Of a DNA stretch of 64,000 nt, positions 1 through 64,000 are shown in pieces (the stretch's first letter is position 1; every line of letters starts with the position of its first letter). The notes beneath the pieces are model-generated. The model saw only the letters and a list, made by a program, of their open reading frames with translations, ran no database searches and was not told the origin of the DNA. Both the position numbers and the translations under genes were made by a program. Source of the DNA: Candidatus Omnitrophota bacterium (GTDB lineage: Bacteria > CAIJMQ01); contig JAHJCU010000005.1 in assembly GCA_018812925.1 (NCBI GenBank), positions 134,957-198,956 of the forward strand. The letters run 5' to 3'.

Positions 1-767
1 CATCTTTTGACTTGTATTGGGCGTTCAAAATGAAGCGTGTATTTATTGTTCTTGTTCCTTATTGTAAATCCGGGGAGAATAAGCGCTTGGGTCCAGTATG
101 CCAAAATAGCAGGACCTTTAGGGAAATATGTTTTTCTACCAAAGAATTCTACCTCTACCCCAGTAGCTTTATTTGCAGTTTTATCCCTTGTGTTTTTTGA
201 AAAATCAATATTTCTATCGCCGAGTATTGCCAACACTTCCCCCCTTTTTAATCTTCGAACTCCTTCTATTAAATTTTGCCCTAGAAATATTGATTTAAGC
301 CCCTTTGCCAAGCGTTGTTTAAGAAATATATTATTTATCGCTCTATTACGCTGTGGCAAAACTATTGCCGAAATAGGATACCCCATTAGTGAAAGAATCG
401 TGCCGCCTAACTCCCAATTACCGATATGCGCGGTTAGAGCTATAATTCCTTTGTTTTTTCTATAAGCGTTGTCAAAGTTTTCTTTATTTACCGTTTTCAC
501 CCATTTCTTCCAGTTATATTTGTTCAGTTGGGAAATAAAGAGAAAATCAGCCAAATATTTGGAAAAATTATGGAACATATCTCTCGCGGCATTATATTTT
601 GCTTTTTTCGACGGAATTTTTCCAAAATTAGAAAACACTGCTTTCCGGTTTTTTCTGTGAAAAAGAAAATACATATCGGAAGTTCTTAACCCTATCCAGT
701 ACTTAAATGGAGTTGGGAAAGAAACGGCCACAAACCTAGCAAACAGATACAATATATACTCTAACAT
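1..767 (-). CDS. LpxL/HtrB-family lysophospholipid acyltransferase (C-terminus cut by window edge)
   Basis: Open frame of 255 codons running off the left edge. It likely transfers an acyl chain to a lipid A precursor or similar lysolipid at the inner membrane. The HX4(D/E) catalytic motif is visible as HIGNWE, with His at about residue 114, and a later VLAILGDRNID stretch matches the family's second conserved block. The N-terminus is hydrophobic (ILYLFARF), as expected for the membrane anchor. The start is the only ATG after an in-frame stop about 60 bases upstream, and no strong ribosome site precedes it. A PlsC-like gene is divergent. The family is clear; LpxL, LpxM or a glycolipid acyltransferase cannot be told apart without the missing end. 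Confidence 0.85.
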   Translation of the reverse strand, partial: MLEYILYLFARFVAVSFPTPFKYWIGLRTSDMYFLFHRKNRKAVFSNFGKIPSKKAKYNAARDMFHNFSKYLADFLFISQLNKYNWKKWVKTVNKENFDNAYRKNKGIIALTAHIGNWELGGTILSLMGYPISAIVLPQRNRAINNIFLKQRLAKGLKSIFLGQNLIEGVRRLKRGEVLAILGDRNIDFSKNTRDKTANKATGVEVEFFGRKTYFPKGPAILAYWTQALILPGFTIRNKNNKYTLHFERPIQVKR

Positions 768-846
768 TTCTTTAAAAGTCGTTCTTCGGATTTTCCTGAA
801 AATTGCAGGAATATGTTTCCATAGTTACGGGTTTTTGCTAAAATGG

Positions 847-876
847 ATTATAACAGCAAAAGGAATCTAAATCCAA
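847..876 (-). promoter_or_regulatory. Sigma-70-type promoter for the lpxL-like gene
   Basis: On the minus strand TTGGAT (871-876), an 18-base spacer and TATAAT (847-852) preceded by TG make a good housekeeping promoter with an extended -10. The predicted transcript start near 840 leaves a leader of about 70 bases before the ATG at 767. Confidence 0.55.
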
Positions 877-938
877 GACAAATGTTGGCAAAAAGCTATA
901 CAAAGAAATAATTAAAATTCTTTATTTCTTCAATTTCA

Positions 939-1703
939 ATGAGTCAAAATATTGAAAGAATGCCAGACAAAAAAGATAAAAATTATCAACATCTATTGCA
1001 AAATAGGAAATTAAAAATTGCTTTCTATTCCTGGTTCAAAACAAGAATTATAGGCACTTTGGTCAATAGGTATTTAGATATCCAAGCCGAGGGGCTGGAT
1101 AATATCCCAGAAGGACCATGTATACTTGTTACACACCATTGTTTATATTTCGACTCGTCTGTAATTGCTTCTACGATTAAACGCAAAATACACGGATGGA
1201 TAGACGAAGACGCTTTTTCCAAACCGGGTGTGTGGCGATTATGTAACTTTCTTGAACAAGTCCCGGTTAAAACAGGCGGTCAGGCGTCACGGGAAGATTA
1301 TAAAAAAACAAAAGAAATGAGCATTATGTGGCTTAAAAATACAAAGGATCTTATCGGGTTGACTAATGACGGTGCCTCAAGGTATCTCTTTGATGAAACG
1401 GGAAATATATTAGATCTTCCTTCCAGAATGAATCATTCAGGAGCTGCAAGTTTAGCAATGGAAGCCAATGTTCCTGTTATTCCTACAGCTTCTTGGATTT
1501 CCCAAAAACATCAAAAGGAACTGTTTGTTTCAAAGGGGTTAAATAGTATAAAATACATGGAGAAGCAAAAAAAAATCCCTTATAAATTTTTCTTTTGTAA
1601 ACCTTTAAATCCTTGCGAATATACAAATAAAAAAGATTTAAAAGAAGATATCAGAAAAAAACAATTGGAAGCTTATCGAAAACTTTCGAATAAAACCCCG
1701 TAG
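939..1703 (+). CDS. PlsC-like 1-acyl-glycerophosphate acyltransferase family protein
   Basis: 254 aa. Predicted acyltransferase of the PlsC/LPLAT superfamily, probably acting on lysophosphatidic acid or a related glycerolipid at the inner membrane. The HX4D catalytic motif is HHCLYFD near residues 67-72, preceded by the typical ILVTHH block. A degenerate glycine/arginine block (NDGASR) stands where most members have FPEGTR, and a PVIPTA segment follows. The altered second motif means substrate choice is uncertain. No clear ribosome site precedes the ATG. A methyltransferase gene follows 39 bases after the stop, separated by a hairpin that overlaps the stop codon. Confidence 0.75.
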   Translation: MSQNIERMPDKKDKNYQHLLQNRKLKIAFYSWFKTRIIGTLVNRYLDIQAEGLDNIPEGPCILVTHHCLYFDSSVIASTIKRKIHGWIDEDAFSKPGVWRLCNFLEQVPVKTGGQASREDYKKTKEMSIMWLKNTKDLIGLTNDGASRYLFDETGNILDLPSRMNHSGAASLAMEANVPVIPTASWISQKHQKELFVSKGLNSIKYMEKQKKIPYKFFFCKPLNPCEYTNKKDLKEDIRKKQLEAYRKLSNKTP

Positions 1704-1720
1704 GAAAATTCCAACGGGGT
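1695..1720 (+). terminator. Hairpin overlapping the stop codon
   Basis: ACCCCGT (1695-1701) pairs with ACGGGGT (1714-1720), and inside it GGAA pairs with TTCC, giving an 11-bp stem broken only by an A-A mismatch. The stop codon TAG lies in the stem. Only a weak A/T tract follows, so it may terminate inefficiently or protect the mRNA end. Confidence 0.5.
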
Positions 1721-1742
1721 AAGAATATTTAGACGCAAAAAT

Positions 1743-2519
1743 ATGAAAATCACCAAAGCTAAATTACTAAACCCTATCTGGAAAATCTGGTATTCGTATA
1801 TAAGTAATTTGGATAGAAAAGGAGAAGTAACTTTTCTTAATTATGGCTATGCGGATGACAAAAATATTGAGTTTAAGAAAGAAGACGAAATCAACAGGTA
1901 TTCCGCTCAACTTTATCATCATGTTGTCAGTTCCGTTAAATTGTATGGATTGGATGTTTTGGAGGTCGGATGTGGAAGAGGAGGCGGAGCTTCTTATGTA
2001 GCCGGATGCTTTGTTCCTAAATCCGTGACGGGGCTTGACCTTTGTAAAGAATCTATTAACTTTTGCAAGAAACATTACTTTGTCAAAGGATTATCTTTTT
2101 GCCAAGGTGATGCCTTGAATTTGCCTTTTGCGGACAATAACTTCGATGCAGTTGTAAACGTGGAATCTTCCCATCGTTATCCTGATATGGAAAAGTTTTT
2201 AAAAGAAGTTTATAGAGTTCTAAAAACCGGCGGATATTTTCTATTCGCAGATTTAAGAGATGAGCAATCAATAGGAACTCTAAGGGAACAATTAAATAAC
2301 TCAAACATGAAAATTATAAAAGAAGAAGTTATCACACCTAATGTTCTTAAAGCATTAGAATTAGACCACAAAAGAAGAATAGGACTTATTAATAAATTAG
2401 TGCCCAAAATTTTCCATTCGCTAACCAAAGAATTTGCAGGGACAAAGGAAACAGGACTATATAAATCTTTCCTGACAAAGAAAAAAGAATATCTCTACTA
2501 TGTTCTGCAGAAAGATTAA
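1743..2519 (+). CDS. Class I SAM-dependent methyltransferase
   Basis: 258 aa. A Methyltransf_11-type Rossmann methyltransferase. Motif I is VLEVGCGRGGGASYV, the acidic residue after it is in GLDLC, and motif post-I/II is LPFADNNFDAVVNVESSH. The EVGCGRGGG form resembles enzymes that O-methylate lipid-linked phenols or long-chain lipids, such as mycobacterial phthiotriol methyltransferases, but the substrate cannot be read from sequence. It sits next to two acyltransferases, which fits a lipid-modifying role. It converges on miaA with a four-base overlap of the stop regions. Confidence 0.8.
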   Translation: MKITKAKLLNPIWKIWYSYISNLDRKGEVTFLNYGYADDKNIEFKKEDEINRYSAQLYHHVVSSVKLYGLDVLEVGCGRGGGASYVAGCFVPKSVTGLDLCKESINFCKKHYFVKGLSFCQGDALNLPFADNNFDAVVNVESSHRYPDMEKFLKEVYRVLKTGGYFLFADLRDEQSIGTLREQLNNSNMKIIKEEVITPNVLKALELDHKRRIGLINKLVPKIFHSLTKEFAGTKETGLYKSFLTKKKEYLYYVLQKD

Positions 2520-3442
2520 TCACTTTTTCTTTTGGAGATAAATTTTTCCACTTCTTCAAAAATTTCTTGTCTTTCCTCATCCAATACAAACCATTTTATA
2601 TCTTTGTTTTTCCGAAAATATGTCATTTGGCGCTTGGCAAAGTTTCGCGTGCTTGTCTTAACTTTTTCTTTTGCTTCTTCCAGAGTAAAATTGCCGTTTA
2701 AATAATTTGCAACTTCTTTATAACCTAGTGCCTGAAACGAAGAAAGTTCCGGATTATATCCTTGTTTGATAAGAATTTTTACCTCTTCTACCAATCCGTT
2801 ATCAAACATGTTATCCACTCTCATATCTATTCTTTCGTATAGTTGGGGTCTTGGTCTTGCAATACCTATTATGAGACAGTGATAATCCTGAATTTTACTT
2901 TTTACTTTCTGAATTTCGGACATCGGTTCGCCCGTAAGCTGATAAACTTCTATGGCGCGGATTATTCTATTTAAATCATTAGGATGAAGCTTTTTCGCTG
3001 ATATAGGGTCTATTTCCTTTAATAGTTCATGCAAAAAAGCGCTTCCCTTTTGAGCCGCTTCTTGTCCTAATTTCTTTCTAAGGGCAAGGTTTGCTTTAGG
3101 CATAGAAGAGATGCCATAAACCAGGGCATCAAGATATAACCCGCTGCCTCCTGAAATCAAAGGAGTTTTGCCCCGTTTGGCTATACCCTCAATTACTTTG
3201 CCGGCGTCACACGCATATTCTCCCGCGCTGTAATGGTAATCCGGAGAAACGACATCAATCATATGATGGGAATATTTTTCCCTATCTTCGGATGCAGGTT
3301 TCGCTGTTCCTATATCCATACCGCGATATATCTGCATGGAATCACACGAAACAATCTCAAGAGGGAATTTTTCCGCGAGTTCATGGCTAATTTTTGTTTT
3401 GCCGACAGCAGTTGGGCCTATGAGGGCAATTAGCTTTATCAT
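2516..3442 (-). CDS. miaA: tRNA dimethylallyltransferase MiaA
   Basis: 308 aa, normal length. It transfers a dimethylallyl group to N6 of A37 in tRNAs reading codons that start with U. The P-loop GPTAVGKT lies at residues 9-16, followed by the DSMQIYRGMDIGTAKP block that binds tRNA and prenyl donor, GGSGLYLDAL, and the C-terminal KRQMTYFRK segment. The usual partner hfq is not adjacent. The start codon lies six bases after a perfect TATAAT, so the mRNA is probably leaderless. Confidence 0.95.
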   Translation of the reverse strand: MIKLIALIGPTAVGKTKISHELAEKFPLEIVSCDSMQIYRGMDIGTAKPASEDREKYSHHMIDVVSPDYHYSAGEYACDAGKVIEGIAKRGKTPLISGGSGLYLDALVYGISSMPKANLALRKKLGQEAAQKGSAFLHELLKEIDPISAKKLHPNDLNRIIRAIEVYQLTGEPMSEIQKVKSKIQDYHCLIIGIARPRPQLYERIDMRVDNMFDNGLVEEVKILIKQGYNPELSSFQALGYKEVANYLNGNFTLEEAKEKVKTSTRNFAKRQMTYFRKNKDIKWFVLDEERQEIFEEVEKFISKRKSD

Positions 3443-3448
3443 GTGTGT

Positions 3449-3476
3449 ATTATACCCCAGCCGTATACATTGACAA
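3449..3476 (-). promoter_or_regulatory. miaA promoter, predicted leaderless
   Basis: TTGTCA (3471-3476), a 16-base spacer and TATAAT (3449-3454) on the minus strand. Only six bases (3443-3448) lie between the -10 box and the ATG, so transcription should begin at or within a base or two of the start codon. Confidence 0.7.
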
Positions 3477-3573
3477 CTTTGTCCGTATGGTGGTGTAATG
3501 CTTATGAAAAAGAATTTTAGACAAATTTAGGCGGGATTTACGTCTTTAATATGACTTTACAGAGAACTCATCA

Positions 3574-4122
3574 ATGGAAAAACAAATAGAATTAAAAATA
3601 AAGGAATTGCTTCTAAAAAATGATTCTTGTGCCCTTGAAATTATATACGATAATATCGGAAGGAATCTCTATAAATACATGTTATCTATTCTATGTTCGC
3701 ACACCAAAGCGGAGGAAGTTATGCAGAACTTGTTTGTAGCAATAGCCGAAAAGCGAAACCGTCTTTCAAGAGCCCGTAATTTAACAAGTTACATATTTGC
3801 TATGGCAAAAAATCAGGCAATGGATTTTTTAAGAAGCGAACCCAAAAACGAGAAAAATATTGAAGATTACAAAAATATTATTACTGTACGAGATAACACA
3901 ACCGACAAACTAAACGATGAAGAAATTGAAAAGATTACCAATGCTTTGTTTTTTTTACCACTAAAGCAGCGGGAAGTTATCACTATGAAGTTCTTTCAGG
4001 GTATGACGTTTGAAGATATTGCTAAAGCACTAAATATCTCTTTAAATACTGCCGCCAGCCGTTACCGTTACGGTATAGAAAAATTAAAGGGTAAACTCAA
4101 GGAGTTGGGAAATGAAATATAA
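3574..4122 (+). CDS. ECF-type RNA polymerase sigma factor
   Basis: 182 aa with the two-domain layout of extracytoplasmic-function sigma factors. Region 2 covers about residues 20-90 (ALEIIYDNIGRNLYKY through MAKNQAMDFLR). Region 4 covers about residues 125-175 (LPLKQREVITMKFFQGMTFE, then IAKALNISLNTAASRYRYG, a helix-turn-helix for the -35 element). The next gene overlaps by 11 bases and encodes a one-span membrane protein, the usual place for an anti-sigma factor. No clear autoregulated ECF promoter was recognised upstream. A decayed copy of region 4 lies at 5999-6168. Confidence 0.88.
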   Translation: MEKQIELKIKELLLKNDSCALEIIYDNIGRNLYKYMLSILCSHTKAEEVMQNLFVAIAEKRNRLSRARNLTSYIFAMAKNQAMDFLRSEPKNEKNIEDYKNIITVRDNTTDKLNDEEIEKITNALFFLPLKQREVITMKFFQGMTFEDIAKALNISLNTAASRYRYGIEKLKGKLKELGNEI

Positions 4123-4549
4123 CGACATTGAAAAAGAGCTTTCTCATTTCACGCTCAAAGAACCTGAACATAATTTGAAGGTTCAAGTCTTGCGAAAGGC
4201 AAGAACAGCTTGGTTCGAAAAACAGCCGGTTCCCGTTTTTACTTTCAGATTAATAAGAAATTACGCTTATGGTTTAGCAATGCTTCTCTTAATTAGTATA
4301 GTGAGTTTAAAAATTGACAATTCTCTTACGGATAAATTAATTGGCGGAAAAACCACATTAGTTGCAAAAACTATTGAAAAACCCAATGACATTGGGAATT
4401 TGTGTTCCGATTTAGGGATTGACTGCAAAACTTATCAACTATTTGCAAATATGGTTAAGACAGGAGAAAACAAGACTGGACCAACAGCATTAGAACAATT
4501 AGAGCAGTTAAAAAAAGAATTTAACCTGATAAATGGAGGATTGTCATGA
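4112..4549 (+). CDS. Putative single-span membrane anti-sigma factor
   Basis: 145 aa with no recognised domain. It has a charged N-terminal cytoplasmic stretch of about 45 residues, one transmembrane helix (AYGLAMLLLISIVSL, about residues 51-67) and a C-terminal part of about 75 residues with two cysteines in NLCSDLGIDC. No zinc-binding anti-sigma HxxxCxxC motif is present. The anti-sigma role is inferred only from its overlap with the sigma gene and its topology. It overlaps the next gene by an ATGA. Confidence 0.5.
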   Translation: MKYNDIEKELSHFTLKEPEHNLKVQVLRKARTAWFEKQPVPVFTFRLIRNYAYGLAMLLLISIVSLKIDNSLTDKLIGGKTTLVAKTIEKPNDIGNLCSDLGIDCKTYQLFANMVKTGENKTGPTALEQLEQLKKEFNLINGGLS

Positions 4550-5964
4550 GTAAAGGGAAAAAAGCTTTAAAAGTAATAGGTATTATATTCGGTAGTTTAA
4601 TCGCTCTGATTATTGTGGTACATATTATCCTTAACATTGTATTCGGTATTCAGCTCCGCAATAAAATTGCTGAATTAAAGGTGCAGGGCATGCCCATGAC
4701 CATTGCTGAAATTGTGCCTCTACCTGTTCCCGATGAAGAGAATGCGGCTCTCCTCTATAACAAAGCATTTATTCTTATGACAACTGCAGAAGGAGGAACA
4801 CCTTATATTCCTAATAAAGAACGTGGCACAAAGAATAATGTAATTAAAACCATTACAGATGTTAAATCTTTTTCGGATATTTCCGAGTGGACCGATGAAC
4901 AAAGAAATGAAATTCCCCAGCTAATCAACTCCAGAGATATGCAGTATATTTACGAGCTTCTTGAAGAAGGTTCCCAGAAACCTAAATGCAATTTCAATCG
5001 TAATTATGAAGATGGACTTGGAATGCGTTTCCCAGATCTTGAATACATGCGAGATACCGAGAGATTACTCTGCGCGAAAGCCTTGCTTCAAGCAGAATCA
5101 GGTAATACAGGGAAAGCATTTGATACGCTTATTGTCGGATTGAAAATTTCGAACCATCTAAAAGATGGGTTGACTTTAATTGAGCAATTGATAAGGATTG
5201 CCTGTGACGGAATTATAATAGAATGTATTGAGAGCATTTCGGACTCAAAGGGCATTTCACCCGAAAAAGCAAACTTGATAATGAATGAACTCTCTACCCA
5301 TGAAGGCATTGAGCCTTTTATTAAATGTATGGATGGGGAAAGACTTTATGGGATATTGGTATTTGAACAAATATCGAAGGGGGAAATATCGTTAAGAGAT
5401 ATGATGGGAAAAATACATGGAGAACTTCAGGAAAACGCTTTAGTTTTTTCATTATTTAATATTCTCTACTATAGACCAATAATGAAAAAAGATTTTGCAT
5501 ATTACCTAACAGTACTATCTAAGATGCAAGATAATTATAATATCCCATACTATGAGTATAAGAATGCTCAAACGATTCCTTTTGACCAAGAGTGGCAACA
5601 GGCCAGACAAAAATTCTATATTTTTACCGCAGCCCTCCTACCAGGACTCGATAGAGTACGGGATTTGCAAGAAAGACATCAGGCAAATATTGGAGTATGC
5701 AGAGTCGGGCTTGCTTTGAAACTACACAAGGCAAAGAACGGAATTTATCCCGAGAAGTTGGAGGGTTTAGCGCCTGAATTTTTAAGAGAGATTCCTACCG
5801 ACCCATTCAGCGGAAAAGGTCTCATATATTCCCGTTACATCGGTGGATTCAAGCTTTACAGCTTGGGTCCTAACATGCGGGATGATTATGGGACACCGAG
5901 AGCAAAAGAGCAGGATGCTCCAGCTAATAAGGATTATGATATTGTCTGGGAATCTGGCTCTTGA
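4546..5964 (+). CDS. Membrane-anchored protein with GspG-like C-terminal end, function unknown
   Basis: 472 aa, not recognised as a named family. A transmembrane helix spans about residues 9-33 (VIGIIFGSLIALIIVVHIIL), and a long helical extracytoplasmic region follows. The last ~90 residues (GLALKLHKAKNGIYPEKLEG, PTDPFSGKGLIYSR, GFKLYSLGPNMRDD, then AKEQDA and DIVWES) resemble the C-terminal part of type II secretion pseudopilins. It is the third gene of the sigma operon and starts inside the previous stop (ATGA), so it is probably the regulon target or a sensor partner. A second, truncated copy of its last ~88 residues lies at 7996-8295. Confidence 0.6.
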   Translation: MSKGKKALKVIGIIFGSLIALIIVVHIILNIVFGIQLRNKIAELKVQGMPMTIAEIVPLPVPDEENAALLYNKAFILMTTAEGGTPYIPNKERGTKNNVIKTITDVKSFSDISEWTDEQRNEIPQLINSRDMQYIYELLEEGSQKPKCNFNRNYEDGLGMRFPDLEYMRDTERLLCAKALLQAESGNTGKAFDTLIVGLKISNHLKDGLTLIEQLIRIACDGIIIECIESISDSKGISPEKANLIMNELSTHEGIEPFIKCMDGERLYGILVFEQISKGEISLRDMMGKIHGELQENALVFSLFNILYYRPIMKKDFAYYLTVLSKMQDNYNIPYYEYKNAQTIPFDQEWQQARQKFYIFTAALLPGLDRVRDLQERHQANIGVCRVGLALKLHKAKNGIYPEKLEGLAPEFLREIPTDPFSGKGLIYSRYIGGFKLYSLGPNMRDDYGTPRAKEQDAPANKDYDIVWESGS

Positions 5965-5998
5965 TGCTAGATACTGGATTCTAAATGCTCGATTCTAT

Positions 5999-6168
5999 TT
6001 ACCCCCCCCCGCAACAAAGAGAAGTCATCAACATGAAGATTTTTCAAGATATGACATTTGAAGATATTGCTAAAGCGTTAAATATCTCTTGTAATACCGT
6101 TTCAAGCCGCTATCGCCATGGCATAAATTAAAGAACAAATTAAGAGGACTTGAAGTTGTTGAACATAA
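5999..6168 (+). pseudogene. Decayed fragment of a second ECF sigma gene (region 4)
   Basis: Translating from 6012 gives QQREVINMKIF, then MTFEDIAKALNISCNTVSSR and YRHGIN, matching the last third of the sigma gene at 3574-4122 almost residue for residue. The frame then hits a stop at 6129-6131. Shifting frame after GIN restores LKNKLRGLE, matching LKGKLKELG of the intact copy, so the fragment is frameshifted as well as truncated. It begins in a run of nine C residues (6002-6010) that would encode PPP. It has the same orientation as the intact operon, just downstream of it. Confidence 0.8.
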
Positions 6169-6173
6169 CCGAT

Positions 6174-7844
6174 TTACTTTTTTATTACATCTAAGACTAA
6201 ACTCTCATACCTCCCTAAGGAAATTATTTCATACTCATGCATATTTTCTTCGGTGACATCTTCCATTTTTTTATTGGCACTTAATAAATTTACTGCCTCA
6301 TATTTTCCACTTTTAATTCCTGCATCGTAGAGATTCAATTTAATATCTTTTGCCTCTTTATCATCAAAATTGTGGATAAATAATAAACCTCTATCATCAT
6401 TAGTATAAATATATGCGTAGATTTTATCGTTATTAGCGCCTACCGACCTTATTTCGCCATTATCTATCAATTCCCCGTATTTATTTCTTATTCTAATGAA
6501 TTTCTTGTAATGGTTAAGCAGCGAGTCTTCTTTAAGTTCCTGAGAACTGACATTGATACTTATGAAATTATCCTGTAATTTTTCCCACGGCTTACCTTTA
6601 GTAAAGCCGCCGTTTTCAGTATCATCCCATTGCATAGGTATTCGTATTCTCCTATGCTGCCCCCTGCCTGTCATGCCTATTTCTTCACCGTAATAGATAA
6701 AAGGAGGAGTGCCTTTCACTGATAATAATAAGCTTGCTGCAAGTTTTAACTTTTGTTCATCCCCATTTAATTCTGAAGCGATTCTATTCTGGTCATGGTT
6801 GGTAAGAAAAGGCGAATAAAAATTTATGGGCGCATTATAGCAATTCATTTTATTTAAAACATTCTCGATTTCTCTATAATCATTGGATTTTATAGAATTT
6901 ATTATTGCAGCAGCCAAATCAAAATTGAAAGCATGGTTTAACTCGTTGCCTTCCCCATAATATTCCGAGACAATTTTATTGTCAGCCCAAACTTCGCCTA
7001 TTAATATACAGTCTTTATTTATACTCTTTGCATAGCTTGCAAGTTCCGTTAAAACTTTGTGGGTCTGTTTTAAATCCGCCTGACCCGATACTCCCCCGCT
7101 CTCTTCTATTAAATACCTGACTGCGTCTAATCTAAATCCATCTATTCCTTTATTAAGCCAATACCTTATAATTCGTTTCATCTCTTCTATTACTTCTCTA
7201 TTTTTATAATTCAAATCTGGCATATCGACGGAAAAAGCCGAATAATAATAAGAGCCTTTTTTGTAATGCCACACATCTTTTGACTCGCCGCCTCCCCAGG
7301 GCTTCCACCACCCTTGCGGCATAGTGTCTTTCCATACGTACCAGTCTGCCTTCGCTAGCACATCCGAAGGCAACCCTTTCGTCTTTTTTTTACTTTTTCT
7401 TGCCCTGCAAGAATCCGCAAACCAGCGATGTCTTGAGGAGGTGTGATTTAAGACTAAATCTATTATTACGCTTATCCCTCTTTTGTGAGCTTCAGCTACA
7501 AATTTATTGAAATCCTCTTCGGTTCCATAATCACTTTCTATTTTGTAGTAATCAACAACATCGTATCCGTGGTAGCTTGGCGATTCCAGTGTCGGCATAA
7601 GCCATATCCCTTTAATTTCTAAGTCTGTAAGTGTTTGGGGATTTCCGTCATTTAGATAATCCAATTTTTCAATTAAACCATTAAAATCGCCTATACCATC
7701 GCTGTCAGAGTCGTAAAAAGAGCGGACAAAAATTTCATAGAATACCCCTTGATTGGCTGCCTCTGCAATTATTGATGCAGCGACTAAGAAAAATATTGCA
7801 AGTGCACAACTTATAATTCTAAATCTATTTCTTCTTTTAAGCAT
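6174..7844 (-). CDS. Secreted alpha-amylase family enzyme (GH13)
   Basis: 556 aa. Hydrolyses or rearranges alpha-1,4-glucans. A signal peptide of about 29 residues (SCALAIFFLVAASIIAEA) is followed by the (beta/alpha)8 barrel. The four GH13 regions are visible: DLVLNHTS, GFRLDAVR (nucleophile Asp), LIGEVW (acid/base Glu) and FLTNHDQ (transition-state Asp). A C-terminal beta domain follows, with no extra starch-binding module. An AGGAGG ribosome site lies four bases before the ATG. The gene sits on the opposite strand between two fragments of the duplicated sigma operon, so it probably arrived by insertion. It and the GH31 gene suggest extracytoplasmic alpha-glucan use. Confidence 0.92.
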   Translation of the reverse strand: MLKRRNRFRIISCALAIFFLVAASIIAEAANQGVFYEIFVRSFYDSDSDGIGDFNGLIEKLDYLNDGNPQTLTDLEIKGIWLMPTLESPSYHGYDVVDYYKIESDYGTEEDFNKFVAEAHKRGISVIIDLVLNHTSSRHRWFADSCRARKSKKKTKGLPSDVLAKADWYVWKDTMPQGWWKPWGGGESKDVWHYKKGSYYYSAFSVDMPDLNYKNREVIEEMKRIIRYWLNKGIDGFRLDAVRYLIEESGGVSGQADLKQTHKVLTELASYAKSINKDCILIGEVWADNKIVSEYYGEGNELNHAFNFDLAAAIINSIKSNDYREIENVLNKMNCYNAPINFYSPFLTNHDQNRIASELNGDEQKLKLAASLLLSVKGTPPFIYYGEEIGMTGRGQHRRIRIPMQWDDTENGGFTKGKPWEKLQDNFISINVSSQELKEDSLLNHYKKFIRIRNKYGELIDNGEIRSVGANNDKIYAYIYTNDDRGLLFIHNFDDKEAKDIKLNLYDAGIKSGKYEAVNLLSANKKMEDVTEENMHEYEIISLGRYESLVLDVIKK

Positions 7845-7995
7845 AGTCCTCCTTTAACACCGATATTCTATGTTCTTATTCAAGTCCGTGAGGTGGTTAG
7901 GGAAATACAACCCAAGGCTCCCCTTCAATAAAATTTCACCTTTTTATTCGCAGGTGCAAAAATTATATCCACCAATATAATTCAATTGAGATGAT

Positions 7996-8295
7996 ATGTT
8001 ATCATACTACCGCAATACTGCACTTCCAATAGATGTTGGACTTGCTTTGAAAATCTATAAGGCAAAAAATGGAAATTATCCGGAAATATTAGGTAAATTA
8101 GCACCTAAATTTTTAAAGGAAATTCCTATTGACCCATTCAACAGTGAAAGTCTTAAATATTCCAGTTATATTGGCGGTTTCAAGCTTTACAGTTTTGGAC
8201 CCAACATGCAGAATGACTTCGGAACTCCGAGAGCAAAGAGGGGAAATGTTCCAGCTTCTACGGATTATGATATTGGATGGGAATCAAACTCTTGA
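7996..8295 (+). pseudogene. Truncated C-terminal copy of the 472-aa sigma-operon protein
   Basis: 99 codons. From about residue 12 on, the translation (VGLALKIYKAKNGNYPE, PIDPFNSESLKYSSYIGGFK, LYSFGPNMQNDFGTPRAK, STDYDIGWES) aligns with the last ~88 residues of the protein at 4546-5964. The first ~11 residues do not match, no ribosome site or signal peptide is present, and the parent's membrane anchor is missing. It is best read as the distal end of a duplicated operon whose middle was lost. It could still be expressed as a small protein, but nothing supports that. Confidence 0.75.
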
Positions 8296-8377
8296 TACTA
8301 GTAAAAAATATTAAAAATAAATCTTTAACGAGAATCCCCGCCTGCTAAATCTTGGCGGGCAGGCAGAATCTAGTATC
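8294..8377. repeat. Imperfect palindrome between convergent genes
   Basis: Outer arms GATACTAG (8294-8301) and CTAGTATC (8370-8377) enclose an inner G+C-rich stem built from CCCGCC/GGCGGG and GCCTGC/GCAGGC (8336-8363). A related phrase (CTAGATACTGGATTCT) follows the end of the intact sigma operon near 5970. It could act as a bidirectional terminator between the genes ending at 8295 and 8376, but its form is that of a dispersed palindromic repeat. Confidence 0.65.
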
Positions 8378-8720
8378 AGGTGTTTTTTACTTTCTTTACA
8401 TTCAACGGACAGGAGAACGTATGTTCTGACTGAGAATCGCTTTTTTCTTCTGTTTTTCCAACTTCAGTTATTTCCTCATCCATACTATCCGCAATGTATC
8501 CTATAACACTCAAAACAGGGACAGTATCACCCTCTTTTTTTAATATTTCCCTTAAGAATCCGTCATACAAAGATTCAACTTCTAAAACTGCTTTGTCGGT
8601 CATAATTTCAACCAGGACTTCGCCTTTTGTTACTTTGTCGCCTTCTTTTTTGCGCCATTTATCGATAGCTGCTTCTTTAATTGTTTCTCCCAATTTCGGT
8701 ATTATAATTTCTTTAATCAT
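8376..8720 (-). CDS. Stand-alone lipoyl/biotinyl-attachment domain protein
   Basis: 114 aa. Residues 1-77 are a full lipoyl domain of the 2-oxoacid dehydrogenase E2 type, with the attachment lysine at about residue 43 in MTDKAVLEV and paired LGETI and GDTVPV turns. The subunit-binding and acyltransferase domains of E2 are absent, and the last ~35 residues are an unstructured tail ending in NVKKVKNT. The stop codon abuts the palindrome at 8294-8377, so it may be the remnant of a longer E2 cut by the repeat, or a genuine carrier protein. An AGGAGG ribosome site precedes the ATG. No E1, E3 or lipoate ligase gene is nearby. Confidence 0.8.
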   Translation of the reverse strand: MIKEIIIPKLGETIKEAAIDKWRKKEGDKVTKGEVLVEIMTDKAVLEVESLYDGFLREILKKEGDTVPVLSVIGYIADSMDEEITEVGKTEEKSDSQSEHTFSCPLNVKKVKNT

Positions 8721-8786
8721 TAATGACCTCCTTAATTTAATAATTGTAATTTACCTATTTAAATTTCAAAATGCAATATCTTCATT

Positions 8787-8814
8787 TTGACAAAAGTTCT
8801 TAGTATTGTAAAAT
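8787..8814 (+). promoter_or_regulatory. Promoter of the HPS-RraA gene, near-leaderless
   Basis: TTGACA (8787-8792), 16 bases, TAAAAT (8809-8814), then nine bases to the ATG at 8824. The predicted start of transcription is two or three bases before the start codon, and no ribosome site is present. Confidence 0.7.
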
Positions 8815-8823
8815 CACACTACA

Positions 8824-10119
8824 ATGAAACCTATAATACAAGTTGCGCTTGATTTTATTGAATTAAAAAGAGCCGTAAAACTTGCTCATGAAGCGGTTGG
8901 AGGCGGAGCTGATTGGCTTGAGGCGGGAACTCTTCTTATAAAAAGTGAAGGGATGGATGCGGTTAGAACTCTAAGAAAAGAATTTCCGAATTACACCATA
9001 ATCGCAGATATGAAAATCGCGGATACGGGTAGAGCCGAAGTCGAAGTTGCGGCTAAATCAGGGGCGGATATCGTTTGTGTGCTCGGTGGAATTTCTGACA
9101 GTACCATAAAAGAGTGCATTGAAGCAGGCAGGAATTATGGCGCTAAAATCATGGTTGACCTTCTTGAAGTAGAAGATTTGGTAAAAAGAGCAAAACAAGT
9201 TGAAAGTTGGGGCGCAGATTATTTGTGTATACACACTCCCATTGATGCGCAAATGAGGGGAAAAGACCCTTTTAAAGATTTGGGAAAAATCAGCAAGGCA
9301 GTAAATATACCTATTGCGGTTGCTGGCGGAATAAACAGCGAAACTGCTTCTAAGGCAGTCCAAGCAGGTGCTTCTATAATAATTGTCGGAGGAGCAATAA
9401 CAAAATCTGAAAATGCAAAAGAAGCGACACGGATTATTAAAAAAAGTATAAAAGATAAAAAACCTGTAAAAACATCTCTATATAAAAGAATTAGCGGGGA
9501 GGACATAAAAGATATTTTTTTTAAAGTATCTACTTCCAATATATCCGATGCGCTTCATAGGGGCGGTTATTGCAGAGATATAAGACCTATACTGGAAAAT
9601 ATTAAATTGGTAGGGAAAGTTTTTACGGTAAGAACGTACCCGGGTGATTGGGCAAAACCGGTGGAAGCAATAGATAAAGCGGAAAAGGGAGATGTTATAG
9701 TAATTGATTGTGGTGGGGTTGGTCCTGCGGTATGGGGAGAACTTGCATCATGGAGCGCTAAGCAAAAAGGCATTGCAGGCGTGGTGATAGACGGGGCAAT
9801 AAGAGATGTCCCGGAAATAAAAAAGTTTAAATTTTCGGCATTTGCAAAAATAATTACTCCACAGGCAGGCGAACCGAAAGGATTCGGAGAAATAGGAGTT
9901 GGCGTTGAAGTAGGCACAGTAAAAGTTTTTCCGGGGGACTGGATAATAGGAGATGATGACGGAGTAGTAGTAGTTCCTCAATTAAAAGCCACCGAAATAG
10001 CTAATCGCGCAATGGATGTGTTGGAAAAGGAAAACAGAGTCCGCAAAGAAATCAAAGAAGGCAGCACGCTTTCTCAAGTAACAGAGCTTTTGCGTTGGGA
10101 AAAAAACAGGCGAACGTAA
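8824..10119 (+). CDS. Bifunctional 3-hexulose-6-phosphate synthase / RraA-like protein
   Basis: 431 aa fusion. Residues 1 to ~205 are an orotidine-phosphate-decarboxylase-fold hexulose-6-phosphate synthase (ADMKIADTG carries the metal/phosphate residues; IPIAVAGGIN and IIIVGGAIT form the phosphate site), which condenses formaldehyde with ribulose 5-phosphate or runs in reverse to make pentoses. Residues ~220-425 are an RraA-like domain (GGVGPAVWGELAS, then VVIDGAIRD), a fold shared by RNase E inhibitors and HMG/oxaloacetate aldolases. The same fusion is known mainly in archaea and some bacteria. No isomerase gene (phi) is adjacent. The gene is transcribed alone from its own promoter. Confidence 0.85.
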   Translation: MKPIIQVALDFIELKRAVKLAHEAVGGGADWLEAGTLLIKSEGMDAVRTLRKEFPNYTIIADMKIADTGRAEVEVAAKSGADIVCVLGGISDSTIKECIEAGRNYGAKIMVDLLEVEDLVKRAKQVESWGADYLCIHTPIDAQMRGKDPFKDLGKISKAVNIPIAVAGGINSETASKAVQAGASIIIVGGAITKSENAKEATRIIKKSIKDKKPVKTSLYKRISGEDIKDIFFKVSTSNISDALHRGGYCRDIRPILENIKLVGKVFTVRTYPGDWAKPVEAIDKAEKGDVIVIDCGGVGPAVWGELASWSAKQKGIAGVVIDGAIRDVPEIKKFKFSAFAKIITPQAGEPKGFGEIGVGVEVGTVKVFPGDWIIGDDDGVVVVPQLKATEIANRAMDVLEKENRVRKEIKEGSTLSQVTELLRWEKNRRT

Positions 10120-10124
10120 TCTTG

Positions 10125-10152
10125 TTGACTTGTCTAATGAAAGAGGTATAAT
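10125..10152 (+). promoter_or_regulatory. Promoter upstream of the LysM gene
   Basis: TTGACT (10125-10130), a 16-base spacer and a perfect TATAAT (10147-10152). It lies six bases after the previous stop codon and leaves a leader of about 130 bases before the ATG at 10288. Confidence 0.65.
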
Positions 10153-10287
10153 GCAAAAAGGCGTTTGCGTATATGTAATTTGCGATATTTTTATTTAGAC
10201 TATCCGCCTTGCTGAGAGGCGAACAAAGCGGGAGAACTTAAAATTAAAAGACTTTTGAATTTTTCAATATAAAAAGGAGGAAAGATT

Positions 10288-10887
10288 ATGAAAAGCGGAA
10301 TTTTAAAAATATTATTGGTTGCTTTTGTTTCTGTTTTTATATGTGTAACGGTTTTTGCGGCAACACAGACTGAAGAACAAGAAAATCTCATACTGAAAAT
10401 AAGGGCGAGGTTGCAGGAATTCGGCTGGAGAGCCAGGTATTATCAATCCGATGATACAGATATATGGGGAAATCGGGGTATTGGAGTTGGGGGTTATATA
10501 GTGGGAACGCCTCCGGGAACCGAAATTCCGCAAATGGCTGTTGCGCCGCAAATGCTTACCGAAACAGAACTTCAAATGCTGAAAAACGAAATTTCACAGT
10601 CCCTGAAAACAGTTCAGCTCCAAAAAGAACAGACAGAAGAACTTGAATATTATCTTTCCCAGATAGAAACACAATTGGCGGCATATAAAGAAAATTTCGA
10701 GATACGCGGCGGGACAACTTATATCGTGCAGAAAAATGATTCGCTTTGGAAAATTGCAAGAAAAGAATATAACGATGCTAACAAATGGCCTCTTATTTAT
10801 AGAGCTAACCAAGACAAACTCGAAAATCCTAATCTTATATATGCGGGGCAGGAATTGCATATCCCACAGTTAAAAATAAGAAAATAG
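10288..10887 (+). CDS. Exported LysM-domain protein
   Basis: 199 aa. A signal peptide (LKILLVAFVSVFICVTVFAA, cut near residue 24) leads to a linker, a coiled coil at about residues 88-140 (MLTETELQMLKNEISQSLKT region) and one C-terminal LysM domain at about residues 146-195 (YIVQKNDSLWKIARKEY, then NPNLIYAGQELHIP). LysM binds N-acetylglucosamine polymers, so the protein probably sits on peptidoglycan in the periplasm. No enzymatic domain is present. AAGGAGGAAAG precedes the ATG. It is monocistronic. Confidence 0.85.
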   Translation: MKSGILKILLVAFVSVFICVTVFAATQTEEQENLILKIRARLQEFGWRARYYQSDDTDIWGNRGIGVGGYIVGTPPGTEIPQMAVAPQMLTETELQMLKNEISQSLKTVQLQKEQTEELEYYLSQIETQLAAYKENFEIRGGTTYIVQKNDSLWKIARKEYNDANKWPLIYRANQDKLENPNLIYAGQELHIPQLKIRK

Positions 10888-11140
10888 AGTTTATCCCAGG
10901 ATTCCAAATATTAAAGAAGAGCATCTGATATTGGTTTAATGGATAAAGTCAATAATTTGGATTTTGGTTAATTTGGCAACAAATTTCTAGAAAGATTTTG
11001 ATATTATCGTGGAATTGAAAGGCCTGGTTGTGTTAACGGGCGTTTAATCCGTCAGTGTTGTTGGTCTAATAGTGGAAATGTCAGCTTATATAATAAAGTT
11101 GGGAAAATACAAGGAGGCTTTCAATGCAAGACCGACAGGT

Positions 11141-14100
11141 ATGTCAAAGTACACCCTATTTCACATTGGTGTGGTGCTCTTCGCAACATTCTTGAGATTG
11201 GGGTCTCTCGTCTCATGTGCCCAAGAGTCCCTCCATTACGAAAGGCAGGGGGAAACTAAAATCGTCGTGGGCGAAGCACGCTTCACGGTAATCGCTCCAG
11301 AATGCATCCGAATGGAATATTCCAAGACCGCCAAATTTATTGATGCCAGGTCCACATTTGCCATCAACCGCAAGGCGGCGTTTAAGGATTTTAAAATACT
11401 CCAGCAAGGCAATAAGACTATAATTGATACTGGCAAGCTCGAACTCATCTACTCTCCTGATGGCAATCCCTTTAATCCTCAGAATCTGAAAGCCTACATT
11501 AAGAAGGGGAAAGAGACCATAGAGTGGGTCCCGGGGAAACAAAACCAACAGAATCTTGGCGGCACCATTCGCACCCTGGACGGAGTGAGAGGCCCGGTTG
11601 ACCTTGGCGATGGACTGCTTGCCAGGGACGGCTGGTATTTGCTGGATGATTCCCAGAGCTGTCTCTTCACCGATGACTGGATAGAAGCCCGTCCGCAAGA
11701 CAGTGGAACCGACTGGTATTTGTTTGGTTACGGCGATGATTATAAGGCTGCACTTAAGGTCTTCACCAGGATTGCGGGAGAGGTGCCGATGCCGCGTAAA
11801 TATGTGTTGGGCGCATGGTATTCCCGCTATTGGCCCTATAGTTCTGAGGATTACCGCCAGATTGTAGAAGAATACCGCCAGCAGGATTTCCCGCTGGATG
11901 TGATGGTCCTGGATATGGACTGGCACCGGGCTGGATGGACCGGATGGTCAGTGAACCGTGAATTGCTACCCGATTTTGAGGATTTGCTGAAGTGGTTCCA
12001 CGAACATAAACTCTTTGTAACCTTAAATGTCCATCCCGCTGATGGTGTTGGTCCGCACGAAGACACTTATGAGGAATTTATGGAAGCCCTGGGTAAGGAC
12101 CCTTCCACGAATGAATGGCTACCCTTTGATGCGGGCGATAAAAAGTATCTGGAGTCGCTTTTTGAACACACGCACGTGCCGCTGGAGAAAAAGGGTGTGG
12201 ATTTCTGGTGGCTTGATTGGCAGCAGTATCCATTTACCCGAAGTATTCCGAGTTTAAGCAATCTGGCATGGTTAAATCACTTCTACTATCAGCATACGGG
12301 CAAGAATAATCAACGGGGACAGTCTTTTAGCCGTTGGGCAGGCTGGGGCGACCATCGGTACCCAATTCATTTTTCTGGCGATGCGGATACTAGCTGGTCA
12401 ATGTTGGCATTTGAAGTGCCGTTTACCTCCACCGCCGGGAATGTCGGTTGTTTCTTCTGGTCTCATGACATCGGAGGGCATTGGGGCTCTCGCAATGAGG
12501 AATCTTATACGCGCTGGGTACAGTTTGGCTCTACCACTGCTGCTTTGCGTTCGCATTCAACCCGTTCCCCAGAATTAGACCGCAGACCATGGAAATATAG
12601 TGAACAGGCAGAAGATTCTATGCGCATTGCCTTTCATCTGCGTTCACTCTTATTTCCCTATATCTATTCCAGTGTCTGGCAATCTCACAGAGAATCATTA
12701 CCTCTTAACCGACCGATGTATCTTGAGTATCCTGAGGAGGAAAAAGCTTATTGTAATCCTCATCAGTATTTCTTTGGCGATACATTTTTGGTTGCGCCAA
12801 TCGTATCACTTGGAGCAGGACCAAATAAAGTTGCCACGCAAACGGTCTGGTTCCCTGAAGGCATGTGGTACAACTGGTTTACAGGCGAGAGATATTCGGG
12901 TAATAAGGAAGTAATCGTTGCCGCGGACATTAATGAGTTCCCGTTCTACGCAAAGGGAGGGATGCCTATTCCCAATCAGTCCTATACTTCCCGTATGACG
13001 ACTGAGCCATTGAAGGAACTGGTTATCCGTTGTTATCCCGGAGAGGATGGTAAAACCGGGAATTATTCGCTTTATGAGGATGATGGCTTCACGAAGGATT
13101 ACCTAAAGGACAATTATGCCCTTACCACCCTAAGCTATATGCGTAAAGGGAATATCGTCACCGTTAAAGTGAGTCCGGTAAAGGGCAGCTATAATGGACA
13201 GGTAAAATCTCGGTCTTACATTATTGAACTACCTTGCACTCGCAAGGCTGAAACTGTCAAAATCAACGGCAAGTCAACTCGTATTATATATGACGAAAAG
13301 ACCTATACTAATCGGATTAAAGTTCCCATTCGGTCCGTCAGCCAGCCAGTCACGGTAAAAGTTAAGGTTGAGGAGGCAAATTTCGATGACTTTCGACATA
13401 GAGCCGCTTCACGTCGTTTGCAGGGCTTACTGGGAAAGACAACTAATCAATCTTCACAGGATATCATAGTTCAGTATGCGCAACAAAATAATCCCAACGA
13501 TGCTGTTCTTGAGACTTTGCTGGCCATAGCTGGGATTGGCGTGAAAAAGAGCAAGACGGAATATCTTTATAAAGGGCCGGAGAGGACTTGTCTTTACAAT
13601 GGCTCTGACTTGATTGATGGCAATACCTTCGGTGTTACAATCACTGATTATATCGGCGAGGGGAAAAAGGTAATATTTTCTCAGGATTATAAGGTAAGAA
13701 AGCCTTCTTCATTTTGTATTCCGGAGATTCCTTTTTTTCCCAAGCCACCATGGGTAGGGGCGCACAACAGTCAAATAATGCAGATAGACTTCAAAATAAA
13801 AGGCTATCCTATATCACTCTACAAAACTACTGCTGGGAAAGGTGGTCATTTAAGCAAATGGAACATTGTCGGACCTTTTGAGTTTGACAAAAATAAAAAA
13901 CTTTCCGAACAGAAATACGGGCCGGAAGAAGGTCAAATCGATCTATCAGTTAGTTATAAGGGAGCTGACTACAGGGACATTCAGTGGCAAAAAGCTGAAA
14001 TCAATGAGGACAACATTGTCAATTTGATAAAGTACTTCAAATTTGACGATAAAATTGTCTACGCTGTCACTTACTTGCATTCCGAAAGAGAACAGGAAGT

Positions 14101-14335
14101 GGTTCTTAAAATAAACTCTGATGATGGAGTTGAGGTCTGGCTCAATGGCGAAAAGATTCATTCAATGGATGTAGGTCGGTCAATAGCTCATGAACCTGAT
14201 GTGGTGAAACCAACCCTGAAGAGCGGAAACAATATTCTATTGCTCAAGGTGTCACAGCACGGGTATGAATGGGGGTTTAAGGTGGAAATCGAAAGTTTTT
14301 ATCCGACCAAAGAGGCATATAGTGAGTTCCATTAG
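11141..14335 (+). CDS. Large GH31 family glycosidase, probable lipoprotein, chimeric C-terminus
   Basis: 1064 aa from the ATG at 11141; the open frame extends upstream to 11072. From 11141 the product starts with a hydrophobic segment ending in LVSC, a good lipobox. The GH31 barrel shows VMVLDMDWH, the nucleophile aspartate in WWLDWQ (codon 12215-12217), the acid/base region FSGDADTSW and HDIGGHWG. The enzyme probably releases glucose or xylose from alpha-linked sugars. Beyond the beta domains, the last ~350 residues hold a short helical part and a WNIVGPF-type beta domain with DDGVEVWLNGEKI. The first half is visibly richer in G+C than neighbours. An AGGAGG site fits an out-of-frame ATG at 11124. 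Confidence 0.85.
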   Translation: MSKYTLFHIGVVLFATFLRLGSLVSCAQESLHYERQGETKIVVGEARFTVIAPECIRMEYSKTAKFIDARSTFAINRKAAFKDFKILQQGNKTIIDTGKLELIYSPDGNPFNPQNLKAYIKKGKETIEWVPGKQNQQNLGGTIRTLDGVRGPVDLGDGLLARDGWYLLDDSQSCLFTDDWIEARPQDSGTDWYLFGYGDDYKAALKVFTRIAGEVPMPRKYVLGAWYSRYWPYSSEDYRQIVEEYRQQDFPLDVMVLDMDWHRAGWTGWSVNRELLPDFEDLLKWFHEHKLFVTLNVHPADGVGPHEDTYEEFMEALGKDPSTNEWLPFDAGDKKYLESLFEHTHVPLEKKGVDFWWLDWQQYPFTRSIPSLSNLAWLNHFYYQHTGKNNQRGQSFSRWAGWGDHRYPIHFSGDADTSWSMLAFEVPFTSTAGNVGCFFWSHDIGGHWGSRNEESYTRWVQFGSTTAALRSHSTRSPELDRRPWKYSEQAEDSMRIAFHLRSLLFPYIYSSVWQSHRESLPLNRPMYLEYPEEEKAYCNPHQYFFGDTFLVAPIVSLGAGPNKVATQTVWFPEGMWYNWFTGERYSGNKEVIVAADINEFPFYAKGGMPIPNQSYTSRMTTEPLKELVIRCYPGEDGKTGNYSLYEDDGFTKDYLKDNYALTTLSYMRKGNIVTVKVSPVKGSYNGQVKSRSYIIELPCTRKAETVKINGKSTRIIYDEKTYTNRIKVPIRSVSQPVTVKVKVEEANFDDFRHRAASRRLQGLLGKTTNQSSQDIIVQYAQQNNPNDAVLETLLAIAGIGVKKSKTEYLYKGPERTCLYNGSDLIDGNTFGVTITDYIGEGKKVIFSQDYKVRKPSSFCIPEIPFFPKPPWVGAHNSQIMQIDFKIKGYPISLYKTTAGKGGHLSKWNIVGPFEFDKNKKLSEQKYGPEEGQIDLSVSYKGADYRDIQWQKAEINEDNIVNLIKYFKFDDKIVYAVTYLHSEREQEVVLKINSDDGVEVWLNGEKIHSMDVGRSIAHEPDVVKPTLKSGNNILLLKVSQHGYEWGFKVEIESFYPTKEAYSEFH

Positions 14336-14488
14336 GATTTAGATTATACTAAATACGATTAATTAATGCGCTGAGCGGGGTCTTTCTCCGATACATTCTC
14401 TTTTCCCATGCCGCAAGCCGTATAAGTCCTTTTGGGAAGGCATAAAGATGTGCGGATAATTTGGGGATTATTGAGAAATTCCTACCTT

Positions 14489-14992
14489 TTATTTAGATTT
14501 TTTGTTCCAACTATTTTGTATTTCGCTCTTAATTTTCCTATAACTTTCCTCCAAAGATTCGGGGATAATTTTAGTTCCACCTATAACGGGCATATAATTC
14601 GTATCCCCTTCCCATCGGGGAACTATATGCAGATGCATATGCTCTGCCACACTTGTTCCCGCACATACCCCAAGATTCATGCCAATATTAAAACCTTGCG
14701 GATGATACACTTTCTTCAATATCGGAATTATTCTTCTGGCAAGCAAAAAAATTTCATTTAATTCCTCATCGCCTAAATCTTCTAAATTTTTTATGTGCTT
14801 GATAGGGACTATCATAAGATGCCCGTTGTTATAAGGAAACTTATTTAAAATTATAAAAGAGTGTTTTCCCTTATAAAGTATCAAACTTTTCCTCGTATCT
14901 TTTAATTTTAAATGTTGACACAGGAAACAACCTTTTATCTTTCCTACATTTGCTACGTATTTGCCTCTCCAAGGTGCCCATAAATTTTCCAT
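14489..14992 (-). CDS. HIT-family nucleotide hydrolase/transferase
   Basis: 167 aa. The histidine triad HMHLHIV near residues 117-123 marks a member of the HIT superfamily, close to diadenosine-polyphosphate phosphorylase-like proteins. A CFLC zinc-binding pair near residues 22-25 and the conserved opening MENLWAPWRGKYV place it in the zinc-containing branch common in bacteria and archaea. It probably cleaves dinucleoside polyphosphates or AMP conjugates in the cytoplasm. Transcribed divergently from the 190-aa gene, with a -10 box six bases from its start. Confidence 0.85.
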   Translation of the reverse strand: MENLWAPWRGKYVANVGKIKGCFLCQHLKLKDTRKSLILYKGKHSFIILNKFPYNNGHLMIVPIKHIKNLEDLGDEELNEIFLLARRIIPILKKVYHPQGFNIGMNLGVCAGTSVAEHMHLHIVPRWEGDTNYMPVIGGTKIIPESLEESYRKIKSEIQNSWNKKSK

Positions 14993-14998
14993 GTCAAT

Positions 14999-15004
14999 AT
15001 TATA
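14999..15004 (-). promoter_or_regulatory. -10 box of the HIT gene, predicted leaderless
   Basis: TATAAT on the minus strand at 14999-15004, with six bases to the ATG at 14992. No convincing -35 box was found at the normal distance, only A/T-rich sequence. Confidence 0.5.
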
Positions 15005-15038
15005 CTATAAATCTGTTGGTAAAAATTGAGTCAGAATA

Positions 15039-15047
15039 TGCTAAAAT
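15039..15047 (+). promoter_or_regulatory. Extended -10 box of the 190-aa gene, near-leaderless
   Basis: TGC-TAAAAT (15039-15047), an extended -10 element, followed by nine bases and the ATG at 15057. It faces the HIT promoter, so the two divergent genes share about 64 bases of control region. Confidence 0.5.
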
Positions 15048-15056
15048 ACTATCGAA

Positions 15057-15629
15057 ATGGGCAATATAAACGAATTCTTAGTTAGAGAGTTTTTTGAGAT
15101 ATCGGGATTTATAGTCAAAGCTAATCTCAAATTTGTTCCTAAGGGTAAAACATCCAGAAGGGGAGTAGACTTTTTTGTTGTAAACCTCAATACAAATCAA
15201 ACTAAAGAATTGACAGAATTTGTATTAGACGGCGAATCTGCTAAGTTAGTCCATAACGCGATAATAAGGATTGAACCCTGGCATACCGATAAATTTTACC
15301 CTTCTGTTATTCAAAAAGACGAGGGACTGATTGATTTCTTAAGTTCTGAAAATCTAAAAGAAGCCCAAAAAACATTAAAAACAGCTGATTTTAAGAAAAT
15401 TTTGGTGATTTCCAATCTACCCACTAATAAAGATATGCGTGACAAATCAGAAAAACTTCTCAAGGCAAAAGGTGTAGACCATCTGATAACTTTCCCTGCT
15501 ATGCTTGCCTGGCTTATAGAGAATATCAAGAGTAATAAAAATTACTACAACGATACTTTGGAACTTTTAAGAATATTGAAACACTATAAACTATTTAAAA
15601 AACCGCAGTTAGAATTATTCAAAAAATAA
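15057..15629 (+). CDS. Conserved hypothetical protein, possible nuclease-like fold
   Basis: 190 aa, not recognised. An N-terminal helix with a glutamate (FLVREFFEISGFIVKAN) is followed by a strand with an aspartate (RRGVDFFVVNL). That arrangement recalls PD-(D/E)XK nuclease folds, but a clear E-x-K pair is missing. The C-terminal half is helical (LLKAKGVDHLITFPAMLAWL). It stands 73 bases before ruvC and is co-oriented with the ruv genes, so a link with DNA repair is possible by position only. It has no signal peptide or membrane segment. Confidence 0.5.
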   Translation: MGNINEFLVREFFEISGFIVKANLKFVPKGKTSRRGVDFFVVNLNTNQTKELTEFVLDGESAKLVHNAIIRIEPWHTDKFYPSVIQKDEGLIDFLSSENLKEAQKTLKTADFKKILVISNLPTNKDMRDKSEKLLKAKGVDHLITFPAMLAWLIENIKSNKNYYNDTLELLRILKHYKLFKKPQLELFKK

Positions 15630-15702
15630 TTTTGCGGGAAAATAAAGAGGAAGTTTTTGCGGTAATCTTCTACAAAATATCTTCTAATTTGGATAAAAAC
15701 AT

Positions 15703-16209
15703 ATGAATCCTATTGTTCTTGGTTTTGACCCCGGCATAAAAGTAAGTGGTTACGGAATAATTACGAAAGATAATAATTCAAAACTTACGACTATTGACTA
15801 TGGAATAATTGAAAATACTTATCCTGAGTCATATCCTTTGTATCTGGAAAAAATCTATGATAAAGTTGTTCAGTTAATAAAAAAGTTTAAGCCTGGCAGT
15901 ATTGCGGTAGAAGAACCTTTCATTTCCAGAAACCCTAACGCAGGTTTGAAAATCGGACAAATTGTGGGAGTAGTTGGGTTGGTGGGAATAAAAAAGGGGC
16001 TTAGGGTTTTTGGTTATTCCGTTCTTGCTGTAAAACAAGCGGTTACCGGATATGGTAGAGCTGAAAAACAGCAGGTACAGGATATGGTGAAAAGAATGTT
16101 ATCTTTGAATGTAGAATTCAAGCGTGTTGATATTTCAGATGCTTTGGGTGTGGCTATTTGTTGCATGAATTCTATGGATTGGGATAATAAAATAAAAAAC
16201 AACATTTAA
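15703..16209 (+). CDS. ruvC: Holliday junction endonuclease RuvC
   Basis: 168 aa, standard size. Resolves four-way junctions with RuvAB during recombinational repair. The four acidic catalytic positions are visible: GFDPG near the N-terminus, VEEP near residue 69 and DISDALGVA near residue 145. The YGRAEKQQV segment carries DNA-binding residues. First gene of ruvC-ruvA-ruvB; the gap to ruvA holds a small inverted repeat. Confidence 0.95.
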   Translation: MNPIVLGFDPGIKVSGYGIITKDNNSKLTTIDYGIIENTYPESYPLYLEKIYDKVVQLIKKFKPGSIAVEEPFISRNPNAGLKIGQIVGVVGLVGIKKGLRVFGYSVLAVKQAVTGYGRAEKQQVQDMVKRMLSLNVEFKRVDISDALGVAICCMNSMDWDNKIKNNI

Positions 16210-16214
16210 AATTT

Positions 16215-16259
16215 AAGATTGAAGATTCTAAGAATTTTTAATCTGTAATTTTCAATCTT
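16215..16259. repeat. Inverted repeat in the ruvC-ruvA gap
   Basis: AAGATTGAA (16215-16223) pairs with TTCAATCTT (16251-16259), with further imperfect pairing inside (AAGATTCTAAGAA). It is one of the short-phrase palindromes of this genome rather than a typical terminator, since transcription must continue into ruvA. Confidence 0.6.
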
Positions 16260-16273
16260 TAATAAGATAAACT

Positions 16274-16873
16274 ATGATAGATTCCTTGCGAGGTAAACTC
16301 GCTTACAAATCTCCGACTTATATCAGAGTAGATGTTAATGGGGTGGGCTTCGGATTAAATATTCCCGTTTCTACATATAATTCCTTGGGAGAAATAGGTG
16401 TAGATATTAGTCTTTTTACTTATCTTCATGTCAGAGAAGATATGATGCGTCTTTATGGGTTTAAGACGGAAGAGGAGATTAAAACTTTTAAAATGTTGAT
16501 TTCTGTTACTTTGATAGGTCCGCAATTAGCATTGGGTATTTTATCTTCCATTTCATCAGATGAATTTAAAAAAGCAATAATCCAAGACGATTTTAATAGA
16601 CTTGACGCTATACCCGGGGTCGGGAAAAAGACCGCCCAAAGAATGGTTATAGAGCTTAAAGAAAAGATTTCTTCTGTGGGAGGGATATTGGACAAGACAG
16701 AAGGATTAAATGAAGCGGAATCATCGCTTATAGAAGAAGCGGTACGCGCGCTTATATCTTTGGGTTGCAGTAAAAAAGAGGCGCTTTTATCTATAAAAAC
16801 TTCATATATAACTATTAAAGACAAAAAGCCGTCTTTGGAAGAACTTATTAAATATTCTTTAAAACACTTATAA
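16274..16873 (+). CDS. ruvA: Holliday junction helicase subunit RuvA
   Basis: 199 aa. Binds the four-way junction as a tetramer and loads RuvB. The N-terminal OB-fold begins MIDSLRGKLAYKSPTYI, the helix-hairpin-helix motifs are in LLISVTLIGPQLALGIL and LDAIPGVGKKTAQRMVIELK, and the C-terminal three-helix domain that contacts RuvB is present (EEAVRALISLGCSKKEAL). One base separates its stop from the ruvB start. No ribosome site is evident. Confidence 0.95.
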   Translation: MIDSLRGKLAYKSPTYIRVDVNGVGFGLNIPVSTYNSLGEIGVDISLFTYLHVREDMMRLYGFKTEEEIKTFKMLISVTLIGPQLALGILSSISSDEFKKAIIQDDFNRLDAIPGVGKKTAQRMVIELKEKISSVGGILDKTEGLNEAESSLIEEAVRALISLGCSKKEALLSIKTSYITIKDKKPSLEELIKYSLKHL

Positions 16874-16874
16874 A

Positions 16875-17903
16875 ATGGCAAAAGAAAGAGTTATAAATCC
16901 GAAACCTACGCTTGAAGACAAAGAACTGGATAATGAACTGCGACCTGCATCTTGGAAGGATTTTGCGGGACAGGGAAAGATTAAGGAGCAGCTGTCCATA
17001 TTTATAAAGGCGGCAAAAGATAGAGGGGAAGCTCTTGACCATATTCTTTTTCACGGGCCTCCGGGATTAGGAAAAACCACTCTTGCCAATATAGTCTCAA
17101 GAGATTTAGGTGTTAATATTAATTCGACATCCGGTCCCGTTATAGAAAGACCCGTAGACTTGTCGGCACTTTTGTCGCGTTTGAAGGAAAAGGAAGTTCT
17201 TTTCGTAGACGAGATACACCGGTTGCCTCATACGGTAGAAGAAGTGCTTTATTCGGCTATGGAAGATTATAAGTTAGACATAATGGTTGGTAAGGGCCCC
17301 TCGGCGCGCGCTATAAAACTTGAACTTCCGCATTATACTTTAATAGGAGCAACCACTCGCACGGGGCTTATTACTTCTCCTTTGAGGGCAAGATTTGGGA
17401 TGATAATTCGCATAGGTTTCTATAATGCCGGCGAACTTGCTCAGATAGTAAAAAGGTCTGCCAGAATTTTGAATATTGAAATAGATGAAGAAGGAGCCTG
17501 GGAATTGGCCTCAAGAAGCCGGGGCACTCCTAGAATAGCAAATAGACTTCTTCGTAGAGTAAGAGATTACGCTCAAGTAAAGGCTAACGGTGTTATTAAT
17601 AAAGATATTACAGCAAAAGCGTTGGAACTTCTGGGTGTAGATGAATATGGTCTTGACGAAATGGATAAACTTTTGCTTAAAACATTGGTGGAAAAGTTTA
17701 ACGGTGGGCCTGTGGGAATAAAGACATTGGCGATATCTTTGGGCGAAGAAGAAGATACTCTCCAAGAAGTATGTGAAGCTTATCTTATTCAGCAGGGTCT
17801 TATAAAAAGAACCGCGCAGGGAAGAGAAGCCACGCCGTTATGTTATGAATGCTTGGGAATTGTTAAAGCAAAATCAAAGGAGCAGAAAAAACTTTTTAAA
17901 TAA
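16875..17903 (+). CDS. ruvB: Holliday junction DNA helicase RuvB
   Basis: 342 aa. Hexameric AAA+ motor for branch migration. It begins with the typical RPASWKDFAGQ segment, then Walker A GPPGLGKTTLAN, Walker B LFVDEIHRL, sensor 1 and arginine finger in IGATTRTGLITSPLRARFG, and a winged-helix C-terminus (RTAQGREATPLCYECLG). Immediately downstream of ruvA, in the usual order. Confidence 0.97.
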   Translation: MAKERVINPKPTLEDKELDNELRPASWKDFAGQGKIKEQLSIFIKAAKDRGEALDHILFHGPPGLGKTTLANIVSRDLGVNINSTSGPVIERPVDLSALLSRLKEKEVLFVDEIHRLPHTVEEVLYSAMEDYKLDIMVGKGPSARAIKLELPHYTLIGATTRTGLITSPLRARFGMIIRIGFYNAGELAQIVKRSARILNIEIDEEGAWELASRSRGTPRIANRLLRRVRDYAQVKANGVINKDITAKALELLGVDEYGLDEMDKLLLKTLVEKFNGGPVGIKTLAISLGEEEDTLQEVCEAYLIQQGLIKRTAQGREATPLCYECLGIVKAKSKEQKKLFK

Positions 17904-17915
17904 AGGGGGATTGTT

Positions 17916-18125
17916 ATGCAAAAAGTTAAAATTTTCATGAGTTCAGCTACAGGAGAAGGTCTTGAAGAACTTGAACAAATTATAAATAAATGGATTGAAA
18001 AAGAGAAAATTGAAATTAAGAATATTTCCACCTCGGTGAGACTTATACCGTCTGGAGAAAGAGCAAGTTTAACATCTGAAATAACAGACCAATTTATAGT
18101 TTGCCTAACCTATGAAAGCAAATAA
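17916..18125 (+). CDS. Small conserved-looking protein of unknown function
   Basis: 69 aa, family not recognised. An alpha/beta pattern is likely: a strand (KVKIFMSS), a helix (GLEELEQIINKWIEK), then two strands. No membrane segment or signal peptide. An AAAGGGGGA ribosome site precedes the ATG at good distance. It is 12 bases after ruvB and overlaps the metG start by 14 bases, so it is very likely translated with its neighbours. Confidence 0.6.
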   Translation: MQKVKIFMSSATGEGLEELEQIINKWIEKEKIEIKNISTSVRLIPSGERASLTSEITDQFIVCLTYESK

Positions 18126-19647
18126 TAATCCGGGCAAATTTTACGTCACTACACCTATTTATTATGTAAATAGCATTCCGCATGTAGGGCATAGCTATAC
18201 CACAATTGCGGCTGATGTTTTAGCGCGTTCTGCTCGTCAAGAAGGTAAAGAGGTATTTTTCCTAACGGGAACAGATGAGCATGGAGAGAAAATAGCCAAG
18301 GCATCTGAAGCTGTTGGAAAAACCCCAAAAGAGTTCTGCGACGAAATTTCCGCAAAGTTCAGATATGTATGGGATAAGCTAAATATATCTTATGATTATT
18401 TTATCCGCACTACCGATAAAAAGCATGAAGACGCGGTAAAAAAATTCTTAAGTAACCTTCATGAAAACGGTCTGATATACAAAGGCAAATATGAAGGGCT
18501 TTATTGTCGAGGATGCGAAAAATTTCTACAAAAAAATGACATAGTAGAAGGTAAATGTCCTCTGCATTTAACAGAGCCGGAATTACTAAAAGAGGAAAAT
18601 TATTTCTTTAAACTAAGCGATTATAGAGATAAACTTATAGAATTGATAGAAAATGACACAATAGAAATACTCCCTATTGCGCTTAAAAAAGAAGTTTTAA
18701 GTAAGTTGATTTTGGGGATAGAAGATATTAGCATTTCCAGGCAAACCGTTCAGTGGGGAATAAATCTTCCGTTTGATGATTCTCAGACAATCTATGTCTG
18801 GATAGACGCTTTAATAAACTATATATCGTCTATAGGATATGCCGATGACAGCAAGAATTTCTCAAAGTGGTGGCCTGCGGATGTGCATTTAATGGCTAAA
18901 GATATATGTTGGTTTCATGCGGTTATCTGGCCCGCGATGCTTTTGGCGGTTGGAGAAAAAACGCCCAAAAAACTTTTTGTCCACGGTTTTTTTACCGTTG
19001 AAGGGCAAAAGATGAGCAAGTCATTGGGCAATATGATAGACCCTTTGCCTTTAGTGGAGGAATACGGAGCAGATACTTTGCGATACTTTCTTTTAACTGA
19101 ATTCCCTTTTGACCACGACGGAGATTTTTCTATCAGGAGACTTGAAGAACGTTATAATAATGACCTTGCAAATGATTTGGGCAATTTGGTTTTGCGCATA
19201 TTGACGATGATAGAAAAATATTGCGAGGGGAAAATTCCAGCTGCAAATGATGAAGCAAACAATATTAAAATAAAATCTATAAAATTAGATTTATCCGCAC
19301 AATTGAATATTCGCAATCGGGAAATCGAAGCTGCGGAATTTTCCAAGGTATTGGTCAATATAATGAATTTGATACGGGAAACCAACCGGATTATAGAAGA
19401 ATACGCTCCCTGGAATTTGGCAAAACAAAAAGATACCGATTCTTTAAATACACTTCTTTATTATTTGGCGCAACGACTTGCAACGATTGCAATATTGATA
19501 TATCCCTTCTTGCCGAACACGAGCGAAGTCATATTTAGACAGCTTGGACTTGAAGTTCCATCGGCTTTTTCAATTAAAGAAAATTTAATAACTCTTTTGC
19601 CGAATAAGAAAATAAAAAAAGAAAAACCGTTATTTCCTAAAAAATGA
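18112..19647 (+). CDS. metG: Methionyl-tRNA synthetase
   Basis: 511 aa, the short form without the C-terminal dimerisation/tRNA-binding domain. Class I signatures: HIGH-type motif in NSIPHVGHSYTTIA and KMSKS in VEGQKMSKSLGNM. A single zinc knuckle (YCRGCEKF, then GKCPLH) lies near residues 123-143, and the anticodon-binding helical domain follows. It overlaps the preceding small gene and shares ATGA with pyrF. Confidence 0.96.
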   Translation: MKANNNPGKFYVTTPIYYVNSIPHVGHSYTTIAADVLARSARQEGKEVFFLTGTDEHGEKIAKASEAVGKTPKEFCDEISAKFRYVWDKLNISYDYFIRTTDKKHEDAVKKFLSNLHENGLIYKGKYEGLYCRGCEKFLQKNDIVEGKCPLHLTEPELLKEENYFFKLSDYRDKLIELIENDTIEILPIALKKEVLSKLILGIEDISISRQTVQWGINLPFDDSQTIYVWIDALINYISSIGYADDSKNFSKWWPADVHLMAKDICWFHAVIWPAMLLAVGEKTPKKLFVHGFFTVEGQKMSKSLGNMIDPLPLVEEYGADTLRYFLLTEFPFDHDGDFSIRRLEERYNNDLANDLGNLVLRILTMIEKYCEGKIPAANDEANNIKIKSIKLDLSAQLNIRNREIEAAEFSKVLVNIMNLIRETNRIIEEYAPWNLAKQKDTDSLNTLLYYLAQRLATIAILIYPFLPNTSEVIFRQLGLEVPSAFSIKENLITLLPNKKIKKEKPLFPKK

Positions 19648-20360
19648 GAAAAGATAAACCGATAATAGTAGCTTTGGATGTTTTTACGAGAAAAGAGGCA
19701 CAGCGCTTAGTAGAAGATTTAGTCGAATATGTTTCCATTTTCAAAATCGGACATCAACTTTTCTTAAAAGAAGGAATGGATATTATCCATATGATTCAAG
19801 ATAAGGGCGCAGAAGTTTTCCTTGACTTAAAATTCCATGATATCCCAAGTGTTATATCAAATGCGGTAGAAGTGGCTTTTAATGAAAAGGTTTATATGTT
19901 GACTCTGCATTCTTTGGGCGGCAGAATGATGCTTGAGCAAGTTGTAAAAAAAGTTAAAACGTTATCTTCGGAAGGAAAGGGCAGGACACCGATACTTTTG
20001 GGCGTTACCATCCTTACGAGTTTAGATGAAGAAAAACTAAAGGAAATGGGTTTTTCTTTGCCGATGAAACAGCAGGTTCTAAAACTTGCCAAAATTAGCG
20101 AAGAGTGTGGTTTGGGCGGAATAGTTTGTTCCGGTGAAGAGATAAGTTTGATAAGAGATAATACAAAAGAGAATTTTATCATTGTTACCCCGGGAGTAAG
20201 ACTGGAGAAGCTACCTTCAGACGACCAAGAAAGAATAATTGCCGTTGAAGATGCAATAAAACGCGGAGCGGATTATTTAGTTATGGGTAGAAGTATAACG
20301 GAAAGTAAAGAACTAAAAAAGAAACTGGAATTGATTTTGGAGAAATTAAATAGATTATGA
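19644..20360 (+). CDS. pyrF: Orotidine 5'-phosphate decarboxylase
   Basis: 238 aa. Last step of UMP synthesis. The beta/alpha barrel shows IVALDVFTRKEAQ, FKIGHQLFLKEG, the catalytic charge network DLKFHDIPS, and the phosphate site in VTPGVRLEKLPSDDQER and DYLVMGRSIT. Start codon overlaps the metG stop (ATGA), so translation is coupled. A promoter for rpsO lies at its end. Confidence 0.96.
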   Translation: MRKDKPIIVALDVFTRKEAQRLVEDLVEYVSIFKIGHQLFLKEGMDIIHMIQDKGAEVFLDLKFHDIPSVISNAVEVAFNEKVYMLTLHSLGGRMMLEQVVKKVKTLSSEGKGRTPILLGVTILTSLDEEKLKEMGFSLPMKQQVLKLAKISEECGLGGIVCSGEEISLIRDNTKENFIIVTPGVRLEKLPSDDQERIIAVEDAIKRGADYLVMGRSITESKELKKKLELILEKLNRL

Positions 20361-20366
20361 TATAAT
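20337..20366 (+). promoter_or_regulatory. Predicted rpsO promoter
   Basis: TATAAT (20361-20366) directly after the pyrF stop, preceded by TG as an extended -10, with a weak TTGGAG (20337-20342) 18 bases upstream. It would give a leader of about 30 bases with AAGGAG before the rpsO ATG. Confidence 0.55.
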
Positions 20367-20400
20367 TCCACCCTAATAATTTAATAAGGAGTTTTTAATT

Positions 20401-20670
20401 ATGCCTTTTACTAAGGAAGATAAAGCGAAAATAGTTGAAGAATTCGGTAAAGACCCTAAAAATACAGGTTCGCCGGAGGTGCAAATAGCAATTATTACAC
20501 AGAGAATAAACACTCTTTCGCAGCATCTTGCGAAATTTAAACATGACCGCACATCCAAAAGAGGATTACTGCAATTGGTCGGTAAAAGAAGAGCTTTACT
20601 AAATTATTTAAAAAAAGAGTCCGAAGCCCGATATTTGGAAACGCTTAAAAAACTTGGTCTTAGAAAGTAA
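20401..20670 (+). CDS. rpsO: 30S ribosomal protein S15
   Basis: 89 aa, standard size. Binds the central domain of 16S rRNA and bridges to the large subunit. Diagnostic segments are NTGSPEVQIAIITQRINTL and the HLAKFKHDRTSKRGLLQLVGKR block. A good ribosome site (AAGGAG) precedes the ATG. It is not next to pnp as in many bacteria but leads into infC-rpmI-rplT. Confidence 0.97.
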   Translation: MPFTKEDKAKIVEEFGKDPKNTGSPEVQIAIITQRINTLSQHLAKFKHDRTSKRGLLQLVGKRRALLNYLKKESEARYLETLKKLGLRK

Positions 20671-20685
20671 ATCTTAAAGAAAACC

Positions 20686-21252
20686 TTGCAAGCAAAAACA
20701 CAAAGAGTTCGAATAAATAGATGGATTAGGGCAGAAACGGTTAGAGTAGTAGGACCCGATAGCAAACAGATAGGCGTTATGCCGTTAAATCGTGCTTTAT
20801 ATATTGCTAAAGAGTTGGAATTAGACCTTGTGGAAGTGGCTCCGGAAGCTAAACCGCCGGTATGCAGAATAATAGATTTCGGAAAATATAAATACGAACA
20901 ACAAAAGAGAGAGAAAAACCAGAAGAAACAACAGAGAGTACAGCAGATGAAGGAAATGGTTTTTAGGCCTTCCATCGGCGAGCACGATTTTGAAGTAAAA
21001 GCAAAACACATCAGAGAGTTTCTTGAGGATGGGCATAAAGCGAAAATAGTAGTGCGATTTAGAAGAGGAGAGATGGCTCGTAAGGAAAGAGGTAGTCAGC
21101 TTCTCGCGAAAATACAGAAAGGGATGGAAGATATAAGTAAAGTTGCAAAACCTTCTTATATGTTAGGCAAAGCACTAATGATGGTTCTTGCGCCTATAGA
21201 AGTTAAGAAAGAGAAAAATGCCAAAACTGAAAACAAAGAAATCGGCGGCTAA
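20686..21252 (+). CDS. infC: Translation initiation factor IF-3
   Basis: 188 aa from a TTG start 15 bases after the rpsO stop. The N-terminal domain has INRWIRAETVRVVGPDS and GVMPLNRALYIAKE, followed by VCRIIDFGKYKYEQQKREK and the C-terminal domain through KPSYMLGKALMMVLAPI. No ATG or strong ribosome site exists near the start. Weak start codons are typical of infC because IF-3 discriminates against them and so limits its own synthesis, an inference here from E. coli. The end overlaps rpmI by 35 bases. Confidence 0.95.
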   Translation: MQAKTQRVRINRWIRAETVRVVGPDSKQIGVMPLNRALYIAKELELDLVEVAPEAKPPVCRIIDFGKYKYEQQKREKNQKKQQRVQQMKEMVFRPSIGEHDFEVKAKHIREFLEDGHKAKIVVRFRRGEMARKERGSQLLAKIQKGMEDISKVAKPSYMLGKALMMVLAPIEVKKEKNAKTENKEIGG

Positions 21253-21415
21253 AAGGTTTCGTCGTTCTGCTTCCGGAAAAATAATAAGAAACAAAGCAGG
21301 AAAACGACACTTTTTAAGCAGTAAAGGTACAACGCAGAAAAGAAGATTAGCGCAAAAAGATACAGTTGATGCGTCAGACCATAAAAGAATAAAAGAGCTG
21401 ATACCTTATAAATAA
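21218..21415 (+). CDS. rpmI: 50S ribosomal protein L35
   Basis: 65 aa, highly basic, standard size. Recognised by MPKLKTKKSAAKRFRR, GKRHFLSSK and the C-terminal IKELIPYK. It starts within the 3' end of infC in another frame, which implies translational coupling. The order infC-rpmI-rplT is conserved across bacteria. Confidence 0.95.
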   Translation: MPKLKTKKSAAKRFRRSASGKIIRNKAGKRHFLSSKGTTQKRRLAQKDTVDASDHKRIKELIPYK

Positions 21416-21416
21416 G

Positions 21417-21452
21417 GACAGATGTCAGAAAACAGAGGACAGAAAAATCTGG
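21417..21452. repeat. CAGA-phrase repeat between rpmI and rplT
   Basis: A run of the phrases GACAGATGTCAG, AAAACAGAG and GACAG. The phrase ACAGATGTCAG and the segment TCAGAAAACAGA recur at 55190-55240 upstream of ctpA's 3' end, so the two loci belong to one dispersed repeat type. Confidence 0.6.
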
Positions 21453-21490
21453 TTTTTGTTATCTGATTACGAACAGGGTGAGGAGTAAAG

Positions 21491-21868
21491 ATGTCTAGAG
21501 TAAAAAGAGGAACAATAAAAAAGAAAAAAAGAAGAAGAATATTAGGCAAAGCAAAGGGATATGTTGCCGGCAGAAGTAAACTCTATACCGTGGCAAAGGA
21601 TGCTGTTCAAAAAGGACTTGTCTATGCCTATAGAGACAGAAGAACAAAAAAGAGAAACTTCCGCAGTTTGTGGATACAGAGAATAAATGCCGCTACAAGA
21701 AGCCAGGGCATAACCTATTCGCAGTTGATTGACGGCTTAGCCAAAGCCAATGTCGAAATAAACAGAAAAATGCTGGCAGAAATGGCAGTCAACGCTCCAG
21801 AATCATTCTCTGCATTAGTTGAAATTGCGAAGAAACATATTACCGTAAAACCTGCTAAGGCGAGTTAA
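21491..21868 (+). CDS. rplT: 50S ribosomal protein L20
   Basis: 125 aa, standard size is near 117-120. Early-assembly protein that binds 23S rRNA domain II and in several bacteria also represses its own operon. Recognised by RVKRGTIKKKKRRRILGKAK, YRDRRTKKRNFR and LWIQRINAATR. A GAGGAG ribosome site lies five bases before the ATG. Confidence 0.96.
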   Translation: MSRVKRGTIKKKKRRRILGKAKGYVAGRSKLYTVAKDAVQKGLVYAYRDRRTKKRNFRSLWIQRINAATRSQGITYSQLIDGLAKANVEINRKMLAEMAVNAPESFSALVEIAKKHITVKPAKAS

Positions 21869-21884
21869 GGATGACTCTGGAAGT

Positions 21885-21936
21885 AAAAAGTTAGAAGTAA
21901 AAAGGTAAAACCACAAGTTAAAAGTTAAAACAAGAA
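21885..21936. repeat. AAGTTA-phrase repeat after rplT
   Basis: Purine-rich phrases GAAGTAAAAAG, TTAGAAGTAAAAAGG and two copies of AAGTTAAAA fill the gap between convergent rplT and the frameshifted gene at 21937. No hairpin terminator is evident. Confidence 0.5.
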
Positions 21937-23068
21937 TTAGAATAGAGTCTTAAGATACACTTGGATAATTTTTACAACACCTTCAAAACAAGCCTTAATG
22001 TCTTCTGAGCTCCATTCTTTTATTTTTTCTCCTGGTTTCGGAGCATGACGAATATCAGCATAACTTGCGTTAGCAACTTTCCCTATCAAATTCCATTCAG
22101 TATTACATCCTATAATATCTTTAGCTTCTTTCTCACCGCCATATTTTTTTTCTAAAACCTCAATGATTTTATAAAGATAAAAGAGAGCAACATCATCCTG
22201 TTTTAAAGCATTATCATGGTATTTGAGTACTAAATTCGCCGTATCGTCACTTTCTATGGTTTGGATTTTAATACGAGTAGCTGTAGCCAATTTTTCCTTG
22301 GCAGGTTCAAATTTTTTATCCAGAATCTCTCGTTCGTTTTCTAATTTTTGCATTTCTTCCTTGATTTTTTCTTCTCCGAGAGATAAAAAAAGATCAATTA
22401 TATTTACCTTCGATTGGGTCTCATAAATTTTCGGTATCACTCTATTAAGAAAAGTAGCTATGATTTCTTCATTAGATTTATATTCAGGCAGTATTATCAA
22501 TTGTCCGTCTCCTATCTCTAGGGAGATACCCAAAATCTCACGGTTCATATTATAAAAAAGAAGAGCCCCACCTTCTCTTATTCTTAGTGGAACATTAATC
22601 GTCTGCAAAATAGGTATTTTTAAGCTGTCTTTTACAACTAAGGGAGAAAGATAATGATTATTGAGGAAGACTAATACTATTACCAGCAAGTGGTTTATAG
22701 TCTTTTGTAAACAATATTCCAGGTATAGATGGGATCCAATTATAAGCTTCATTTTGTTTTTTTAAGTCATCAACTATCCGATTGATAAAAATAAGGAAGG
22801 TGGCACCACGATAAATATGTCTGGATAAATTACTCAAGCTATATTCAGGTGTAAGGTCGTGAATATCACTACTTGAAATACAACCATGTTCATTCCTTGC
22901 AAAACAGTGAGGATCATATACAAATACATCCTTCTCATATACTTGACACGGCAAATTCCTTATTCCGTTACAAAAACCAATCGTACCCGAATCGACATCA
23001 AAACCTTGGTGTTTAAGTTTCTCAGTTAAGCTACTTGAACAATCTAGTAATAAAATACTTGGTATCAT
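21937..23068 (-). pseudogene. Unknown cytoplasmic protein, split by one frameshift
   Basis: Two overlapping frames join into one ~370-residue product. The first, starting at 23068, ends in AGNSISLPQ at 22658. The second continues from about 22660 with NNHYLSPLVVKDSLKIP and runs to 21937. The second frame's own upstream part is an unlikely sequence, so the break (near CTTCCTCAATAATC) is an indel in one gene, either real decay or an assembly error. No family was recognised. A coiled coil (EEMQKLENEREILDKKFEP) precedes a helical C-terminus with YADIRHAPKPGE, loosely recalling HEPN/Apea-type R-x-H domains. No neighbour suggests a role. Confidence 0.6.
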
Positions 23069-23138
23069 AATTATCTTTAACTTTTACAATAACACACTTT
23101 TGTTTCACCATTATATTCCCCCACCAGAAAATTGGCAA

Positions 23139-23292
23139 TCAATTAACAACTGGCAATTGGTAATTAGTAAATGGTAATTGGTAATCTTGAAAATTACGGG
23201 TTACGGTTTACGAATTACCAGTTACGAGACTCAACTTTATGACTGTTACCATTTTCCAAAAGGTTTTAAGTCTTTAGTCTATAGTCTAAATT
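23139..23292. repeat. Palindromic GGTAAT/ATTACC phrase repeat plus TCTATAGTCTA phrase
   Basis: The left arm carries repeats of GGCAATTGGTAATTAGTAAATGG; the right arm carries the complement type (ATTACGGGTTACGG, ACGAATTACCAGTTACGAG), making an imperfect palindrome at 23139-23232. Next to it, at 23268-23292, is the phrase AAGTCTTTAGTCTATAGTCT, seen again at 35161-35195. The same GGTAAA/TTTACC type occurs at 62090-62178. Confidence 0.65.
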
Positions 23293-24751
23293 AAATACTA
23301 TTTGTTACTTCTTCCCCTCGTTTCCCCTTCTCGTATTCTCTGATGTTTTCTATCGTGGTATCGGCGATGTTCTGAAGGGCTTCTTTGGTAAGAAATCCTT
23401 GATGGCTTGTGACTATCACATTATTGAAAGTTGTCAGGCGGGCAAGAATGTCGTCAACTAGTATACGGTTGGAAAAATCCTCAAAGAAGTAATCCTGCTC
23501 ATCCTCATAAACATCTAATCCTGCATAACCTATTTTTCCGTTTTTTAATCCGTCCAAGAGCGCTTTGGTATCTATTAATGCGCCTCTTCCCGTATTAATC
23601 AGCATGACCCCCTTTTTCATTTTTTTGATTGTTTTTTTGTCGATTATATGGCGGGTTTCTGGAGTAAGCGGTATATGAAGACTGATGATGTCGGATTCAG
23701 CCAAAAGTTTGTCCAATGGGACAAAACACACGCCTGTTTGTTTTTCAAGTTCTTTATCTCGGTGTCTTGCATAAGCAAGTAATTTGCATCCAAACCCGGC
23801 GAGAATATTTATGAGGCACTTTCCTATTTTGCCGGGACCTATAATTCCTGCGGTTTTGCCGTGAATATCAAAACCAACCAGCCCGGCAAGTGAAAAATTA
23901 CCTTCACGGATACGGTTATTGGCGCGGTGAACCTTGCGGTTAAGTGTCATCATTAACGCTACTGCGTGTTCAGCTACAGCATATGGCGAATATGCGGGGA
24001 CTCTTGCTACAGTTATTCCGAACTGTTTACATGCCTCTATATCAACGTTATTGTATCCGGCAGAGCGCAGCGCTATCATCTCCACTCCCATATCTTTAAG
24101 TTCCTCAATTACACCCTTATTCACAATATCATTTACAAACACGCAAACTATCTTACAGCCGGCTGCCAGGGAAACGGTTTTTAGTGAAAGGCGGGATTCG
24201 AAAAACTGGATGGAATAATTGTATCGGTTCTGTTTTTTGAAGATTTCTTCCATGTAAGATTTTGAATCAAAAAAAGCTATTTTTAAACGCTTGTCAATAT
24301 TACTAGAAAGTAATTTTGCCACTACAGATGTTTCCCTATGTAAATGTTTACTTAGATGCGCCAGCAGGCCTTTGGCAAGATTGTTATTTTGGTTGAGTAG
24401 TTTTTGAAAAGTAGCATGGTCAATCGTCCATACTTTGGTTTTAGTGCGAGTATGAAGTGTTGCTGAGCGCACTGTTTTCCCAAATAAGCTCATTTCCCCG
24501 GCTATATCGCCCTTTTGCAAAACAGCAACTTGAATTTTAATTTCCTGTTCGCCTTCTTTCAAAACTTCTACCTTGCCGGATTCTATAACCAACATACTAT
24601 CGCCTTTTTCTCCTTCGCGGTAGATGTTTTTACCTTTATTGAAGACTATTGGTTTCATCCTATCCACGAGCAAGCGCAGTGTTTCATTGTCCACAGCGGA
24701 GAAACAGTCCGCTTTCTTAAGTAGTTTCAATAAGTTTGCCTTATATTCCAT
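23291..24751 (-). CDS. Cyclic nucleotide-binding domain fused to D-2-hydroxyacid dehydrogenase (D-lactate dehydrogenase-like)
   Basis: 486 aa from the ATG at 24751, chosen because GGAG lies seven bases upstream; an open frame extends 30 codons further without a ribosome site. Residues ~10-150 form a cNMP-binding beta barrel (KGKNIYREGEKGDSMLVIES, GDIAGEMSLFG, then VRSATLHT, the phosphate-binding cassette). Residues ~160-480 are an NAD-dependent D-lactate/D-2-hydroxyacid dehydrogenase (LRSAGYNNVD, AGIIGPGKIGK as the NAD site, INTGRGALIDT, catalytic HQGF). The fusion suggests a dehydrogenase gated by a cyclic nucleotide. The cassette has the PRE...RSA form with E and R present in GEMSLFG...RSATL, so ligand binding is plausible. 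Confidence 0.88.
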   Translation of the reverse strand: MEYKANLLKLLKKADCFSAVDNETLRLLVDRMKPIVFNKGKNIYREGEKGDSMLVIESGKVEVLKEGEQEIKIQVAVLQKGDIAGEMSLFGKTVRSATLHTRTKTKVWTIDHATFQKLLNQNNNLAKGLLAHLSKHLHRETSVVAKLLSSNIDKRLKIAFFDSKSYMEEIFKKQNRYNYSIQFFESRLSLKTVSLAAGCKIVCVFVNDIVNKGVIEELKDMGVEMIALRSAGYNNVDIEACKQFGITVARVPAYSPYAVAEHAVALMMTLNRKVHRANNRIREGNFSLAGLVGFDIHGKTAGIIGPGKIGKCLINILAGFGCKLLAYARHRDKELEKQTGVCFVPLDKLLAESDIISLHIPLTPETRHIIDKKTIKKMKKGVMLINTGRGALIDTKALLDGLKNGKIGYAGLDVYEDEQDYFFEDFSNRILVDDILARLTTFNNVIVTSHQGFLTKEALQNIADTTIENIREYEKGKRGEEVTNSI

Positions 24752-24867
24752 TTTCTTTCTCCATTTTTTAATTTTGATTTTGTTGGTGTTGCAAGAACAA
24801 AGAATTTTACTCTCATGTAGCGGATAGGTCAAAACAATCACTGTGAGTTTGGGCTAAGAATTTAAGA

Positions 24868-25020
24868 TAGTTGTAAGTTTTAGGTTTTAAGTTCTAAGTT
24901 ACTACTTAAAACTTATCACTTACGACTTATAACTTGTTTCCCCTTTCTTGCTTCTGCGATATTTGTGATGTTATACTTAGACAAAATAGTTTATAGTTTA
25001 GGGTTGAGAGTTTATAGCTA
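24868..25020. repeat. Palindromic AAGTTTTA-phrase repeat upstream of pheS
   Basis: AAGTTTTAGGTTTTAAGTTCTAAGT followed by complement-type phrases (ACTTAAAACTTATCACTTACGAC) forms an imperfect palindrome at 24868-24942. A further run TAGTTTATAGTTTAGGG with GAGTTTATAGC lies at 24987-25018. No T-box leader or other known riboswitch was recognised before pheS. Confidence 0.55.
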
Positions 25021-25049
25021 GCCAACAAAATCAACAAGATAAATGAAAT

Positions 25050-26060
25050 ATGTTAAACGAACTTGAAAAAATCAAGAAAGAATTTTTAGATTCGATTGAA
25101 ACTATCAAAGACAGCAAGACATTAGAAGAGTTAAGAGTTAAATTTTTAGGAAGAAAAAGCGGTTTAACCTCTGTCCTTCGTTCTTTGGGGACACTTATTC
25201 AGGAAGAACGTGTTTTAGTTGGTCAGAAAGCAAATGTTTTACGCAAAGACATTGAGGCTCGATTAGAGGAAATAAAGCATAATCTTGGTCAGAAGACGGG
25301 GAAAGAAGTTTCTATTGACCATACTCTTCCGGGTCTTCCTTTATCACTTGGCAAAGAACATCCCATAACAAAAACGATTCGAGAAATAGTGGATATTTTT
25401 TCTCCTTTGGGATTTCAAGTGGCTACAGGGCCCGAAATAGAAACTGATTATTATAATTTTGAAGCTTTAAATTTCCCACCTGAGCATCCTGCAAGAGACG
25501 AACAGGATTCTTTTCAGCTTTTGGGCGGCAAATATTTGCTTCGTACCCAGACTTCTCCGGTGCAGATAAGAGTAATGGAAAAAACTAAACCACCTGTAAG
25601 GATAATTTCGCCTGGCGTATGTTATAGAAGAGATAATCCAGACGCTTCACATTCTCCGATGTTTCATCAGGTAGAAGGTTTAGCCGTTGATACGGATATA
25701 CATTTTACCGACTTGAAAGGTGTTTTGTCGGAATTTATACATCAAATGTTTGGCAAGGAAATAAAGATGCGTTTTGTTCCGTCATTTTTTCCGTTTACTG
25801 AGCCGTCGGCTGAAGTTGCTATTTCCTGTATTATATGCGGCGGAAAAGGATGTTCGACTTGCGGAAGGACAGGATGGCTTGAGGTTCTCGGAGCAGGTAT
25901 GGTTCATCCGAATGTTTTTAAGAAAGTACATTATGATCCTAAAAAATATACAGGATTTGCCTTTGGTATGGGAGTAGAAAGAATAGCAATGCTGAAATAT
26001 GGTGTTGGCGATATACGTCTTTTTTATCAAAATAATTTACAGTTTTTACGTCAATTTTAA
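25050..26060 (+). CDS. pheS: Phenylalanyl-tRNA synthetase alpha subunit
   Basis: 336 aa, normal length. The N-terminal coiled coil (LEKIKKEFLDSIETIK) with FLGRKSGLT precedes the class II catalytic core: motif 2 around PGVCYRRDNPDASHSPMFHQ, the cysteine pairs CIICGGKGCSTC, and motif 3 in FAFGMGVERIAMLKYGV. It ends normally at DIRLFYQNNLQFLRQF. The beta-subunit gene pheT, usually next, is absent; a surface-protein operon follows. No ribosome site is visible before the ATG. Confidence 0.96.
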   Translation: MLNELEKIKKEFLDSIETIKDSKTLEELRVKFLGRKSGLTSVLRSLGTLIQEERVLVGQKANVLRKDIEARLEEIKHNLGQKTGKEVSIDHTLPGLPLSLGKEHPITKTIREIVDIFSPLGFQVATGPEIETDYYNFEALNFPPEHPARDEQDSFQLLGGKYLLRTQTSPVQIRVMEKTKPPVRIISPGVCYRRDNPDASHSPMFHQVEGLAVDTDIHFTDLKGVLSEFIHQMFGKEIKMRFVPSFFPFTEPSAEVAISCIICGGKGCSTCGRTGWLEVLGAGMVHPNVFKKVHYDPKKYTGFAFGMGVERIAMLKYGVGDIRLFYQNNLQFLRQF

Positions 26061-26064
26061 TCGG

Positions 26065-26160
26065 CCCCATTTAGAGAATTGGAAACTATATTTACTTGCC
26101 ATTAACTTCATAATCTTGTTGGAAACTAGATTTTCTGTTGAGATTGTATTCCTAATGGGG
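26065..26160. repeat. Inverted repeat enclosing a direct repeat, downstream of pheS
   Basis: CCCCAT (26065-26070) pairs with ATGGGG (26155-26160). Inside, TTGGAAACTA occurs at 26079-26088 and again 40 bases later at 26119-26128. The layout, outer inverted repeat with an inner direct repeat, matches that of the element at 56652-56742, although the sequences differ. Confidence 0.55.
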
Positions 26161-26170
26161 TTGACAAACA

Positions 26171-26179
26171 TGGTATAAT
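26171..26179 (+). promoter_or_regulatory. Extended -10 promoter of the surface-protein operon
   Basis: TGG-TATAAT at 26171-26179. A perfect TTGACA lies at 26161-26166 but only seven bases from the -10 box, too close to act as its -35. The leader would be about 20 bases before the ATG at 26206. Confidence 0.45.
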
Positions 26180-26205
26180 CTCCCGGAAAGAAGAGTGAAA
26201 TCGGA

Positions 26206-28947
26206 ATGCTAAGAAAGTTGAAAGCTTTAATTTTAGTTTTAAGTTTATTCGGACTGATTTGTATTCCTAACATAAATTCTGCCAAGGTTTCTTCCACTCC
26301 AGCCAAACTCGCAAGTTTAGATTCGGATAAAGACGGTTATAGCGATTCATGCGAAGTTTTACACAAATCAGACCCACAAGATAAAAAAAGCATACCCAAG
26401 CAAAATATCACAATCAATGTGCCTTCAGATGTAGAAACAATCCAAGAAGCAATAAATGTATCTATCGACGGTGATATTATTATGGTATTCCAAGGCAAAT
26501 ACCAAGGCAATATCAATTTCAACGGCAAAACAATCACTCTGCTTTCCACCCTGCACCAGTCCGCTACCGAACCAATGGCGGACGGTTCAGGGCAAGCAGA
26601 CTCAAATGCTACGAATTTAACTACTAATACTATTATTGAAGATATTCAAGGCGCAAACGTTATTACATTCAACAAGACAGAAGATACTAATCCAGTGCTT
26701 AAAAAGCTTACAATAACCCCCACCATAGAATCCGAAACTACTGAACCCCCACCTCCAACTATACCTATGCAATTTGAAAATTCCACTACTCCAACTGTCA
26801 TTTCGGAAATAAATACCACCGCAGATGAAGAGCTCATTATCTCTTCCCCTTCCACCGCCCCCGATGAACAGCTTATTGATTCAGAGATAGCGACATCAGA
26901 TACAGAACCCTCACTGGAAGTAATAGACCCTGGTTCTCCAGTGGGAGATACAGTAATTATAAGTGTAACCGCAGTTGACCTTGAAAACTTCTATTATGTG
27001 TATCTATATTGTGACGGTAGCCAGATTGGCTTGGATATAACAGAACCATTAGAATATAGCTGGAACACAATTCGTTTCACTAACGGCACCCACACTCTAA
27101 AGGCAAAAGCTTATCATAAAGTTCTCGGAGAATATATAGAATCCGTACCTATTAATGTTACAGTATATAACGAAACTCCCGATGTCCCTTCTGTAACAAT
27201 AACTTACCCCACCGAATCTCATACTGTTTCGGGTTCCATCCGCATCCAGGCAACTCACAGTCATCCTGATGAGATGACCAGATTAGCCACTTATTTCTAT
27301 GTAAACGATGAATATCTTGGCCCCAGCTTCAGTTCACCTGCCGGCAGGACTTGGGCAACCGAATACTTCTCTGATGGCGCATATATCGTAAAAGTTATTT
27401 CCTACTTTTGTGACTCAGGATTAAAATTCAAAATTAAATGCGAAAATTCGGTTGCTGTCACTGTAGATAATACTGCCACACTAAATCCTGAAGTAAATAT
27501 AGATAATTTAACAGATGGACAAGAAGTTAGCGGCACAGTTACAATTCAAGCCTCAGTAAGCGACCCTGCCAATATGCGAGCCGTCATCTGCTATGTTAAC
27601 GGCGGATGGATAGGATATGACTCTTCATCTCCTTATCAATTTACCTGGAATACCCAAGATTTAGAAAATGGAACCTATACAATAAAAGTTATGAATTATC
27701 ACAGTAAATCTCACCTATATTATGAAAAAGAAATAACTGTAAATGTGGATAATTCTAATCTTGATAGTGATAACGATGGTATGCCCGATTGGTGGGAGAT
27801 TTTATATGGCCTTGACCCATACAATCCCGATGATGCAGATGGCGACCCGGACGAAGACGAAGTTACCAACTTATTGGAATATATATATAACACTGACCCA
27901 ACCAATCCCGATACGGATGGTGATGGGCTCTCAGATGAATATGAAATCTACGCCTATGGCACCGACCCCAATAATCCCGATTCTGATGGGGATAGTGTGA
28001 GTGATGGAGACGAAGTAAATCAGGGAAGCGACCCTGCAGACCCTTCAGACGAAGGTCAACCGCCCGCTGTGGAAGATCTTTTATCCTTATTGGAAGCAGC
28101 TTATAATGTAGGAGATTTAGAAGGGATAGCTTTAAATGCAGACAAATTAATGAAACAGGGCTCAGCGGCTACTTCGCTGTTGACAGCAGTTCTTCAAGAT
28201 GAAGAAAAAGACCTTGACTTCCGCGGAATAATTGCAGAGATAATCGCAGAGGCAAAAGACCCAGATTCCGCAGATGCCTTAATTGAAATCTTGGAAGATG
28301 TAAATCAAGACACATATATCAGGGCAGAGGCGGCATACGTATTAGGAACAACAGGAAGCGATACTGCTCTGGCTCCTTTACTTAATGCTCTGAATAATCC
28401 CGATGTAGATATAAAATCTTCTGCCGCTTTAGGATTGGGGTTTCTGGGCAGGCAAGAAGCAATCACTCCGCTCATTATCCTTTTAGAAAATACGGAAGAA
28501 GAAGCAATAGTTCGTGTCCGCTGCGGTGAGGCATTATCTAATCTTAAAACCCTATTAGCCCTAGATATATTTATAAATACACTGCAGAATGATGAGGATG
28601 AAACAATTAGAGGACGTTCTGCTTTATGGCTTGGTTCTCTTGAGCATTCCGACGCAGTTCCGGCTCTAATAGAAGCTGTAAATGAAGATAGTAGTCTTTA
28701 CGTAGCCGACAACGCTGCCATCGCTTTAGGAATGATAAAAGACCTTTCCGCCGTAGATACTCTGATAAATGCTTTAGACAGGGGAGGACTCCTTAGAATA
28801 AATTCTGCAGAGGCATTGGCGCAAATAGGCGATTTGAGTGCTGCCCAACCAATAGCCGATGCAATAGAAGACGAACAAGACCCATGGGGAAAACAAAAAT
28901 TAATGGAAGCATATGAACAATTAACAGGAGTAGAGTATCAGCCATGA
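26206..28947 (+). CDS. Large exported protein with Ig-like, calcium-repeat and HEAT domains
   Basis: 913 aa. Signal peptide (KALILVLSLFGLICIPNINS), a short DSDKDGYSDSCE calcium repeat, a pectate-lyase-like segment (VETIQEAINVSIDGDIIMVF), a Thr/Pro/Ser-rich linker, then three Ig-like repeats of about 90 residues at ~240-520 sharing WNT...NGTYTIKV ends. TSP3/dockerin-like calcium repeats follow at ~520-615 (DSDNDGMPDWWE, DTDGDGLSDEYE, DSDGDSVSDGDE), and HEAT/PBS-lyase repeats occupy ~640-905 (EAAYVLGTTGSDTALAPLLN, SSAALGLGFLGRQEAITPL). Probably a cell-surface or periplasmic scaffold. First of three tightly linked genes (ATGA overlap with the next). No sorting signal or cleavage domain seen at the C-terminus. 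Confidence 0.8.
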   Translation: MLRKLKALILVLSLFGLICIPNINSAKVSSTPAKLASLDSDKDGYSDSCEVLHKSDPQDKKSIPKQNITINVPSDVETIQEAINVSIDGDIIMVFQGKYQGNINFNGKTITLLSTLHQSATEPMADGSGQADSNATNLTTNTIIEDIQGANVITFNKTEDTNPVLKKLTITPTIESETTEPPPPTIPMQFENSTTPTVISEINTTADEELIISSPSTAPDEQLIDSEIATSDTEPSLEVIDPGSPVGDTVIISVTAVDLENFYYVYLYCDGSQIGLDITEPLEYSWNTIRFTNGTHTLKAKAYHKVLGEYIESVPINVTVYNETPDVPSVTITYPTESHTVSGSIRIQATHSHPDEMTRLATYFYVNDEYLGPSFSSPAGRTWATEYFSDGAYIVKVISYFCDSGLKFKIKCENSVAVTVDNTATLNPEVNIDNLTDGQEVSGTVTIQASVSDPANMRAVICYVNGGWIGYDSSSPYQFTWNTQDLENGTYTIKVMNYHSKSHLYYEKEITVNVDNSNLDSDNDGMPDWWEILYGLDPYNPDDADGDPDEDEVTNLLEYIYNTDPTNPDTDGDGLSDEYEIYAYGTDPNNPDSDGDSVSDGDEVNQGSDPADPSDEGQPPAVEDLLSLLEAAYNVGDLEGIALNADKLMKQGSAATSLLTAVLQDEEKDLDFRGIIAEIIAEAKDPDSADALIEILEDVNQDTYIRAEAAYVLGTTGSDTALAPLLNALNNPDVDIKSSAALGLGFLGRQEAITPLIILLENTEEEAIVRVRCGEALSNLKTLLALDIFINTLQNDEDETIRGRSALWLGSLEHSDAVPALIEAVNEDSSLYVADNAAIALGMIKDLSAVDTLINALDRGGLLRINSAEALAQIGDLSAAQPIADAIEDEQDPWGKQKLMEAYEQLTGVEYQP

Positions 28948-29798
28948 GAAAAATACACAACCTGATAATAATTATATTCATAGCAATATTTATATCAGGT
29001 ATTGTCTATTATCAAGAAGTTTTTTCATTAGAACAAATGCCTTCCGATGAATTAATAGAACAACTTAAAGATAAATCTAATTCTAAGCGGTCGGATATAA
29101 TATCCACTTTAGCTTTTAAGGGAAATGAGAACACAATTCCAGCGTTAATAGAAATAATACAAGATAAAGATGAAAAAGAAGACATTATACTTAATACAAT
29201 TTTAGCCCTTGGTTTGTTAAGAGCTAAAGAAGCTGTCCCTGATTTAATTAACCTTCTGGACAGTGATGACCCTGAAATAAGAGGACAAGCTATATTGATT
29301 TTAGGAAGCTTTAGGGATAAGAAAGCTTTGCCTGCCTTAGAGAAAATTAATGAAACCGAGAAAGACGACAAAGTCAAAGAAAAACTTTTGACAACCATTA
29401 ACAAAATAAAAATGGGAGAAAAAGAAATTAAGATTAATTCTGATGTAAAAAAGAAAGTTGATGAGATAATTCAAAGATTGTCAGCTTCTATGATAGATCC
29501 TTCTCAGGCTGACCTTCAATTATACAACGAGGTTCAGAAATTATCATCAGAAAAGGGCGCAGAAATAACGCCTTACTTGATCAAGAAGACTGATGAAATC
29601 TGTGAAGTCATTGAAGATTATGAAGGTGCAGGATGGATGGTGATACCTATAATGAGTATTATAGATACGGTTGGCAAACCAGCTCTCCCTGCACTTCGAT
29701 CTGCACTCCAAGATAAAACATTAGATAAGAAAACCCACTTGTTCATAATGGAAGCTGTAGAACATTTCACAAGCGGAGAAAAACAATCAGAGAGATAA
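28944..29798 (+). CDS. Exported HEAT-repeat protein
   Basis: 284 aa. N-terminal signal or anchor helix (NLIIIIFIAIFISGIVYYQ). Residues ~35-155 carry three to four HEAT/PBS-lyase repeats (STLAFKGNENTIPALIEIIQ, TILALGLLRAKEAVPDL, AILILGSFRDKKALPALEKI). The rest is helical with a further HEAT-like unit near the end (VGKPALPALRSALQDKT). It overlaps the previous gene by ATGA and is followed after two bases by the peptidase-like gene. HEAT repeats normally bind proteins, so it is likely an adaptor working with its neighbours, which is an inference from operon structure. Confidence 0.7.
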   Translation: MRKIHNLIIIIFIAIFISGIVYYQEVFSLEQMPSDELIEQLKDKSNSKRSDIISTLAFKGNENTIPALIEIIQDKDEKEDIILNTILALGLLRAKEAVPDLINLLDSDDPEIRGQAILILGSFRDKKALPALEKINETEKDDKVKEKLLTTINKIKMGEKEIKINSDVKKKVDEIIQRLSASMIDPSQADLQLYNEVQKLSSEKGAEITPYLIKKTDEICEVIEDYEGAGWMVIPIMSIIDTVGKPALPALRSALQDKTLDKKTHLFIMEAVEHFTSGEKQSER

Positions 29799-29800
29799 CG

Positions 29801-31399
29801 ATGAAATTTAATAAGAATTTTTGCCTCTTAATAGGGCTTTATCTTTTATCCTTCTCTCTTTATGCAGTTTATGGTCAGTCTGTAGTATTTGAGAAGGGAG
29901 ATGCTATATATTATCAAGGTGCAAATATTGTGACTGCAAATGAAGGACATGCAGGTGTTTTTTATGGTTGGCCCTTTGCATTTGGGGGTGATCCTAGCAA
30001 TAGAATTATTCCACTTACTCCAATAGAAGAAGCAAATCCGCAAAATCTCTCTCAATATGCTACCGTAGAAGCACTTGGCGGAAGCTATCCTTTTGTAGGT
30101 AAGAGTAATATAGCAAGTTTTCTATCTCGTGGAGCTACATTCTGGGGAGTTCATACTGCGGATTTAACTTATCTTCAACGAAATCAAATAGTGAATACAG
30201 CTAAGAACCAATTAGGTTGTAAATATCACTTCTTTTGGGGTTATAAAAGTCCAGGTGTTTCTTTTAGGTGTGATGGATTAGTAGAATATTGTTATGAGCA
30301 GGCAGGTGTAGATTTAGTGCCCGGAGACACTTGGAATCCTAAAACTGCTTTACTACCATGGAGACATTTACTTACTCCAAAAAATCAGATGAATTCTCCT
30401 CTTTTATCCGGACGCAGTTTTGCTGAATTAGAGACATTAGAATTAGATAGCATACTTCAGAATAATGAGCAGGTAGAGCCTGATAGCAACGGTGTATATT
30501 ATGTTTGCGATAGACCAGGTCGTCAGGATGTAGTGACTATAAAAGTAAATGCAGATGGTGGTGGTGATGGTTCCGGAGTTAGGATGGCTGATTTCTGGGT
30601 TGGTAAACCTGATGACACACCGGATATATTTGAAGGAAATGATGGCGGTAAAAGAATAGAAATAGATGATCATAAAGAAGCAGTCGGTGGTATTTATAAA
30701 GCAGACTGGATTATTGACGATTTTGGACTTGGCGAATACACCCTCTACATCTTAGCCTATGACCAAGCAGGGAATATGGGGGATGTTATGGTGCAGGTGG
30801 AAATTATAGAAATAGCACCAATATCTGCATCAGTGTCAGGAAAACAAATAAAGGGTGAGGGCGGACAGTCGCCTTTTTGGTTTTCCTCGTTTAATCAGGC
30901 CTGGGATTGGGTTGTTGAAAGATATGGAATGGTGGATTGGCATGACACGGGTGGAACAATAATAAATTGCGCGGGAGGGATGATGCATAGAGATGCTCCT
31001 CCAGAAAACCCAGAATGGCCAGAGTGGAGAGCGACACTTGGAGCAGGAAGAGCATATCTAACTTTTAATTTAGCAGCATATATGACCGAAGAACAATTTG
31101 TTGCACTTATTGAATCGGCACAAATAACCATCCAATGTTATAATGATGCCCCAATCGCAGTATTGGGCGGAAGATATATTGTAACTCCACCAGGCATTAC
31201 AGTTGGTGCAGAAGAAGGCACAATAAGTATAAATATACCCAAGTCATCTTTACAATACCCAACAACAACAATTTTAATATCGGCAGATGAGAGTGTAGTG
31301 ACAGGATTAATACCTCCGAATGGAGGTGGGGGGGTATGGTCAAGTGCAAATGGTTCCTGGCTTGAGTTAGCATCAGCAAAAATGGAGTTTTTTTACTAA
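29801..31399 (+). CDS. Exported protein with a circularly permuted NlpC/P60 (papain-like) domain
   Basis: 532 aa. Signal peptide (LLIGLYLLSFSLYAVYG). The catalytic-type histidine comes first, in NEGHAGVFYGW near residue 50, and the cysteine later, in SFRCDGLVEYCYEQAG near residue 165. That is the reverse of classical NlpC/P60 and typical of the permuted YaeF/YiiX-like branch, whose members cleave peptides or amide/ester links in walls or lipids. Residues ~220-350 look like an Ig-type beta domain, and the C-terminal ~170 residues are a beta-rich domain ending in GSWLELASAKMEFFY. The active-site assignment rests on motif reading only. Confidence 0.65.
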   Translation: MKFNKNFCLLIGLYLLSFSLYAVYGQSVVFEKGDAIYYQGANIVTANEGHAGVFYGWPFAFGGDPSNRIIPLTPIEEANPQNLSQYATVEALGGSYPFVGKSNIASFLSRGATFWGVHTADLTYLQRNQIVNTAKNQLGCKYHFFWGYKSPGVSFRCDGLVEYCYEQAGVDLVPGDTWNPKTALLPWRHLLTPKNQMNSPLLSGRSFAELETLELDSILQNNEQVEPDSNGVYYVCDRPGRQDVVTIKVNADGGGDGSGVRMADFWVGKPDDTPDIFEGNDGGKRIEIDDHKEAVGGIYKADWIIDDFGLGEYTLYILAYDQAGNMGDVMVQVEIIEIAPISASVSGKQIKGEGGQSPFWFSSFNQAWDWVVERYGMVDWHDTGGTIINCAGGMMHRDAPPENPEWPEWRATLGAGRAYLTFNLAAYMTEEQFVALIESAQITIQCYNDAPIAVLGGRYIVTPPGITVGAEEGTISINIPKSSLQYPTTTILISADESVVTGLIPPNGGGGVWSSANGSWLELASAKMEFFY

Positions 31400-31432
31400 A
31401 AAGCGGTTATAGATAAAAGCTCTAAAGGTAAA

Positions 31433-31461
31433 TTTACCAATTAAAATTTTCCTGTTATAAT
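31433..31461 (+). promoter_or_regulatory. Promoter of the cobalamin riboswitch transcript
   Basis: TTTACC (31433-31438), 17 bases, TATAAT (31456-31461) preceded by TGT as an extended -10. The predicted start near 31468 lies just before the riboswitch. Confidence 0.6.
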
Positions 31462-31477
31462 TTGCACACAATTAAAT

Positions 31478-31640
31478 ATAGTATTTTCTTTCGGAGTGAG
31501 GAACACCGTGAAAATCGGTGACAGTCCCGCTACTGTAAGAGGAGGACGAAAGCTCTTAAGTAAGCCACTCTCCGATGTTATGTCGGAGGGGAAGGTCAGA
31601 GCAAGTAGGTTTAATTCCTTAAGTCAGGATATTCGCCAGA
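31478..31640 (+). ncRNA. Cobalamin (B12) riboswitch
   Basis: Conserved blocks of the adenosylcobalamin-sensing leader are present in order: ACACCGTGAAAATCGGTGA, CAGTCCCGCTACTGTAAG, AAGCCACTC (near 31563) with its partner GGAGGGGAAGGTC, and AGTCAGGATATTCGCC. An intrinsic terminator follows directly. By analogy with characterised B12 riboswitches, bound cobalamin should switch transcription off. Downstream genes are two prepilins, split methionine synthase genes and btuFCD. Confidence 0.9.
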
Positions 31641-31643
31641 AGA

Positions 31644-31690
31644 AAAAATCGCAGACTTTCTTCGTGGAAAGAAGGTGTGATTTTTATTTG
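31644..31690 (+). terminator. Attenuator hairpin after the riboswitch
   Basis: Outer stem AAAAATCGCA / TGTGATTTTT (31644-31653 with 31676-31685, one G-U pair), an internal loop, and inner stem CTTTC / GAAAG closed by TTCGTG, followed by a T-rich tract. Its position right after the aptamer marks it as the expression platform. Confidence 0.75.
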
Positions 31691-31757
31691 TATAAAAATC
31701 TATAAAACCTCCTCAAACTAAGTTAAGTCTTTGCAATAAGTCATAAACGAGGAGGTT

Positions 31758-32513
31758 ATGATGAATTTAAGGATAGATAAATTCCGGATTCAAGATTTAA
31801 TAGGGACTGGTTTTACCCTAATAGAACTGTTGGTTGTTATCGCTATCATAGGCATCCTCGCCGCAATGCTTCTGCCCGCTTTAAATCAGGCAAGAGAAAA
31901 AGCAAGAGGAGCTATATGTAAGAGTAATTTAAGACAGTTGTATATGGCTTTTATGTTGTATTCCCAAGACAACGATGGCTATTATTCTCCCACATATTGT
32001 TCTACTTGCATATCTGAAATCGGATGGGATTTTGCTACTGATGATTGGATTAATTATAGATTGGGCATTATTGGAGATTATTTGCAAGAAGAAAAGATAT
32101 TTGAATGTCCTTCAAGAATGTCTTTGGCGTCAGCTGATAGACCTTTTACCGGGTATGCTTATAATGCCACACATATCGGGGGGGGATATTTCGACTGTGC
32201 CGCATGGGGAATTTCCCAGGCAGATGCTCCAGTAAAAGTGACCCAAGTAAGAAACTCTTCTGGGACAATTCTTCTGACTGATAGTGCTCTGTGGTCAACT
32301 TTCACGAATGAAACGATTGCCAATAATTATCTTCGTGCCCCTTTAGATGTTTACTATTATGGACCAAATGTTCACTTCAGACATAGCGGATTTGCAAATG
32401 TGAATTTTTGTGATGGTCATGTAGAGGCAAGAGGAGAAAAACATAATGTAAGTATTAATGATTCTACTTTGGGAGATTTGTCTGAAGACGATAGTTTATA
32501 TGATTTGGAATAA
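31758..32513 (+). CDS. DUF1559-like prepilin-type protein
   Basis: 251 aa. The class III signal is G^[18 protein letters not shown] starting near residue 18, followed by [15 protein letters not shown] and a CKSNLRQL segment. The C-terminal H-x-G-x(2)[11 protein letters not shown] motif is typical of these pseudopilin-like proteins in Planctomycetes, Lentisphaerae and Omnitrophota. A GAGGAGG site lies three bases before the tandem ATGATG. It is the first gene after the cobalamin riboswitch. It probably forms part of a type IV-like filament or an extracellular fibre; no secretion ATPase or prepilin peptidase is near. Confidence 0.85.
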
Positions 32514-32529
32514 CACCTTATTCATCACG

Positions 32530-33339
32530 ATGAAACAATTTATAACGGTTAAGTATAATCTGAAAAAATTAAAAATTTTAAGACCTTTACCAATAGTAAC
32601 GGGGTTCACTTTAATCGAGCTACTTGTTGTTATCGCCATCATCGGCACCCTCGCCGCAATGCTTCTGCCCGCTTTAAATCAGGCAAGAGAGAAAGCAAGA
32701 GGGGCAGTATGTGCATCCAATCAAAGACAGGTTGCTTTAGCGATGTTTATGTATCAAGATGACTGGGATGGATATTACCCCCCAGCTGCTGTGGATATTG
32801 TGTCTCCTAATCTTCATAGGTGGCATGGTGTGAGAAGTAGTCCTGGATTACCATTTGACCCTACAAGAGGTCCAATATATCCCTATCTTGGAACAGGTGA
32901 GATTAAGAAATGCCCATCTTTTATAGATTATCTGAGAGGTTTTGAAGCAGGATGTGGAGGATATGGGTATAATGCTCAATTTGTAGGCGGTACTCCAGGC
33001 AACTTTGAACTTTCTGCAAAAGCCTCTCAAATAAAGAACCCGTCTCAAACTATAATGCTTGCTGATTGTGCCTTTTCTTATGACTATTTGGAAGAAGATG
33101 CAAATATTATTGAGTATTCTTTTGTGGAAGCGGTTTTCTGGGTAGTTTATGGCGGTAGTCCAATACCAAGCACTCATTTCAGGCATATTGAAAGAGCTAA
33201 TATAACATTTTGTGATGGACATGTTGAGTTAAGAAAGATGGATTGCTGTCGTGGTGGAAACTGTGAAAATGAAACAGGATGCAAAGCCAATTATATCGGC
33301 TTTGTAGGAACAGACAATACTCTTTATGATAGAGAATAA
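32530..33339 (+). CDS. DUF1559-like prepilin-type protein, second copy
   Basis: 269 aa from the ATG at 32530, 16 bases after the previous stop; an in-frame ATG further up would overlap the first gene and is not favoured. The class III signal lies near residue 24 (G^[18 protein letters not shown]). The ~80 bases coding for the helix and [14 protein letters not shown] are almost identical in DNA to the first copy, whereas the rest has diverged widely. The C-terminal [13 protein letters not shown] motif and the ending TLYDRE mirror the first copy's SLYDLE. A cysteine-rich insert ([13 protein letters not shown]) is unique to this copy. Confidence 0.83.
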
Positions 33340-33396
33340 AAATAGGGTTTCTATTTGGGAAATGAATTGTTGTTAAAAACTATTTAAGATTGTAAA

Positions 33397-34308
33397 ATGA
33401 GTCCTATGAACAAATTGCAGAGACTTCTAAAAAAGAAAAAAGTGTTGGTTGCCGATGGCGCTTGGGGAACTGAATTAATAAAGAGAGGTCTTGCAGTCTC
33501 AGATGTCCCCGAAGTATGGAATTTGGAAAACCCCTTTTTTGTAAAGGAAATTGCAAAAAGTTATAGGGATGCCGACGCGGATATTATTCTTACTAATACA
33601 TTTGGAGCGAACAGATTGAAGTTAAATAGAACCGGTTTTAAAGGTGATGTTAAGGAAATAAATAGGATAGGAGTCGAATTGTCAAAAGAAGAAGCAGGAT
33701 CATCTTTAGTTTTTGCTTCTATCGGCCCGACAGGGGAACTTTTAAAGCCTTTAGGAAATTTTAACGAAGCCGATTTTATAGAAGTTTTTACCCAGCAGGT
33801 CAAGGGTCTTGTGGAAGGTAAAGCTGACGGAGTAATAATTGAAACAATGAGCGATGTAAAAGAGGCTTTATGCGCTCTTGAAGCAGTTAAGAAAAATTCA
33901 TCGTTGCTTGTCGGCGTAAGTTTTAGTTTCAATAAAGGGCATAAAGGTTTTGCAACAATGATGGGTTTATCTGTTGAGCAGGCAGTTAAGGCTGTTTTAG
34001 AAAAAAAGCCCGATATAATAGGCGCAAATTGCGGTTCGGTTACTATAGAAGACATGATAGACATTACAAGGATAATGAAGAAATTTACATCTTTACCGTT
34101 ATGGATAAAATCTAATGCAGGGCTTCCGTTGATCAAGGATAAAAAGACTATTTATCCGCAAACTCCCGAAGAAATAACTTCTTTTATTCCTGACCTGATA
34201 GAAGCAGGCGCAAAAATCATCGGGGGTTGTTGTGGGACCACGCCCGAACATATAAAAAAAATCAGAGAAAAAGTAGACCAGTATTTTGAAAACAGCAGGA
34301 GGAAATAG
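33397..34308 (+). CDS. Homocysteine-binding methyltransferase domain (MetH N-terminal part)
   Basis: 303 aa. Matches the homocysteine-binding barrel of cobalamin-dependent methionine synthase: DGAWGTEL at the start, TNTFGANRLKL, and the three zinc cysteines in GANCGS and IGGCCGTTP. As a separate polypeptide it should act with the folate-binding protein encoded next and a corrinoid carrier. No corrinoid-binding or reactivation domain is in this window. An alternative ATG lies three codons downstream. It stands downstream of a B12 riboswitch, which fits B12-dependent methionine synthesis. Confidence 0.88.
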   Translation: MSPMNKLQRLLKKKKVLVADGAWGTELIKRGLAVSDVPEVWNLENPFFVKEIAKSYRDADADIILTNTFGANRLKLNRTGFKGDVKEINRIGVELSKEEAGSSLVFASIGPTGELLKPLGNFNEADFIEVFTQQVKGLVEGKADGVIIETMSDVKEALCALEAVKKNSSLLVGVSFSFNKGHKGFATMMGLSVEQAVKAVLEKKPDIIGANCGSVTIEDMIDITRIMKKFTSLPLWIKSNAGLPLIKDKKTIYPQTPEEITSFIPDLIEAGAKIIGGCCGTTPEHIKKIREKVDQYFENSRRK

Positions 34309-34309
34309 C

Positions 34310-35110
34310 ATGTTCACAGTAATTGGCGAAAGAATTAACATGACCAGAAAAAGAATAAAAGAAGAAGTCTGGAAAAGGAACGAGGAATTTATCGTTTCAG
34401 AAGTGACCAAACAGGAAAAAGCGGGAGCTACTCATATCGATATTAATGCCGGGGGCGATCCTAATAAAGAAGTCGAAGACATGATTTGGTTGACTAATAT
34501 CGTATCCAAAGCTACGAAGTTACCTTTAGTATTTGATTCCACAAATGAGAAAGCAATTGAAGAGGGGCTTAAGCTTTGCAATAGAGAAGGAACTATAATT
34601 AATTCTATTACAGCAGAAGAGAAAAGAATTGAGAAGATTTTGCCTCTGGTGAAAAAATATGGGACAGCTATTGTGGTTTTAACGATGGATGATAAGGGTA
34701 TGCCTTCAGATTCTGACAGGAGAATAGAAATTACAAGAGGAATAATAAAACTGTTACAAGCCGAAGGAATTTCACAGGATAAAATATATATTGACCCATT
34801 GATTAGGCCGGTATCCACGGAACCGAAGCAGGCGCAGTTTATTCTCCAAGCGGTAAGGATAATCAAACAAGAATTTTCGTCTGTTCATATTTGTGTCGGT
34901 CTTTCCAATATATCTTTTGGATTGCCTCAAAGGAATAATTTAAACAAAGTTTTTCTTGCCATGTTGATTGAAGCCGGTTGCGATGGCGCAATTATCGACC
35001 CGACAGAGGCGGATATGATGAATACACTTCTCTCTGCGCGCGCAGTCGCGGGTTTAGATGAATATTGTATGGAATATATTACGGCTTATAGAGAAGGCAA
35101 GTTAAAGTAA
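34310..35110 (+). CDS. Pterin-binding methyltetrahydrofolate methyltransferase domain (MetH central part)
   Basis: 267 aa from the ATG at 34310, chosen because AGGAGG lies seven bases upstream; an earlier in-frame ATG would overlap the previous gene. Shows the pterin-binding TIM barrel: IGERINMTRKR, HIDINAGGDP, LPLVFDSTNEKAIEEGL and SNISFGLPQRN. It equals the folate domain of MetH and is also similar to corrinoid/iron-sulfur methyltransferase AcsE. Its pairing with the homocysteine domain gene, one base apart, favours a split methionine synthase. Confidence 0.85.
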   Translation: MFTVIGERINMTRKRIKEEVWKRNEEFIVSEVTKQEKAGATHIDINAGGDPNKEVEDMIWLTNIVSKATKLPLVFDSTNEKAIEEGLKLCNREGTIINSITAEEKRIEKILPLVKKYGTAIVVLTMDDKGMPSDSDRRIEITRGIIKLLQAEGISQDKIYIDPLIRPVSTEPKQAQFILQAVRIIKQEFSSVHICVGLSNISFGLPQRNNLNKVFLAMLIEAGCDGAIIDPTEADMMNTLLSARAVAGLDEYCMEYITAYREGKLK

Positions 35111-35120
35111 TTCTTCAAGA

Positions 35121-36011
35121 ATGACTAATTCCTCATTTCCAAGAACTAATATGCAAACTAAAGGCTATAGTCTATGGTCTATAGTCTATGTTTTGTATTT
35201 TATCTTTTACATCTTGATTATTAATTCTTCTCTCTTTGCTCAAGATTCAAGTCCGAAAAGAATAATCTCTTTAGGACCTGCGATTACAAGGCAACTTTCA
35301 CTTTTGGATGTAGAGGATAAAATTATAGGTGTTACGACTTATTGCAATGTTCCAAATCTTGTTAATACAGAAAGAATCGGAACCGTTCTGGAAGCCAATG
35401 TAGAAAAGATATTAATACTTAATCCTGATATTGTTTTGGCAACAAATTTAAGTAATCTCAAAACAATACAAAGATTGAAAAATCTAAAGATAAATGTGGT
35501 GGTTTTAGACGAAGTTAAAAACTTTAACGGGCTCTGCGAACAATTTTTAAAATTGGCGCAACTTGTAGGCAAAGAAAAAATTGGCAGAGCAATTATTTCT
35601 AAGGCAGAAGAAAAATTATCAAATCTTTCACAGAAAAATAAAAATTTATCTAAACAAAAAGTAGTCGTCCAAATAGGAGCCAATCCGCTTTGGATAGTTA
35701 CGAAAGATTCTATGATAAACAATTTCGTTTTATTGGCGGGTGGGATTAATGTGGGTCCTATAGGGGAAAACGGGCTTGTCAGCAGAGAATATATAGTTAA
35801 ACAAAACCCAGATGTAATTATTATTATAGATATGGGAATATTGGCAGAAGAGGAGAAAGGGACTTGGTTAAAATTCGACACTATAAACGCGGTTATACAA
35901 AACAGAATCCATATATTGGACGCTTACGATATCTGTAGTCCTACACCGTTAAGTTTTGTCGGGACTTTAGAAGAATTATTTGAACTTTTTTATCCGGGAA
36001 TAGAATATTAA
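35121..36011 (+). CDS. btuF: Periplasmic B12/corrinoid-binding protein (BtuF-like)
   Basis: 296 aa. A type III (TroA-like) periplasmic binding protein: ISLGPAITRQLSLLD, GVTTYCNVPN, LILNPDIVLATN, the long linking helix (LCEQFLKLAQLVGKEK) and NPDVIIIIDMG. The signal peptide includes KGYSLWSIVYVLYFIFYILI; part of it is coded by the repeat phrase TCTATAGTCTATG. The start may be 35121 or the ATG at 35151; neither has a good ribosome site. The B12 assignment rests on the riboswitch and split MetH upstream. Iron-siderophore binding proteins share the fold. Confidence 0.78.
   Translation: MTNSSFPRTNMQTKGYSLWSIVYVLYFIFYILIINSSLFAQDSSPKRIISLGPAITRQLSLLDVEDKIIGVTTYCNVPNLVNTERIGTVLEANVEKILILNPDIVLATNLSNLKTIQRLKNLKINVVVLDEVKNFNGLCEQFLKLAQLVGKEKIGRAIISKAEEKLSNLSQKNKNLSKQKVVVQIGANPLWIVTKDSMINNFVLLAGGINVGPIGENGLVSREYIVKQNPDVIIIIDMGILAEEEKGTWLKFDTINAVIQNRIHILDAYDICSPTPLSFVGTLEELFELFYPGIEY
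35161..35195. repeat. TCTATAGTCTATG phrase repeat inside the btuF signal-peptide region
   Basis: GGCTATAGTCTATGG followed by TCTATAGTCTATG, two and a half units of about 14 bases, inside the open frame. The same phrase occurs in the gap at 23268-23292. Confidence 0.6.
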
Positions 36012-36012
36012 T

Positions 36013-37050
36013 ATGCCAGTATCTAATGGGATTTCCCAAAATAGGAAGAGAAAATTAGTTCGTTGGGCGAGTTGGATATTTATTATGCTAATTTTCGTTT
36101 TAGTCATAGGCTTTATTTCCTTGTGTATTGGCTCCGGAGGGCTTTATTTTAAAGAAATAATATCCGGTATTTTTACAAAAGGCACGCCTGAATTTAGCAT
36201 TCTTTTTGATATTCGCCTGCCCAGAATAATTCTTGCTTTTGTTGTTGGAGGGGCATTATCTTTGGCAGGTGTAATCCTACAGGGAATTTTCAGAAATCCT
36301 TTGGTTGAACCATATACTCTTGGAATTTCCGGCGGAGCGGCTTTAGGCGTAACCTTAAATATTGTTTTTGGCATAGCAAGTATTTTTGGGACGATGTCCA
36401 TGCCCATATCAGGTTTTTTAGGAGCTATTGTTGTAATTATCTTCTTGTATTCTTTAAGTATAAACAGAAGAATACTTAAAATGCACGAACTTCTTTTGTG
36501 TGGGGTAATGATAAGTTTTGTGTGCTCTTCAATCCTTATGCTTTTAATGGCTATTTCCAAAACCGAAAATTTACACGGCATTATATTTTGGATGATGGGT
36601 TCTTTGGAACAACCAAACATAAATTTAATATGGATGACTCTTTTTGTATCCATCTTAGGCTTAATTGCTTCTTATTTTTTCTGTTTTGATCTTAACGCTT
36701 TACTTTTGGGAGAAGAAGAAGCAACTCATTTGGGAATAAATGTGGAAAAAACAAAAAGAGCCCTTTTTATAATAGCTTCTGTACTCACGGGGGTTAGCGT
36801 GTCTGTTGTGGGAATAATCGGATTTGTGGGGCTTTTAGTTCCGCATTTTGTAAGGATGTTTGTCGGCAATGATTATCGTATTCTTAATATTTCTGCTTTT
36901 ATTGTAGGCGGAGGGTTTCTTATATTTTGTGATACTTTGGCAAGAATTGTTATTGTTCCGTTAGAATTGCCTGTAGGAGTGATTACGGGAATATTGGGTG
37001 GAATTTTATTTATTTATGCAATTCTAAAGAAAAGATTGATTTTTGGATAG
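36013..37050 (+). CDS. btuC: B12/corrinoid ABC transporter permease (BtuC/FecCD family)
   Basis: 345 aa with about ten membrane helices. Family signatures are RLPRIILAFVVGGALSLAG (with the coupling loop), ILQGIFRNPLVEPYTLGISG and VSVVGIIGFVGLLVPHFVRM. It begins one base after the btuF stop and is followed eight bases later by the ATPase gene. As a dimer it would carry corrinoids across the inner membrane. Confidence 0.88.
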   Translation: MPVSNGISQNRKRKLVRWASWIFIMLIFVLVIGFISLCIGSGGLYFKEIISGIFTKGTPEFSILFDIRLPRIILAFVVGGALSLAGVILQGIFRNPLVEPYTLGISGGAALGVTLNIVFGIASIFGTMSMPISGFLGAIVVIIFLYSLSINRRILKMHELLLCGVMISFVCSSILMLLMAISKTENLHGIIFWMMGSLEQPNINLIWMTLFVSILGLIASYFFCFDLNALLLGEEEATHLGINVEKTKRALFIIASVLTGVSVSVVGIIGFVGLLVPHFVRMFVGNDYRILNISAFIVGGGFLIFCDTLARIVIVPLELPVGVITGILGGILFIYAILKKRLIFG

Positions 37051-37058
37051 GCAATAAA

Positions 37059-37859
37059 ATGTTAGAAATAAAAAATATTTTTTGTGGTTATCCTGAGGGA
37101 TTTACTCTTAAAAATGTCAGTTTTAAGTTAGAGAAAAAAGAATTTTTAGGCATTGTAGGTCCTAACGGTTCCGGAAAAACCACTCTTCTTAAAACAATCA
37201 CACGACTTCTTAAACCTAAAAAAGGCGAAGTTATTATTGACGGGGTAAATATAGAAAAAATGAAGTTCAAAGAGATTGCTAAAAAGATTGCCGTTGTTCC
37301 GCAGATTTTTAATATGGAATTTGACATAAACGTGGAAGAATTTATTTTCTTGGGCAGAATCCCCCTTAAAAGCACTTTTCAGTTTTTGGAAAATAAAAAC
37401 GATGAAGAAGTGGTTAAAAACGCAATGGAGTTAACAGAAACCGTTAAATTGAAAGAAAGATTGGTCAATAGTCTTAGTGGTGGCGAGATTCAACGCGTTG
37501 CGATAGCACGCGCTTTAGTTCAAGAGCCGCAACTTCTTTTGTTAGACGAGCCGACTTCACATTTGGATATAGGGCATCAAATTAGAATTTTGGATTTATT
37601 GAGAAAATTAAACAAAGAGAATTTGTTGACAATTGTGGCTATTTTCCATGACCTTAACCTTGCAAGCGAATACTGCAACAGATTATTACTTATGAAGGAA
37701 GGCAAAACTTATTGCATCGGTAAGCCCGAAGAAGTGTTAACTTATCAAGCTTTGGAGGAAGTCTACGACACACCGGTTATAGTTCAAAAAAGCATTGTGT
37801 CCGGAAAACCCTATATATTAGTTGTCCCTCATCCCGAAGAATATAAGCAATCAATTTAA
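37059..37859 (+). CDS. btuD: B12/corrinoid ABC transporter ATPase (BtuD-like)
   Basis: 266 aa. Walker A GPNGSGKTTLLK, Q-loop VVPQIF, signature LSGGEIQRVAIARAL, Walker B LLLLDEPTSHLD and H-loop IFHDLNLASEYC are all intact. Its C-terminal end (YKQSI) is short, with no adenosylcobinamide amidohydrolase fusion. Last gene of the riboswitch-led unit; no hairpin terminator was recognised after it. Confidence 0.88.
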   Translation: MLEIKNIFCGYPEGFTLKNVSFKLEKKEFLGIVGPNGSGKTTLLKTITRLLKPKKGEVIIDGVNIEKMKFKEIAKKIAVVPQIFNMEFDINVEEFIFLGRIPLKSTFQFLENKNDEEVVKNAMELTETVKLKERLVNSLSGGEIQRVAIARALVQEPQLLLLDEPTSHLDIGHQIRILDLLRKLNKENLLTIVAIFHDLNLASEYCNRLLLMKEGKTYCIGKPEEVLTYQALEEVYDTPVIVQKSIVSGKPYILVVPHPEEYKQSI

Positions 37860-37971
37860 GCGGAGAAAATAATTCCCCCATTTTGTTGAGTCCTTAAGTC
37901 TTATTTTATCTATATGTTGTATTAAATATTCGCAAATCTTTTTTTTGGTTTACACAAAAAAACATGAGCAC

Positions 37972-37999
37972 TTGACAGATTGAAAAGATATTCTATAAT
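37972..37999 (+). promoter_or_regulatory. mraZ/dcw promoter, predicted leaderless
   Basis: Consensus TTGACA (37972-37977), 16-base spacer and consensus TATAAT (37994-37999). Six bases separate the -10 box from the in-frame GTG at 38006, the same spacing seen at miaA and the HIT gene. Confidence 0.8.
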
Positions 38000-38000
38000 T

Positions 38001-38026
38001 GTGGTGTGGAGTGGGGAAAAGTGGGG
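38001..38026 (+). promoter_or_regulatory. Putative MraZ operator (three GTGG repeats, 10-bp period)
   Basis: GTGGTG (38001), GTGGGG (38011) and GTGGGG (38021) are spaced exactly ten bases apart just after the -10 box. MraZ in E. coli and Mycoplasma binds direct GTGGG-type repeats of this spacing at its own promoter, so autoregulation is likely. Here the boxes overlap the predicted start of the coding region. Confidence 0.7.
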
Positions 38027-38476
38027 GATAATGCTAAACAACTTTATGGGGAATATCGGCACGCTCTTGACGAGAAAAGTCGTCTTTTTATTCCTGCAAG
38101 ACTTAGAAAAGCTTTTAAGAAAGGGGAAAAGCTTGTTCTATCAAGAGGGCTGGATGGATGTCTTTTTCTTTTTCCTCAGAACGAATGGAGGAAATTAGAA
38201 GACAAAACCAAAACCTTGCCCATTACCGCCCGGGATGCTCGCACATTTACACGTCACCTGTTTTCTGGTGCTTCCTTGTGTACTATTGATACGCAAGGAA
38301 GAATTCCTTTCCCTTCTCCGCTAAGAGAATATGCAGAAATTGTCAAAGAAGTAGTTATAATCGGAGTTTCCAATAGAATAGAAATATGGGCAAAGCAAAA
38401 GTGGGAGAATTATTTCAAAAATACAGAAAATAAAGTCGAAGATATTACCGAAAAATTGGAAGAATTCCGAATTTGA
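38006..38476 (+). CDS. mraZ: Transcriptional regulator MraZ
   Basis: 156 aa from GTG at 38006; an in-frame GTG at 38021 is the alternative. Two AbrB-like repeats: YGEYRHALDEKSRLFIPARL and CTIDTQGRIPFPSPLREYA, each with the DxKGR-type turn (DEKSR, DTQGR). It forms ring-shaped oligomers and controls the dcw cluster it heads. The N-terminal extension before LYGEYRH is a few residues longer than usual, which leaves the exact start open. Nucleotide repeats within the first codons match MraZ operator sites. Confidence 0.9.
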   Translation: MEWGKVGDNAKQLYGEYRHALDEKSRLFIPARLRKAFKKGEKLVLSRGLDGCLFLFPQNEWRKLEDKTKTLPITARDARTFTRHLFSGASLCTIDTQGRIPFPSPLREYAEIVKEVVIIGVSNRIEIWAKQKWENYFKNTENKVEDITEKLEEFRI

Positions 38477-38519
38477 ATTAGAGATGGATGCCCGGTTGTA
38501 GTTTTAGGTTATTTAAACA

Positions 38520-39506
38520 ATGGACGAATTATTATTCAAAACCGAAAAGCAAGAACCGGGAGCTAAAGAAGTTGTTCATATCCCGGTTCTGCTTAAAGAA
38601 ATTTTACAATATTTACAGTTGAAAGAGGGCGGAATTTATGTGGATTGCACAATAGGCGAAGGTGGACATTCCCAAAAAATTTTAAAAAATATCGGCGAAA
38701 AAGGTTTCCTTGTGGGGTTGGATAAAGACGCTAAATTGCTGGATATAGCAAAAAAAAGACTTGCAAAAATAAGCAAAAATTTTGCATTGATAAATGATGA
38801 TTTTTTAAACCTTCCTTCCCATCTTAAGATGCTCAAACTTAATAAAGTAGACGGTATCTTATTTGATTTTGGGATTTCTTCGTTTCAGCTCGAAAATTTT
38901 TCAAGAGGATTTTCCTTCAAGAACAACGGGCCTTTGGACATGAGATTTGATTCATCGTCTTTACTAATTTGCGAAGAGTTGATAAACCAAGCCAACTATG
39001 AAGAACTTTATCAAATCTTGAAGGATTTTGGAGAAGAAAGGCGGGCATCGTTGATAGCCCGAAGGATAATTCAAAAACGCAAAGAAAAAAGAATAAAAAC
39101 CACTTTCGAATTGGCAGAAATAGCTAGCAAAGCTCTTGGCAAGGGTAAAGGAAAAATAGACCCTGCTACAAGAACATTTCAGGCATTTAGAATAGCTGTG
39201 AATAAAGAATTAGAGTCAATAGAAAAAATATTGCCTCAAATTCCTGATTTATTGGCGGATGGAGGCATAGCTTGTGCAATTTCTTATCACTCCCTAGAGG
39301 ACAGACTGGTTAAAAGAGCTTTTAAGGCAGCGAAAGAAATGGGAACGATGAAAATTATTACAAAAAAACCGATTAGACCTTTATATGAGGAAATAATCAA
39401 AAATTCCCGCTCGCGTTCTGCGAAATTACGCGTAGCAGAAAAAATAAAATTTGTTAGAAAGTCTGTAAAAGAGATGGAATTTATGCCGTATGAATTGTCA
39501 AATTAA
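38520..39506 (+). CDS. rsmH: 16S rRNA m4C1402 methyltransferase RsmH
   Basis: 328 aa. N4-methylates C1402 of 16S rRNA. Diagnostic segments are HIPVLLKEILQYL, DCTIGEGGHSQKIL (SAM motif), GILFDFGISSFQLE and RTFQAFRIAVNKELESIE, ending in ISYHSLEDRLVKRAFK. Known also as MraW; second gene of the dcw cluster. No ribosome site is visible before the ATG. Confidence 0.96.
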   Translation: MDELLFKTEKQEPGAKEVVHIPVLLKEILQYLQLKEGGIYVDCTIGEGGHSQKILKNIGEKGFLVGLDKDAKLLDIAKKRLAKISKNFALINDDFLNLPSHLKMLKLNKVDGILFDFGISSFQLENFSRGFSFKNNGPLDMRFDSSSLLICEELINQANYEELYQILKDFGEERRASLIARRIIQKRKEKRIKTTFELAEIASKALGKGKGKIDPATRTFQAFRIAVNKELESIEKILPQIPDLLADGGIACAISYHSLEDRLVKRAFKAAKEMGTMKIITKKPIRPLYEEIIKNSRSRSAKLRVAEKIKFVRKSVKEMEFMPYELSN

Positions 39507-39514
39507 AGTAAAAA

Positions 39515-39826
39515 ATGAGAAAAATAACAAAAGGAAAAACAAATCTTAAGGCAAATAGTAAAACTTTTCTTGCGATTTTCTTTGTTTTGGCAATTGCCCT
39601 GTTTATTGTTCACTTGCGTGTTCTTGTAAACAATCTACAATATGAAATTACAGGAAAGAGTAAAACTAGTAAAAAATTATTGAAAGATAGGGAAATTCTA
39701 AAAAAAGAATTGGAATTTTTAAAATCGCCTTCAAGGATAGAAAAAGAGGCTCTGCGTAACGGCATGAATTTTCCTAAAGATTGGCAAATTAGAACAATTG
39801 ATGTTCAAAGCCAATTAGATTCTTAA
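39515..39826 (+). CDS. ftsL: FtsL-like small division protein
   Basis: 103 aa. One transmembrane helix (TFLAIFFVLAIALFIVHL, about residues 18-36) followed by a coiled coil (LLKDREILKKELEFLKSP) and IEKEALRNGM, the layout of FtsL/DivIC proteins that recruit FtsW-FtsI. FtsL diverges fast, so the call depends on size, topology and place between rsmH and ftsI. Confidence 0.78.
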   Translation: MRKITKGKTNLKANSKTFLAIFFVLAIALFIVHLRVLVNNLQYEITGKSKTSKKLLKDREILKKELEFLKSPSRIEKEALRNGMNFPKDWQIRTIDVQSQLDS

Positions 39827-39832
39827 GAAAAT

Positions 39833-39857
39833 TTATTTCTAACGGGGTTAGAAATAA
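39833..39857 (+). other. Perfect 11-bp hairpin between ftsL and ftsI
   Basis: TTATTTCTAAC (39833-39843) is the exact complement of GTTAGAAATAA (39847-39857), with a GGG loop, then AAAACTTTT. It may be an attenuator, an mRNA-processing site or a weak terminator inside the dcw cluster. Confidence 0.65.
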
Positions 39858-39879
39858 AAACTTTTACAGACAAAGAAAA

Positions 39880-41592
39880 ATGATCGTAAAAAGAAAGCTT
39901 TACTTTGTTGTTGTTGTTGTCATGTGTACGCTCTTTTTACTTGTTTTAAGGCTAGTGGCTTTACAGATAGTTAACGGAGATAATTTTGTTAGGGATGCGG
40001 AGAATTTACACAGTACCACTATCAAAACGCAAGCCGCTAGAGGAAGGATTTTTGATAGAAACGGCAATCCTTTGGCTTTAAATGTTCCCTCTTATGAAAT
40101 TTTTTGGAGAAGAACTTCCAATGTAATTAATAAAGAAAAATTAAAATATCTTTTCACCCTTTCAGGTCAAGATTGGTCAGACATAGAGAAAAGAATTGAT
40201 GGCGGAGCGAATTTTATATATTTTAATCGCTCTGCCGATGAAGATTTTTTGAACTTGGTCAAGGAAAATTTAACAAGGGGAATAGAGTGGAAAGAGAATA
40301 AGAATAGAATTTATCCTTGCGGTGAATTGGCTGCTAATATCGTGGGGTTTGTTGGCTCTGACCACGGATTGGAAGGCATTGAAAGAGACTATGAATATTA
40401 TCTCAAAGGAAAATCCGGATTTAAATTGGCACAAAGAGATGCGAAAGGAAATATCCTTTATACATTGGGCGGGAAAGTGGCTGTTCTTGAGCCGGGTTAT
40501 GACATCTATCTTACGATAGATAGAGTTCTCCAACATACTGTAGAAAGAGAACTTGCGGAAATCCAACAAAAATTTGATCCTACATCAATCGTTGCCATTA
40601 TTTTGGAGCCGAAAACCGGCAAGATTCTATCATTGGCGAATTATCCTTCCTATGATCCGAATAGATTCGGAGAATTTCCTACGTCTTCTTTCAGAAATAG
40701 AGCCATAGCTGACTTTTATGAACCGGGCTCCACATTTAAGATAATCACGGCTTCTGCTGCATTGGAGGAGAAAATAATCGATCCCAAAGACAGGATATTT
40801 TGTGAGAATGGTAGCTATCAAGTTGCCGGACATACTATTCGTGATGTGCATCCTTACGGGTGGCTGACTTTTAGGGAAGCTTTGTTATATTCTTCGAATA
40901 TAGCTTTCACGAAAATCGGGCAGAAAATGGGAGAAAAAGAATTATACAAGTATCTAAAGAAATTTGGTTTTGGAGAAAAAACGGGGATAGATTTAGAAGG
41001 GGAAGTAAATGGATTGTTGCGGGATGTAACCAAATGGTCAAAACTGTCTATAGGTGCAATTCCTTATGGGCAAGAGATAGGTGTTACGCCTTTACAGATA
41101 GCTTCTGCGGTAGCTGCCGTAGCTAATGGAGGGGTGCTTGTAAAACCGTTTATAGTGAATGAAATTGCAAACGAAAATGGAGTGATTATTAAGAAAAATT
41201 CTCCGACTGTAAAAAGGAGGGTAATTTCTAATGATTCCGCAAAGCTTTTAACAAGTTTGCTTGTTGATGTTGTAGAAAATGGAACCGGCAAAGCGGCGAT
41301 TGTTAATGGATACAGCATAGCAGGGAAAACAGGAACTTCCCAAAAATATATTCCCGGGGAGGGATATTCCATGACAAAATATGTATCTTCTTTTATTGGA
41401 TATGCTCCTGCCAATGATCCTCAAGTATTGATTTTGGTAGTGGTAGACGAACCAAAAGGCGCTTATTACGGCGGACAAGTGGCTGCTCCCTCATTTAAAA
41501 ATATAATGGAGAAAACTTTAAGATATTTGGAAATTCCGCCTGACAAAATTAGTTCAGAAATGGCAGGTTTACAATCAATTGTAAAAAGATAA
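39880..41592 (+). CDS. ftsI: Peptidoglycan transpeptidase FtsI (PBP3/PBP2-type class B)
   Basis: 570 aa. Septal cross-linking enzyme. N-terminal membrane helix (FVVVVVMCTLFLLVLRLVAL), a dimerisation/pedestal domain with ARGRIFDRNGNPLA, then the transpeptidase domain: STFK (catalytic Ser at about residue 284), SSN near residue 337 and KTGT near residue 483. No PASTA domains. Position after ftsL and before murE supports FtsI rather than an elongation PBP. Confidence 0.93.
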   Translation: MIVKRKLYFVVVVVMCTLFLLVLRLVALQIVNGDNFVRDAENLHSTTIKTQAARGRIFDRNGNPLALNVPSYEIFWRRTSNVINKEKLKYLFTLSGQDWSDIEKRIDGGANFIYFNRSADEDFLNLVKENLTRGIEWKENKNRIYPCGELAANIVGFVGSDHGLEGIERDYEYYLKGKSGFKLAQRDAKGNILYTLGGKVAVLEPGYDIYLTIDRVLQHTVERELAEIQQKFDPTSIVAIILEPKTGKILSLANYPSYDPNRFGEFPTSSFRNRAIADFYEPGSTFKIITASAALEEKIIDPKDRIFCENGSYQVAGHTIRDVHPYGWLTFREALLYSSNIAFTKIGQKMGEKELYKYLKKFGFGEKTGIDLEGEVNGLLRDVTKWSKLSIGAIPYGQEIGVTPLQIASAVAAVANGGVLVKPFIVNEIANENGVIIKKNSPTVKRRVISNDSAKLLTSLLVDVVENGTGKAAIVNGYSIAGKTGTSQKYIPGEGYSMTKYVSSFIGYAPANDPQVLILVVVDEPKGAYYGGQVAAPSFKNIMEKTLRYLEIPPDKISSEMAGLQSIVKR

Positions 41593-41655
41593 TAATTTCA
41601 AGAATTTGTCGAGAGTTTTATTTGTTACTTCTAACTAACACCAAAGAATAAATTT

Positions 41656-43134
41656 ATGCAACTTAAACAACTTCTAAAAGACATATCCGTAGAAAAAATA
41701 ATAGGTGATAAAGATATCAGTATTAAAGGAATATCCTCTCATTCGGCGGAAGTAAAACAAGGATATGTGTTTGTGGCTTTAAGGGGAAAATCTCGCGACG
41801 GTCATGATTTTGTGTCGGAAGTAACAAAAAAAGGCGCTGTTGCAGTTGTAATAGATAAGAACTTCAAACTGCCTCTTAACGGCATAACTTATATTTATGT
41901 TCAAGATACACAGGAAGCTCTTGCTAAAATCGCCGATAATTACTATGGTAGTCCCACAGACCATATGAAAATTATAGGAATTACGGGAACTAACGGAAAA
42001 ACTACTGTTTCCTATCTGATTGACAATATTCTCAAATCGCATGGTTTGGTTACAGGAAGAATAGGGACTATTGATTATTGTTGGGGGGGAAGAGTGATAC
42101 CGTCTTCTCATACAACTCCTCCACCTATTTTTTTGAGTGAAATCTTCAATAAAATGAGGACAGATAAAGTAAAAACCGTAGTGATGGAAGTATCTTCTCA
42201 TTCTCTTGTGCAGAAGAGAGTAGATGCGGTTCAATTTGATTCCTGCATTTTTACCAATATCCAAAGAGACCATCTTGATTACCATTCCACGGTTTCAGAT
42301 TATATTTCATCAAAGAGAAGACTAATAGATTTACTTTACTCAAGTAGCAAGCAAAATAAATTTTTAATTATAAACGGCGATGATGAAGTTTTAAAAAGTT
42401 TTCCTATTTCAAATTTGCCGTGTATTTTTTACGGTTTAAATAAAACAAACAATGTTTACGCCTCAGAGATAGAATTTAATTGGAATAGCACAACATTCAA
42501 TCTAAATTCACCTTGGCATAAAGGCAAAGTAGAAGTTCCATTGGTCGGTAATTTTAATCTTTATAATGTTCTTGCAGCAATATCTTTTGCCGGCATGGAT
42601 GGTTTGAATATAAATACGGTTATTGAAAGTCTTAAAAATATCAAACAAGTAACAGGACGTTTCCAAGTATTTAAAAAGAACGGAATAACGACAATTGTGG
42701 ATTATGCTCATACTCCGGACGCGTTAGAGAAAGTAATTGAAACAGCCAGAAAGCTTACGAATGGGAAATTAATAACGATATTTGGATGTGGCGGAAACAG
42801 AGACAAAGGCAAAAGACCTATTATGGGAGAAATTTCATCGAAAAAATCGGATTATACTATCATAACTTCCGATAATCCTCGCTCTGAAGACCCCTTAGAG
42901 ATAATCAAAGATATAAAAAAAGGAGTTTCAGGCAGTAACTGGTGTATAGAAGCCGATAGAGCAAAAGCTATTGAACAAGGAATTAATATGTTAAACAAAG
43001 GCGATGTTTTACTCGTTGCCGGAAAAGGACATGAGAGTTATCAGGTCCTAAAAGACACTGTTATCCCTTTTAGCGATATAGAGATTGTGAAGAGGCATTT
43101 TATTTCTAATGATAGTAAAAAAGATTCTAATTAA
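41656..43134 (+). CDS. murE: UDP-MurNAc-tripeptide synthetase MurE
   Basis: 492 aa. Adds the third residue of the stem peptide. ATP site GITGTNGKTTVSYL, central domain with TTPPPIFLSEIFNKM and VMEVSSHSL, and C-terminal SDNPRSEDPLEI. The DNPR motif is the known signature of meso-diaminopimelate specificity, so the wall is predicted to be DAP-type. The carbamylated lysine region is around YISSKRRLIDLL. Confidence 0.95.
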   Translation: MQLKQLLKDISVEKIIGDKDISIKGISSHSAEVKQGYVFVALRGKSRDGHDFVSEVTKKGAVAVVIDKNFKLPLNGITYIYVQDTQEALAKIADNYYGSPTDHMKIIGITGTNGKTTVSYLIDNILKSHGLVTGRIGTIDYCWGGRVIPSSHTTPPPIFLSEIFNKMRTDKVKTVVMEVSSHSLVQKRVDAVQFDSCIFTNIQRDHLDYHSTVSDYISSKRRLIDLLYSSSKQNKFLIINGDDEVLKSFPISNLPCIFYGLNKTNNVYASEIEFNWNSTTFNLNSPWHKGKVEVPLVGNFNLYNVLAAISFAGMDGLNINTVIESLKNIKQVTGRFQVFKKNGITTIVDYAHTPDALEKVIETARKLTNGKLITIFGCGGNRDKGKRPIMGEISSKKSDYTIITSDNPRSEDPLEIIKDIKKGVSGSNWCIEADRAKAIEQGINMLNKGDVLLVAGKGHESYQVLKDTVIPFSDIEIVKRHFISNDSKKDSN

Positions 43135-43138
43135 TCAC

Positions 43139-44524
43139 ATGAATCTCAAAATTTCTGAAATTCTTAAAGTAACAGGGGGAAGAATATTTCTGACGGGATG
43201 CAAGCAGGATATTCTTGAGAGCAATATTATAGGCATATCAACTGACTCGAGAAAATTGAAGAAAGGAGAAATGTTTATCGCTCTTAGGGGCGATAAATTT
43301 GATGGAAATAATTTTGTTTTTGAAGCTATGAAGAAAGGCGCAATTGGAGTAATAATATCTAAAACCGAGGTCCAATCCAAAATTTCTAATTTCCGAAAAC
43401 TTATAACTAATAACCAATTTATCATCCAAGTTTCAGATACTCTAAAAACCCTGGGGGATATTGCAAAGTTTTATAGGAAAAAATTCAATATTCCATTGAT
43501 TGCAATAACGGGTAGTTGCGGTAAGACAACTACAAAAGAAATGACATCTGCATTTCTTTCTACAAAATTTAAGGTTTTAAGAACAAAGAAAAACTATAAT
43601 AACCTTATAGGGTTGCCCCTTACTTTATTTAATATTAACAATAAACATGATGTGGCGGTGGTTGAAATGGGAATGTCGCATACGGGGGAAATTAAAAGAT
43701 TGGCAGAAATAGCCCGACCGGATATTGCGGTTATAACAAATATTGGTAAAGCGCATAGAGGATTTTTTAATTCATTGGAAGATATTGCAAAAGCCAAAGC
43801 CGAAATTTTCAAAATATCCCCGCAACCAAAAATTTCTATATTAAATCGGGACGATAAGTTCTTTTCTTATTTTGTTTCTAAAACAAAAGGGGAAATAATT
43901 ACTTTTGGGATAAATAAAAAAAGCGATTTCCGCGCGGAAAAAATAACTTTTGATTCTTTTGGAAGAGCATCTTTTTTTCTGAACGGTAAGATAAAAATAA
44001 AAATGCCTTTTCCTGGTAGAGGGAATATATACAATATCCTTACATCGCTTGCTATTGTGTCTTCAATGGGGGTAGAAATAAAACAATCTGTTTCTACCTT
44101 GCCAAAAATCCAATTGCTGTCAGGCAGAACAAATTTTTATAAAGTAAATGGAGTGCATGTTCTGGATGACACTTATAATGCAAATCCTTTGTCTTTTATT
44201 AATTTACTTGAGATCATTGAGAAGGTTAGAATTAAAGGAAAAAAAATTCTTGTATTAGGAGATATGTTGGAATTGGAAAAAGATGCGCAAAAAGAACATA
44301 TTACAGTGGGAAAATTGATTTCTGATTCTTCTATTGATATTCTAATTGCTGTTGGGACAGAAACCCAACTTACAGCTGAAAATATCTCGGCAAATAAAAA
44401 AGTATGGCATTTTTATGACAAACATGAGGCAGAGAAAAAACTTAAGAGTTTATTAAGTAAAGGGGATTTACTGGCAGTAAAAGGGTCGCGTTCCATGGGA
44501 ATGGAGAAATTTTGCCGATTTTAA
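43139..44524 (+). CDS. murF: UDP-MurNAc-pentapeptide synthetase MurF
   Basis: 461 aa from the ATG at 43139, four bases after murE; an upstream in-frame start would overlap murE. Joins D-Ala-D-Ala to the tripeptide. P-loop AITGSCGKTTTKEM, VVEMGMSHTGEI, LNRDDKF and LDDTYNANPLSF are diagnostic, with the C-terminal VLGDMLELE block. A palindromic repeat follows before mraY. Confidence 0.95.
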   Translation: MNLKISEILKVTGGRIFLTGCKQDILESNIIGISTDSRKLKKGEMFIALRGDKFDGNNFVFEAMKKGAIGVIISKTEVQSKISNFRKLITNNQFIIQVSDTLKTLGDIAKFYRKKFNIPLIAITGSCGKTTTKEMTSAFLSTKFKVLRTKKNYNNLIGLPLTLFNINNKHDVAVVEMGMSHTGEIKRLAEIARPDIAVITNIGKAHRGFFNSLEDIAKAKAEIFKISPQPKISILNRDDKFFSYFVSKTKGEIITFGINKKSDFRAEKITFDSFGRASFFLNGKIKIKMPFPGRGNIYNILTSLAIVSSMGVEIKQSVSTLPKIQLLSGRTNFYKVNGVHVLDDTYNANPLSFINLLEIIEKVRIKGKKILVLGDMLELEKDAQKEHITVGKLISDSSIDILIAVGTETQLTAENISANKKVWHFYDKHEAEKKLKSLLSKGDLLAVKGSRSMGMEKFCRF

Positions 44525-44534
44525 AAATTAAGAT

Positions 44535-44655
44535 ATATTTGAAAATACAACAGTGGATGTATAGTGGAAATATGATGAAAATACAATAGAAATACGTAGT
44601 ATGCAGACAATTTATTTCCATCATATTTCTATGATATTTCAAGGTATTTCATTTA
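44535..44655. repeat. Palindromic repeat with conserved core, copy 1
   Basis: A/T-rich arms built of GGAAATATGATG / CATCATATTTC phrases flank a core at 44589-44610 (GAAATACGTAGTATGCAGAC plus AA). The core and right arm match, in reverse orientation, the element at 59283-59405 (core GAAATACGTGGTGGACAGAC). Both lie in intergenic gaps. The copy here separates murF from mraY. Confidence 0.75.
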
Positions 44656-44679
44656 TATTTATATAGTGGAGGGATTAAA

Positions 44680-45777
44680 TTGTTTCTTAAATTTTTAAAT
44701 ACACTTGTAAATTTATTTTCGGGTTTTAATGTAATCCAGTATATTACTTTTAGGAGCGCTTTTTCAGCAGTTACAGCTTTTTTGCTTGCGGTGTTCTTAA
44801 CACCCTTTTTAATTAGAAAATTAAAAAGCAAGAATATTGTGGATATGAACGCGCGGGAATACTGCTCCACTCTCAACGCTTTACATAAAGATAAACACGG
44901 CACGCCGACTATGGGCGGAATTATCATTATTTTATCTTTTCTGGTTTCTATTTTATTCTGGGGGGATTTGCAAAATCCTTATATCTGGCTTGTCATTATT
45001 TCAATGTTGGTAATGGGGGCATTGGGATTTGTTGACGATATTTTGAAAATAAAAAACAAAAGCAGTAAAGCTCTATCTATAAGAAGCAAACTAATAATTC
45101 AAATTTTGCTCGGACTTGTGGTCGGGACATATCTTTATATTTATCCCACCCATCCTGTTTACGGAACTTACTTACAGTTTCCATTTTTCAAAAATTTAAT
45201 CTTTGATATGGGAATATATTATATCCCGTTTGCTGTATGCGTAATTTTAGCAACATCAAATGCGGTGAATGTAACAGACGGTTTAGATGGATTGGCGATA
45301 GGTTCTCTTATGATATGTATAGGCGCGTATGCGGTTATATCGTATTTGACAGGACATATCGAGTTTGCAAATTATTTACAGATTCTCCCGATTGCAGGAA
45401 GCGGAGAATTGGCAGTTTGTTCTACTGCTTTGGTTGGCGCTTCTTTGGCATTTTTATGGTTTAACACAAAACCTGCCCAAATTTTTATGGGTGATGTCGG
45501 GTCTTTACCGTTAGGTACGGCTATCGGCGTAGTAGCTTTAATAACTAAACAGGAATTATTGCTTTTTCTTATTGGCGGTGTTTTTGTTATGGAAATACTG
45601 TCGGTAGTAATTCAGATTATATCCTATAAAATCTGGCGTAAAAGAATTTTTAAAATGGCGCCTATACATCATCATTTTGAAAAATTGGGATGGCAGGAAT
45701 CTCAGATTATTGTTCGATTTTGGATTATAGGGATAATACTTGCATTGTTGAGTTTGAGCACGCTTAAATTGAGATGA
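44680..45777 (+). CDS. mraY: Phospho-MurNAc-pentapeptide translocase MraY
   Basis: 365 aa from a TTG start with GGAGGG seven bases upstream. Transfers phospho-MurNAc-pentapeptide to undecaprenyl phosphate to make lipid I. Ten membrane helices; catalytic and substrate motifs KHGTPTMGGI, GFVDDILKI, NAVNVTDGLDGLA, IFMGDVGSLPLGT and MAPIHHHFEKLGW are all intact. Confidence 0.96.
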   Translation: MFLKFLNTLVNLFSGFNVIQYITFRSAFSAVTAFLLAVFLTPFLIRKLKSKNIVDMNAREYCSTLNALHKDKHGTPTMGGIIIILSFLVSILFWGDLQNPYIWLVIISMLVMGALGFVDDILKIKNKSSKALSIRSKLIIQILLGLVVGTYLYIYPTHPVYGTYLQFPFFKNLIFDMGIYYIPFAVCVILATSNAVNVTDGLDGLAIGSLMICIGAYAVISYLTGHIEFANYLQILPIAGSGELAVCSTALVGASLAFLWFNTKPAQIFMGDVGSLPLGTAIGVVALITKQELLLFLIGGVFVMEILSVVIQIISYKIWRKRIFKMAPIHHHFEKLGWQESQIIVRFWIIGIILALLSLSTLKLR

Positions 45778-47147
45778 TTGATTTAAAAGATAAAGAAGTT
45801 TGCGTTCTGGGGTTGGGAGTCAGCGGTTTTGCTGCGTGTAAGCTTTTACTTGCGCAAAAAATCAATGTGAAAATATCGGAAATCAATGATAATCCAAATA
45901 CAAAAGACAAGCTAAAAATACTACAAGATAAGGGGGTTAAGTTCGAAATCGGCAAACACTCAGCGGAATTTATTTTATCTTGTGACTTAATTGTAGTTTC
46001 ACCGGGTGTTAGGTTTGACCTGCCTATTTTAAAAAAGGCAAGGCAAAATAAAATACCCGTAATAAGCGAAATCGAACTTGCTTATCAGTTTTGCCCTTCC
46101 AAAATTATTGCGGTTACGGGGACAAACGGTAAAACTACTACCGTAAAACTTATCTCTCATTTGTTAAAGGAAAAGTTCAATGTATATGAAGGCGGCAATT
46201 TAGATATCCCTTTTGAAGTCCCATTTTCTTCCTTTGTTGAAAAACTTTACGGCGAAGATATAGTTGTTTTGGAAGTAAGCAGTTTCCAGCTTGAAAACAT
46301 TTTATATTTTGAACCGTTTGTTTCTATAATGCTTAATATTACTACTGACCATCTTAATGTTCATAAAGATATGAATGATTATTTATCTTCCAAAGCTAAA
46401 ATTTTTTCCAACCAGAAAGCAGGAGATTTTACGGTTATCAATGCCTCTGACCCATATCTTTTAAAGATGAAAGATATAATACATTCTAATCTTTGCTATT
46501 TCTCTTTAAATAAAAAGGTTCCTGAAGGAGCGTATATAAATCGGGACGAAATAATATTTTGCAAAGACGAAGAAATAGAAGTGATTTGTAAAAAGGATGT
46601 TTTCCCTTTACTGGGAGAACATAACTTGGAGAATTGCCTTGCTGCTGTAGTTGCCGCAAGAATTTTAGGATTGAATAAATTCGAAATAGAAAAAGGGTTA
46701 AGAAGTTTCCAAAACATAGAACACCGATTGGAAGAAGTGGGAGAAATAAAAGGCGTTGAATTCATTAACGATTCCAAATCTACGAATGTCGCATGCTTAG
46801 AAAAAGCGCTTCTTACATTTAAAGCGCCTTTGTTTCTCATCTTGGGTGGCATAGACAAAGGCAATGATTATTCTCAGATAGGAACACTTATAAAAGGTAA
46901 AGTGAAATCGATTTTCGCAATTGGTAAAAGTAAAGAAAACATTGCAAAAGTTTTCAAAAACATTGTTGATGTTATCATCAAGGAAACATTGGAAGAAGCA
47001 GTAGAATGCGCGTTAAAAAATGCCAAGTCTGGCGAAAAAATTCTCTTTTCCCCAGCCTGCGCTTCTTTTGATATGTTTAAGGATTATAAAGATAGAGGCA
47101 AACAGTTTAAGAAAATTTTTTCAAGATTGAAAAAAAAATATGAATAA
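45774..47147 (+). CDS. murD: UDP-MurNAc-alanine:D-glutamate ligase MurD
   Basis: 457 aa. Adds D-Glu. N-terminal Rossmann CVLGLGVSGFAACKLL, P-loop AVTGTNGKTTTVKLI, VLEVSSFQLENI and the C-terminal INDSKSTNVACLEKAL and LILGGIDKGNDYS. Overlaps mraY by four bases and ftsW by eight, so the block is translationally coupled. Confidence 0.95.
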   Translation: MIDLKDKEVCVLGLGVSGFAACKLLLAQKINVKISEINDNPNTKDKLKILQDKGVKFEIGKHSAEFILSCDLIVVSPGVRFDLPILKKARQNKIPVISEIELAYQFCPSKIIAVTGTNGKTTTVKLISHLLKEKFNVYEGGNLDIPFEVPFSSFVEKLYGEDIVVLEVSSFQLENILYFEPFVSIMLNITTDHLNVHKDMNDYLSSKAKIFSNQKAGDFTVINASDPYLLKMKDIIHSNLCYFSLNKKVPEGAYINRDEIIFCKDEEIEVICKKDVFPLLGEHNLENCLAAVVAARILGLNKFEIEKGLRSFQNIEHRLEEVGEIKGVEFINDSKSTNVACLEKALLTFKAPLFLILGGIDKGNDYSQIGTLIKGKVKSIFAIGKSKENIAKVFKNIVDVIIKETLEEAVECALKNAKSGEKILFSPACASFDMFKDYKDRGKQFKKIFSRLKKKYE

Positions 47148-48228
47148 AACAAATTTCATGTTGCTTATGGTGGTTGTTCTGCTTGCTTGTATTGGGCTTA
47201 TTATGGTTTATTCTGCTTCTTCAGCATATGCAATGGACAGATTTGGAAGCAGTTATTATTTTTTTCACAGGCAACTTTTATGGCTATTTATTGGTGGGAT
47301 GGGACTAATCTTTACTTATAATTTGCCGTATAAAAAATGGAAAGCTGCAAGCAAGCCATTGATAATTGTTTCAATATTACTATTATTGATGACTATTAGC
47401 CCTTTGGGGCATCAAGCCGGAGGCGCTAAAAGATGGATAGGCTTTGGTGGTTTTCTTCTTCAACCTGCTGAAATCGCGAAACTCTTTTTTGTAATATACA
47501 TAGCGGAGTTCTTATCAAGAAAAAAAGTAAAAGTGAAAAGTTTTTGGCAGGGATTATTCCCGCCTCTTTTGGTTCTTATAGTTTTTGTGGGTATTCTTTT
47601 ACTTCAACCGGATTTCGGCACAGCAGTACTCATTGCTGTCCTTACTTTTATTCTTTTCTTTGTGGGAGGAGGCAGTCTTATCTATCTGTTATCACTTTTT
47701 TCCCTTTCCTTGCCGATTGCTTATTATCTTGTATTTAATGTTGGATACAGAAGGGAGAGGGTTATGACTATTTTAAATCCTTACAAGGACCCTCAAGGCG
47801 CAGGTTTCCAACTTATACAATCTATTATTGCTATTGGATCAGGTAGAATTTTTGGTAAAGGGATTGGCGCTTCAAAGCAAAAATTGTTTTTTCTGCCTTC
47901 TTCATATAATGATTTTATTTTCTCCATAATAGCGGAAGAATCGGGGTTTATAGGCGCAACGATTATAATTTTGCTCTTTGTAGTTTTTGTTATTCTCGGT
48001 TTTAGAATCGTTTTAAAAGCAAGAGAAGCAAAAGATGACTTTGCAGTTTTGCTTGCGTTGGGGATTATTCTGCTAATCTCCATACAAGCTTTTATAAATA
48101 TTGGAGTAAGCACGGGGATTCTTCCTACAAAAGGTTTATGTCTTCCCTTTGTATCGTATGGAGGCAGTTCTTTGGCGGTTAACTTGACATCTGTCGGTAT
48201 TCTTCTTAACATTGGAAAGTCTCATTAG
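47140..48228 (+). CDS. ftsW: Septal peptidoglycan polymerase FtsW (SEDS family)
   Basis: 362 aa, ten predicted membrane helices. SEDS glycosyltransferase acting with FtsI. Diagnostic segments are GLIMVYSASSAYA, QAGGAKRWIGFGGFLLQPAE, LLQPDFGTAVLI and GLCLPFVSYGGSSL. Located between murD and the PilZ gene, the normal dcw place of ftsW apart from the insertion. Confidence 0.94.
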   Translation: MNKTNFMLLMVVVLLACIGLIMVYSASSAYAMDRFGSSYYFFHRQLLWLFIGGMGLIFTYNLPYKKWKAASKPLIIVSILLLLMTISPLGHQAGGAKRWIGFGGFLLQPAEIAKLFFVIYIAEFLSRKKVKVKSFWQGLFPPLLVLIVFVGILLLQPDFGTAVLIAVLTFILFFVGGGSLIYLLSLFSLSLPIAYYLVFNVGYRRERVMTILNPYKDPQGAGFQLIQSIIAIGSGRIFGKGIGASKQKLFFLPSSYNDFIFSIIAEESGFIGATIIILLFVVFVILGFRIVLKAREAKDDFAVLLALGIILLISIQAFINIGVSTGILPTKGLCLPFVSYGGSSLAVNLTSVGILLNIGKSH

Positions 48229-48280
48229 TAATATTTTCTATAAATAAATATCTTTATAAAATAAAGAAAGGGAGATTGGC

Positions 48281-48715
48281 ATGAAAAATAAGAAAATAAC
48301 GGACTCGGAAAAAAGAAAATATTTAAGGTTTGATTATCCTTTTTTCATTCGTATAAGGAAGAAAGGGGGAAAAGGGGGACTTAATAGAAAAGAGCAATCT
48401 GTTATAACGTTCAAAGAATTCAAAGAAAACAATATCAGTATATCCAAGAATATATCCGTAGAAGGAATCTGTTTTACAACAAGCAAGGATTATCCTCTCA
48501 ATACTCTTGTGCTTTTGGAAGTTTTTAGCCCCACTAGGAAAGTGCCATTTAACATGTTAGCAAAAATAAGATGGAGAAAAGAAAGAGTTATAAAAAGCTC
48601 TTTAAAGTGCATCTATGATATAGGAGTGGAATTCTTAAAAATAGATGCGGATGGTGAATTCCACGATTTACTTGAACAATTGGTAAACAGCAAATTAGAA
48701 AAGATTCTGTTGTGA
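48281..48715 (+). CDS. PilZ-domain protein, putative c-di-GMP receptor
   Basis: 144 aa. The PilZ signature is present: an arginine pair in EKRKYLRFDYP near residues 7-17, and NISVEGICF (D/NxSxxG form) near residues 62-70, with YDIGVEFLKID at the end of the barrel. It probably binds cyclic di-GMP in the cytoplasm. AAGGGAGA precedes the ATG. It lies between ftsW and murG, 52 and 76 bases from each, so it appears to be transcribed with wall-synthesis genes. Confidence 0.8.
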   Translation: MKNKKITDSEKRKYLRFDYPFFIRIRKKGGKGGLNRKEQSVITFKEFKENNISISKNISVEGICFTTSKDYPLNTLVLLEVFSPTRKVPFNMLAKIRWRKERVIKSSLKCIYDIGVEFLKIDADGEFHDLLEQLVNSKLEKILL

Positions 48716-48791
48716 TAAAGTAGAAAGGAAAGATAATTAATATTTGTTTAATTTTTGCTAATTTCTACTATCCAACTATGAAGAGGAATCT

Positions 48792-49877
48792 TTGAGCAAT
48801 AAGATAATAATAGCGGTTGGCTCCACAGGTGGGCATTTTTTCCCAGGTTTGAGAATAGCCTGCCATGCAAGAGAAAAATATGGCATAGAGTCCATATTTT
48901 TAGGTCCTATAAAATCAAAATTTCAAACCATACTTAAAGCTGAAAATTTCCCATTTGTTAACCTTTCTATTTCTCAGGCCAAAAAAAACATAATTACAAC
49001 AATTTTTATTTATTATATGACTATGGTCAGAGCAATTGTTAAATCTTTTATCTTTCTTTGTCGTGCAAGGCCAAAACTTGTAATAGGAATGGGAAGCTTC
49101 GGAAGCTTTCCTGCTTGTATATCCGCTTATTTGTTGAAGGTTCCTTTATTCTTACATGAACAAAATATAATCCCCGGTAAAGCTAATAAATTTTTAGCTA
49201 AATTTTCACACAAGATATTCCTTGCTTTCCCTGGCTCTTCTTTCCATCCTGCGAAAACTTTGGTGGTGGGAAATCCCGTTGTAAAATGCGAATTGGATTT
49301 AGATAAACAAAACTGTTATAAAAAATTCGGGTTGGATACGGATAAGAAAACTCTGCTTATTTTTGGCGGTTCTCAAGGCGCTTTTTCTTTGAATACTTGG
49401 GTTGTGAATATATTGCCTCAAATCGCAAATTTTAAAAATTGGCAGGTAATTCATATTGCAGGGGACGCGGATTGCAAAAGAGTTAAAGGCAAATATATTA
49501 ATTCTAAAATACATTCTATTGTTTTACCTTTTTTATTTCCGATGGATTGCGCCTATTTGATATCGGATTTGGCAATTGCAAGAGGCGGAGCACTTTCCCT
49601 TTCCGAGCTTTCTTTCTGGGGGATTGCGTCTTTGATAGTGCCTTACTCTTATGCTAAAGATAACCATCAGGAATATAACGCTTTCTACTTTCAAAAAAAG
49701 GGGGGAGCACATCTCTTAAAAACAACAGACGTCCAAAACGGTCGCATTCCCAAAATTTTACAAGAATTATTAAAAGATTCCAATAAACTTGAACAGATGG
49801 GTAAGAAAATGAAGGGAATAATGCGAAACGATGCTTTAGAAAGAATATGCGAGGAAATATACAAAAAATACCAATGA
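48792..49877 (+). CDS. murG: UDP-GlcNAc:undecaprenyl-PP-MurNAc-pentapeptide GlcNAc transferase MurG
   Basis: 361 aa from TTG with GAGG five bases upstream. Makes lipid II. The three G-loops are visible in AVGSTGGHFFPGLRIA, VIGMGSFGSFPA and FGGSQGAFSLN, with the donor-site RGGALSLSELSFWGI and KDNHQEYNAFYF. Its stop overlaps the murC start (ATGA). Confidence 0.95.
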   Translation: MSNKIIIAVGSTGGHFFPGLRIACHAREKYGIESIFLGPIKSKFQTILKAENFPFVNLSISQAKKNIITTIFIYYMTMVRAIVKSFIFLCRARPKLVIGMGSFGSFPACISAYLLKVPLFLHEQNIIPGKANKFLAKFSHKIFLAFPGSSFHPAKTLVVGNPVVKCELDLDKQNCYKKFGLDTDKKTLLIFGGSQGAFSLNTWVVNILPQIANFKNWQVIHIAGDADCKRVKGKYINSKIHSIVLPFLFPMDCAYLISDLAIARGGALSLSELSFWGIASLIVPYSYAKDNHQEYNAFYFQKKGGAHLLKTTDVQNGRIPKILQELLKDSNKLEQMGKKMKGIMRNDALERICEEIYKKYQ

Positions 49878-51274
49878 CAGCTAATCAATTATCAGTAAAT
49901 AATTATAAATTAAGAGGTCCAATTCACTTCATTGGTATAGGTGGATGTTCTATGAGTGGAATTGCGTATATTCTTTTCAAGAAAGGATATAAGGTCCAAG
50001 GGGCAGATTTGCAGGAAAATTCATATACAAAAAGACTTACGGAATTAGGAATAAAAGTTTATATCGGACATAAGAAGGATAATATTAAAGATGCGAAGGA
50101 AATAGTTTATTCCAACGCTGTTTCTTGTGGCAACGAAGAACTTGTACTCGCTAAACAAAAAGGATTGGAGATTTTTCCCAGAGGTCAGATATTGGCAAGT
50201 CTGATGAACAGTAGCGCAGGGATTGCCATTTGCGGCAGTCATGGCAAAACAACCACATCTTCCCTAATATCTTTTCTATTTTTACGCGCAGGACTTGAGC
50301 CCACGTTTATTGTAGGCGGCAATGTGATAGATTTAGACACGAATGCGCATGTCGGTAAAAGCGAATTATTTATAGCCGAAGCCGACGAATCTGACGGTTC
50401 ATTTTTAATGTTATCTCCTCTATTCGAAATAATTACCAATATAGAAGAAGAACATCTGGATTATTATAAAAATTTCGAGAATCTCAAAAATGCTTTTTTG
50501 AAATACATTCATAATATAAAAAACGGCGGTTCGCTTATAGCAGGAGGAGATGACGAAATCGTAAAAAATATTTTAATGTCGCATAAGAAAAATATTAAGG
50601 CACAAATTATAACTTATGGCATATGTCCGACTAATTTGATTTATGCGTCCAATATCCATACTGATAACGGTAAAACGTGTTTTGAAGTTAATTTCAAAGG
50701 TAAAAATTTAGGCAAAATAAAAATGTCTTTATTGGGGATTCATAATGTAAAAAACGCTCTTGCTTGTATAGCAGTCGGGCTATTAAACGGAATTAAATTC
50801 AAAGAAATAGCAGAAATATTACCCGGATTCAGAGGTGTAAGTCGAAGATTCCAGATAAAAGGCAGATACAAGGGTGCCTTAATTGTGGATGATTATGCTC
50901 ATCATCCTACCGAAATAAAAGCCGCAATCCAAATGGTTGAAGAGTTGAAACCGAAGAGAACAATAGCCATATTTCAGCCGCACCGATATACAAGAACGCA
51001 GTATTTTGTTCGCGAATTTGCCAAAGCTTTAAAAAAGGTCGATGTCCCGATTCTTATACCTATTTATGCCGCAAGTGAAAAACCAATACCAGGAGTCACT
51101 TCGCGACTTATTTGCGAGCATTTGGAAAAACTAGGGACGCCTGCCTTGCATTTTGAAAACAAAAAAGAAGTGGTTGCTTATCTGAAAAAGACAATTCAAC
51201 CTAATGATATTGTTTTAACCGTAGGCGCAGGAGATGTGTACAAAATAGGTGAGGAATTGTTGGGGAAAAATTGA
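49874..51274 (+). CDS. murC: UDP-MurNAc:L-alanine ligase MurC
   Basis: 466 aa from the ATG inside the murG stop (ATGA); an upstream in-frame start would lie deep in murG. Adds L-Ala to UDP-MurNAc. IHFIGIGGCSMSGIAYIL, P-loop ICGSHGKTTTSSLI, AEADESDGSFL and VVDDYAHHPTEIKAAI are diagnostic. Not fused to ddl or murB. It ends the cluster and converges on dprA five bases later. Confidence 0.95.
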   Translation: MTANQLSVNNYKLRGPIHFIGIGGCSMSGIAYILFKKGYKVQGADLQENSYTKRLTELGIKVYIGHKKDNIKDAKEIVYSNAVSCGNEELVLAKQKGLEIFPRGQILASLMNSSAGIAICGSHGKTTTSSLISFLFLRAGLEPTFIVGGNVIDLDTNAHVGKSELFIAEADESDGSFLMLSPLFEIITNIEEEHLDYYKNFENLKNAFLKYIHNIKNGGSLIAGGDDEIVKNILMSHKKNIKAQIITYGICPTNLIYASNIHTDNGKTCFEVNFKGKNLGKIKMSLLGIHNVKNALACIAVGLLNGIKFKEIAEILPGFRGVSRRFQIKGRYKGALIVDDYAHHPTEIKAAIQMVEELKPKRTIAIFQPHRYTRTQYFVREFAKALKKVDVPILIPIYAASEKPIPGVTSRLICEHLEKLGTPALHFENKKEVVAYLKKTIQPNDIVLTVGAGDVYKIGEELLGKN

Positions 51275-51279
51275 AATTT

Positions 51280-52374
51280 TCAGATTTTAGCAAAAAACTT
51301 TCCGGGTAATTGTTTTACAATTCCTTTTAGTTCCAGTGATAATAGCACAGACAATGCTTCCGAGGAACTCATTTTAGTTTCTTTGATAATCTCTTCGATC
51401 TGTGCTGGCTCAGAAGAGAGCAAGTTATAGATTTTATTTTCTTTTTCTTCCAATTTTATTTTTGGTTTTTCTTCTGTTTTCTCTTGTGTCTGCCAATCTA
51501 TTTGGGGCATAAGTTCGGATGTAATATCCGTCCATCTAGTAACAAGTTTAGTTCCGTCTTGAATGAGTCTATGTGTTCCTTGAGTGTATTTAGAATCAAT
51601 TTTCCCGGGTATGGCAAATACATCTCTACCTTGTTCTAATGCAAGATTCGCGGTAATTATCGCCCCGCTTTTCTCGCCCGCTTCGACGACAACTACACCT
51701 AAAGATAATCCCGATATTATTCTATTTCTTCTTGGGAAATTAAATCTATCGGGCGCAGTATTCATTGGAAATTCGGAAACCAAAACCCCGCTTTGTGCTA
51801 TTTCTTCGGATAATTTTTTGTTTTCTCTCGGATATATAAAATTTAATCCGCTTCCTAAAACCGCAATAGTTCTTCCCTTTTTCTTTAAAGCGCTCTGATG
51901 TGCTGATGTATCTATCCCCCGCGCCATTCCGCTAACTATAGTGAAGCCGGCTTGAGTCAAATTGCCTGCTAATTCCGATGTTATGCTATTACCGTAATAA
52001 GTTGCTTTTCTTGTTCCGACAATGGCTATGGGCATTTTATAATCTTGCTCTTGAAATTTTCCCTTTACATATAAGAGTAGGGGGAAAGAAGAAATATTTT
52101 TAAGAAGAGGGGGATAATCCGAATCTTGAAAAGTAATAATTTCAATACCTAATTTTTCTATCAGGGAAATTTCCTGTTTTAGGTCTAACCATTTCTCTTT
52201 ATTCCTTATTTTTTCTATTAAGTCTGTTCCGATTCCCCCAACAGATGCAAGCTCTTGGTCTGTTGCTTTAAATATGTTTTCCGGCGAACCAAACCTGTCA
52301 AGAAGAGCTTTGCCTTTTACCGGTCCAAGACCTTGAATTGCATTAAGATAAAGCCAGCTTTCAATGTTTTTCAT
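51280..52374 (-). CDS. dprA: DNA-processing protein DprA
   Basis: 364 aa. Loads RecA on incoming single-stranded DNA during natural transformation. An N-terminal helix-hairpin-helix region (GLGPVKGKALLDRFGSPENI, ASVGGIGTDLIEKI) is followed by the extended Rossmann core (VGTRKATYYGN, VSGMARGIDTSAHQSAL, AVLGSGLNFIYPREN, FPRRNRIISGLS, VVEAGEKSGAIITA) and a C-terminal winged helix (YNLLSSEPAQIEEIIKET). A full domain set suggests competence or related DNA handling. Confidence 0.94.
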   Translation of the reverse strand: MKNIESWLYLNAIQGLGPVKGKALLDRFGSPENIFKATDQELASVGGIGTDLIEKIRNKEKWLDLKQEISLIEKLGIEIITFQDSDYPPLLKNISSFPLLLYVKGKFQEQDYKMPIAIVGTRKATYYGNSITSELAGNLTQAGFTIVSGMARGIDTSAHQSALKKKGRTIAVLGSGLNFIYPRENKKLSEEIAQSGVLVSEFPMNTAPDRFNFPRRNRIISGLSLGVVVVEAGEKSGAIITANLALEQGRDVFAIPGKIDSKYTQGTHRLIQDGTKLVTRWTDITSELMPQIDWQTQEKTEEKPKIKLEEKENKIYNLLSSEPAQIEEIIKETKMSSSEALSVLLSLELKGIVKQLPGKFFAKI

Positions 52375-52412
52375 TTTAGAATTTATACTTATTTCTCATT
52401 TAAACATAATTT

Positions 52413-53411
52413 CTAATGAGATAAATTTGGTTTTGCGTCCAGAGTCAAAGAAGAGGTTTTGCCTTTTTTAAACATCCAATAAGCCAAACCCGCAATCATT
52501 GCGGCGTTGTCCGTACATAATTTAAGTTGATTCGGAAAATAGACTTTTAAGTTATTTTTATTTGCCTCCTGTTGCATTTTAAAGCGTATTCTTGAATTTG
52601 CGGCAACACCGCCGCCTACGATTATTGTATTTGTTTTTTTGTATTCCGCGGCAAGAATAGTTTTTTTAACGAGCGCATCAGCTATTGCTTCCTGAAAGCT
52701 TGCGGCTATATCGGGGAGTTCTTTTTTTGTGATTTTTCCTCTTTTTTCCACATATCTTGAAAGTGAGGTTTTGAGTCCCGAAAAACTAAAATCGAAAGGA
52801 TTTTTCATTTTAGCGCGAGGAAATTTTATTGCGGAAAGATTGCCTTTTTTGCTTATTCTGTCTATAACAGGCCCGCCGGGATAACCTAATTTTAAGATTT
52901 GTGCTCCCTTATCAAATGCTTCTCCGCAAGCGTCGTCTCTTGTTTGTCCAAGAAAAGAATAGGTCAGAAAATCTTTAACATAAAAAAGCGAAGTGTGCCC
53001 TCCGGAAATTACCAAGCCGATATACGGGAACTTTATTTTAGAATCTTCCAGAAAATTTGCGTAAAGATGGGCTTGGATATGATTTACTCCGATAAGCGGA
53101 ATGGATAAAGCATATGAGAGCGCCTTTGCAAATTCGACGCCTATTAACAATGAACCTGCAAGTCCGGGCCCGTATGTTACTGCTATTGCGTCTATTTTGT
53201 TTAGCTGGATATTTGCTTTATCAAGTGCTTCTCTTACGACCCAACCTATGCTTTCTAATTGTTCACGCGATGCAAGTTCGGGGACGATACCGCCAAAAGG
53301 AGCGTGAATTTCGTCTTGGGAAGTTATTATATTAGATATAATTGTTTTTCCGTCTTTTACAATTGAAGCGGACGTTTCGTCGCAGGACGTTTCTATTCCA
53401 AGTATTAACAT
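52413..53411 (-). CDS. tsaD: tRNA threonylcarbamoyladenosine synthase subunit TsaD
   Basis: 332 aa. Transfers threonylcarbamoyl to A37 of ANN-reading tRNAs, with TsaB and TsaE. The opening GIETSCDETSASIVKDG, metal-binding histidines in NHIQAHLYA, ISGGHTSLFYV, and the C-terminal VGGGVAANSRIR and CTDNAAMIAGLAYW are standard. A GTTCGGTGTTCGG-type phrase repeat fills the short gap to the next gene. Confidence 0.95.
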   Translation of the reverse strand: MLILGIETSCDETSASIVKDGKTIISNIITSQDEIHAPFGGIVPELASREQLESIGWVVREALDKANIQLNKIDAIAVTYGPGLAGSLLIGVEFAKALSYALSIPLIGVNHIQAHLYANFLEDSKIKFPYIGLVISGGHTSLFYVKDFLTYSFLGQTRDDACGEAFDKGAQILKLGYPGGPVIDRISKKGNLSAIKFPRAKMKNPFDFSFSGLKTSLSRYVEKRGKITKKELPDIAASFQEAIADALVKKTILAAEYKKTNTIIVGGGVAANSRIRFKMQQEANKNNLKVYFPNQLKLCTDNAAMIAGLAYWMFKKGKTSSLTLDAKPNLSH

Positions 53412-53413
53412 AT

Positions 53414-53460
53414 TTTAACTATAGGTTGTCGGTTTTAGGTGTTCGGTGTTCGGTAAAGAA
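53414..53460. repeat. GTTCGG-phrase repeat
   Basis: TAGGTTGTCGGTTTTAGG followed by TGTTCGGTGTTCGGTAAAG, short degenerate tandem phrases between tsaD and the GspG-like gene. No palindromic partner arm is seen. Confidence 0.45.
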
Positions 53461-53470
53461 CAAAAGCATA

Positions 53471-54046
53471 TTAATAACTATCTCTCCACAGTTTGTTTTC
53501 ATCCCAACTATTTATATCGTCAGCATTATGTCCTAAACCTGTGAGTTTATCTTTACCTTTAGAGTAAATGTAATAGGGGAGTTCAGGAACCTTGTCTCCT
53601 ATTAAAAAGCCCACTTGTTTATTAGTTCCGTCAATATCAGATCTATTATTAGTGTAATAGTAATATTCTCCACAAGGGTCTTTTTCTATGTCTTTTATGT
53701 ATGGACCATGCCATTTAGAATCACCAGTAATATCTGAATCGGGAATAGAAGCATTAGGTTGTTTACCTGTGAGCCTCCAAATCAAGACATCTATAGATAC
53801 CCAATCAGAATGGGAATTTTCAGGATATTTCCCAGTATCATTTTCATACATAGCAATAGCATTTTCTATTGCAGCAATGTCTGCTTCTGCTCTAACCATT
53901 TTGAATACTGGACGTGGTGTGCAAGTTGGGATAATAATTATCAAAAGTATTACGACAGCTGATAAAAGAACTAGCCGTAAAATAATATCCAAAAAGAAAG
54001 AGAGCCATTTGTTTTTAAGTGTAAATCTCAAATTTTTCATCTTCAT
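53471..54046 (-). CDS. GspG-like pseudopilin-domain protein lacking the prepilin signal
   Basis: 191 aa. The region VRAEADIAAIENAIAMYEND, then GKYPENS, WHGPYIKDIEKDPCGEYYYY and GHNADDINSWDEN are close to the mature part of type II secretion major pseudopilin GspG, including the calcium-loop C-terminus. Instead of the G^FTLxE signal it has a plain N-terminal transmembrane helix (IILRLVLLSAVVILLIIIIP, about residues 20-42). It is likely an anchored GspG relative that cannot be processed by prepilin peptidase. No other secretion genes are adjacent. Confidence 0.75.
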   Translation of the reverse strand: MKMKNLRFTLKNKWLSFFLDIILRLVLLSAVVILLIIIIPTCTPRPVFKMVRAEADIAAIENAIAMYENDTGKYPENSHSDWVSIDVLIWRLTGKQPNASIPDSDITGDSKWHGPYIKDIEKDPCGEYYYYTNNRSDIDGTNKQVGFLIGDKVPELPYYIYSKGKDKLTGLGHNADDINSWDENKLWRDSY

Positions 54047-54091
54047 TTTTAAAGTTCCGCTAACCGCAAACCGTTATTTTATTTAACGTTT

Positions 54092-55177
54092 TTATTGTTC
54101 CAACAGTTCCGAAACAGGAACTATTTTAATTCCTTCGGCTTCTATTTTAGGGAGCGCTTTTTTAAGGGCGTTTAATGTTGCGCGTCCGGGATGCGCTATC
54201 CCTACGGCTTGTCCGTTTGATAATGCTTGAGAAATCAATTCATCAATTTGTTGGGCTATATATTCTTCGTCTTTTTCATTGTCGAGAAATATATCTCTTT
54301 GAAGATATTTCAATTCTTTTGCGAGTGCTATTTTTTTTGCGCTGGGATTGGATGTTGTAACACTATTAACAAAAAACATTTCTTCTTTTTTTATAATATC
54401 TAACAATTCAGATATTATTTCCTCTTGCCCCATACCTTTGGAACCTTCATGATTATTGACTCCTACGGCGTAAGGAACTGTCTTTAAGTTTTGCATAAAA
54501 GTAGATTTAATTTCTTCTTTATTCATCCCTTCGGTAATTAATCCCTGAATTGTATTGCGATTAGTATATATGGATTGGAGAGGTTGGTGTAACAGCACTT
54601 CAAATCCCAATTCGTGAGCTAATTCGGCAATTTTTTGCGAAGCGTTCTGATGAGGAAGAATTGAAATTGTTAATGGATAAGAAAGTTTTAATATTTCTTT
54701 TTCTATTTCTCTTCCATATCCCATATCGTCGATTATTATAGAGATTTTGGGAATATTGTCTTTACTTATAACCAGAGAATGTGTGGTAATATCCCCTTTG
54801 CCTAATGATATTTGCAGTTGTTTACCGTCTTTAAGAAAATTATAGGATAGTATCTCTCCGCCTGAGTGTTTTATGTTTTTTTCTATAATCTTCAGAGCTT
54901 CATTTAACGATATAGATTGTTTGACTACAAATTCTTCGTGGACTTGCATCCATTTTTCTTTCCCGTTTAAGGATTTTTCTTCCCAATATTTCTTGACTAT
55001 ATTTTCTTCTGTTATGCCTAAAGTGATAAAAGATTTATTCAGAGAGTCTTCTACTAAAGAGGATAATGATGCTTCTTTGGTTGGATATGTTTTTTTATGA
55101 TTTAGTATCCCCCAGATGCTTGCTCCTAGGATTAACAACGCTAAAAGCCCGAATATTAAAACTTTTTTGTTACCCAT
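54092..55177 (-). CDS. Divergent polysaccharide deacetylase family protein
   Basis: 361 aa. N-terminal anchor (VLIFGLLALLILGASIWGIL), a ~110-residue N-terminal domain, then a divergent polysaccharide deacetylase (YibQ-like) domain with IIIDDMGYGREIEKEIL, ISILPHQNASQKIAEL, the diagnostic NNHEGSKGM near residue 245 and VGIAHPGRATLNALKK. These proteins are found beside ctpA in many Gram-negative genomes, as here, and probably act on envelope glycans. Whether it is catalytically active is unknown for the family. Confidence 0.85.
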   Translation of the reverse strand: MGNKKVLIFGLLALLILGASIWGILNHKKTYPTKEASLSSLVEDSLNKSFITLGITEENIVKKYWEEKSLNGKEKWMQVHEEFVVKQSISLNEALKIIEKNIKHSGGEILSYNFLKDGKQLQISLGKGDITTHSLVISKDNIPKISIIIDDMGYGREIEKEILKLSYPLTISILPHQNASQKIAELAHELGFEVLLHQPLQSIYTNRNTIQGLITEGMNKEEIKSTFMQNLKTVPYAVGVNNHEGSKGMGQEEIISELLDIIKKEEMFFVNSVTTSNPSAKKIALAKELKYLQRDIFLDNEKDEEYIAQQIDELISQALSNGQAVGIAHPGRATLNALKKALPKIEAEGIKIVPVSELLEQ

Positions 55178-55185
55178 TTTAAAAA

Positions 55186-55311
55186 TCAGAAGACAGATGT
55201 CAGGTATCAGAAGTCAGATATCAGAAAACAGAATTCAGATTCTTTCTGTCTCTTCTTAACTGTTATCTATCTTCTGTCCTCTGTCCGCTGTTCTCTGTCT
55301 TCTGTTTTTCC
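55186..55311. repeat. Palindromic CAGA/TCTG phrase repeat reaching into ctpA
   Basis: The left arm (CAGAAGACAGATGTCAGG, TCAGAAGTCAGATATCAG, AAAACAGAATTCAGA) and the right arm (TCTTCTGTCCTCTGTCCGCTG, TTCTCTGTCTTCTG) form an imperfect palindrome. The right arm is inside the ctpA frame and codes for its last ~13 residues. Phrases are shared with 21417-21452. Confidence 0.75.
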
Positions 55312-56634
55312 TTCCAGATAATCAACCGCTTTCTGCAACTGTGGGTCTTTTTGAACGTCTTCTTTTTTATATTCCGCAAGCGATTCCCGAATCAATTTCC
55401 TTTCCTCTTTTGAGATTTCCACTTCTATATCGGGTTGGATTCCTTTGCTTTCTATGGGTTTGCCTCTGGGTATATAATTTGGGATATCTTCTTTTTTATA
55501 TTCCGCAAGGGATTCCCGAATCAGTTTCCTTTCTTCTTTTGAGATTGCTACTTCTATATCGGGTGCTATTCCTTTACCTTCTATACATTCGCCTCGGGGG
55601 ATATAATAATGTGCGGTGGTGAGTCTCAAGGCATAATCTTTATCAAGCTCGATTATGGATTGAACGGAACCTTTTCCAAAAGTTTTTGTTCCTATGATTA
55701 CGGCTCTATTGTCATCTTTCAGCGCTCCTGCCACTATCTCAGAAGCGCTGGCGCTTCCTTCGTTTACTAATATAACAATACTTTTATTTATAGGAAAAAG
55801 CGGTTCGAAGCGAGAATAATATTTTCTTTCATCTTTGCTGTCTCTTCCTTGTGTATAAACAATTAATTCTCCTTTTGGCAGAAAAAGGTCGGATACTTGA
55901 ATTGATGCATCAAGCAATCCGCCGGGGTTATTTCTTAAATCTAATATAAGAGAATTTGCTCCATTTTTTAATAGCTCTGCTATCGATTCTTTGAGCAGGT
56001 TAACAGTATCTTCTCTGAAAGCAGTAATGCGAACATAGCCAATTTTGTCCTTTATTATATTTGCATCTTTGACACTTTTTATATGAATGACTTCTCTTTC
56101 AAGCTCAAATGTAAGCAGGTCTTCTTCTCCTTCTCGCCAAACTTTGATTGTTACTTTTGTCCCCGGTTTGCCTCTTAATTGTTGCGCTGCTTTCCATGTG
56201 GATAATCCCTTGGTCGGCTCGCCATCGATATCAACAATTTTATCTCCGGATTCTATACCTGCGCGAAAAGCCGGAGTATCTTCAATTGGAGAAATTACGG
56301 TAATTATATTGTCCTGAAGAGTTATTACCATCCCCACGCCTTCTAATTCCCCTTTTGTTTCGACTTCAAACTCTTTTTTTATTTCAGGCGTCATAAACTG
56401 GGAATAAGGATCTAGAGAACTTACCATCCCTTCCAAAGAACTATCTATTAGTTCTTTTATCCCAACCTCTTTGACGTGTTTTTGCTGGATAGTTGCTATG
56501 ACTTTGGCTAAAAGTTCCAAATGCGGATAAATTTCTTCTTCTTTTGCAATCGAATTTCCGCGGGGGATATCCCCGATGGAAAACATGAGAATGAGAAATG
56601 CAAGAAATATCAATACATATCTAATTGACTTCAT
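55267..56634 (-). CDS. ctpA: C-terminal processing peptidase CtpA (S41 family)
   Basis: 455 aa. Periplasmic serine/lysine protease. Signal helix (YVLIFLAFLILMFSIGDIP), PDZ domain at ~95-180 (GVGMVITLQDNIITVISPIE, then AFRAGIESGDKI), and the S41 core with LILDLRNNPGGLLDASI, catalytic Ser in NEGSASASEIVAGAL and Lys in TKTFGKGSVQS. The C-terminal part contains a 43-residue tandem duplication (YIPRGECIEGKGIAPDIE and YIPRGKPIESKGIQPDIE units) and a final GKTEDREQRTEDRR tail coded by an intergenic repeat. The catalytic core is intact. Confidence 0.93.
   Translation of the reverse strand: MKSIRYVLIFLAFLILMFSIGDIPRGNSIAKEEEIYPHLELLAKVIATIQQKHVKEVGIKELIDSSLEGMVSSLDPYSQFMTPEIKKEFEVETKGELEGVGMVITLQDNIITVISPIEDTPAFRAGIESGDKIVDIDGEPTKGLSTWKAAQQLRGKPGTKVTIKVWREGEEDLLTFELEREVIHIKSVKDANIIKDKIGYVRITAFREDTVNLLKESIAELLKNGANSLILDLRNNPGGLLDASIQVSDLFLPKGELIVYTQGRDSKDERKYYSRFEPLFPINKSIVILVNEGSASASEIVAGALKDDNRAVIIGTKTFGKGSVQSIIELDKDYALRLTTAHYYIPRGECIEGKGIAPDIEVAISKEERKLIRESLAEYKKEDIPNYIPRGKPIESKGIQPDIEVEISKEERKLIRESLAEYKKEDVQKDPQLQKAVDYLEGKTEDREQRTEDRR
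55358..55615 (-). repeat. 129-bp tandem duplication inside ctpA
   Basis: Two adjacent units with a period of exactly 129 bases (for example ATTCCGCAAG at 55371 and at 55500), 43 codons each, differing at a small share of positions. Because the period is a multiple of three, the frame is kept. Both units encode the strand-rich YIPRG...PDIE...ISKEERKLIRESLAEYKKED segment. Confidence 0.85.
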
Positions 56635-56651
56635 CTTTTATCCTTATGCTT

Positions 56652-56742
56652 CCCGCACCAAAATTTCACAGAAATTTCTCTAAAAATTCGCGGGAATTTC
56701 TATAAAATTTCACAGAAATTTCTCCAAAAATCTTGGTGCGGG
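56652..56742. repeat. Inverted repeat enclosing a 44-bp-spaced direct repeat
   Basis: CCCGCACCA (56652-56660) pairs with TGGTGCGGG (56734-56742). Inside, AAAATTTCACAGAAATTTCT occurs twice, starting at 56660 and 56704, separated by a short CGCGGG-containing segment. Located between ctpA and the 30-aa gene. Confidence 0.75.
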
Positions 56743-56750
56743 GGTAAACT

Positions 56751-56843
56751 TTATTTATTTGTCTTATGTCTATCTCTTTTTCTTCTTTTCTTTAACTTAT
56801 GAGTAGACATCTTTTTTCTTTTTCTCTTTCTACCGCAAGGCAT
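56751..56843 (-). CDS. 30-aa basic protein of the AURKAIP1/COX24 (DUF1713) type
   Basis: Reading frame MPCGRKRKRKKMSTHKLKKR continuing to RDRHKTNK and a stop. Fourteen or more of the 30 residues are Lys or Arg. An AGGAGG site lies six bases before the ATG, the best ribosome site in the neighbourhood. Length, composition and the MP-G-KR-KKM-THK-KKR--RHK pattern match the small COX24/AURKAIP1-domain proteins annotated beside dnaJ-type genes in several bacterial phyla and thought to bind the small ribosomal subunit. The family call is from pattern memory. Confidence 0.75.
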   Translation of the reverse strand: MPCGRKRKRKKMSTHKLKKRRKRDRHKTNK

Positions 56844-56899
56844 TTTAGCCCTCCTTTTTTTAAATACTCAAAGCAGCATTTGCTTTCTAATTTTTCAAA

Positions 56900-58018
56900 C
56901 TAAGTAAAGTTTTCAAAAAATTTATCCAAAAACCTTTTTCTATGTGGAATATTCTTGTCAGTTTCGAGCTTAGAAAATTCCTGCATAAGCTTTTTCTGCT
57001 CTTTGCTCAAATTGACCGGAGTTTCTATGAGTAATCTAACATACTGATCTCCGCTCCTGCGACCATGAAGATTCGGCATGCCTTTTCCTCTCAAGCGAAA
57101 CACTTTGCTGTTTTGCACTCCGTGAGGAATTTGTATTTTGGTTTTCCCATCCAAAGTTGGGATTTCTATTTCTCCACCCAAACAAGCTATTGTTATAGAA
57201 ATCGGAATATCTGTGATTATATCATCATCTTTTCTTTGAAAGAAGGGGTCTTCATCAACATGAACAAAAATATAAAGGTCTCCGGAAGAACTACCTTTTA
57301 CCGCTCCTTCTCCTTCGCCTTTTATTTTGAGACGAGCGCCGGTATCTACGCCTTTTGGAATATTAGCAGTAATTTTTTGGGATTTTTTAACTTTTCCTCT
57401 TCCGCGACAGCTATTGCAGAGCGTTGTTATTACTGTGCCGGCTCCTGCGCATTTTGGACATGTGCGTCTTATAATTATACCTATAAATCCCTGTTGAAAA
57501 GTGGTTTCGCCCTTTCCGTTGCATTCGGGGCAAGTTTTAACGCTTGTTCCCGGCTCGTGACCTTCGCCTTTACAGTGAGGACAGGTGTCGTTTTTGGATA
57601 TTGTAATTTCTTTGATTATTCCCGTGTATGCTTCTTTTAGAGAAATTTTTAAATCATATCGCAAGTCTGCACTTCTGCGAGTTCTGGAACGAGAGGTTCC
57701 TCCAAAAAATGAACCGAATATATCCTGAAAATCCGTAAAGACATCCGAAGAAAAAATGTCAGAAAAATCGCTAAATCCTCCAAATCCTGCTCCTTTGAGT
57801 CCGACATGTCCGAATTGGTCATACGTTTGTCTTTTTCCCGGGTCTGACAAAACAGCGTATGCTTCCGATATTTCCTTGAATTTATCTTCTGCTTCCTTGT
57901 TGTTAGGATTTCTGTCAGGATGATATTGAAGAGCTGCTTTTCTATAAGTTTTTTTTATCTCGGCTCCTGAAGCGTCACGACTTACGTCCAAAACTTCATA
58001 ATAATCTTTTTTAGTCAT
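56900..58018 (-). CDS. dnaJ: Chaperone DnaJ
   Basis: 372 aa. Hsp70 co-chaperone. The J domain has [16 protein letters not shown] with HPD, followed by a G/F region ([17 protein letters not shown]), the four zinc repeats [24 protein letters not shown] and CNSCRGRG, and the C-terminal substrate domains ([18 protein letters not shown]). dnaK and grpE are not in this window. Confidence 0.96.
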
Positions 58019-58061
58019 TAGTTTTTATCTTTTCTGAGGATTTAAAAGCGGAATATAACTT

Positions 58062-59270
58062 TTATTTCTTTTTTTTCTGCTTTTCTAATATTTTAAGAGC
58101 TTGTATCTTTTGCGGAAGCCCGAAAAGTTCTATGAATCCTTTAGCGGATTGGTGATTAAAAATATCTTCCGGAGAATATGTCGCCATTTTCGTATTATAA
58201 AGCGAATTTGGTGAATTTCTTCCTACTACAATACAGTTGGCTTTGTGTAATTTTAATGTAACTTCGCCGGTTGTATTCTCGTGTATTTTTTCTAAAAATG
58301 AGTCAAGCGCTTCTTTTAAATCGGAATACCACAGGCCATAATAGACCAACTGGGCATATTTGCTGGAAATAACTTCCTTAAAATGTGTAGTTTCTCTGTC
58401 AAGAGTTAGGTTTTCTATTTCTCCTAAAGCTTTATGGAGCATAACTGCAGCAGGTGCTTCATATAGTTCTCTGCTTTTTATCCCAACGAGTCTGTCTTCT
58501 ACCATATCAATTCTTCCTATGCCGTGTTTTGCACCTATACTATTAAGTTCTACGATAAGCGCAGATAATTCATATTTATTGCCGTCGAGCTTCTTAGGGA
58601 TACCGTTTTCAAAGTATATTTTTATATATTGAGGCTTGTCGGGGGTCTTATCTATCGGATTTGTTTTATCCCATGCATCTTCCGGTGGTTCTTGATCGGG
58701 GTCTTCTAGAACACCGCATTCTATAGAAGTGCCCCAGATGTTTTTATCTATGCTGTAGGGACTTTTTTTCGTGGTTGAAACGGGGATATGATGTTTTTTC
58801 GCATATTCTATTTCTTCTTCCCTTGATTTAAGTTCCCATTCTCTTAGGGGAGCTATGATTTTTAAATTTGGGGCAAAAGAAAAGATTGTCAACTCAAATC
58901 TTACCTGGTCGTTGCCTTTTCCGGTGCAACCGTGAGCTACGGCATCCGCCTTTTCTTTTCTAGCTATTTCTACCAATCCACTCGCGATTAAAGGTCTTGA
59001 AAGCGCCGTGGCAAGGGGATATTTCCCTTCATATAAAGCGCCTGCTTTTAGTGTGGGTGCTATAAATTCATTTGCGAATTCTTTTTTTAAATCTTCAACA
59101 TATACCTTAAATGCTCCCGTGCTTTTCGCTTTTTTTTCTATTTCACTCTTATTAATTTCATCTCCAATAGTAGCGGTATATGTTATGACTTTTGCTTTAT
59201 ATTTATCTTTAAGCCATTTTAAGGCAACGGAAGTATCTAACCCACCAGAATAAGCAAGTACTATTTTCAT
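58062..59270 (-). CDS. argG: Argininosuccinate synthase
   Basis: 402 aa. Joins citrulline and aspartate using ATP. P-loop LAYSGGLDTSVALKWL, AHGCTGKGNDQVRFE and the SIECGVLEDPDQEPPE segment with GRIDMVEDRLVGIKSRE identify it. Last of the arginine genes on this strand; argH is absent here. An AGGAG site precedes the ATG. Confidence 0.97.
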   Translation of the reverse strand: MKIVLAYSGGLDTSVALKWLKDKYKAKVITYTATIGDEINKSEIEKKAKSTGAFKVYVEDLKKEFANEFIAPTLKAGALYEGKYPLATALSRPLIASGLVEIARKEKADAVAHGCTGKGNDQVRFELTIFSFAPNLKIIAPLREWELKSREEEIEYAKKHHIPVSTTKKSPYSIDKNIWGTSIECGVLEDPDQEPPEDAWDKTNPIDKTPDKPQYIKIYFENGIPKKLDGNKYELSALIVELNSIGAKHGIGRIDMVEDRLVGIKSRELYEAPAAVMLHKALGEIENLTLDRETTHFKEVISSKYAQLVYYGLWYSDLKEALDSFLEKIHENTTGEVTLKLHKANCIVVGRNSPNSLYNTKMATYSPEDIFNHQSAKGFIELFGLPQKIQALKILEKQKKKK

Positions 59271-59282
59271 TTACTCCTCCAT

Positions 59283-59405
59283 TAAAAATTAACATAGAAA
59301 CACAATAGATATATACATAGAAATATATGGAAATAAATCGAAATATGTTGTCTGTCCACCACGTATTTCTACCATATTTCTACGCATATCTATATATTTC
59401 CTTTT
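59283..59405. repeat. Palindromic repeat with conserved core, copy 2 (reverse of copy 1)
   Basis: Core at 59348-59369; read on the minus strand it is GAAATACGTGGTGGACAGAC plus AA, against GAAATACGTAGTATGCAGAC plus AA in the element at 44535-44655. Flanking ATATTTC / GAAATAT phrases also match, including TTATTTCCAT. It fills the gap between argG and the broken PLD gene. Confidence 0.75.
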
Positions 59406-59407
59406 TA

Positions 59408-59964
59408 TTATTTAGTATTAATAAGCCCTATTATATATCTCTCAGTCTCTTTTGCCAATTCATTCGAATTTATAAGTACTGAAAGTTCATTATTTTTTGA
59501 TAATCCGGAATATGTCCAATTATGACTTCCTATTATTGTATACCTTGAATCTATGAATCTATCACTATTGTTTTTGTATGAGTCAGCGTTTCAACGCTAT
59601 TGTAATAAACTTTTACTCCTTTTTTCGAAAGGATTTTGCCGGTCTTCTGATTTTCCTTTGTGCTCTCCTCATCTCGGGAAATATCAAGCAAAACGGTTAC
59701 ATCTACCCCCCTTTTCTTTGCTTCTATCAAAGCATTTACAAAGATATTGGACGGGGATTTTGGATATTGGGAATAATATTTAAAAGAATACATCGCAACA
59801 AAGATAGATTTGGTTGCAGAATTAAATAGCGAATTAATTGTTTTACAATATTGTTCGGAAGTCAGCAATTCTACGTTTTCCGCCGTAAGTGCACAGACGC
59901 TGGCTTGTTGCAGTAAAAATAAAAGAAAGAAGGTTATAAATAAAATCTTAAACTTTTGTGCCAT
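59408..59964 (-). pseudogene. Secreted phospholipase D-like nuclease, frameshifted by an 8-bp tandem duplication
   Basis: From the ATG at 59964 the product has a signal peptide (KILFITFFLLFLLQQASVCA) and a PLD-superfamily domain (SIFVAMYSFKYYS, ALIEAKKRGVDVTVLLD) running into the HKD motif HTKTIVID, then stops at 59551. Removing one copy of the tandem GAATCTAT (59547-59554 and 59555-59562) restores RYTIIGSHNWTYSG, NNELSVLINSNE and a normal end at 59408. The intact protein would be about 183 aa, the size of one-HKD Nuc-type endonucleases. It may be dead, phase-variable or an assembly slip. The start overlaps the argF stop by one base. Confidence 0.82.
59547..59562. repeat. 8-bp perfect tandem duplication causing a frameshift
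   Basis: GAATCTAT twice in a row. Loss of one unit would re-open the PLD reading frame exactly through its catalytic motif. Confidence 0.9.
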
Positions 59965-60884
59965 TATTTTCCCAAAAGCAAAACCAACAACGCTTTTTGC
60001 GCGTGTAATTTGTTTTCTGCCTGTTCCCATACAATAGAGTGTGTGCCATCCAGCACTTCTGAAGTTATCTCTTCACCTCTATGAGCGGGCAAACAATGCA
60101 TAACAAGAACGTGCTTTTTGGCTGCCTTGACAAGTTTTTCGTTTATCTGGAAATCTCTGAAAGCGTTTAATCTTGCTTTTTTCTGTTCCTCTTCGCCCAT
60201 GGAAACCCACACATCCGTATAAATTACATCCGCGTTTTTGACCGCCTCTATAGGATTACTTAATAGTTTGATTTTGCATTTCGGATTTATTTTTTGCGCG
60301 TCTTCCAAAATTCCTGAGCTTGGCTCATATCCTTTGGGAGAAGAAATGGTCAAGTTAATACCTGTTTTTGCCGAGCCGTATATCAATGAATTACAAACAT
60401 TATTCCCGGCTCCTATATAAGTCAATTTTACATCTTCCAATTTACCGACTTTTTCTTTTATAGTAAACATATCTGATAAAATCTGACACGGATGGGAAAA
60501 ATCAGATAAAGCATTTATCACGGGAATTGAAGAATTCTCAGCCAATTTAGTCAGATTGTCGTGGTTATATGTTCTTACAGCTAGAGCATCAAGATAAAGC
60601 GAGAAAATCTTTGCCGCATCGGATAGGGTTTCGCCTCTTTTTAACTGGAGTTGTTCGGATTGTAAAAACAATGAATTCCCGCCGAGTTCTCTTATGGCTA
60701 TTTCAAAAGATATTCTCGTTCTTGTGGATAGTTTCTCAAATAAAAGCCCCAGGCTTTTTCCATCCAATAAATGGATAATCTTTTCCCCTCTTTTTCTTCT
60801 GATTTTTAATTCCGAAGCCATTTGAAAAAGAAGATTAATGTCTTGTTTATTTATATCTTTAATAGAAAGCAAATTTTTATTCAT
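59964..60884 (-). CDS. argF: Ornithine carbamoyltransferase
   Basis: 306 aa. Makes citrulline from ornithine and carbamoyl phosphate. Carbamoyl-phosphate motif STRTRISFE, DALAVRTYNHD, HPCQILSDMFT and the ornithine-binding VMHCLPAHRGEEI are intact. Located four bases after argD; the next gene overlaps its stop by one base. Confidence 0.97.
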   Translation of the reverse strand: MNKNLLSIKDINKQDINLLFQMASELKIRRKRGEKIIHLLDGKSLGLLFEKLSTRTRISFEIAIRELGGNSLFLQSEQLQLKRGETLSDAAKIFSLYLDALAVRTYNHDNLTKLAENSSIPVINALSDFSHPCQILSDMFTIKEKVGKLEDVKLTYIGAGNNVCNSLIYGSAKTGINLTISSPKGYEPSSGILEDAQKINPKCKIKLLSNPIEAVKNADVIYTDVWVSMGEEEQKKARLNAFRDFQINEKLVKAAKKHVLVMHCLPAHRGEEITSEVLDGTHSIVWEQAENKLHAQKALLVLLLGK

Positions 60885-60888
60885 GGTT

Positions 60889-62076
60889 TTATTTTAGGTT
60901 AGTCAATACTTCTTCAAGAATCTTTATCCCTTCATCGATTTCTTTTTTCTGCACGATAAGAGGAGGAACAAATCTTAATACATTTTCGCCTGCTGTTCCT
61001 ATGAGCAAACCCTTCTCCATGCATTTTAATAATATACCTCTTGCTCCGTTAGCAACAGGGGCAATTTCCATCCCCAACATTAGCCCTTTACCTCTTACTT
61101 CTTTTATGAACGGATATTTACTTTTTAAACTGTTTAATTTGTCCTTAAAATAATCTCCCATCTTGCCAGCGTTATCAATCAGATTATCTCCCAACATTGT
61201 TTTTAATGTTACAACTGCGGCTTTTGTCGCAAGAGGATTTCCTCCAAAAGTCGCCGCATGATTGCCGGGACTAATACAGGAAGAAACTTTTTCGTTTGCG
61301 ATTACGGCTCCTATAGGGACTCCTCCTCCCAACGATTTAGCAAGCGTAACCATGTCAGGTGTTATCCCGTAATATTCGTAAGCAAAGAGTTTGCCCGTTC
61401 TTCCCATTCCGCACTGGACCTCATCCAGAATGAGGAGTATATCGTTCTCATCGCAGAGTAATCTTACTTGTTTAAGGAATTCTTTTTTTGCGGGATTTAT
61501 GCCGCTTTCTCCCTGTACCGGTTCAATAAGTATTGCGCAAGTTTTGTCAGTAATAAGATTTTTGACGGATTCTATATTATTAAACTCTGCATATTTAAAA
61601 CCCGGCAGTAACGGCTCAAACCCTTTATGGAATTTATCCTGCCCTGTTGCAGTAAGCGCTCCGTAAGTTCTGCCGTGAAAAGAACCGCTCATTGTGATGA
61701 TTTCGTACCTGCCCTGTCCGTATTTTCTTGCAAACTTGATAGCCGCTTCGTTTGCTTCTGCTCCTGAGTTACAGAAAAAACATTTTCCTGGGAAAGAGTT
61801 CTCAACGAGAATAGACGCCAATTCAATCTGATTTGGGATAAGGTATAAATTGGATGTGTGAATTAGTTTCTCAGCTTGTTCTTTAATTGCTTCAACCAAT
61901 TTGGGATGAGAATGTCCCAACCCACTAACCGCAATGCCGGAAAGAAAGTCTATATATTCTTTGCCTTCCACATCCCAAATCTTACATCCTTTTCCGTGAG
62001 AAAACGCAATAGTTTTCCCTGCGTATGTTGGGATAATATATTTTTGGTCTAATTTGATCATCTCTTGTGTATTCAT
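60889..62076 (-). CDS. argD: Acetylornithine aminotransferase
   Basis: 395 aa. PLP-dependent class III aminotransferase. CNSGAEANEAAIKFARKY, SFHGRTYGALTATGQ, the PLP lysine in TLAKSLGGGVPIGA and ILDEVQCGMGRTGKLFAYE are characteristic. Could also serve succinyldiaminopimelate amination for lysine/DAP, as in E. coli. Confidence 0.95.
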   Translation of the reverse strand: MNTQEMIKLDQKYIIPTYAGKTIAFSHGKGCKIWDVEGKEYIDFLSGIAVSGLGHSHPKLVEAIKEQAEKLIHTSNLYLIPNQIELASILVENSFPGKCFFCNSGAEANEAAIKFARKYGQGRYEIITMSGSFHGRTYGALTATGQDKFHKGFEPLLPGFKYAEFNNIESVKNLITDKTCAILIEPVQGESGINPAKKEFLKQVRLLCDENDILLILDEVQCGMGRTGKLFAYEYYGITPDMVTLAKSLGGGVPIGAVIANEKVSSCISPGNHAATFGGNPLATKAAVVTLKTMLGDNLIDNAGKMGDYFKDKLNSLKSKYPFIKEVRGKGLMLGMEIAPVANGARGILLKCMEKGLLIGTAGENVLRFVPPLIVQKKEIDEGIKILEEVLTNLK

Positions 62077-62089
62077 TTTTAATACGCCT

Positions 62090-62178
62090 CGCTATGTTCG
62101 TAACTGGTAAATCGTAAAGAGTAAAGCGTAATTTTAAATTACTATTTACCAATTACCATTTACCATTTACCATTTACG
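62090..62178. repeat. Palindromic GGTAAA/TTTACC phrase repeat between argB and argD
   Basis: The left arm (AACTGGTAAATCGTAAAGAG, TAAAGCGTAATTTT) and the right arm (AAATTACTATTTACC, then ATTACCATTTACC units, three times) make an imperfect palindrome. Same phrase type as 23139-23232. Confidence 0.65.
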
Positions 62179-62185
62179 GGTTCTT

Positions 62186-63067
62186 TCATTTTGTTATCTC
62201 CGTTCCTACTCCTTTATCGGTAAATACTTCCAGAAGAATGCTATGCGAAATTCTTCCGTCTATTATATGTGTTTTCTTTACTCCGCCCAAAGTCGCTTTC
62301 TTGCAAGCGTTTACTTTTGGCATCATGCCGCCTTGAATAATCCCCTTTTTAATAAGTAAATCAATCTCAGATACCGGTATAGTAGAAATAAGCGTTCTTT
62401 CATCTTTAATATCTTTCAATATTCCGGGTTGGTTCGTGAGAATTATCATTTTCTCTGCTTTCAAAGCGATGGCAATTTCTGCGGCTACGATATCGGCGTT
62501 AATATTAAGCGTCATTCCGTTCTCTGTTACGCCTAATGGAGCGATTACCGGAATAAAACCTTCTCCGTTAGGCAAATTATTTTCGTTATCCAACGCCTTT
62601 ATAATCGAAAGATTTATTTCTTCCACTTCTCCCACCCAGCCCAAGTCTTCCCCCTTTGAGGAATTGAGCTTTTTTGCTTTAATTAATTTACCGTCTTTTC
62701 CTGAAAGACCTACTGCGTGAGTTCCTGCCTGATTAATCAAACTAACAAGGTCTTTATTTATCTTTCCCAATACCATCTCAACGACTTCTACTGTTTCCTT
62801 GTCGGTTTTTCTCATTCCTTCTGAAAATTCCGCTTTTTTACCCAGTCTTTCCAATAAGTTAGTTACCTGCGGCCCTCCTCCGTGAATTAATACCGGCTTT
62901 ATGCCGACAAATCTCATCAAAGCCATATCTTGGGCGATATTTTCTTTAACCTCTTCATTTGCTATGAGCTCACCGCCACATTTTATAACGATAACTTTAC
63001 CGTGAAATTGTCTTATATACGGCAATGCCTCTACAAGTATTTTCGCTCTATCAATCGCATTTTTCAT
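62186..63067 (-). CDS. argB: Acetylglutamate kinase
   Basis: 293 aa. Second step of arginine synthesis. VIKCGGELIANEEV, PVLIHGGGPQVTNLLERLG, LNINADIVAAEIA and the C-terminal IQGGMMPKVNACKKA with GVKKTHIIDGR are standard. The N-terminal helix (AKILVEALPYIRQFHGKV) is of the kind found in arginine-inhibited hexameric kinases, so feedback control by arginine is likely, by analogy. Confidence 0.96.
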   Translation of the reverse strand: MKNAIDRAKILVEALPYIRQFHGKVIVIKCGGELIANEEVKENIAQDMALMRFVGIKPVLIHGGGPQVTNLLERLGKKAEFSEGMRKTDKETVEVVEMVLGKINKDLVSLINQAGTHAVGLSGKDGKLIKAKKLNSSKGEDLGWVGEVEEINLSIIKALDNENNLPNGEGFIPVIAPLGVTENGMTLNINADIVAAEIAIALKAEKMIILTNQPGILKDIKDERTLISTIPVSEIDLLIKKGIIQGGMMPKVNACKKATLGGVKKTHIIDGRISHSILLEVFTDKGVGTEITK

Positions 63068-63069
63068 GG

Positions 63070-63402
63070 TTATTCTTTCCCATTTAATTTACCATCTTTT
63101 TTAAGATTCCCAACCCAAGATAACAAAAACGCTAAAACCAAATAGAAGATTATAGTTATCAATAATCCTGAAATACCATTAGGTGCAACGCCTATTCCTC
63201 CTCTCGAAAAATAGCTACCAAAACCTAAGGAATTTGCCAAACAAGCTGGTATGTAAAAGAACAAAATAACAAATCCCAAAGATCCAGGGAATTCTTGAGA
63301 AGTATTAGAAATTAATAATATAAGAGGAATTCCCAAAAACAATATTAAAAAAGATGTGAATAATCCCTTTCTTAATTTTGTGAACTTAAATATATTTATC
63401 AT
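63070..63402 (-). CDS. Small membrane protein of unknown function inside the arg cluster
   Basis: 110 aa from the ATG at 63402, which overlaps the argJ stop (ATGA); a longer frame would reach into argJ. Three hydrophobic segments are predicted (FTSFLILFLGIPLILLIS, LGFVILFFYIPACLAN, ISGLLITIIFYLVLAFLL) with a glycine-rich loop between the last two and a basic C-terminus. No family recognised. Translational coupling with argJ and a two-base gap to argB suggest real expression, perhaps arginine-linked, but nothing shows function. Confidence 0.6.
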   Translation of the reverse strand: MINIFKFTKLRKGLFTSFLILFLGIPLILLISNTSQEFPGSLGFVILFFYIPACLANSLGFGSYFSRGGIGVAPNGISGLLITIIFYLVLAFLLSWVGNLKKDGKLNGKE

Positions 63403-64000
63403 GTCGTATAATGAGCATTTATTTTCACATATTCTTCCGTAAGGTCGCAAGTCCATACCGTGGTTTCTTTATCGCCGTGGTGCAAATCAACTTCAATAAT
63501 TATTGCATTCTCTTTTTTCAAAGAGACGGAAAGTTCCTTTTCATTATAATCAACAAATTTCCCTTTCTCTATCAAAGATGTCCCCTGTAATTTCAATGAT
63601 ATTTTATCGGGGTTAAACTTCACCTTAACCGAACCCACAGCAGAAATTATTCTTCCCCAATTCGGGTCGGCGCCATACATAGCTGTCTTAACCAATGCAG
63701 AATTTGCAACTGCTTTCGCGGCTCTATGCGCATCCTTGTCATTCCAGGCGCCTTTAACTTTTACTTCTATAAGTTTGGTAGCTCCTTCTCCGTCGGAAGC
63801 CATTTTCTTCGCAAGTTCTTCGCATAAAAATGTAAGCGCTTGTGTAAACGCGGGAAAATTTTCACTTTTAGGTTTTATTCTCTCGTTTCTTGCCAAACCG
63901 TTAGCCATTATGAGCACGGTATCATCGGGAGACATACACCCGTCAACCGTTAATCTGTTAAAAGATTTATTAACTGCAATATGCAACGATTCTTTGAGCG
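63399..64000 (-). CDS. argJ: Arginine biosynthesis bifunctional protein ArgJ (N-terminal part outside window)
   Basis: Partial, 200 codons seen. Transfers acetyl from acetylornithine to glutamate, and may also use acetyl-CoA. The beta-chain portion is visible: LHIAVNKSFNRLTVDGCMSP, GDGEGATKLIEVKVKGA, KTAMYGADPNWGRI and the C-terminal DLTEEYVKINAHYTT. The autocleavage threonine lies beyond the edge. Co-transcribed with argB, argD, argF and argG on this strand. Confidence 0.95.
   Translation of the reverse strand, partial: LKESLHIAVNKSFNRLTVDGCMSPDDTVLIMANGLARNERIKPKSENFPAFTQALTFLCEELAKKMASDGEGATKLIEVKVKGAWNDKDAHRAAKAVANSALVKTAMYGADPNWGRIISAVGSVKVKFNPDKISLKLQGTSLIEKGKFVDYNEKELSVSLKKENAIIIEVDLHHGDKETTVWTCDLTEEYVKINAHYTT

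What the first reader, a model, noticed from the sequence alone, without database searches (positions are those of the whole stretch)
23291..24751. Cyclic-nucleotide-binding domain fused to a D-lactate-type dehydrogenase
One 486-residue frame has an intact-looking cNMP cassette followed by a complete NAD-dependent D-2-hydroxyacid dehydrogenase. Direct control of a fermentative dehydrogenase by a cyclic nucleotide would be an unusual post-translational switch; cNMP domains are normally joined to DNA-binding or membrane domains.
Basis: partly seen in the sequence, partly recalled or inferred. Interest (0 to 1): 0.65.

Follow-up and report, generated by a model that had tools for sequence, protein, structure and literature searches.

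The report
Cyclic-AMP-sensing domain fused to lactate dehydrogenase
This bacterial gene joins a cyclic-nucleotide sensor to a D-lactate dehydrogenase in one protein, a rare design shared by a few distantly related uncultured bacteria, and it may let a second messenger switch a metabolic enzyme directly instead of through gene expression.

Summary
On the minus strand, 23291-24751 is one intact 486-residue frame: a cyclic-nucleotide-binding (CNB) domain (36-122), a long helix (123-152) and an LdhA-type D-2-hydroxyacid dehydrogenase (156-482) with its catalytic Arg, Glu and His. It is no assembly accident: nine other genomes in four or five phyla carry members of the same clade at 54-64% identity (seven full-length, one cut by a contig edge, one with a broken CNB frame), from one origin (95/96 to 100/98). 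One detail is probably wrong: the Asp that defines NAD use is lost in 8 of 10 clade members (ARHRD here) but kept in about 93 unfused LdhA-like ORFs, so NADPH is likelier. Support for a switch: in its own 1.47-Mb genome this is the only CNB protein found, and there is one class III cyclase with adenylyl-cyclase residues. Three related genomes have a large adenylate cyclase gene near the fusion; one has a lactate permease just upstream. Congeners have the cyclase but no CNB protein, so the wiring is unproven. Best reading: cAMP binding allosterically sets the activity of a probably NADPH-linked D-lactate dehydrogenase. No paper describing this was found.

The parts
23291..24751 (-). CNB-LdhA fusion gene, 486 aa
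   Evidence: Open frame; Pfam; seven other full-length genes of the same layout
24759..24762 (-). GGAG ribosome-binding-site-like motif 7 nt before the ATG
   Evidence: Read from the sequence
24386..24646 (-). Cyclic-nucleotide-binding domain, residues 36-122
   Evidence: PF00027 E 4.4e-20; AlphaFold2 blocks mostly 83-96 pLDDT
24461..24499 (-). Phosphate-binding cassette G85-E86 ... R95-S96-A97; Glu and Arg align with E72 and R82 of E. coli CRP
   Evidence: Alignment with CRP (CRP sequence from memory); G85, E86, R95, A97 invariant in six fusions
24296..24385 (-). Long helix 123-152 linking CNB to dehydrogenase; L137, R139, T141, A145, L147 invariant in six fusions
   Evidence: DSSP on AlphaFold2 model, residues 138-151 low confidence
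23306..24286 (-). LdhA-type D-2-hydroxyacid dehydrogenase, residues 156-482
   Evidence: PF00389/PF02826; Foldseek TM 0.97, rmsd 1.1-1.2 to P. aeruginosa LdhA 5z20
23756..23770 (-). Coenzyme (betaB-alphaD) loop A328-R-H-R-D332; Ala328 stands in place of the NAD-defining Asp
   Evidence: fingerprint described in PMC6303947
23585..23587 (-). Catalytic Arg389
   Evidence: Invariant in 49 aligned sequences
23498..23500 (-). Catalytic Glu418
   Evidence: Invariant in 49 aligned sequences
23402..23404 (-). Catalytic His450
   Evidence: Invariant in 49 aligned sequences
21870..24944 (.). Segment between rplT and pheS (fusion plus uncharacterised minus-strand ORFs) that is absent in the congener G001, which has about 385 bp there
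   Evidence: blastn and tblastn of G001 locus L145 against the window; PheS 98% identical

Best explanation
The gene encodes a cyclic-nucleotide-gated D-lactate (2-hydroxyacid) dehydrogenase. An adenylyl cyclase makes cAMP (in this genome the CHASE2-class III cyclase on contig C10). cAMP binds the N-terminal CNB domain, orders its long C-terminal helix, and this changes the activity of the attached, probably tetrameric LdhA-type enzyme, which most likely reduces pyruvate (or a near relative) with NADPH. Shown: intact fusion, conserved cassette and catalytic residues, single-origin conserved architecture, loss of the NAD-defining Asp, a cyclase in the genome. Inferred: that the ligand is cAMP, that binding changes activity and in which direction, that the substrate is pyruvate/lactate, and the oligomeric state.
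For: Intact frame and domains. Glu/Arg of the phosphate-binding cassette kept in all core fusions compared, R-x-T motif in the C-helix kept; nearest solved CNB relatives are cGMP- and cAMP-dependent kinases, followed by the SthK channel. Catalytic R389, E418, H450 invariant in 49 sequences. Good AlphaFold2 model, pLDDT 88.9; dehydrogenase part TM 0.97 to LdhA. Ten clade members in one clade by the dehydrogenase tree (100/98, 100/95, 95/96), spread over the window's phylum, Auribacterota, Bipolaricaulota, Planctomycetota and the phylum of the Lentisphaerae genome. Own genome: sole CNB protein and sole class III cyclase found, the cyclase closest to P. aeruginosa CyaB with the same Lys and Thr at the purine-specifying positions. 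All five other fusion genomes tested have class III cyclases. A large adenylate-cyclase/AAA/TPR gene lies two genes from the fusion in three Bipolaricaulota genomes (PF00211 scanned in L036; the other two by matching ORF). A lactate permease ends about 21 bp before the ATG of the Auribacterota fusion on the same strand. LdhA enzymes of this type include allosteric tetramers (PMC4230899). A separate LdhA in a Planctomycetota genome carries a receiver domain next to a histidine kinase, a parallel case of a sensory domain at the same end.
Against: No binding or activity data. Congeners G001-G003 have the cyclase but no CNB protein, so the cyclase does not depend on this target. Class III cyclases are common, so co-occurrence is weak evidence. 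The cyclase-fusion neighbourhood comes from three close relatives and may be one event. No lactate permease in the window's genome. Genome is 92% complete, and other cyclase classes were not searched. The relative placement of the two domains in the model is unsure (pTM 0.64).
Confidence: 0.6

Rival explanations
1. The CNB domain is a sensor, but for another ligand (a nucleoside, cGMP, or another small molecule), and regulates the dehydrogenase in response to it.
For: CNB domains can change ligand: trypanosomatid PKA binds nucleosides (abstract of PMC10959531). The residue aligned with CRP Thr127 is Glu here, so the base contact may differ.
Against: Glu and Arg of the cassette, which hold the cyclic phosphate and ribose in known cNMP binders, are kept in all core fusions compared, and an adenylyl-cyclase-like gene is present.
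Confidence: 0.17
2. The CNB domain is a relic or an oligomerisation or tethering module; the enzyme is an unregulated dehydrogenase.
For: Congeners lacking CNB proteins keep the cyclase; one relative (G157) has the CNB frame disrupted while the dehydrogenase frame is intact, and the divergent fusion L152 has lost the cassette Glu.
Against: The cassette and linker helix are conserved across phyla at 56-59% overall identity; G157 may be a sequencing error.
Confidence: 0.15
3. The regulated enzyme does not make lactate but reduces another 2-keto acid (for example 2-ketobutyrate, glyoxylate or hydroxypyruvate) with NADPH. This concerns the substrate only and does not exclude the regulatory model.
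For: NADPH use in this superfamily is typical of the GHRA/GHRB reductases (PMC6303947); F. nucleatum D-LDH prefers 2-ketobutyrate (PMC4230899); no lactate permease in this genome.
Against: The sequence falls inside the LdhA clade with all its catalytic residues and one relative is in a putative operon with a lactate permease.
Confidence: 0.25
4. The fusion is an assembly or binning artefact.
For: Most sources are metagenome-assembled; the gene is absent from the congener's rplT-pheS interval.
Against: The same architecture was assembled independently from many samples and phyla, with a shared linker and one dehydrogenase clade.
Confidence: 0.02

Closest known systems
LdhA-type (LDHD subfamily) D-lactate dehydrogenases, e.g. 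P. aeruginosa and E. coli LdhA
   Same: Whole dehydrogenase domain (52% identity to P. aeruginosa LdhA, TM 0.97), catalytic Arg/Glu/His; the family includes allosteric tetramers
   Different: Added N-terminal CNB domain; NAD-defining Asp replaced by Ala-Arg
CNB-domain receptors (CRP, PKA and PKG regulatory domains, SthK channel)
   Same: CNB fold, cassette Glu and Arg, helix after the barrel
   Different: Output is a metabolic dehydrogenase, not DNA binding, a kinase or a channel; no helix-turn-helix
CNB-gated enzymes: cAMP-sensing EAL phosphodiesterase Bd1971 (PMC6717892) and mycobacterial CNB-acetyltransferase Pat (general knowledge; its NCBIfam model is hit weakly through the CNB part)
   Same: CNB domain N-terminal to a catalytic domain, direct second-messenger control
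   Different: Different, unrelated enzyme; here in carbon metabolism; no biochemical proof yet
SerA-type 3-phosphoglycerate dehydrogenases with C-terminal ACT/ASB domains
   Same: A D-2-hydroxyacid dehydrogenase regulated through an extra domain (PMC6303947)
   Different: Regulatory domain is an amino-acid sensor after the catalytic part, not a CNB domain before it

Membership tests
LdhA-type D-lactate dehydrogenase | Sequence and fold of the LdhA clade | tested here: met
LdhA-type D-lactate dehydrogenase | Catalytic Arg, Glu, His | tested here: met
   R389, E418, H450 invariant in 49 sequences
LdhA-type D-lactate dehydrogenase | NAD(H)-type Asp at the end of beta-B | tested here: not met
   A328-R329 here; Asp kept in about 93 unfused relatives and in the fusions L033, L159 and L152
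LdhA-type D-lactate dehydrogenase | Pyruvate reduction to D-lactate | not testable with these tools
   Needs enzyme assay
Cyclic-nucleotide-binding domain (PF00027) | Profile score over the curated cut-off | tested here: met
   71.9 bits against 27.5
Cyclic-nucleotide-binding domain (PF00027) | Phosphate-binding cassette Glu and Arg | tested here: met
   E86, R95
Cyclic-nucleotide-binding domain (PF00027) | Binding of cAMP or cGMP | not testable with these tools
   Needs calorimetry or a binding assay
CRP/FNR transcription factor | C-terminal helix-turn-helix after the CNB domain | tested here: not met
   Dehydrogenase follows directly; no such Pfam match
NADPH-type 2HADH fingerprint (GHRA: [ST]R[ST]x[RK]) | Fingerprint in the betaB-alphaD loop | tested here: inconclusive
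   Exact in L032, L034, L036, L037; window has ARHRD, which keeps the Arg and lacks the Asp but is not an exact match

The most novel reading that the evidence does not exclude
A minimal, transcription-free cAMP pathway: in this small genome the only CNB-type receptor is a metabolic enzyme, so a sensor cyclase controls lactate (2-hydroxyacid) metabolism and NADPH use directly, and the fusion clade has switched coenzyme from NADH to NADPH after the sensor was added.
Probability: 0.35. Interest if true: 0.75.

Novelty: new variant of a known kind. Interest (0 to 1): 0.58.

Why it matters
In bacteria the most prevalent cAMP receptors are CRP-type transcription factors. A D-lactate dehydrogenase with its own cyclic-nucleotide sensor would be direct second-messenger control of a carbon-metabolism enzyme, without a transcription step. 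It gives a testable single-protein system, a candidate role for cAMP in an uncultured bacterium with no CRP found, and an example of a coenzyme change that follows gain of a regulatory domain.

Tried and rejected
Assembly artefact: rejected, the architecture recurs in independent genomes. NAD-dependent enzyme: disfavoured by the loop. A first AlphaFold2 run on six sequences was poor (pLDDT 66) and was replaced by one on 49 sequences. An apparent stop-containing 'fusion' in four Auribacterota genomes (L136-L139) was an ordinary unfused LdhA after an upstream stop. Long frames at L166 and L177 carry no recognisable CNB motif; the extra length of L166 is read-through from an upstream gene. Promoter and terminator scans found no more than chance. 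The viral structure library gave nothing useful. Literature searches found no description of a CNB-D-LDH fusion; the library lacks most subscription journals, and domain-architecture databases could not be queried. Whether the divergent fusion L152 is a second origin is unresolved (AU p 0.255). The organism of the window was not identified.

Full report
OBSERVATION. The frame is real and intact. It lies on the minus strand, 24751 to 23291, ATG start with a GGAG 7 nt upstream. Pfam finds the CNB domain at residues 36-122 and both halves of the D-2-hydroxyacid dehydrogenase at 158-482, all far above cut-off. The nearest solved structure is P. aeruginosa LdhA. The plus strand of the same stretch has many stops. 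AlphaFold2 on an alignment of 49 sequences gives mean pLDDT 88.9, a CNB domain, a helix over residues 123-152, and a dehydrogenase that matches 5z20 at TM 0.97 and 1.1-1.2 A. The helix end (138-151) is low in confidence and the relative placement of the domains is not established (pTM 0.64).

RESIDUES. Cassette residues G85, E86, R95 and A97 are invariant in six fusions; E86 and R95 align with E72 and R82 of E. coli CRP (CRP written from memory). R139 and T141 in the following helix are also invariant. Catalytic Arg389, Glu418 and His450 are invariant in 49 aligned sequences. The equivalence to Arg235, Glu264 and His296 of Lactobacillus D-LDH is from general knowledge.

COENZYME. In about 93 distinct unfused LdhA-like ORFs the residue at the end of beta-B is always Asp (two of them, L004 and L097, and the fusion L152 were read by eye because the pattern missed them). 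In the fusions it is lost in eight of ten core members: ARHRD (window), SRSEK (L032), SRTAK (L034), NRTRY (L035), SRTPK (L036 and G157), SRSPK (L037), TKPED (L150). It is kept in L033 and L159, and in the divergent L152. A review of the superfamily gives [ST]R[ST]x[RK] as the NADPH fingerprint of GHRA, and states that LDHD enzymes use NADH (PMC6303947). The eight Asp-less members form one group on the tree (89/87), so one coenzyme change after the fusion is the simplest reading. This makes 'NAD-dependent' unlikely for the window protein, though its loop is not an exact fingerprint.

DISTRIBUTION AND ORIGIN. One scan of one genome for each of 84,980 species with six peptide patterns found five other full-length fusions and one truncated at a contig edge. 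Targeted searches added L150 (phylum of the Planctomycetota genome), L159 (phylum of the Lentisphaerae genome), G157 (Bipolaricaulota, CNB frame disrupted) and a divergent one, L152. Rates: 4 of 100 genomes in the phylum of G062 (Bipolaricaulota), 1 of 44 in that of G061 (Auribacterota), 2-3 of 392 in that of G063 (Planctomycetota), 2 of 388 in that of G060. The record titled Atribacteria (L036) falls in the same genome phylum as the Bipolaricaulota one. The dehydrogenase domains of the fusions form one clade (100/98 for seven, 100/95 for eight, 95/96 for ten); their spread over distant phyla with few members in each suggests horizontal transfer. L152 does not fall in that clade on the best tree, but one clade is not rejected (AU p 0.255).

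LOCAL HISTORY. The window's gene sits between rplT and pheS, with uncharacterised minus-strand ORFs. In the congener G001, whose PheS is 98% identical, the same interval is about 385 bp long. The fusion is thus a gain in the window's lineage or a loss in G001. G001 instead has an unfused, NAD-type LdhA (57% identical) from another part of the tree. GC3 of the fusion is 39%, against 28% for pheS and 33% for the upstream metG-like gene, which fits a foreign origin but is weak evidence.

SIGNALLING CONTEXT. In the window's genome (1.47 Mb, 92% complete) PF00027 hits only this gene and PF00211 hits only one gene, a CHASE2-class III cyclase. Its catalytic domain is closest to P. aeruginosa CyaB and has the same Lys (DKYIGD) and Thr (DYTIMG) at the purine-specifying positions, which points to adenylyl rather than guanylyl cyclase (the meaning of these positions is general knowledge). 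All five other fusion genomes tested have class III cyclases and more than one CNB protein. In L036, L037 and G157 the fusion is followed by a large putative exported protein and then a convergent gene of 1347-1376 residues; Pfam identifies the L036 copy as a class III cyclase-AAA-TPR protein, and the other two were assigned by the matching ORF and its cyclase motif. In L033 a lactate permease (PF02652, 371 bits) ends about 21 bp before the ATG of the fusion on the same strand. Against a dedicated circuit: G001, G002 and G003 have the cyclase and no CNB protein, so its product there must act otherwise or the genomes are incomplete. No lactate permease was found in the window's genome.

PARALLEL CASE. 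L157 (genome G331, phylum of the Planctomycetota genome) encodes a receiver domain fused to the same end of an LdhA-type dehydrogenase, beside a histidine kinase. This shows that N-terminal sensory domains have been added to this enzyme more than once and supports a regulatory reading. LdhA enzymes from P. aeruginosa, F. nucleatum and E. coli are tetramers with allosteric behaviour (PMC4230899).

MECHANISM. Shown: the fusion, the motifs, the clade, the loss of Asp, the cyclase. Inferred: cAMP binding orders the helix 123-152 and shifts the conformation or assembly of the dehydrogenase. Direction (activation or inhibition), substrate and physiological role are open. With NADPH the enzyme would not simply recycle glycolytic NADH; it might act as a controlled NADPH or carbon outlet.

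NOVELTY. CNB domains on enzymes are known (PMC6717892). A CNB domain on a D-lactate dehydrogenase was not found described in the papers searched; this is absence from one library, and domain databases may list it. I file it as a new variant of a known kind.

Noticed in passing
L157:1456-2877 (minus) and 1-1452 (minus): Receiver domain fused to an LdhA-type D-lactate dehydrogenase, next to a Cache/HAMP/HisKA histidine kinase: a possible phosphorylation-controlled LDH.
   Followed up: partly
L152:729-2276 (minus): Divergent CNB-LdhA fusion with the cassette Glu lost and NAD-type Asp kept; possibly a second, independent fusion.
   Followed up: partly
L133:1063-2514 / L141:5617-7068 (G157): Fusion-clade gene whose CNB part is frame-disrupted while the dehydrogenase frame is intact; sequencing error or decay.
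   Followed up: partly
G001, G002, G003 (L115-L117): Relatives of the window's genome keep a class III cyclase but have no detectable CNB protein, so the receptor for its product is unknown.
   Followed up: partly
window 21937-23068 (minus): Two overlapping ORFs (271 and 136 aa) with no Pfam match in the extra segment between rplT and pheS; may be one frame-disrupted gene.
   Followed up: partly
window 24880-25060: A/T-rich, repetitive-looking short motifs (variants of 'aacttaaaacctaaaacttac', 'ataaactataaac') between the fusion and pheS.
   Followed up: no
window 8824-10119: One frame joining an OMP-decarboxylase/HUMPS-type domain and an RraA-like domain.
   Followed up: no
G061 (L033 and L140): The Auribacterota genome carries both a CNB-fused and an unfused LdhA, a natural pair for comparing regulated and unregulated forms.
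   Followed up: no

Follow-up and report, generated by a model that had tools for sequence, protein, structure and literature searches.

The window analyzed here is a 64,000-bp stretch of DNA (positions 134957 to 198956 of contig C14) from G000, a draft genome of 1.47 Mb that comprises 14 contigs and is 92% complete. On the minus strand, a PLD gene lies between two arginine genes, in the order argF, PLD gene, argG (Table 1). The PLD start codon (ATG at 59964) shares one nucleotide with the argF stop codon (TAATG), and translation of the PLD gene is probably coupled to argF. Homologs of argF were found in five of the six near genomes. From this ATG, the frame encodes a hydrophobic N terminus, reads on to ...HTKTIVIDS, including the HTKTIVID motif, and terminates at a TAG codon (59551 to 59553). 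The stop lies within a tandem duplication of the 8-mer TGAATCTA, whose full tract, TGAATCTATGAATCTAT, spans 17 bp (2.1 copies). In the -1 frame, the domain resumes as RYTIIGSHNWTYSGLSKNNELSVLINS... and runs to a stop ending at 59408, leaving the PF13091 domain split across two frames, with a second match in the 3' part (profile positions 87 to 128; 34.9 bits). Neither PLD piece contains any further stop. A preliminary description had placed the two 8-bp units exactly at the frame break, and this is where they are.

Table 1. Features at and around the interrupted PLD gene (positions within the window)
Feature	Coordinates	Strand	Description
argG (argininosuccinate synthase)	58062..59270	-	Downstream gene; NF001770, 586.2 bits (cut-off 334)
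AT-rich degenerate inverted repeat, dispersed element	59283..59414		3' end of the PLD gene, ahead of argG; context only
PLD gene, 3' part	59408..59545	-	-1 frame, RYTIIGSHNWTYSG...; GSxN half of the active-site motif
8-bp tandem duplication	59546..59562		2 complete units plus 1 base
PLD gene, 5' part	59551..59964	-	137 codons; PF13091, 53.8 bits, profile positions 3 to 89 of 132
argF (ornithine carbamoyltransferase)	59964..60884	-	Upstream gene; TIGR00658, 409.5 bits (cut-off 280.85)

We considered whether such a repeat could be a matter of chance. Exact two-copy 8-mers occur three times in the 64-kb window and 1.83 times on average in 60 dinucleotide shuffles. This is about the same frequency, so the repeat by itself is no evidence of anything. 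It becomes meaningful through its position right at the frame break and through the comparison with G001, a genome of the same genus in which the gene is open and carries one unit at that site.

To describe the protein we used the G001 ortholog, which carries PF13091 (99 bits) and has the Salmonella nuclease Nuc (1byr) as its best PDB match by sequence (E value of 1e-7). A fold search with an AlphaFold2 model of this ortholog (mean pLDDT of 83.1 from a four-row alignment) again returned 1byr first (E value of 4.2e-11), followed by mouse PLD6 and NucT (6ehi). The fold alignment with Nuc shows 28% identity. The ortholog scores over the PLDc_2 cut-off and has HxKxxxxD and GSxN in one frame, as a single-HKD PLD protein does. 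It is probably a nuclease, and with a single HKD motif it probably acts as a dimer. The model begins with a helix, modeled at low confidence and hydrophobic by reading, that suggests export; the substrate would then probably be extracellular or periplasmic nucleic acid. Of the secreted nuclease envisaged in the preliminary description, the PLD family assignment therefore stands (PF13091 and the 1byr match), and the nuclease function is probable. The product of the window copy comprises 137 residues and lacks the GSxN part. Judged against the G001 model, it also lacks two strands (residues 139 to 142 and 159 to 163) and two helices (149 to 153 and 165 to 180), and it should be inactive.

More specific identities were tried for this protein. 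Matches to NucT models reached an E value of 3.9e-16, but the best model gave 59.5 bits against an equivalog cut-off of 211; the fold is similar, and the protein is not NucT itself. For DrmC of the DISARM system the score was 68.2 bits against a cut-off of 133, and the two neighbors are argF and argG. A defense role was set aside, as the scores of both the DrmC and DpdK models fall under the NCBIfam cut-offs. We judge the PADLOC matches, which are made without cut-offs, to be general PLD-domain matches.

The G001 ortholog is open, encodes 183 amino acids and has the same start, the same place and one unit of the repeat. This is the intact one-unit version that the preliminary description had deduced by removing the second, frame-disrupting unit. 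With its one unit, the G001 allele lacks a direct repeat at this site. Within the PLD gene, DNA identity between G000 and G001 is 89 to 99% per 100 alignment columns, with gaps counted. The dN/dS ratio of the PLD 5' piece (0.164; 13 nucleotide changes) resembles those of argF (0.154) and argG (0.178) at a dS of 0.08 to 0.18, and we therefore regard the break as young. The 3' piece has a ratio of 0.253 from six nucleotide changes, too few to tell selection from drift. The suggestion that a dead gene next to argF would otherwise decay quickly did not hold up, given a dS between the two genomes of only about 0.1. At this synonymous divergence, the absence of further decay does not need a switch as its explanation. 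The purifying selection on what remains of the gene is, however, just as compatible with a locus that is mostly on and only now and then off.

Next to argF and argG, the PLD gene is not a constant presence. In G002, of the same genus, argF and argG are separated by 29 bp, and in G003, of the same family, by 62 bp; neither genome has a PLD gene between them, and neither yielded a match to the PLD 5' piece (the genomes are 81% and 84% complete, respectively). The gene is thus dispensable. Matches to the 5' piece were obtained in 12 of 60 genomes, G000 included. In G005, from another family of the same class, a PLD gene overlaps argF, and in the tree (40 best rows after removal of five duplicate loci) its product clusters with the G001 protein (support of 96/92). 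Since both of these genes overlap argF, the position beside argF looks ancestral and its absence looks like loss, which would have occurred once or twice within the family.

HxK and GSxN were found in one frame at 84 of 95 relatives' loci (78 with the strict pattern and 6 with a looser one); the 95 include at least five pairs that are the same gene twice, and the 11 loci without a one-frame motif were left out. A contig scan listed 80 of 86 relatives, and records near the window may be missing from it. None of the 84 has a tandem dimer of 7 to 12 bp between HxK and GSxN, and 6 of the 84 have one of 5 or 6 bp. The single unit in G001 and the lack of 7- to 12-bp dimers among the relatives make the two-unit form most likely the derived one, and the duplication should be inactivating. 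The window copy thus has an undamaged ortholog in a close relative, carries one derived change that breaks the frame and belongs to a gene that is dispensable in relatives, the features of a recent frameshift pseudogene.

We surveyed indels in the blocks of the window that aligned to G001 with more than 250 columns and more than 85% identity (41,727 of the 64,000 bases). The aligned bases within open reading frames (ORFs) of at least 100 amino acids, a set that includes unverified ORFs, came to 39,176 (39.2 kb). Among the 19 indels found, the PLD duplication is the sole frame-breaking indel located mid-gene, although the survey itself classed its site as intergenic, since the interrupted ORF already stops at 59551. 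Of two other frame-breaking indels within ORFs, one (at 11137) precedes a likelier start codon that follows AAGGAGG and one (at 43119) lies inside about the last five codons of its ORF. As far as the blocks show, this counts against a generally faulty assembly and also against the idea that short duplications often break frames in this genome. Indels at block ends were uncounted, and a 129-bp in-frame tandem duplication at 55349 to 55606 was missed in this way. It lies outside the blocks, 4 kb from the PLD gene, in a C-terminal processing peptidase gene (55267 to 56634, minus strand; TIGR00225). The two copies are 84% identical and lengthen the C-terminal part of the protein; the G001 ortholog has a single copy of the segment (409 versus 455 amino acids). 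By reading, the end of the peptidase gene runs into an intergenic word repeat.

Short degenerate palindromic or tandem "word" repeats of this kind occur in several intergenic gaps (window positions 59283 to 59414, 55180 to 55310 and 62135 to 62180; positions 9440 to 9630 of the G001 locus L109). The word at 59281 to 59417 has 13 further matches in its own genome and, among the matches listed, about 25 in G001 and 9 in G002. In the gap at 55180 the word is of the CAGAAGTCAG type here and of the GAAATACATGG type in G001 (L109, 9475), so the gap has been retained and its text changed. The gap between argF and argD is about 88 bp longer in G001 (L109, 15063 to 15195) than in the window (60885 to 60929). 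The longer G001 gap contains an imperfect inverted repeat beginning GAGCAAGCTCGG, and the same 12-mer occurs again at L109, 4450.

The preliminary description had proposed reversible phase variation. On this reading, gain and loss of the 8-bp unit would be frequent enough to maintain a population mixed for nuclease on and off. In its favor are a unit of 8 bp, which is not divisible by three, a precise break, the absence of other disabling changes and an intact one-unit allele in the same genus; a tandem duplication absent from G001 (the 129-bp one) also lies nearby. The tract, however, has only two units, and SSR screens in H. influenzae and Neisseria set the cut-off for 8-mers at three or more (PMC2651432, Table 2; PMC5953494); a Campylobacter screen requires five or more for longer units (PMC6321876). 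According to PMC2651432, lowering the cut-off by one yields 45 octamers in H. influenzae Rd KW20, so such dimers are common. The same study records an intergenic octamer whose unit number ranges from 1 to 6 among strains of H. influenzae, and a one-unit allele alone would therefore not exclude a variable locus. The G001 allele nevertheless offers no repeat for slippage, and a tract of varying unit number is not seen in the genomes and relatives that we compared (G001, G002, G003 and the 84 relatives): a 7- to 12-bp dimer is missing from all 84, and in G002 and G003 the gene itself is missing from its place. On this evidence, the proposed switch was not upheld, and we consider it quite unlikely. 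Going from on to off takes a rare new duplication and going back takes a deletion between the units, which is how an ordinary revertible mutation behaves.

Tandem duplications inside pneumococcal capsule genes reportedly control phase variation (Waite 2001, 2003). With these duplications and the 1-to-6-unit octamer as precedents, reversible behavior at a low rate is conceivable. Our search on switching by short duplications turned up only partly relevant papers, and the two-unit form has been seen in one genome of the species. That the species retains a low-frequency duplication and reversion switch, so that cells with and without the extracellular nuclease coexist, strikes us as very unlikely. 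If it were true, the gene would be a contingency locus operating with no more than one or two units, a kind that three-unit SSR screens would miss; coexistence of both forms in read data would suggest that present screens overlook contingency loci, here in an uncultured lineage.

The remaining explanations concern the reality of the duplication, its origin and its effect. An assembly or sequencing artifact, with the real population carrying one unit, would fit the single unit in G001, the otherwise clean PLD gene and a draft in 14 contigs at 92% completeness. The assembly does not have an error-prone look, though, given that the 39.2 kb of aligned ORFs contain no other mid-gene frame-breaking indel, and an 8-bp nonhomopolymer duplication is, to our knowledge, not a typical read error, so we regard an artifact as unlikely. 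Several IS families produce 8-bp target-site duplications, and the unit of exactly 8 bp could be a footprint remaining after the loss of such an element. The units abut with nothing between them, however, and searches of the genome (92% complete) for the transposases of two families, ISL3 (PF01610) and IS256 type (PF00872), found none, which makes this origin highly improbable. We give almost no credence to programmed -1 frameshifting, which would produce a full-length protein from the two-unit allele. The two pieces do lie in the 0 and -1 frames, but there is no slippery heptamer (X-XXY-YYZ) where both frames are open, the RNA fold z-score of -0.55 indicates no recoding structure, the product would have added residues beside the motif, and the G001 ortholog needs no shift.

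We therefore favor a recent loss of function caused by a short tandem duplication, as opposed to an evolved switch, and put the probability of this explanation at about 80%. In the lineage leading to this genome, slippage during replication or repair may have duplicated 8 bp just past the catalytic HxKxxxxD. The duplication shifts the frame by -1 and stops translation immediately, so that the GSxN portion of the active site is lost with everything downstream, which probably abolishes activity. Such a null allele would be tolerated because the gene is accessory, two further family members having no copy at the same position, and it is probably heading for loss. Like any two-copy duplication, it could revert at a low rate. 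The case shows how a single short duplication can silence an accessory gene, and two-copy repeats should not be taken as switches without population data.

The protein itself resembles two single-HKD PLD nucleases, Salmonella Nuc and Helicobacter pylori NucT, in that the G001 ortholog carries PF13091. It differs from them in falling under every NCBIfam cut-off tried and in having, in the window copy, no GSxN part in frame. According to one study, the nuclease NucT is implicated in purine salvage and natural transformation (PMC5714352). With the SSR contingency genes of Haemophilus, Neisseria and Campylobacter, the window gene shares a unit that is not a multiple of three within an ORF, the number of units setting the frame. 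Unlike those genes, it has two units and no hypermutable tract, and it is accessory and absent in relatives. It also resembles frameshift pseudogenes that arise from short tandem duplications, the pneumococcal capsule mutants among them, in which one duplication within a gene inactivates it and precise reversion is possible in principle. The capsule mutants concern a different organism and gene; in one nontypeable isolate, for instance, wchA carries a short tandem duplication (PMC4022640).
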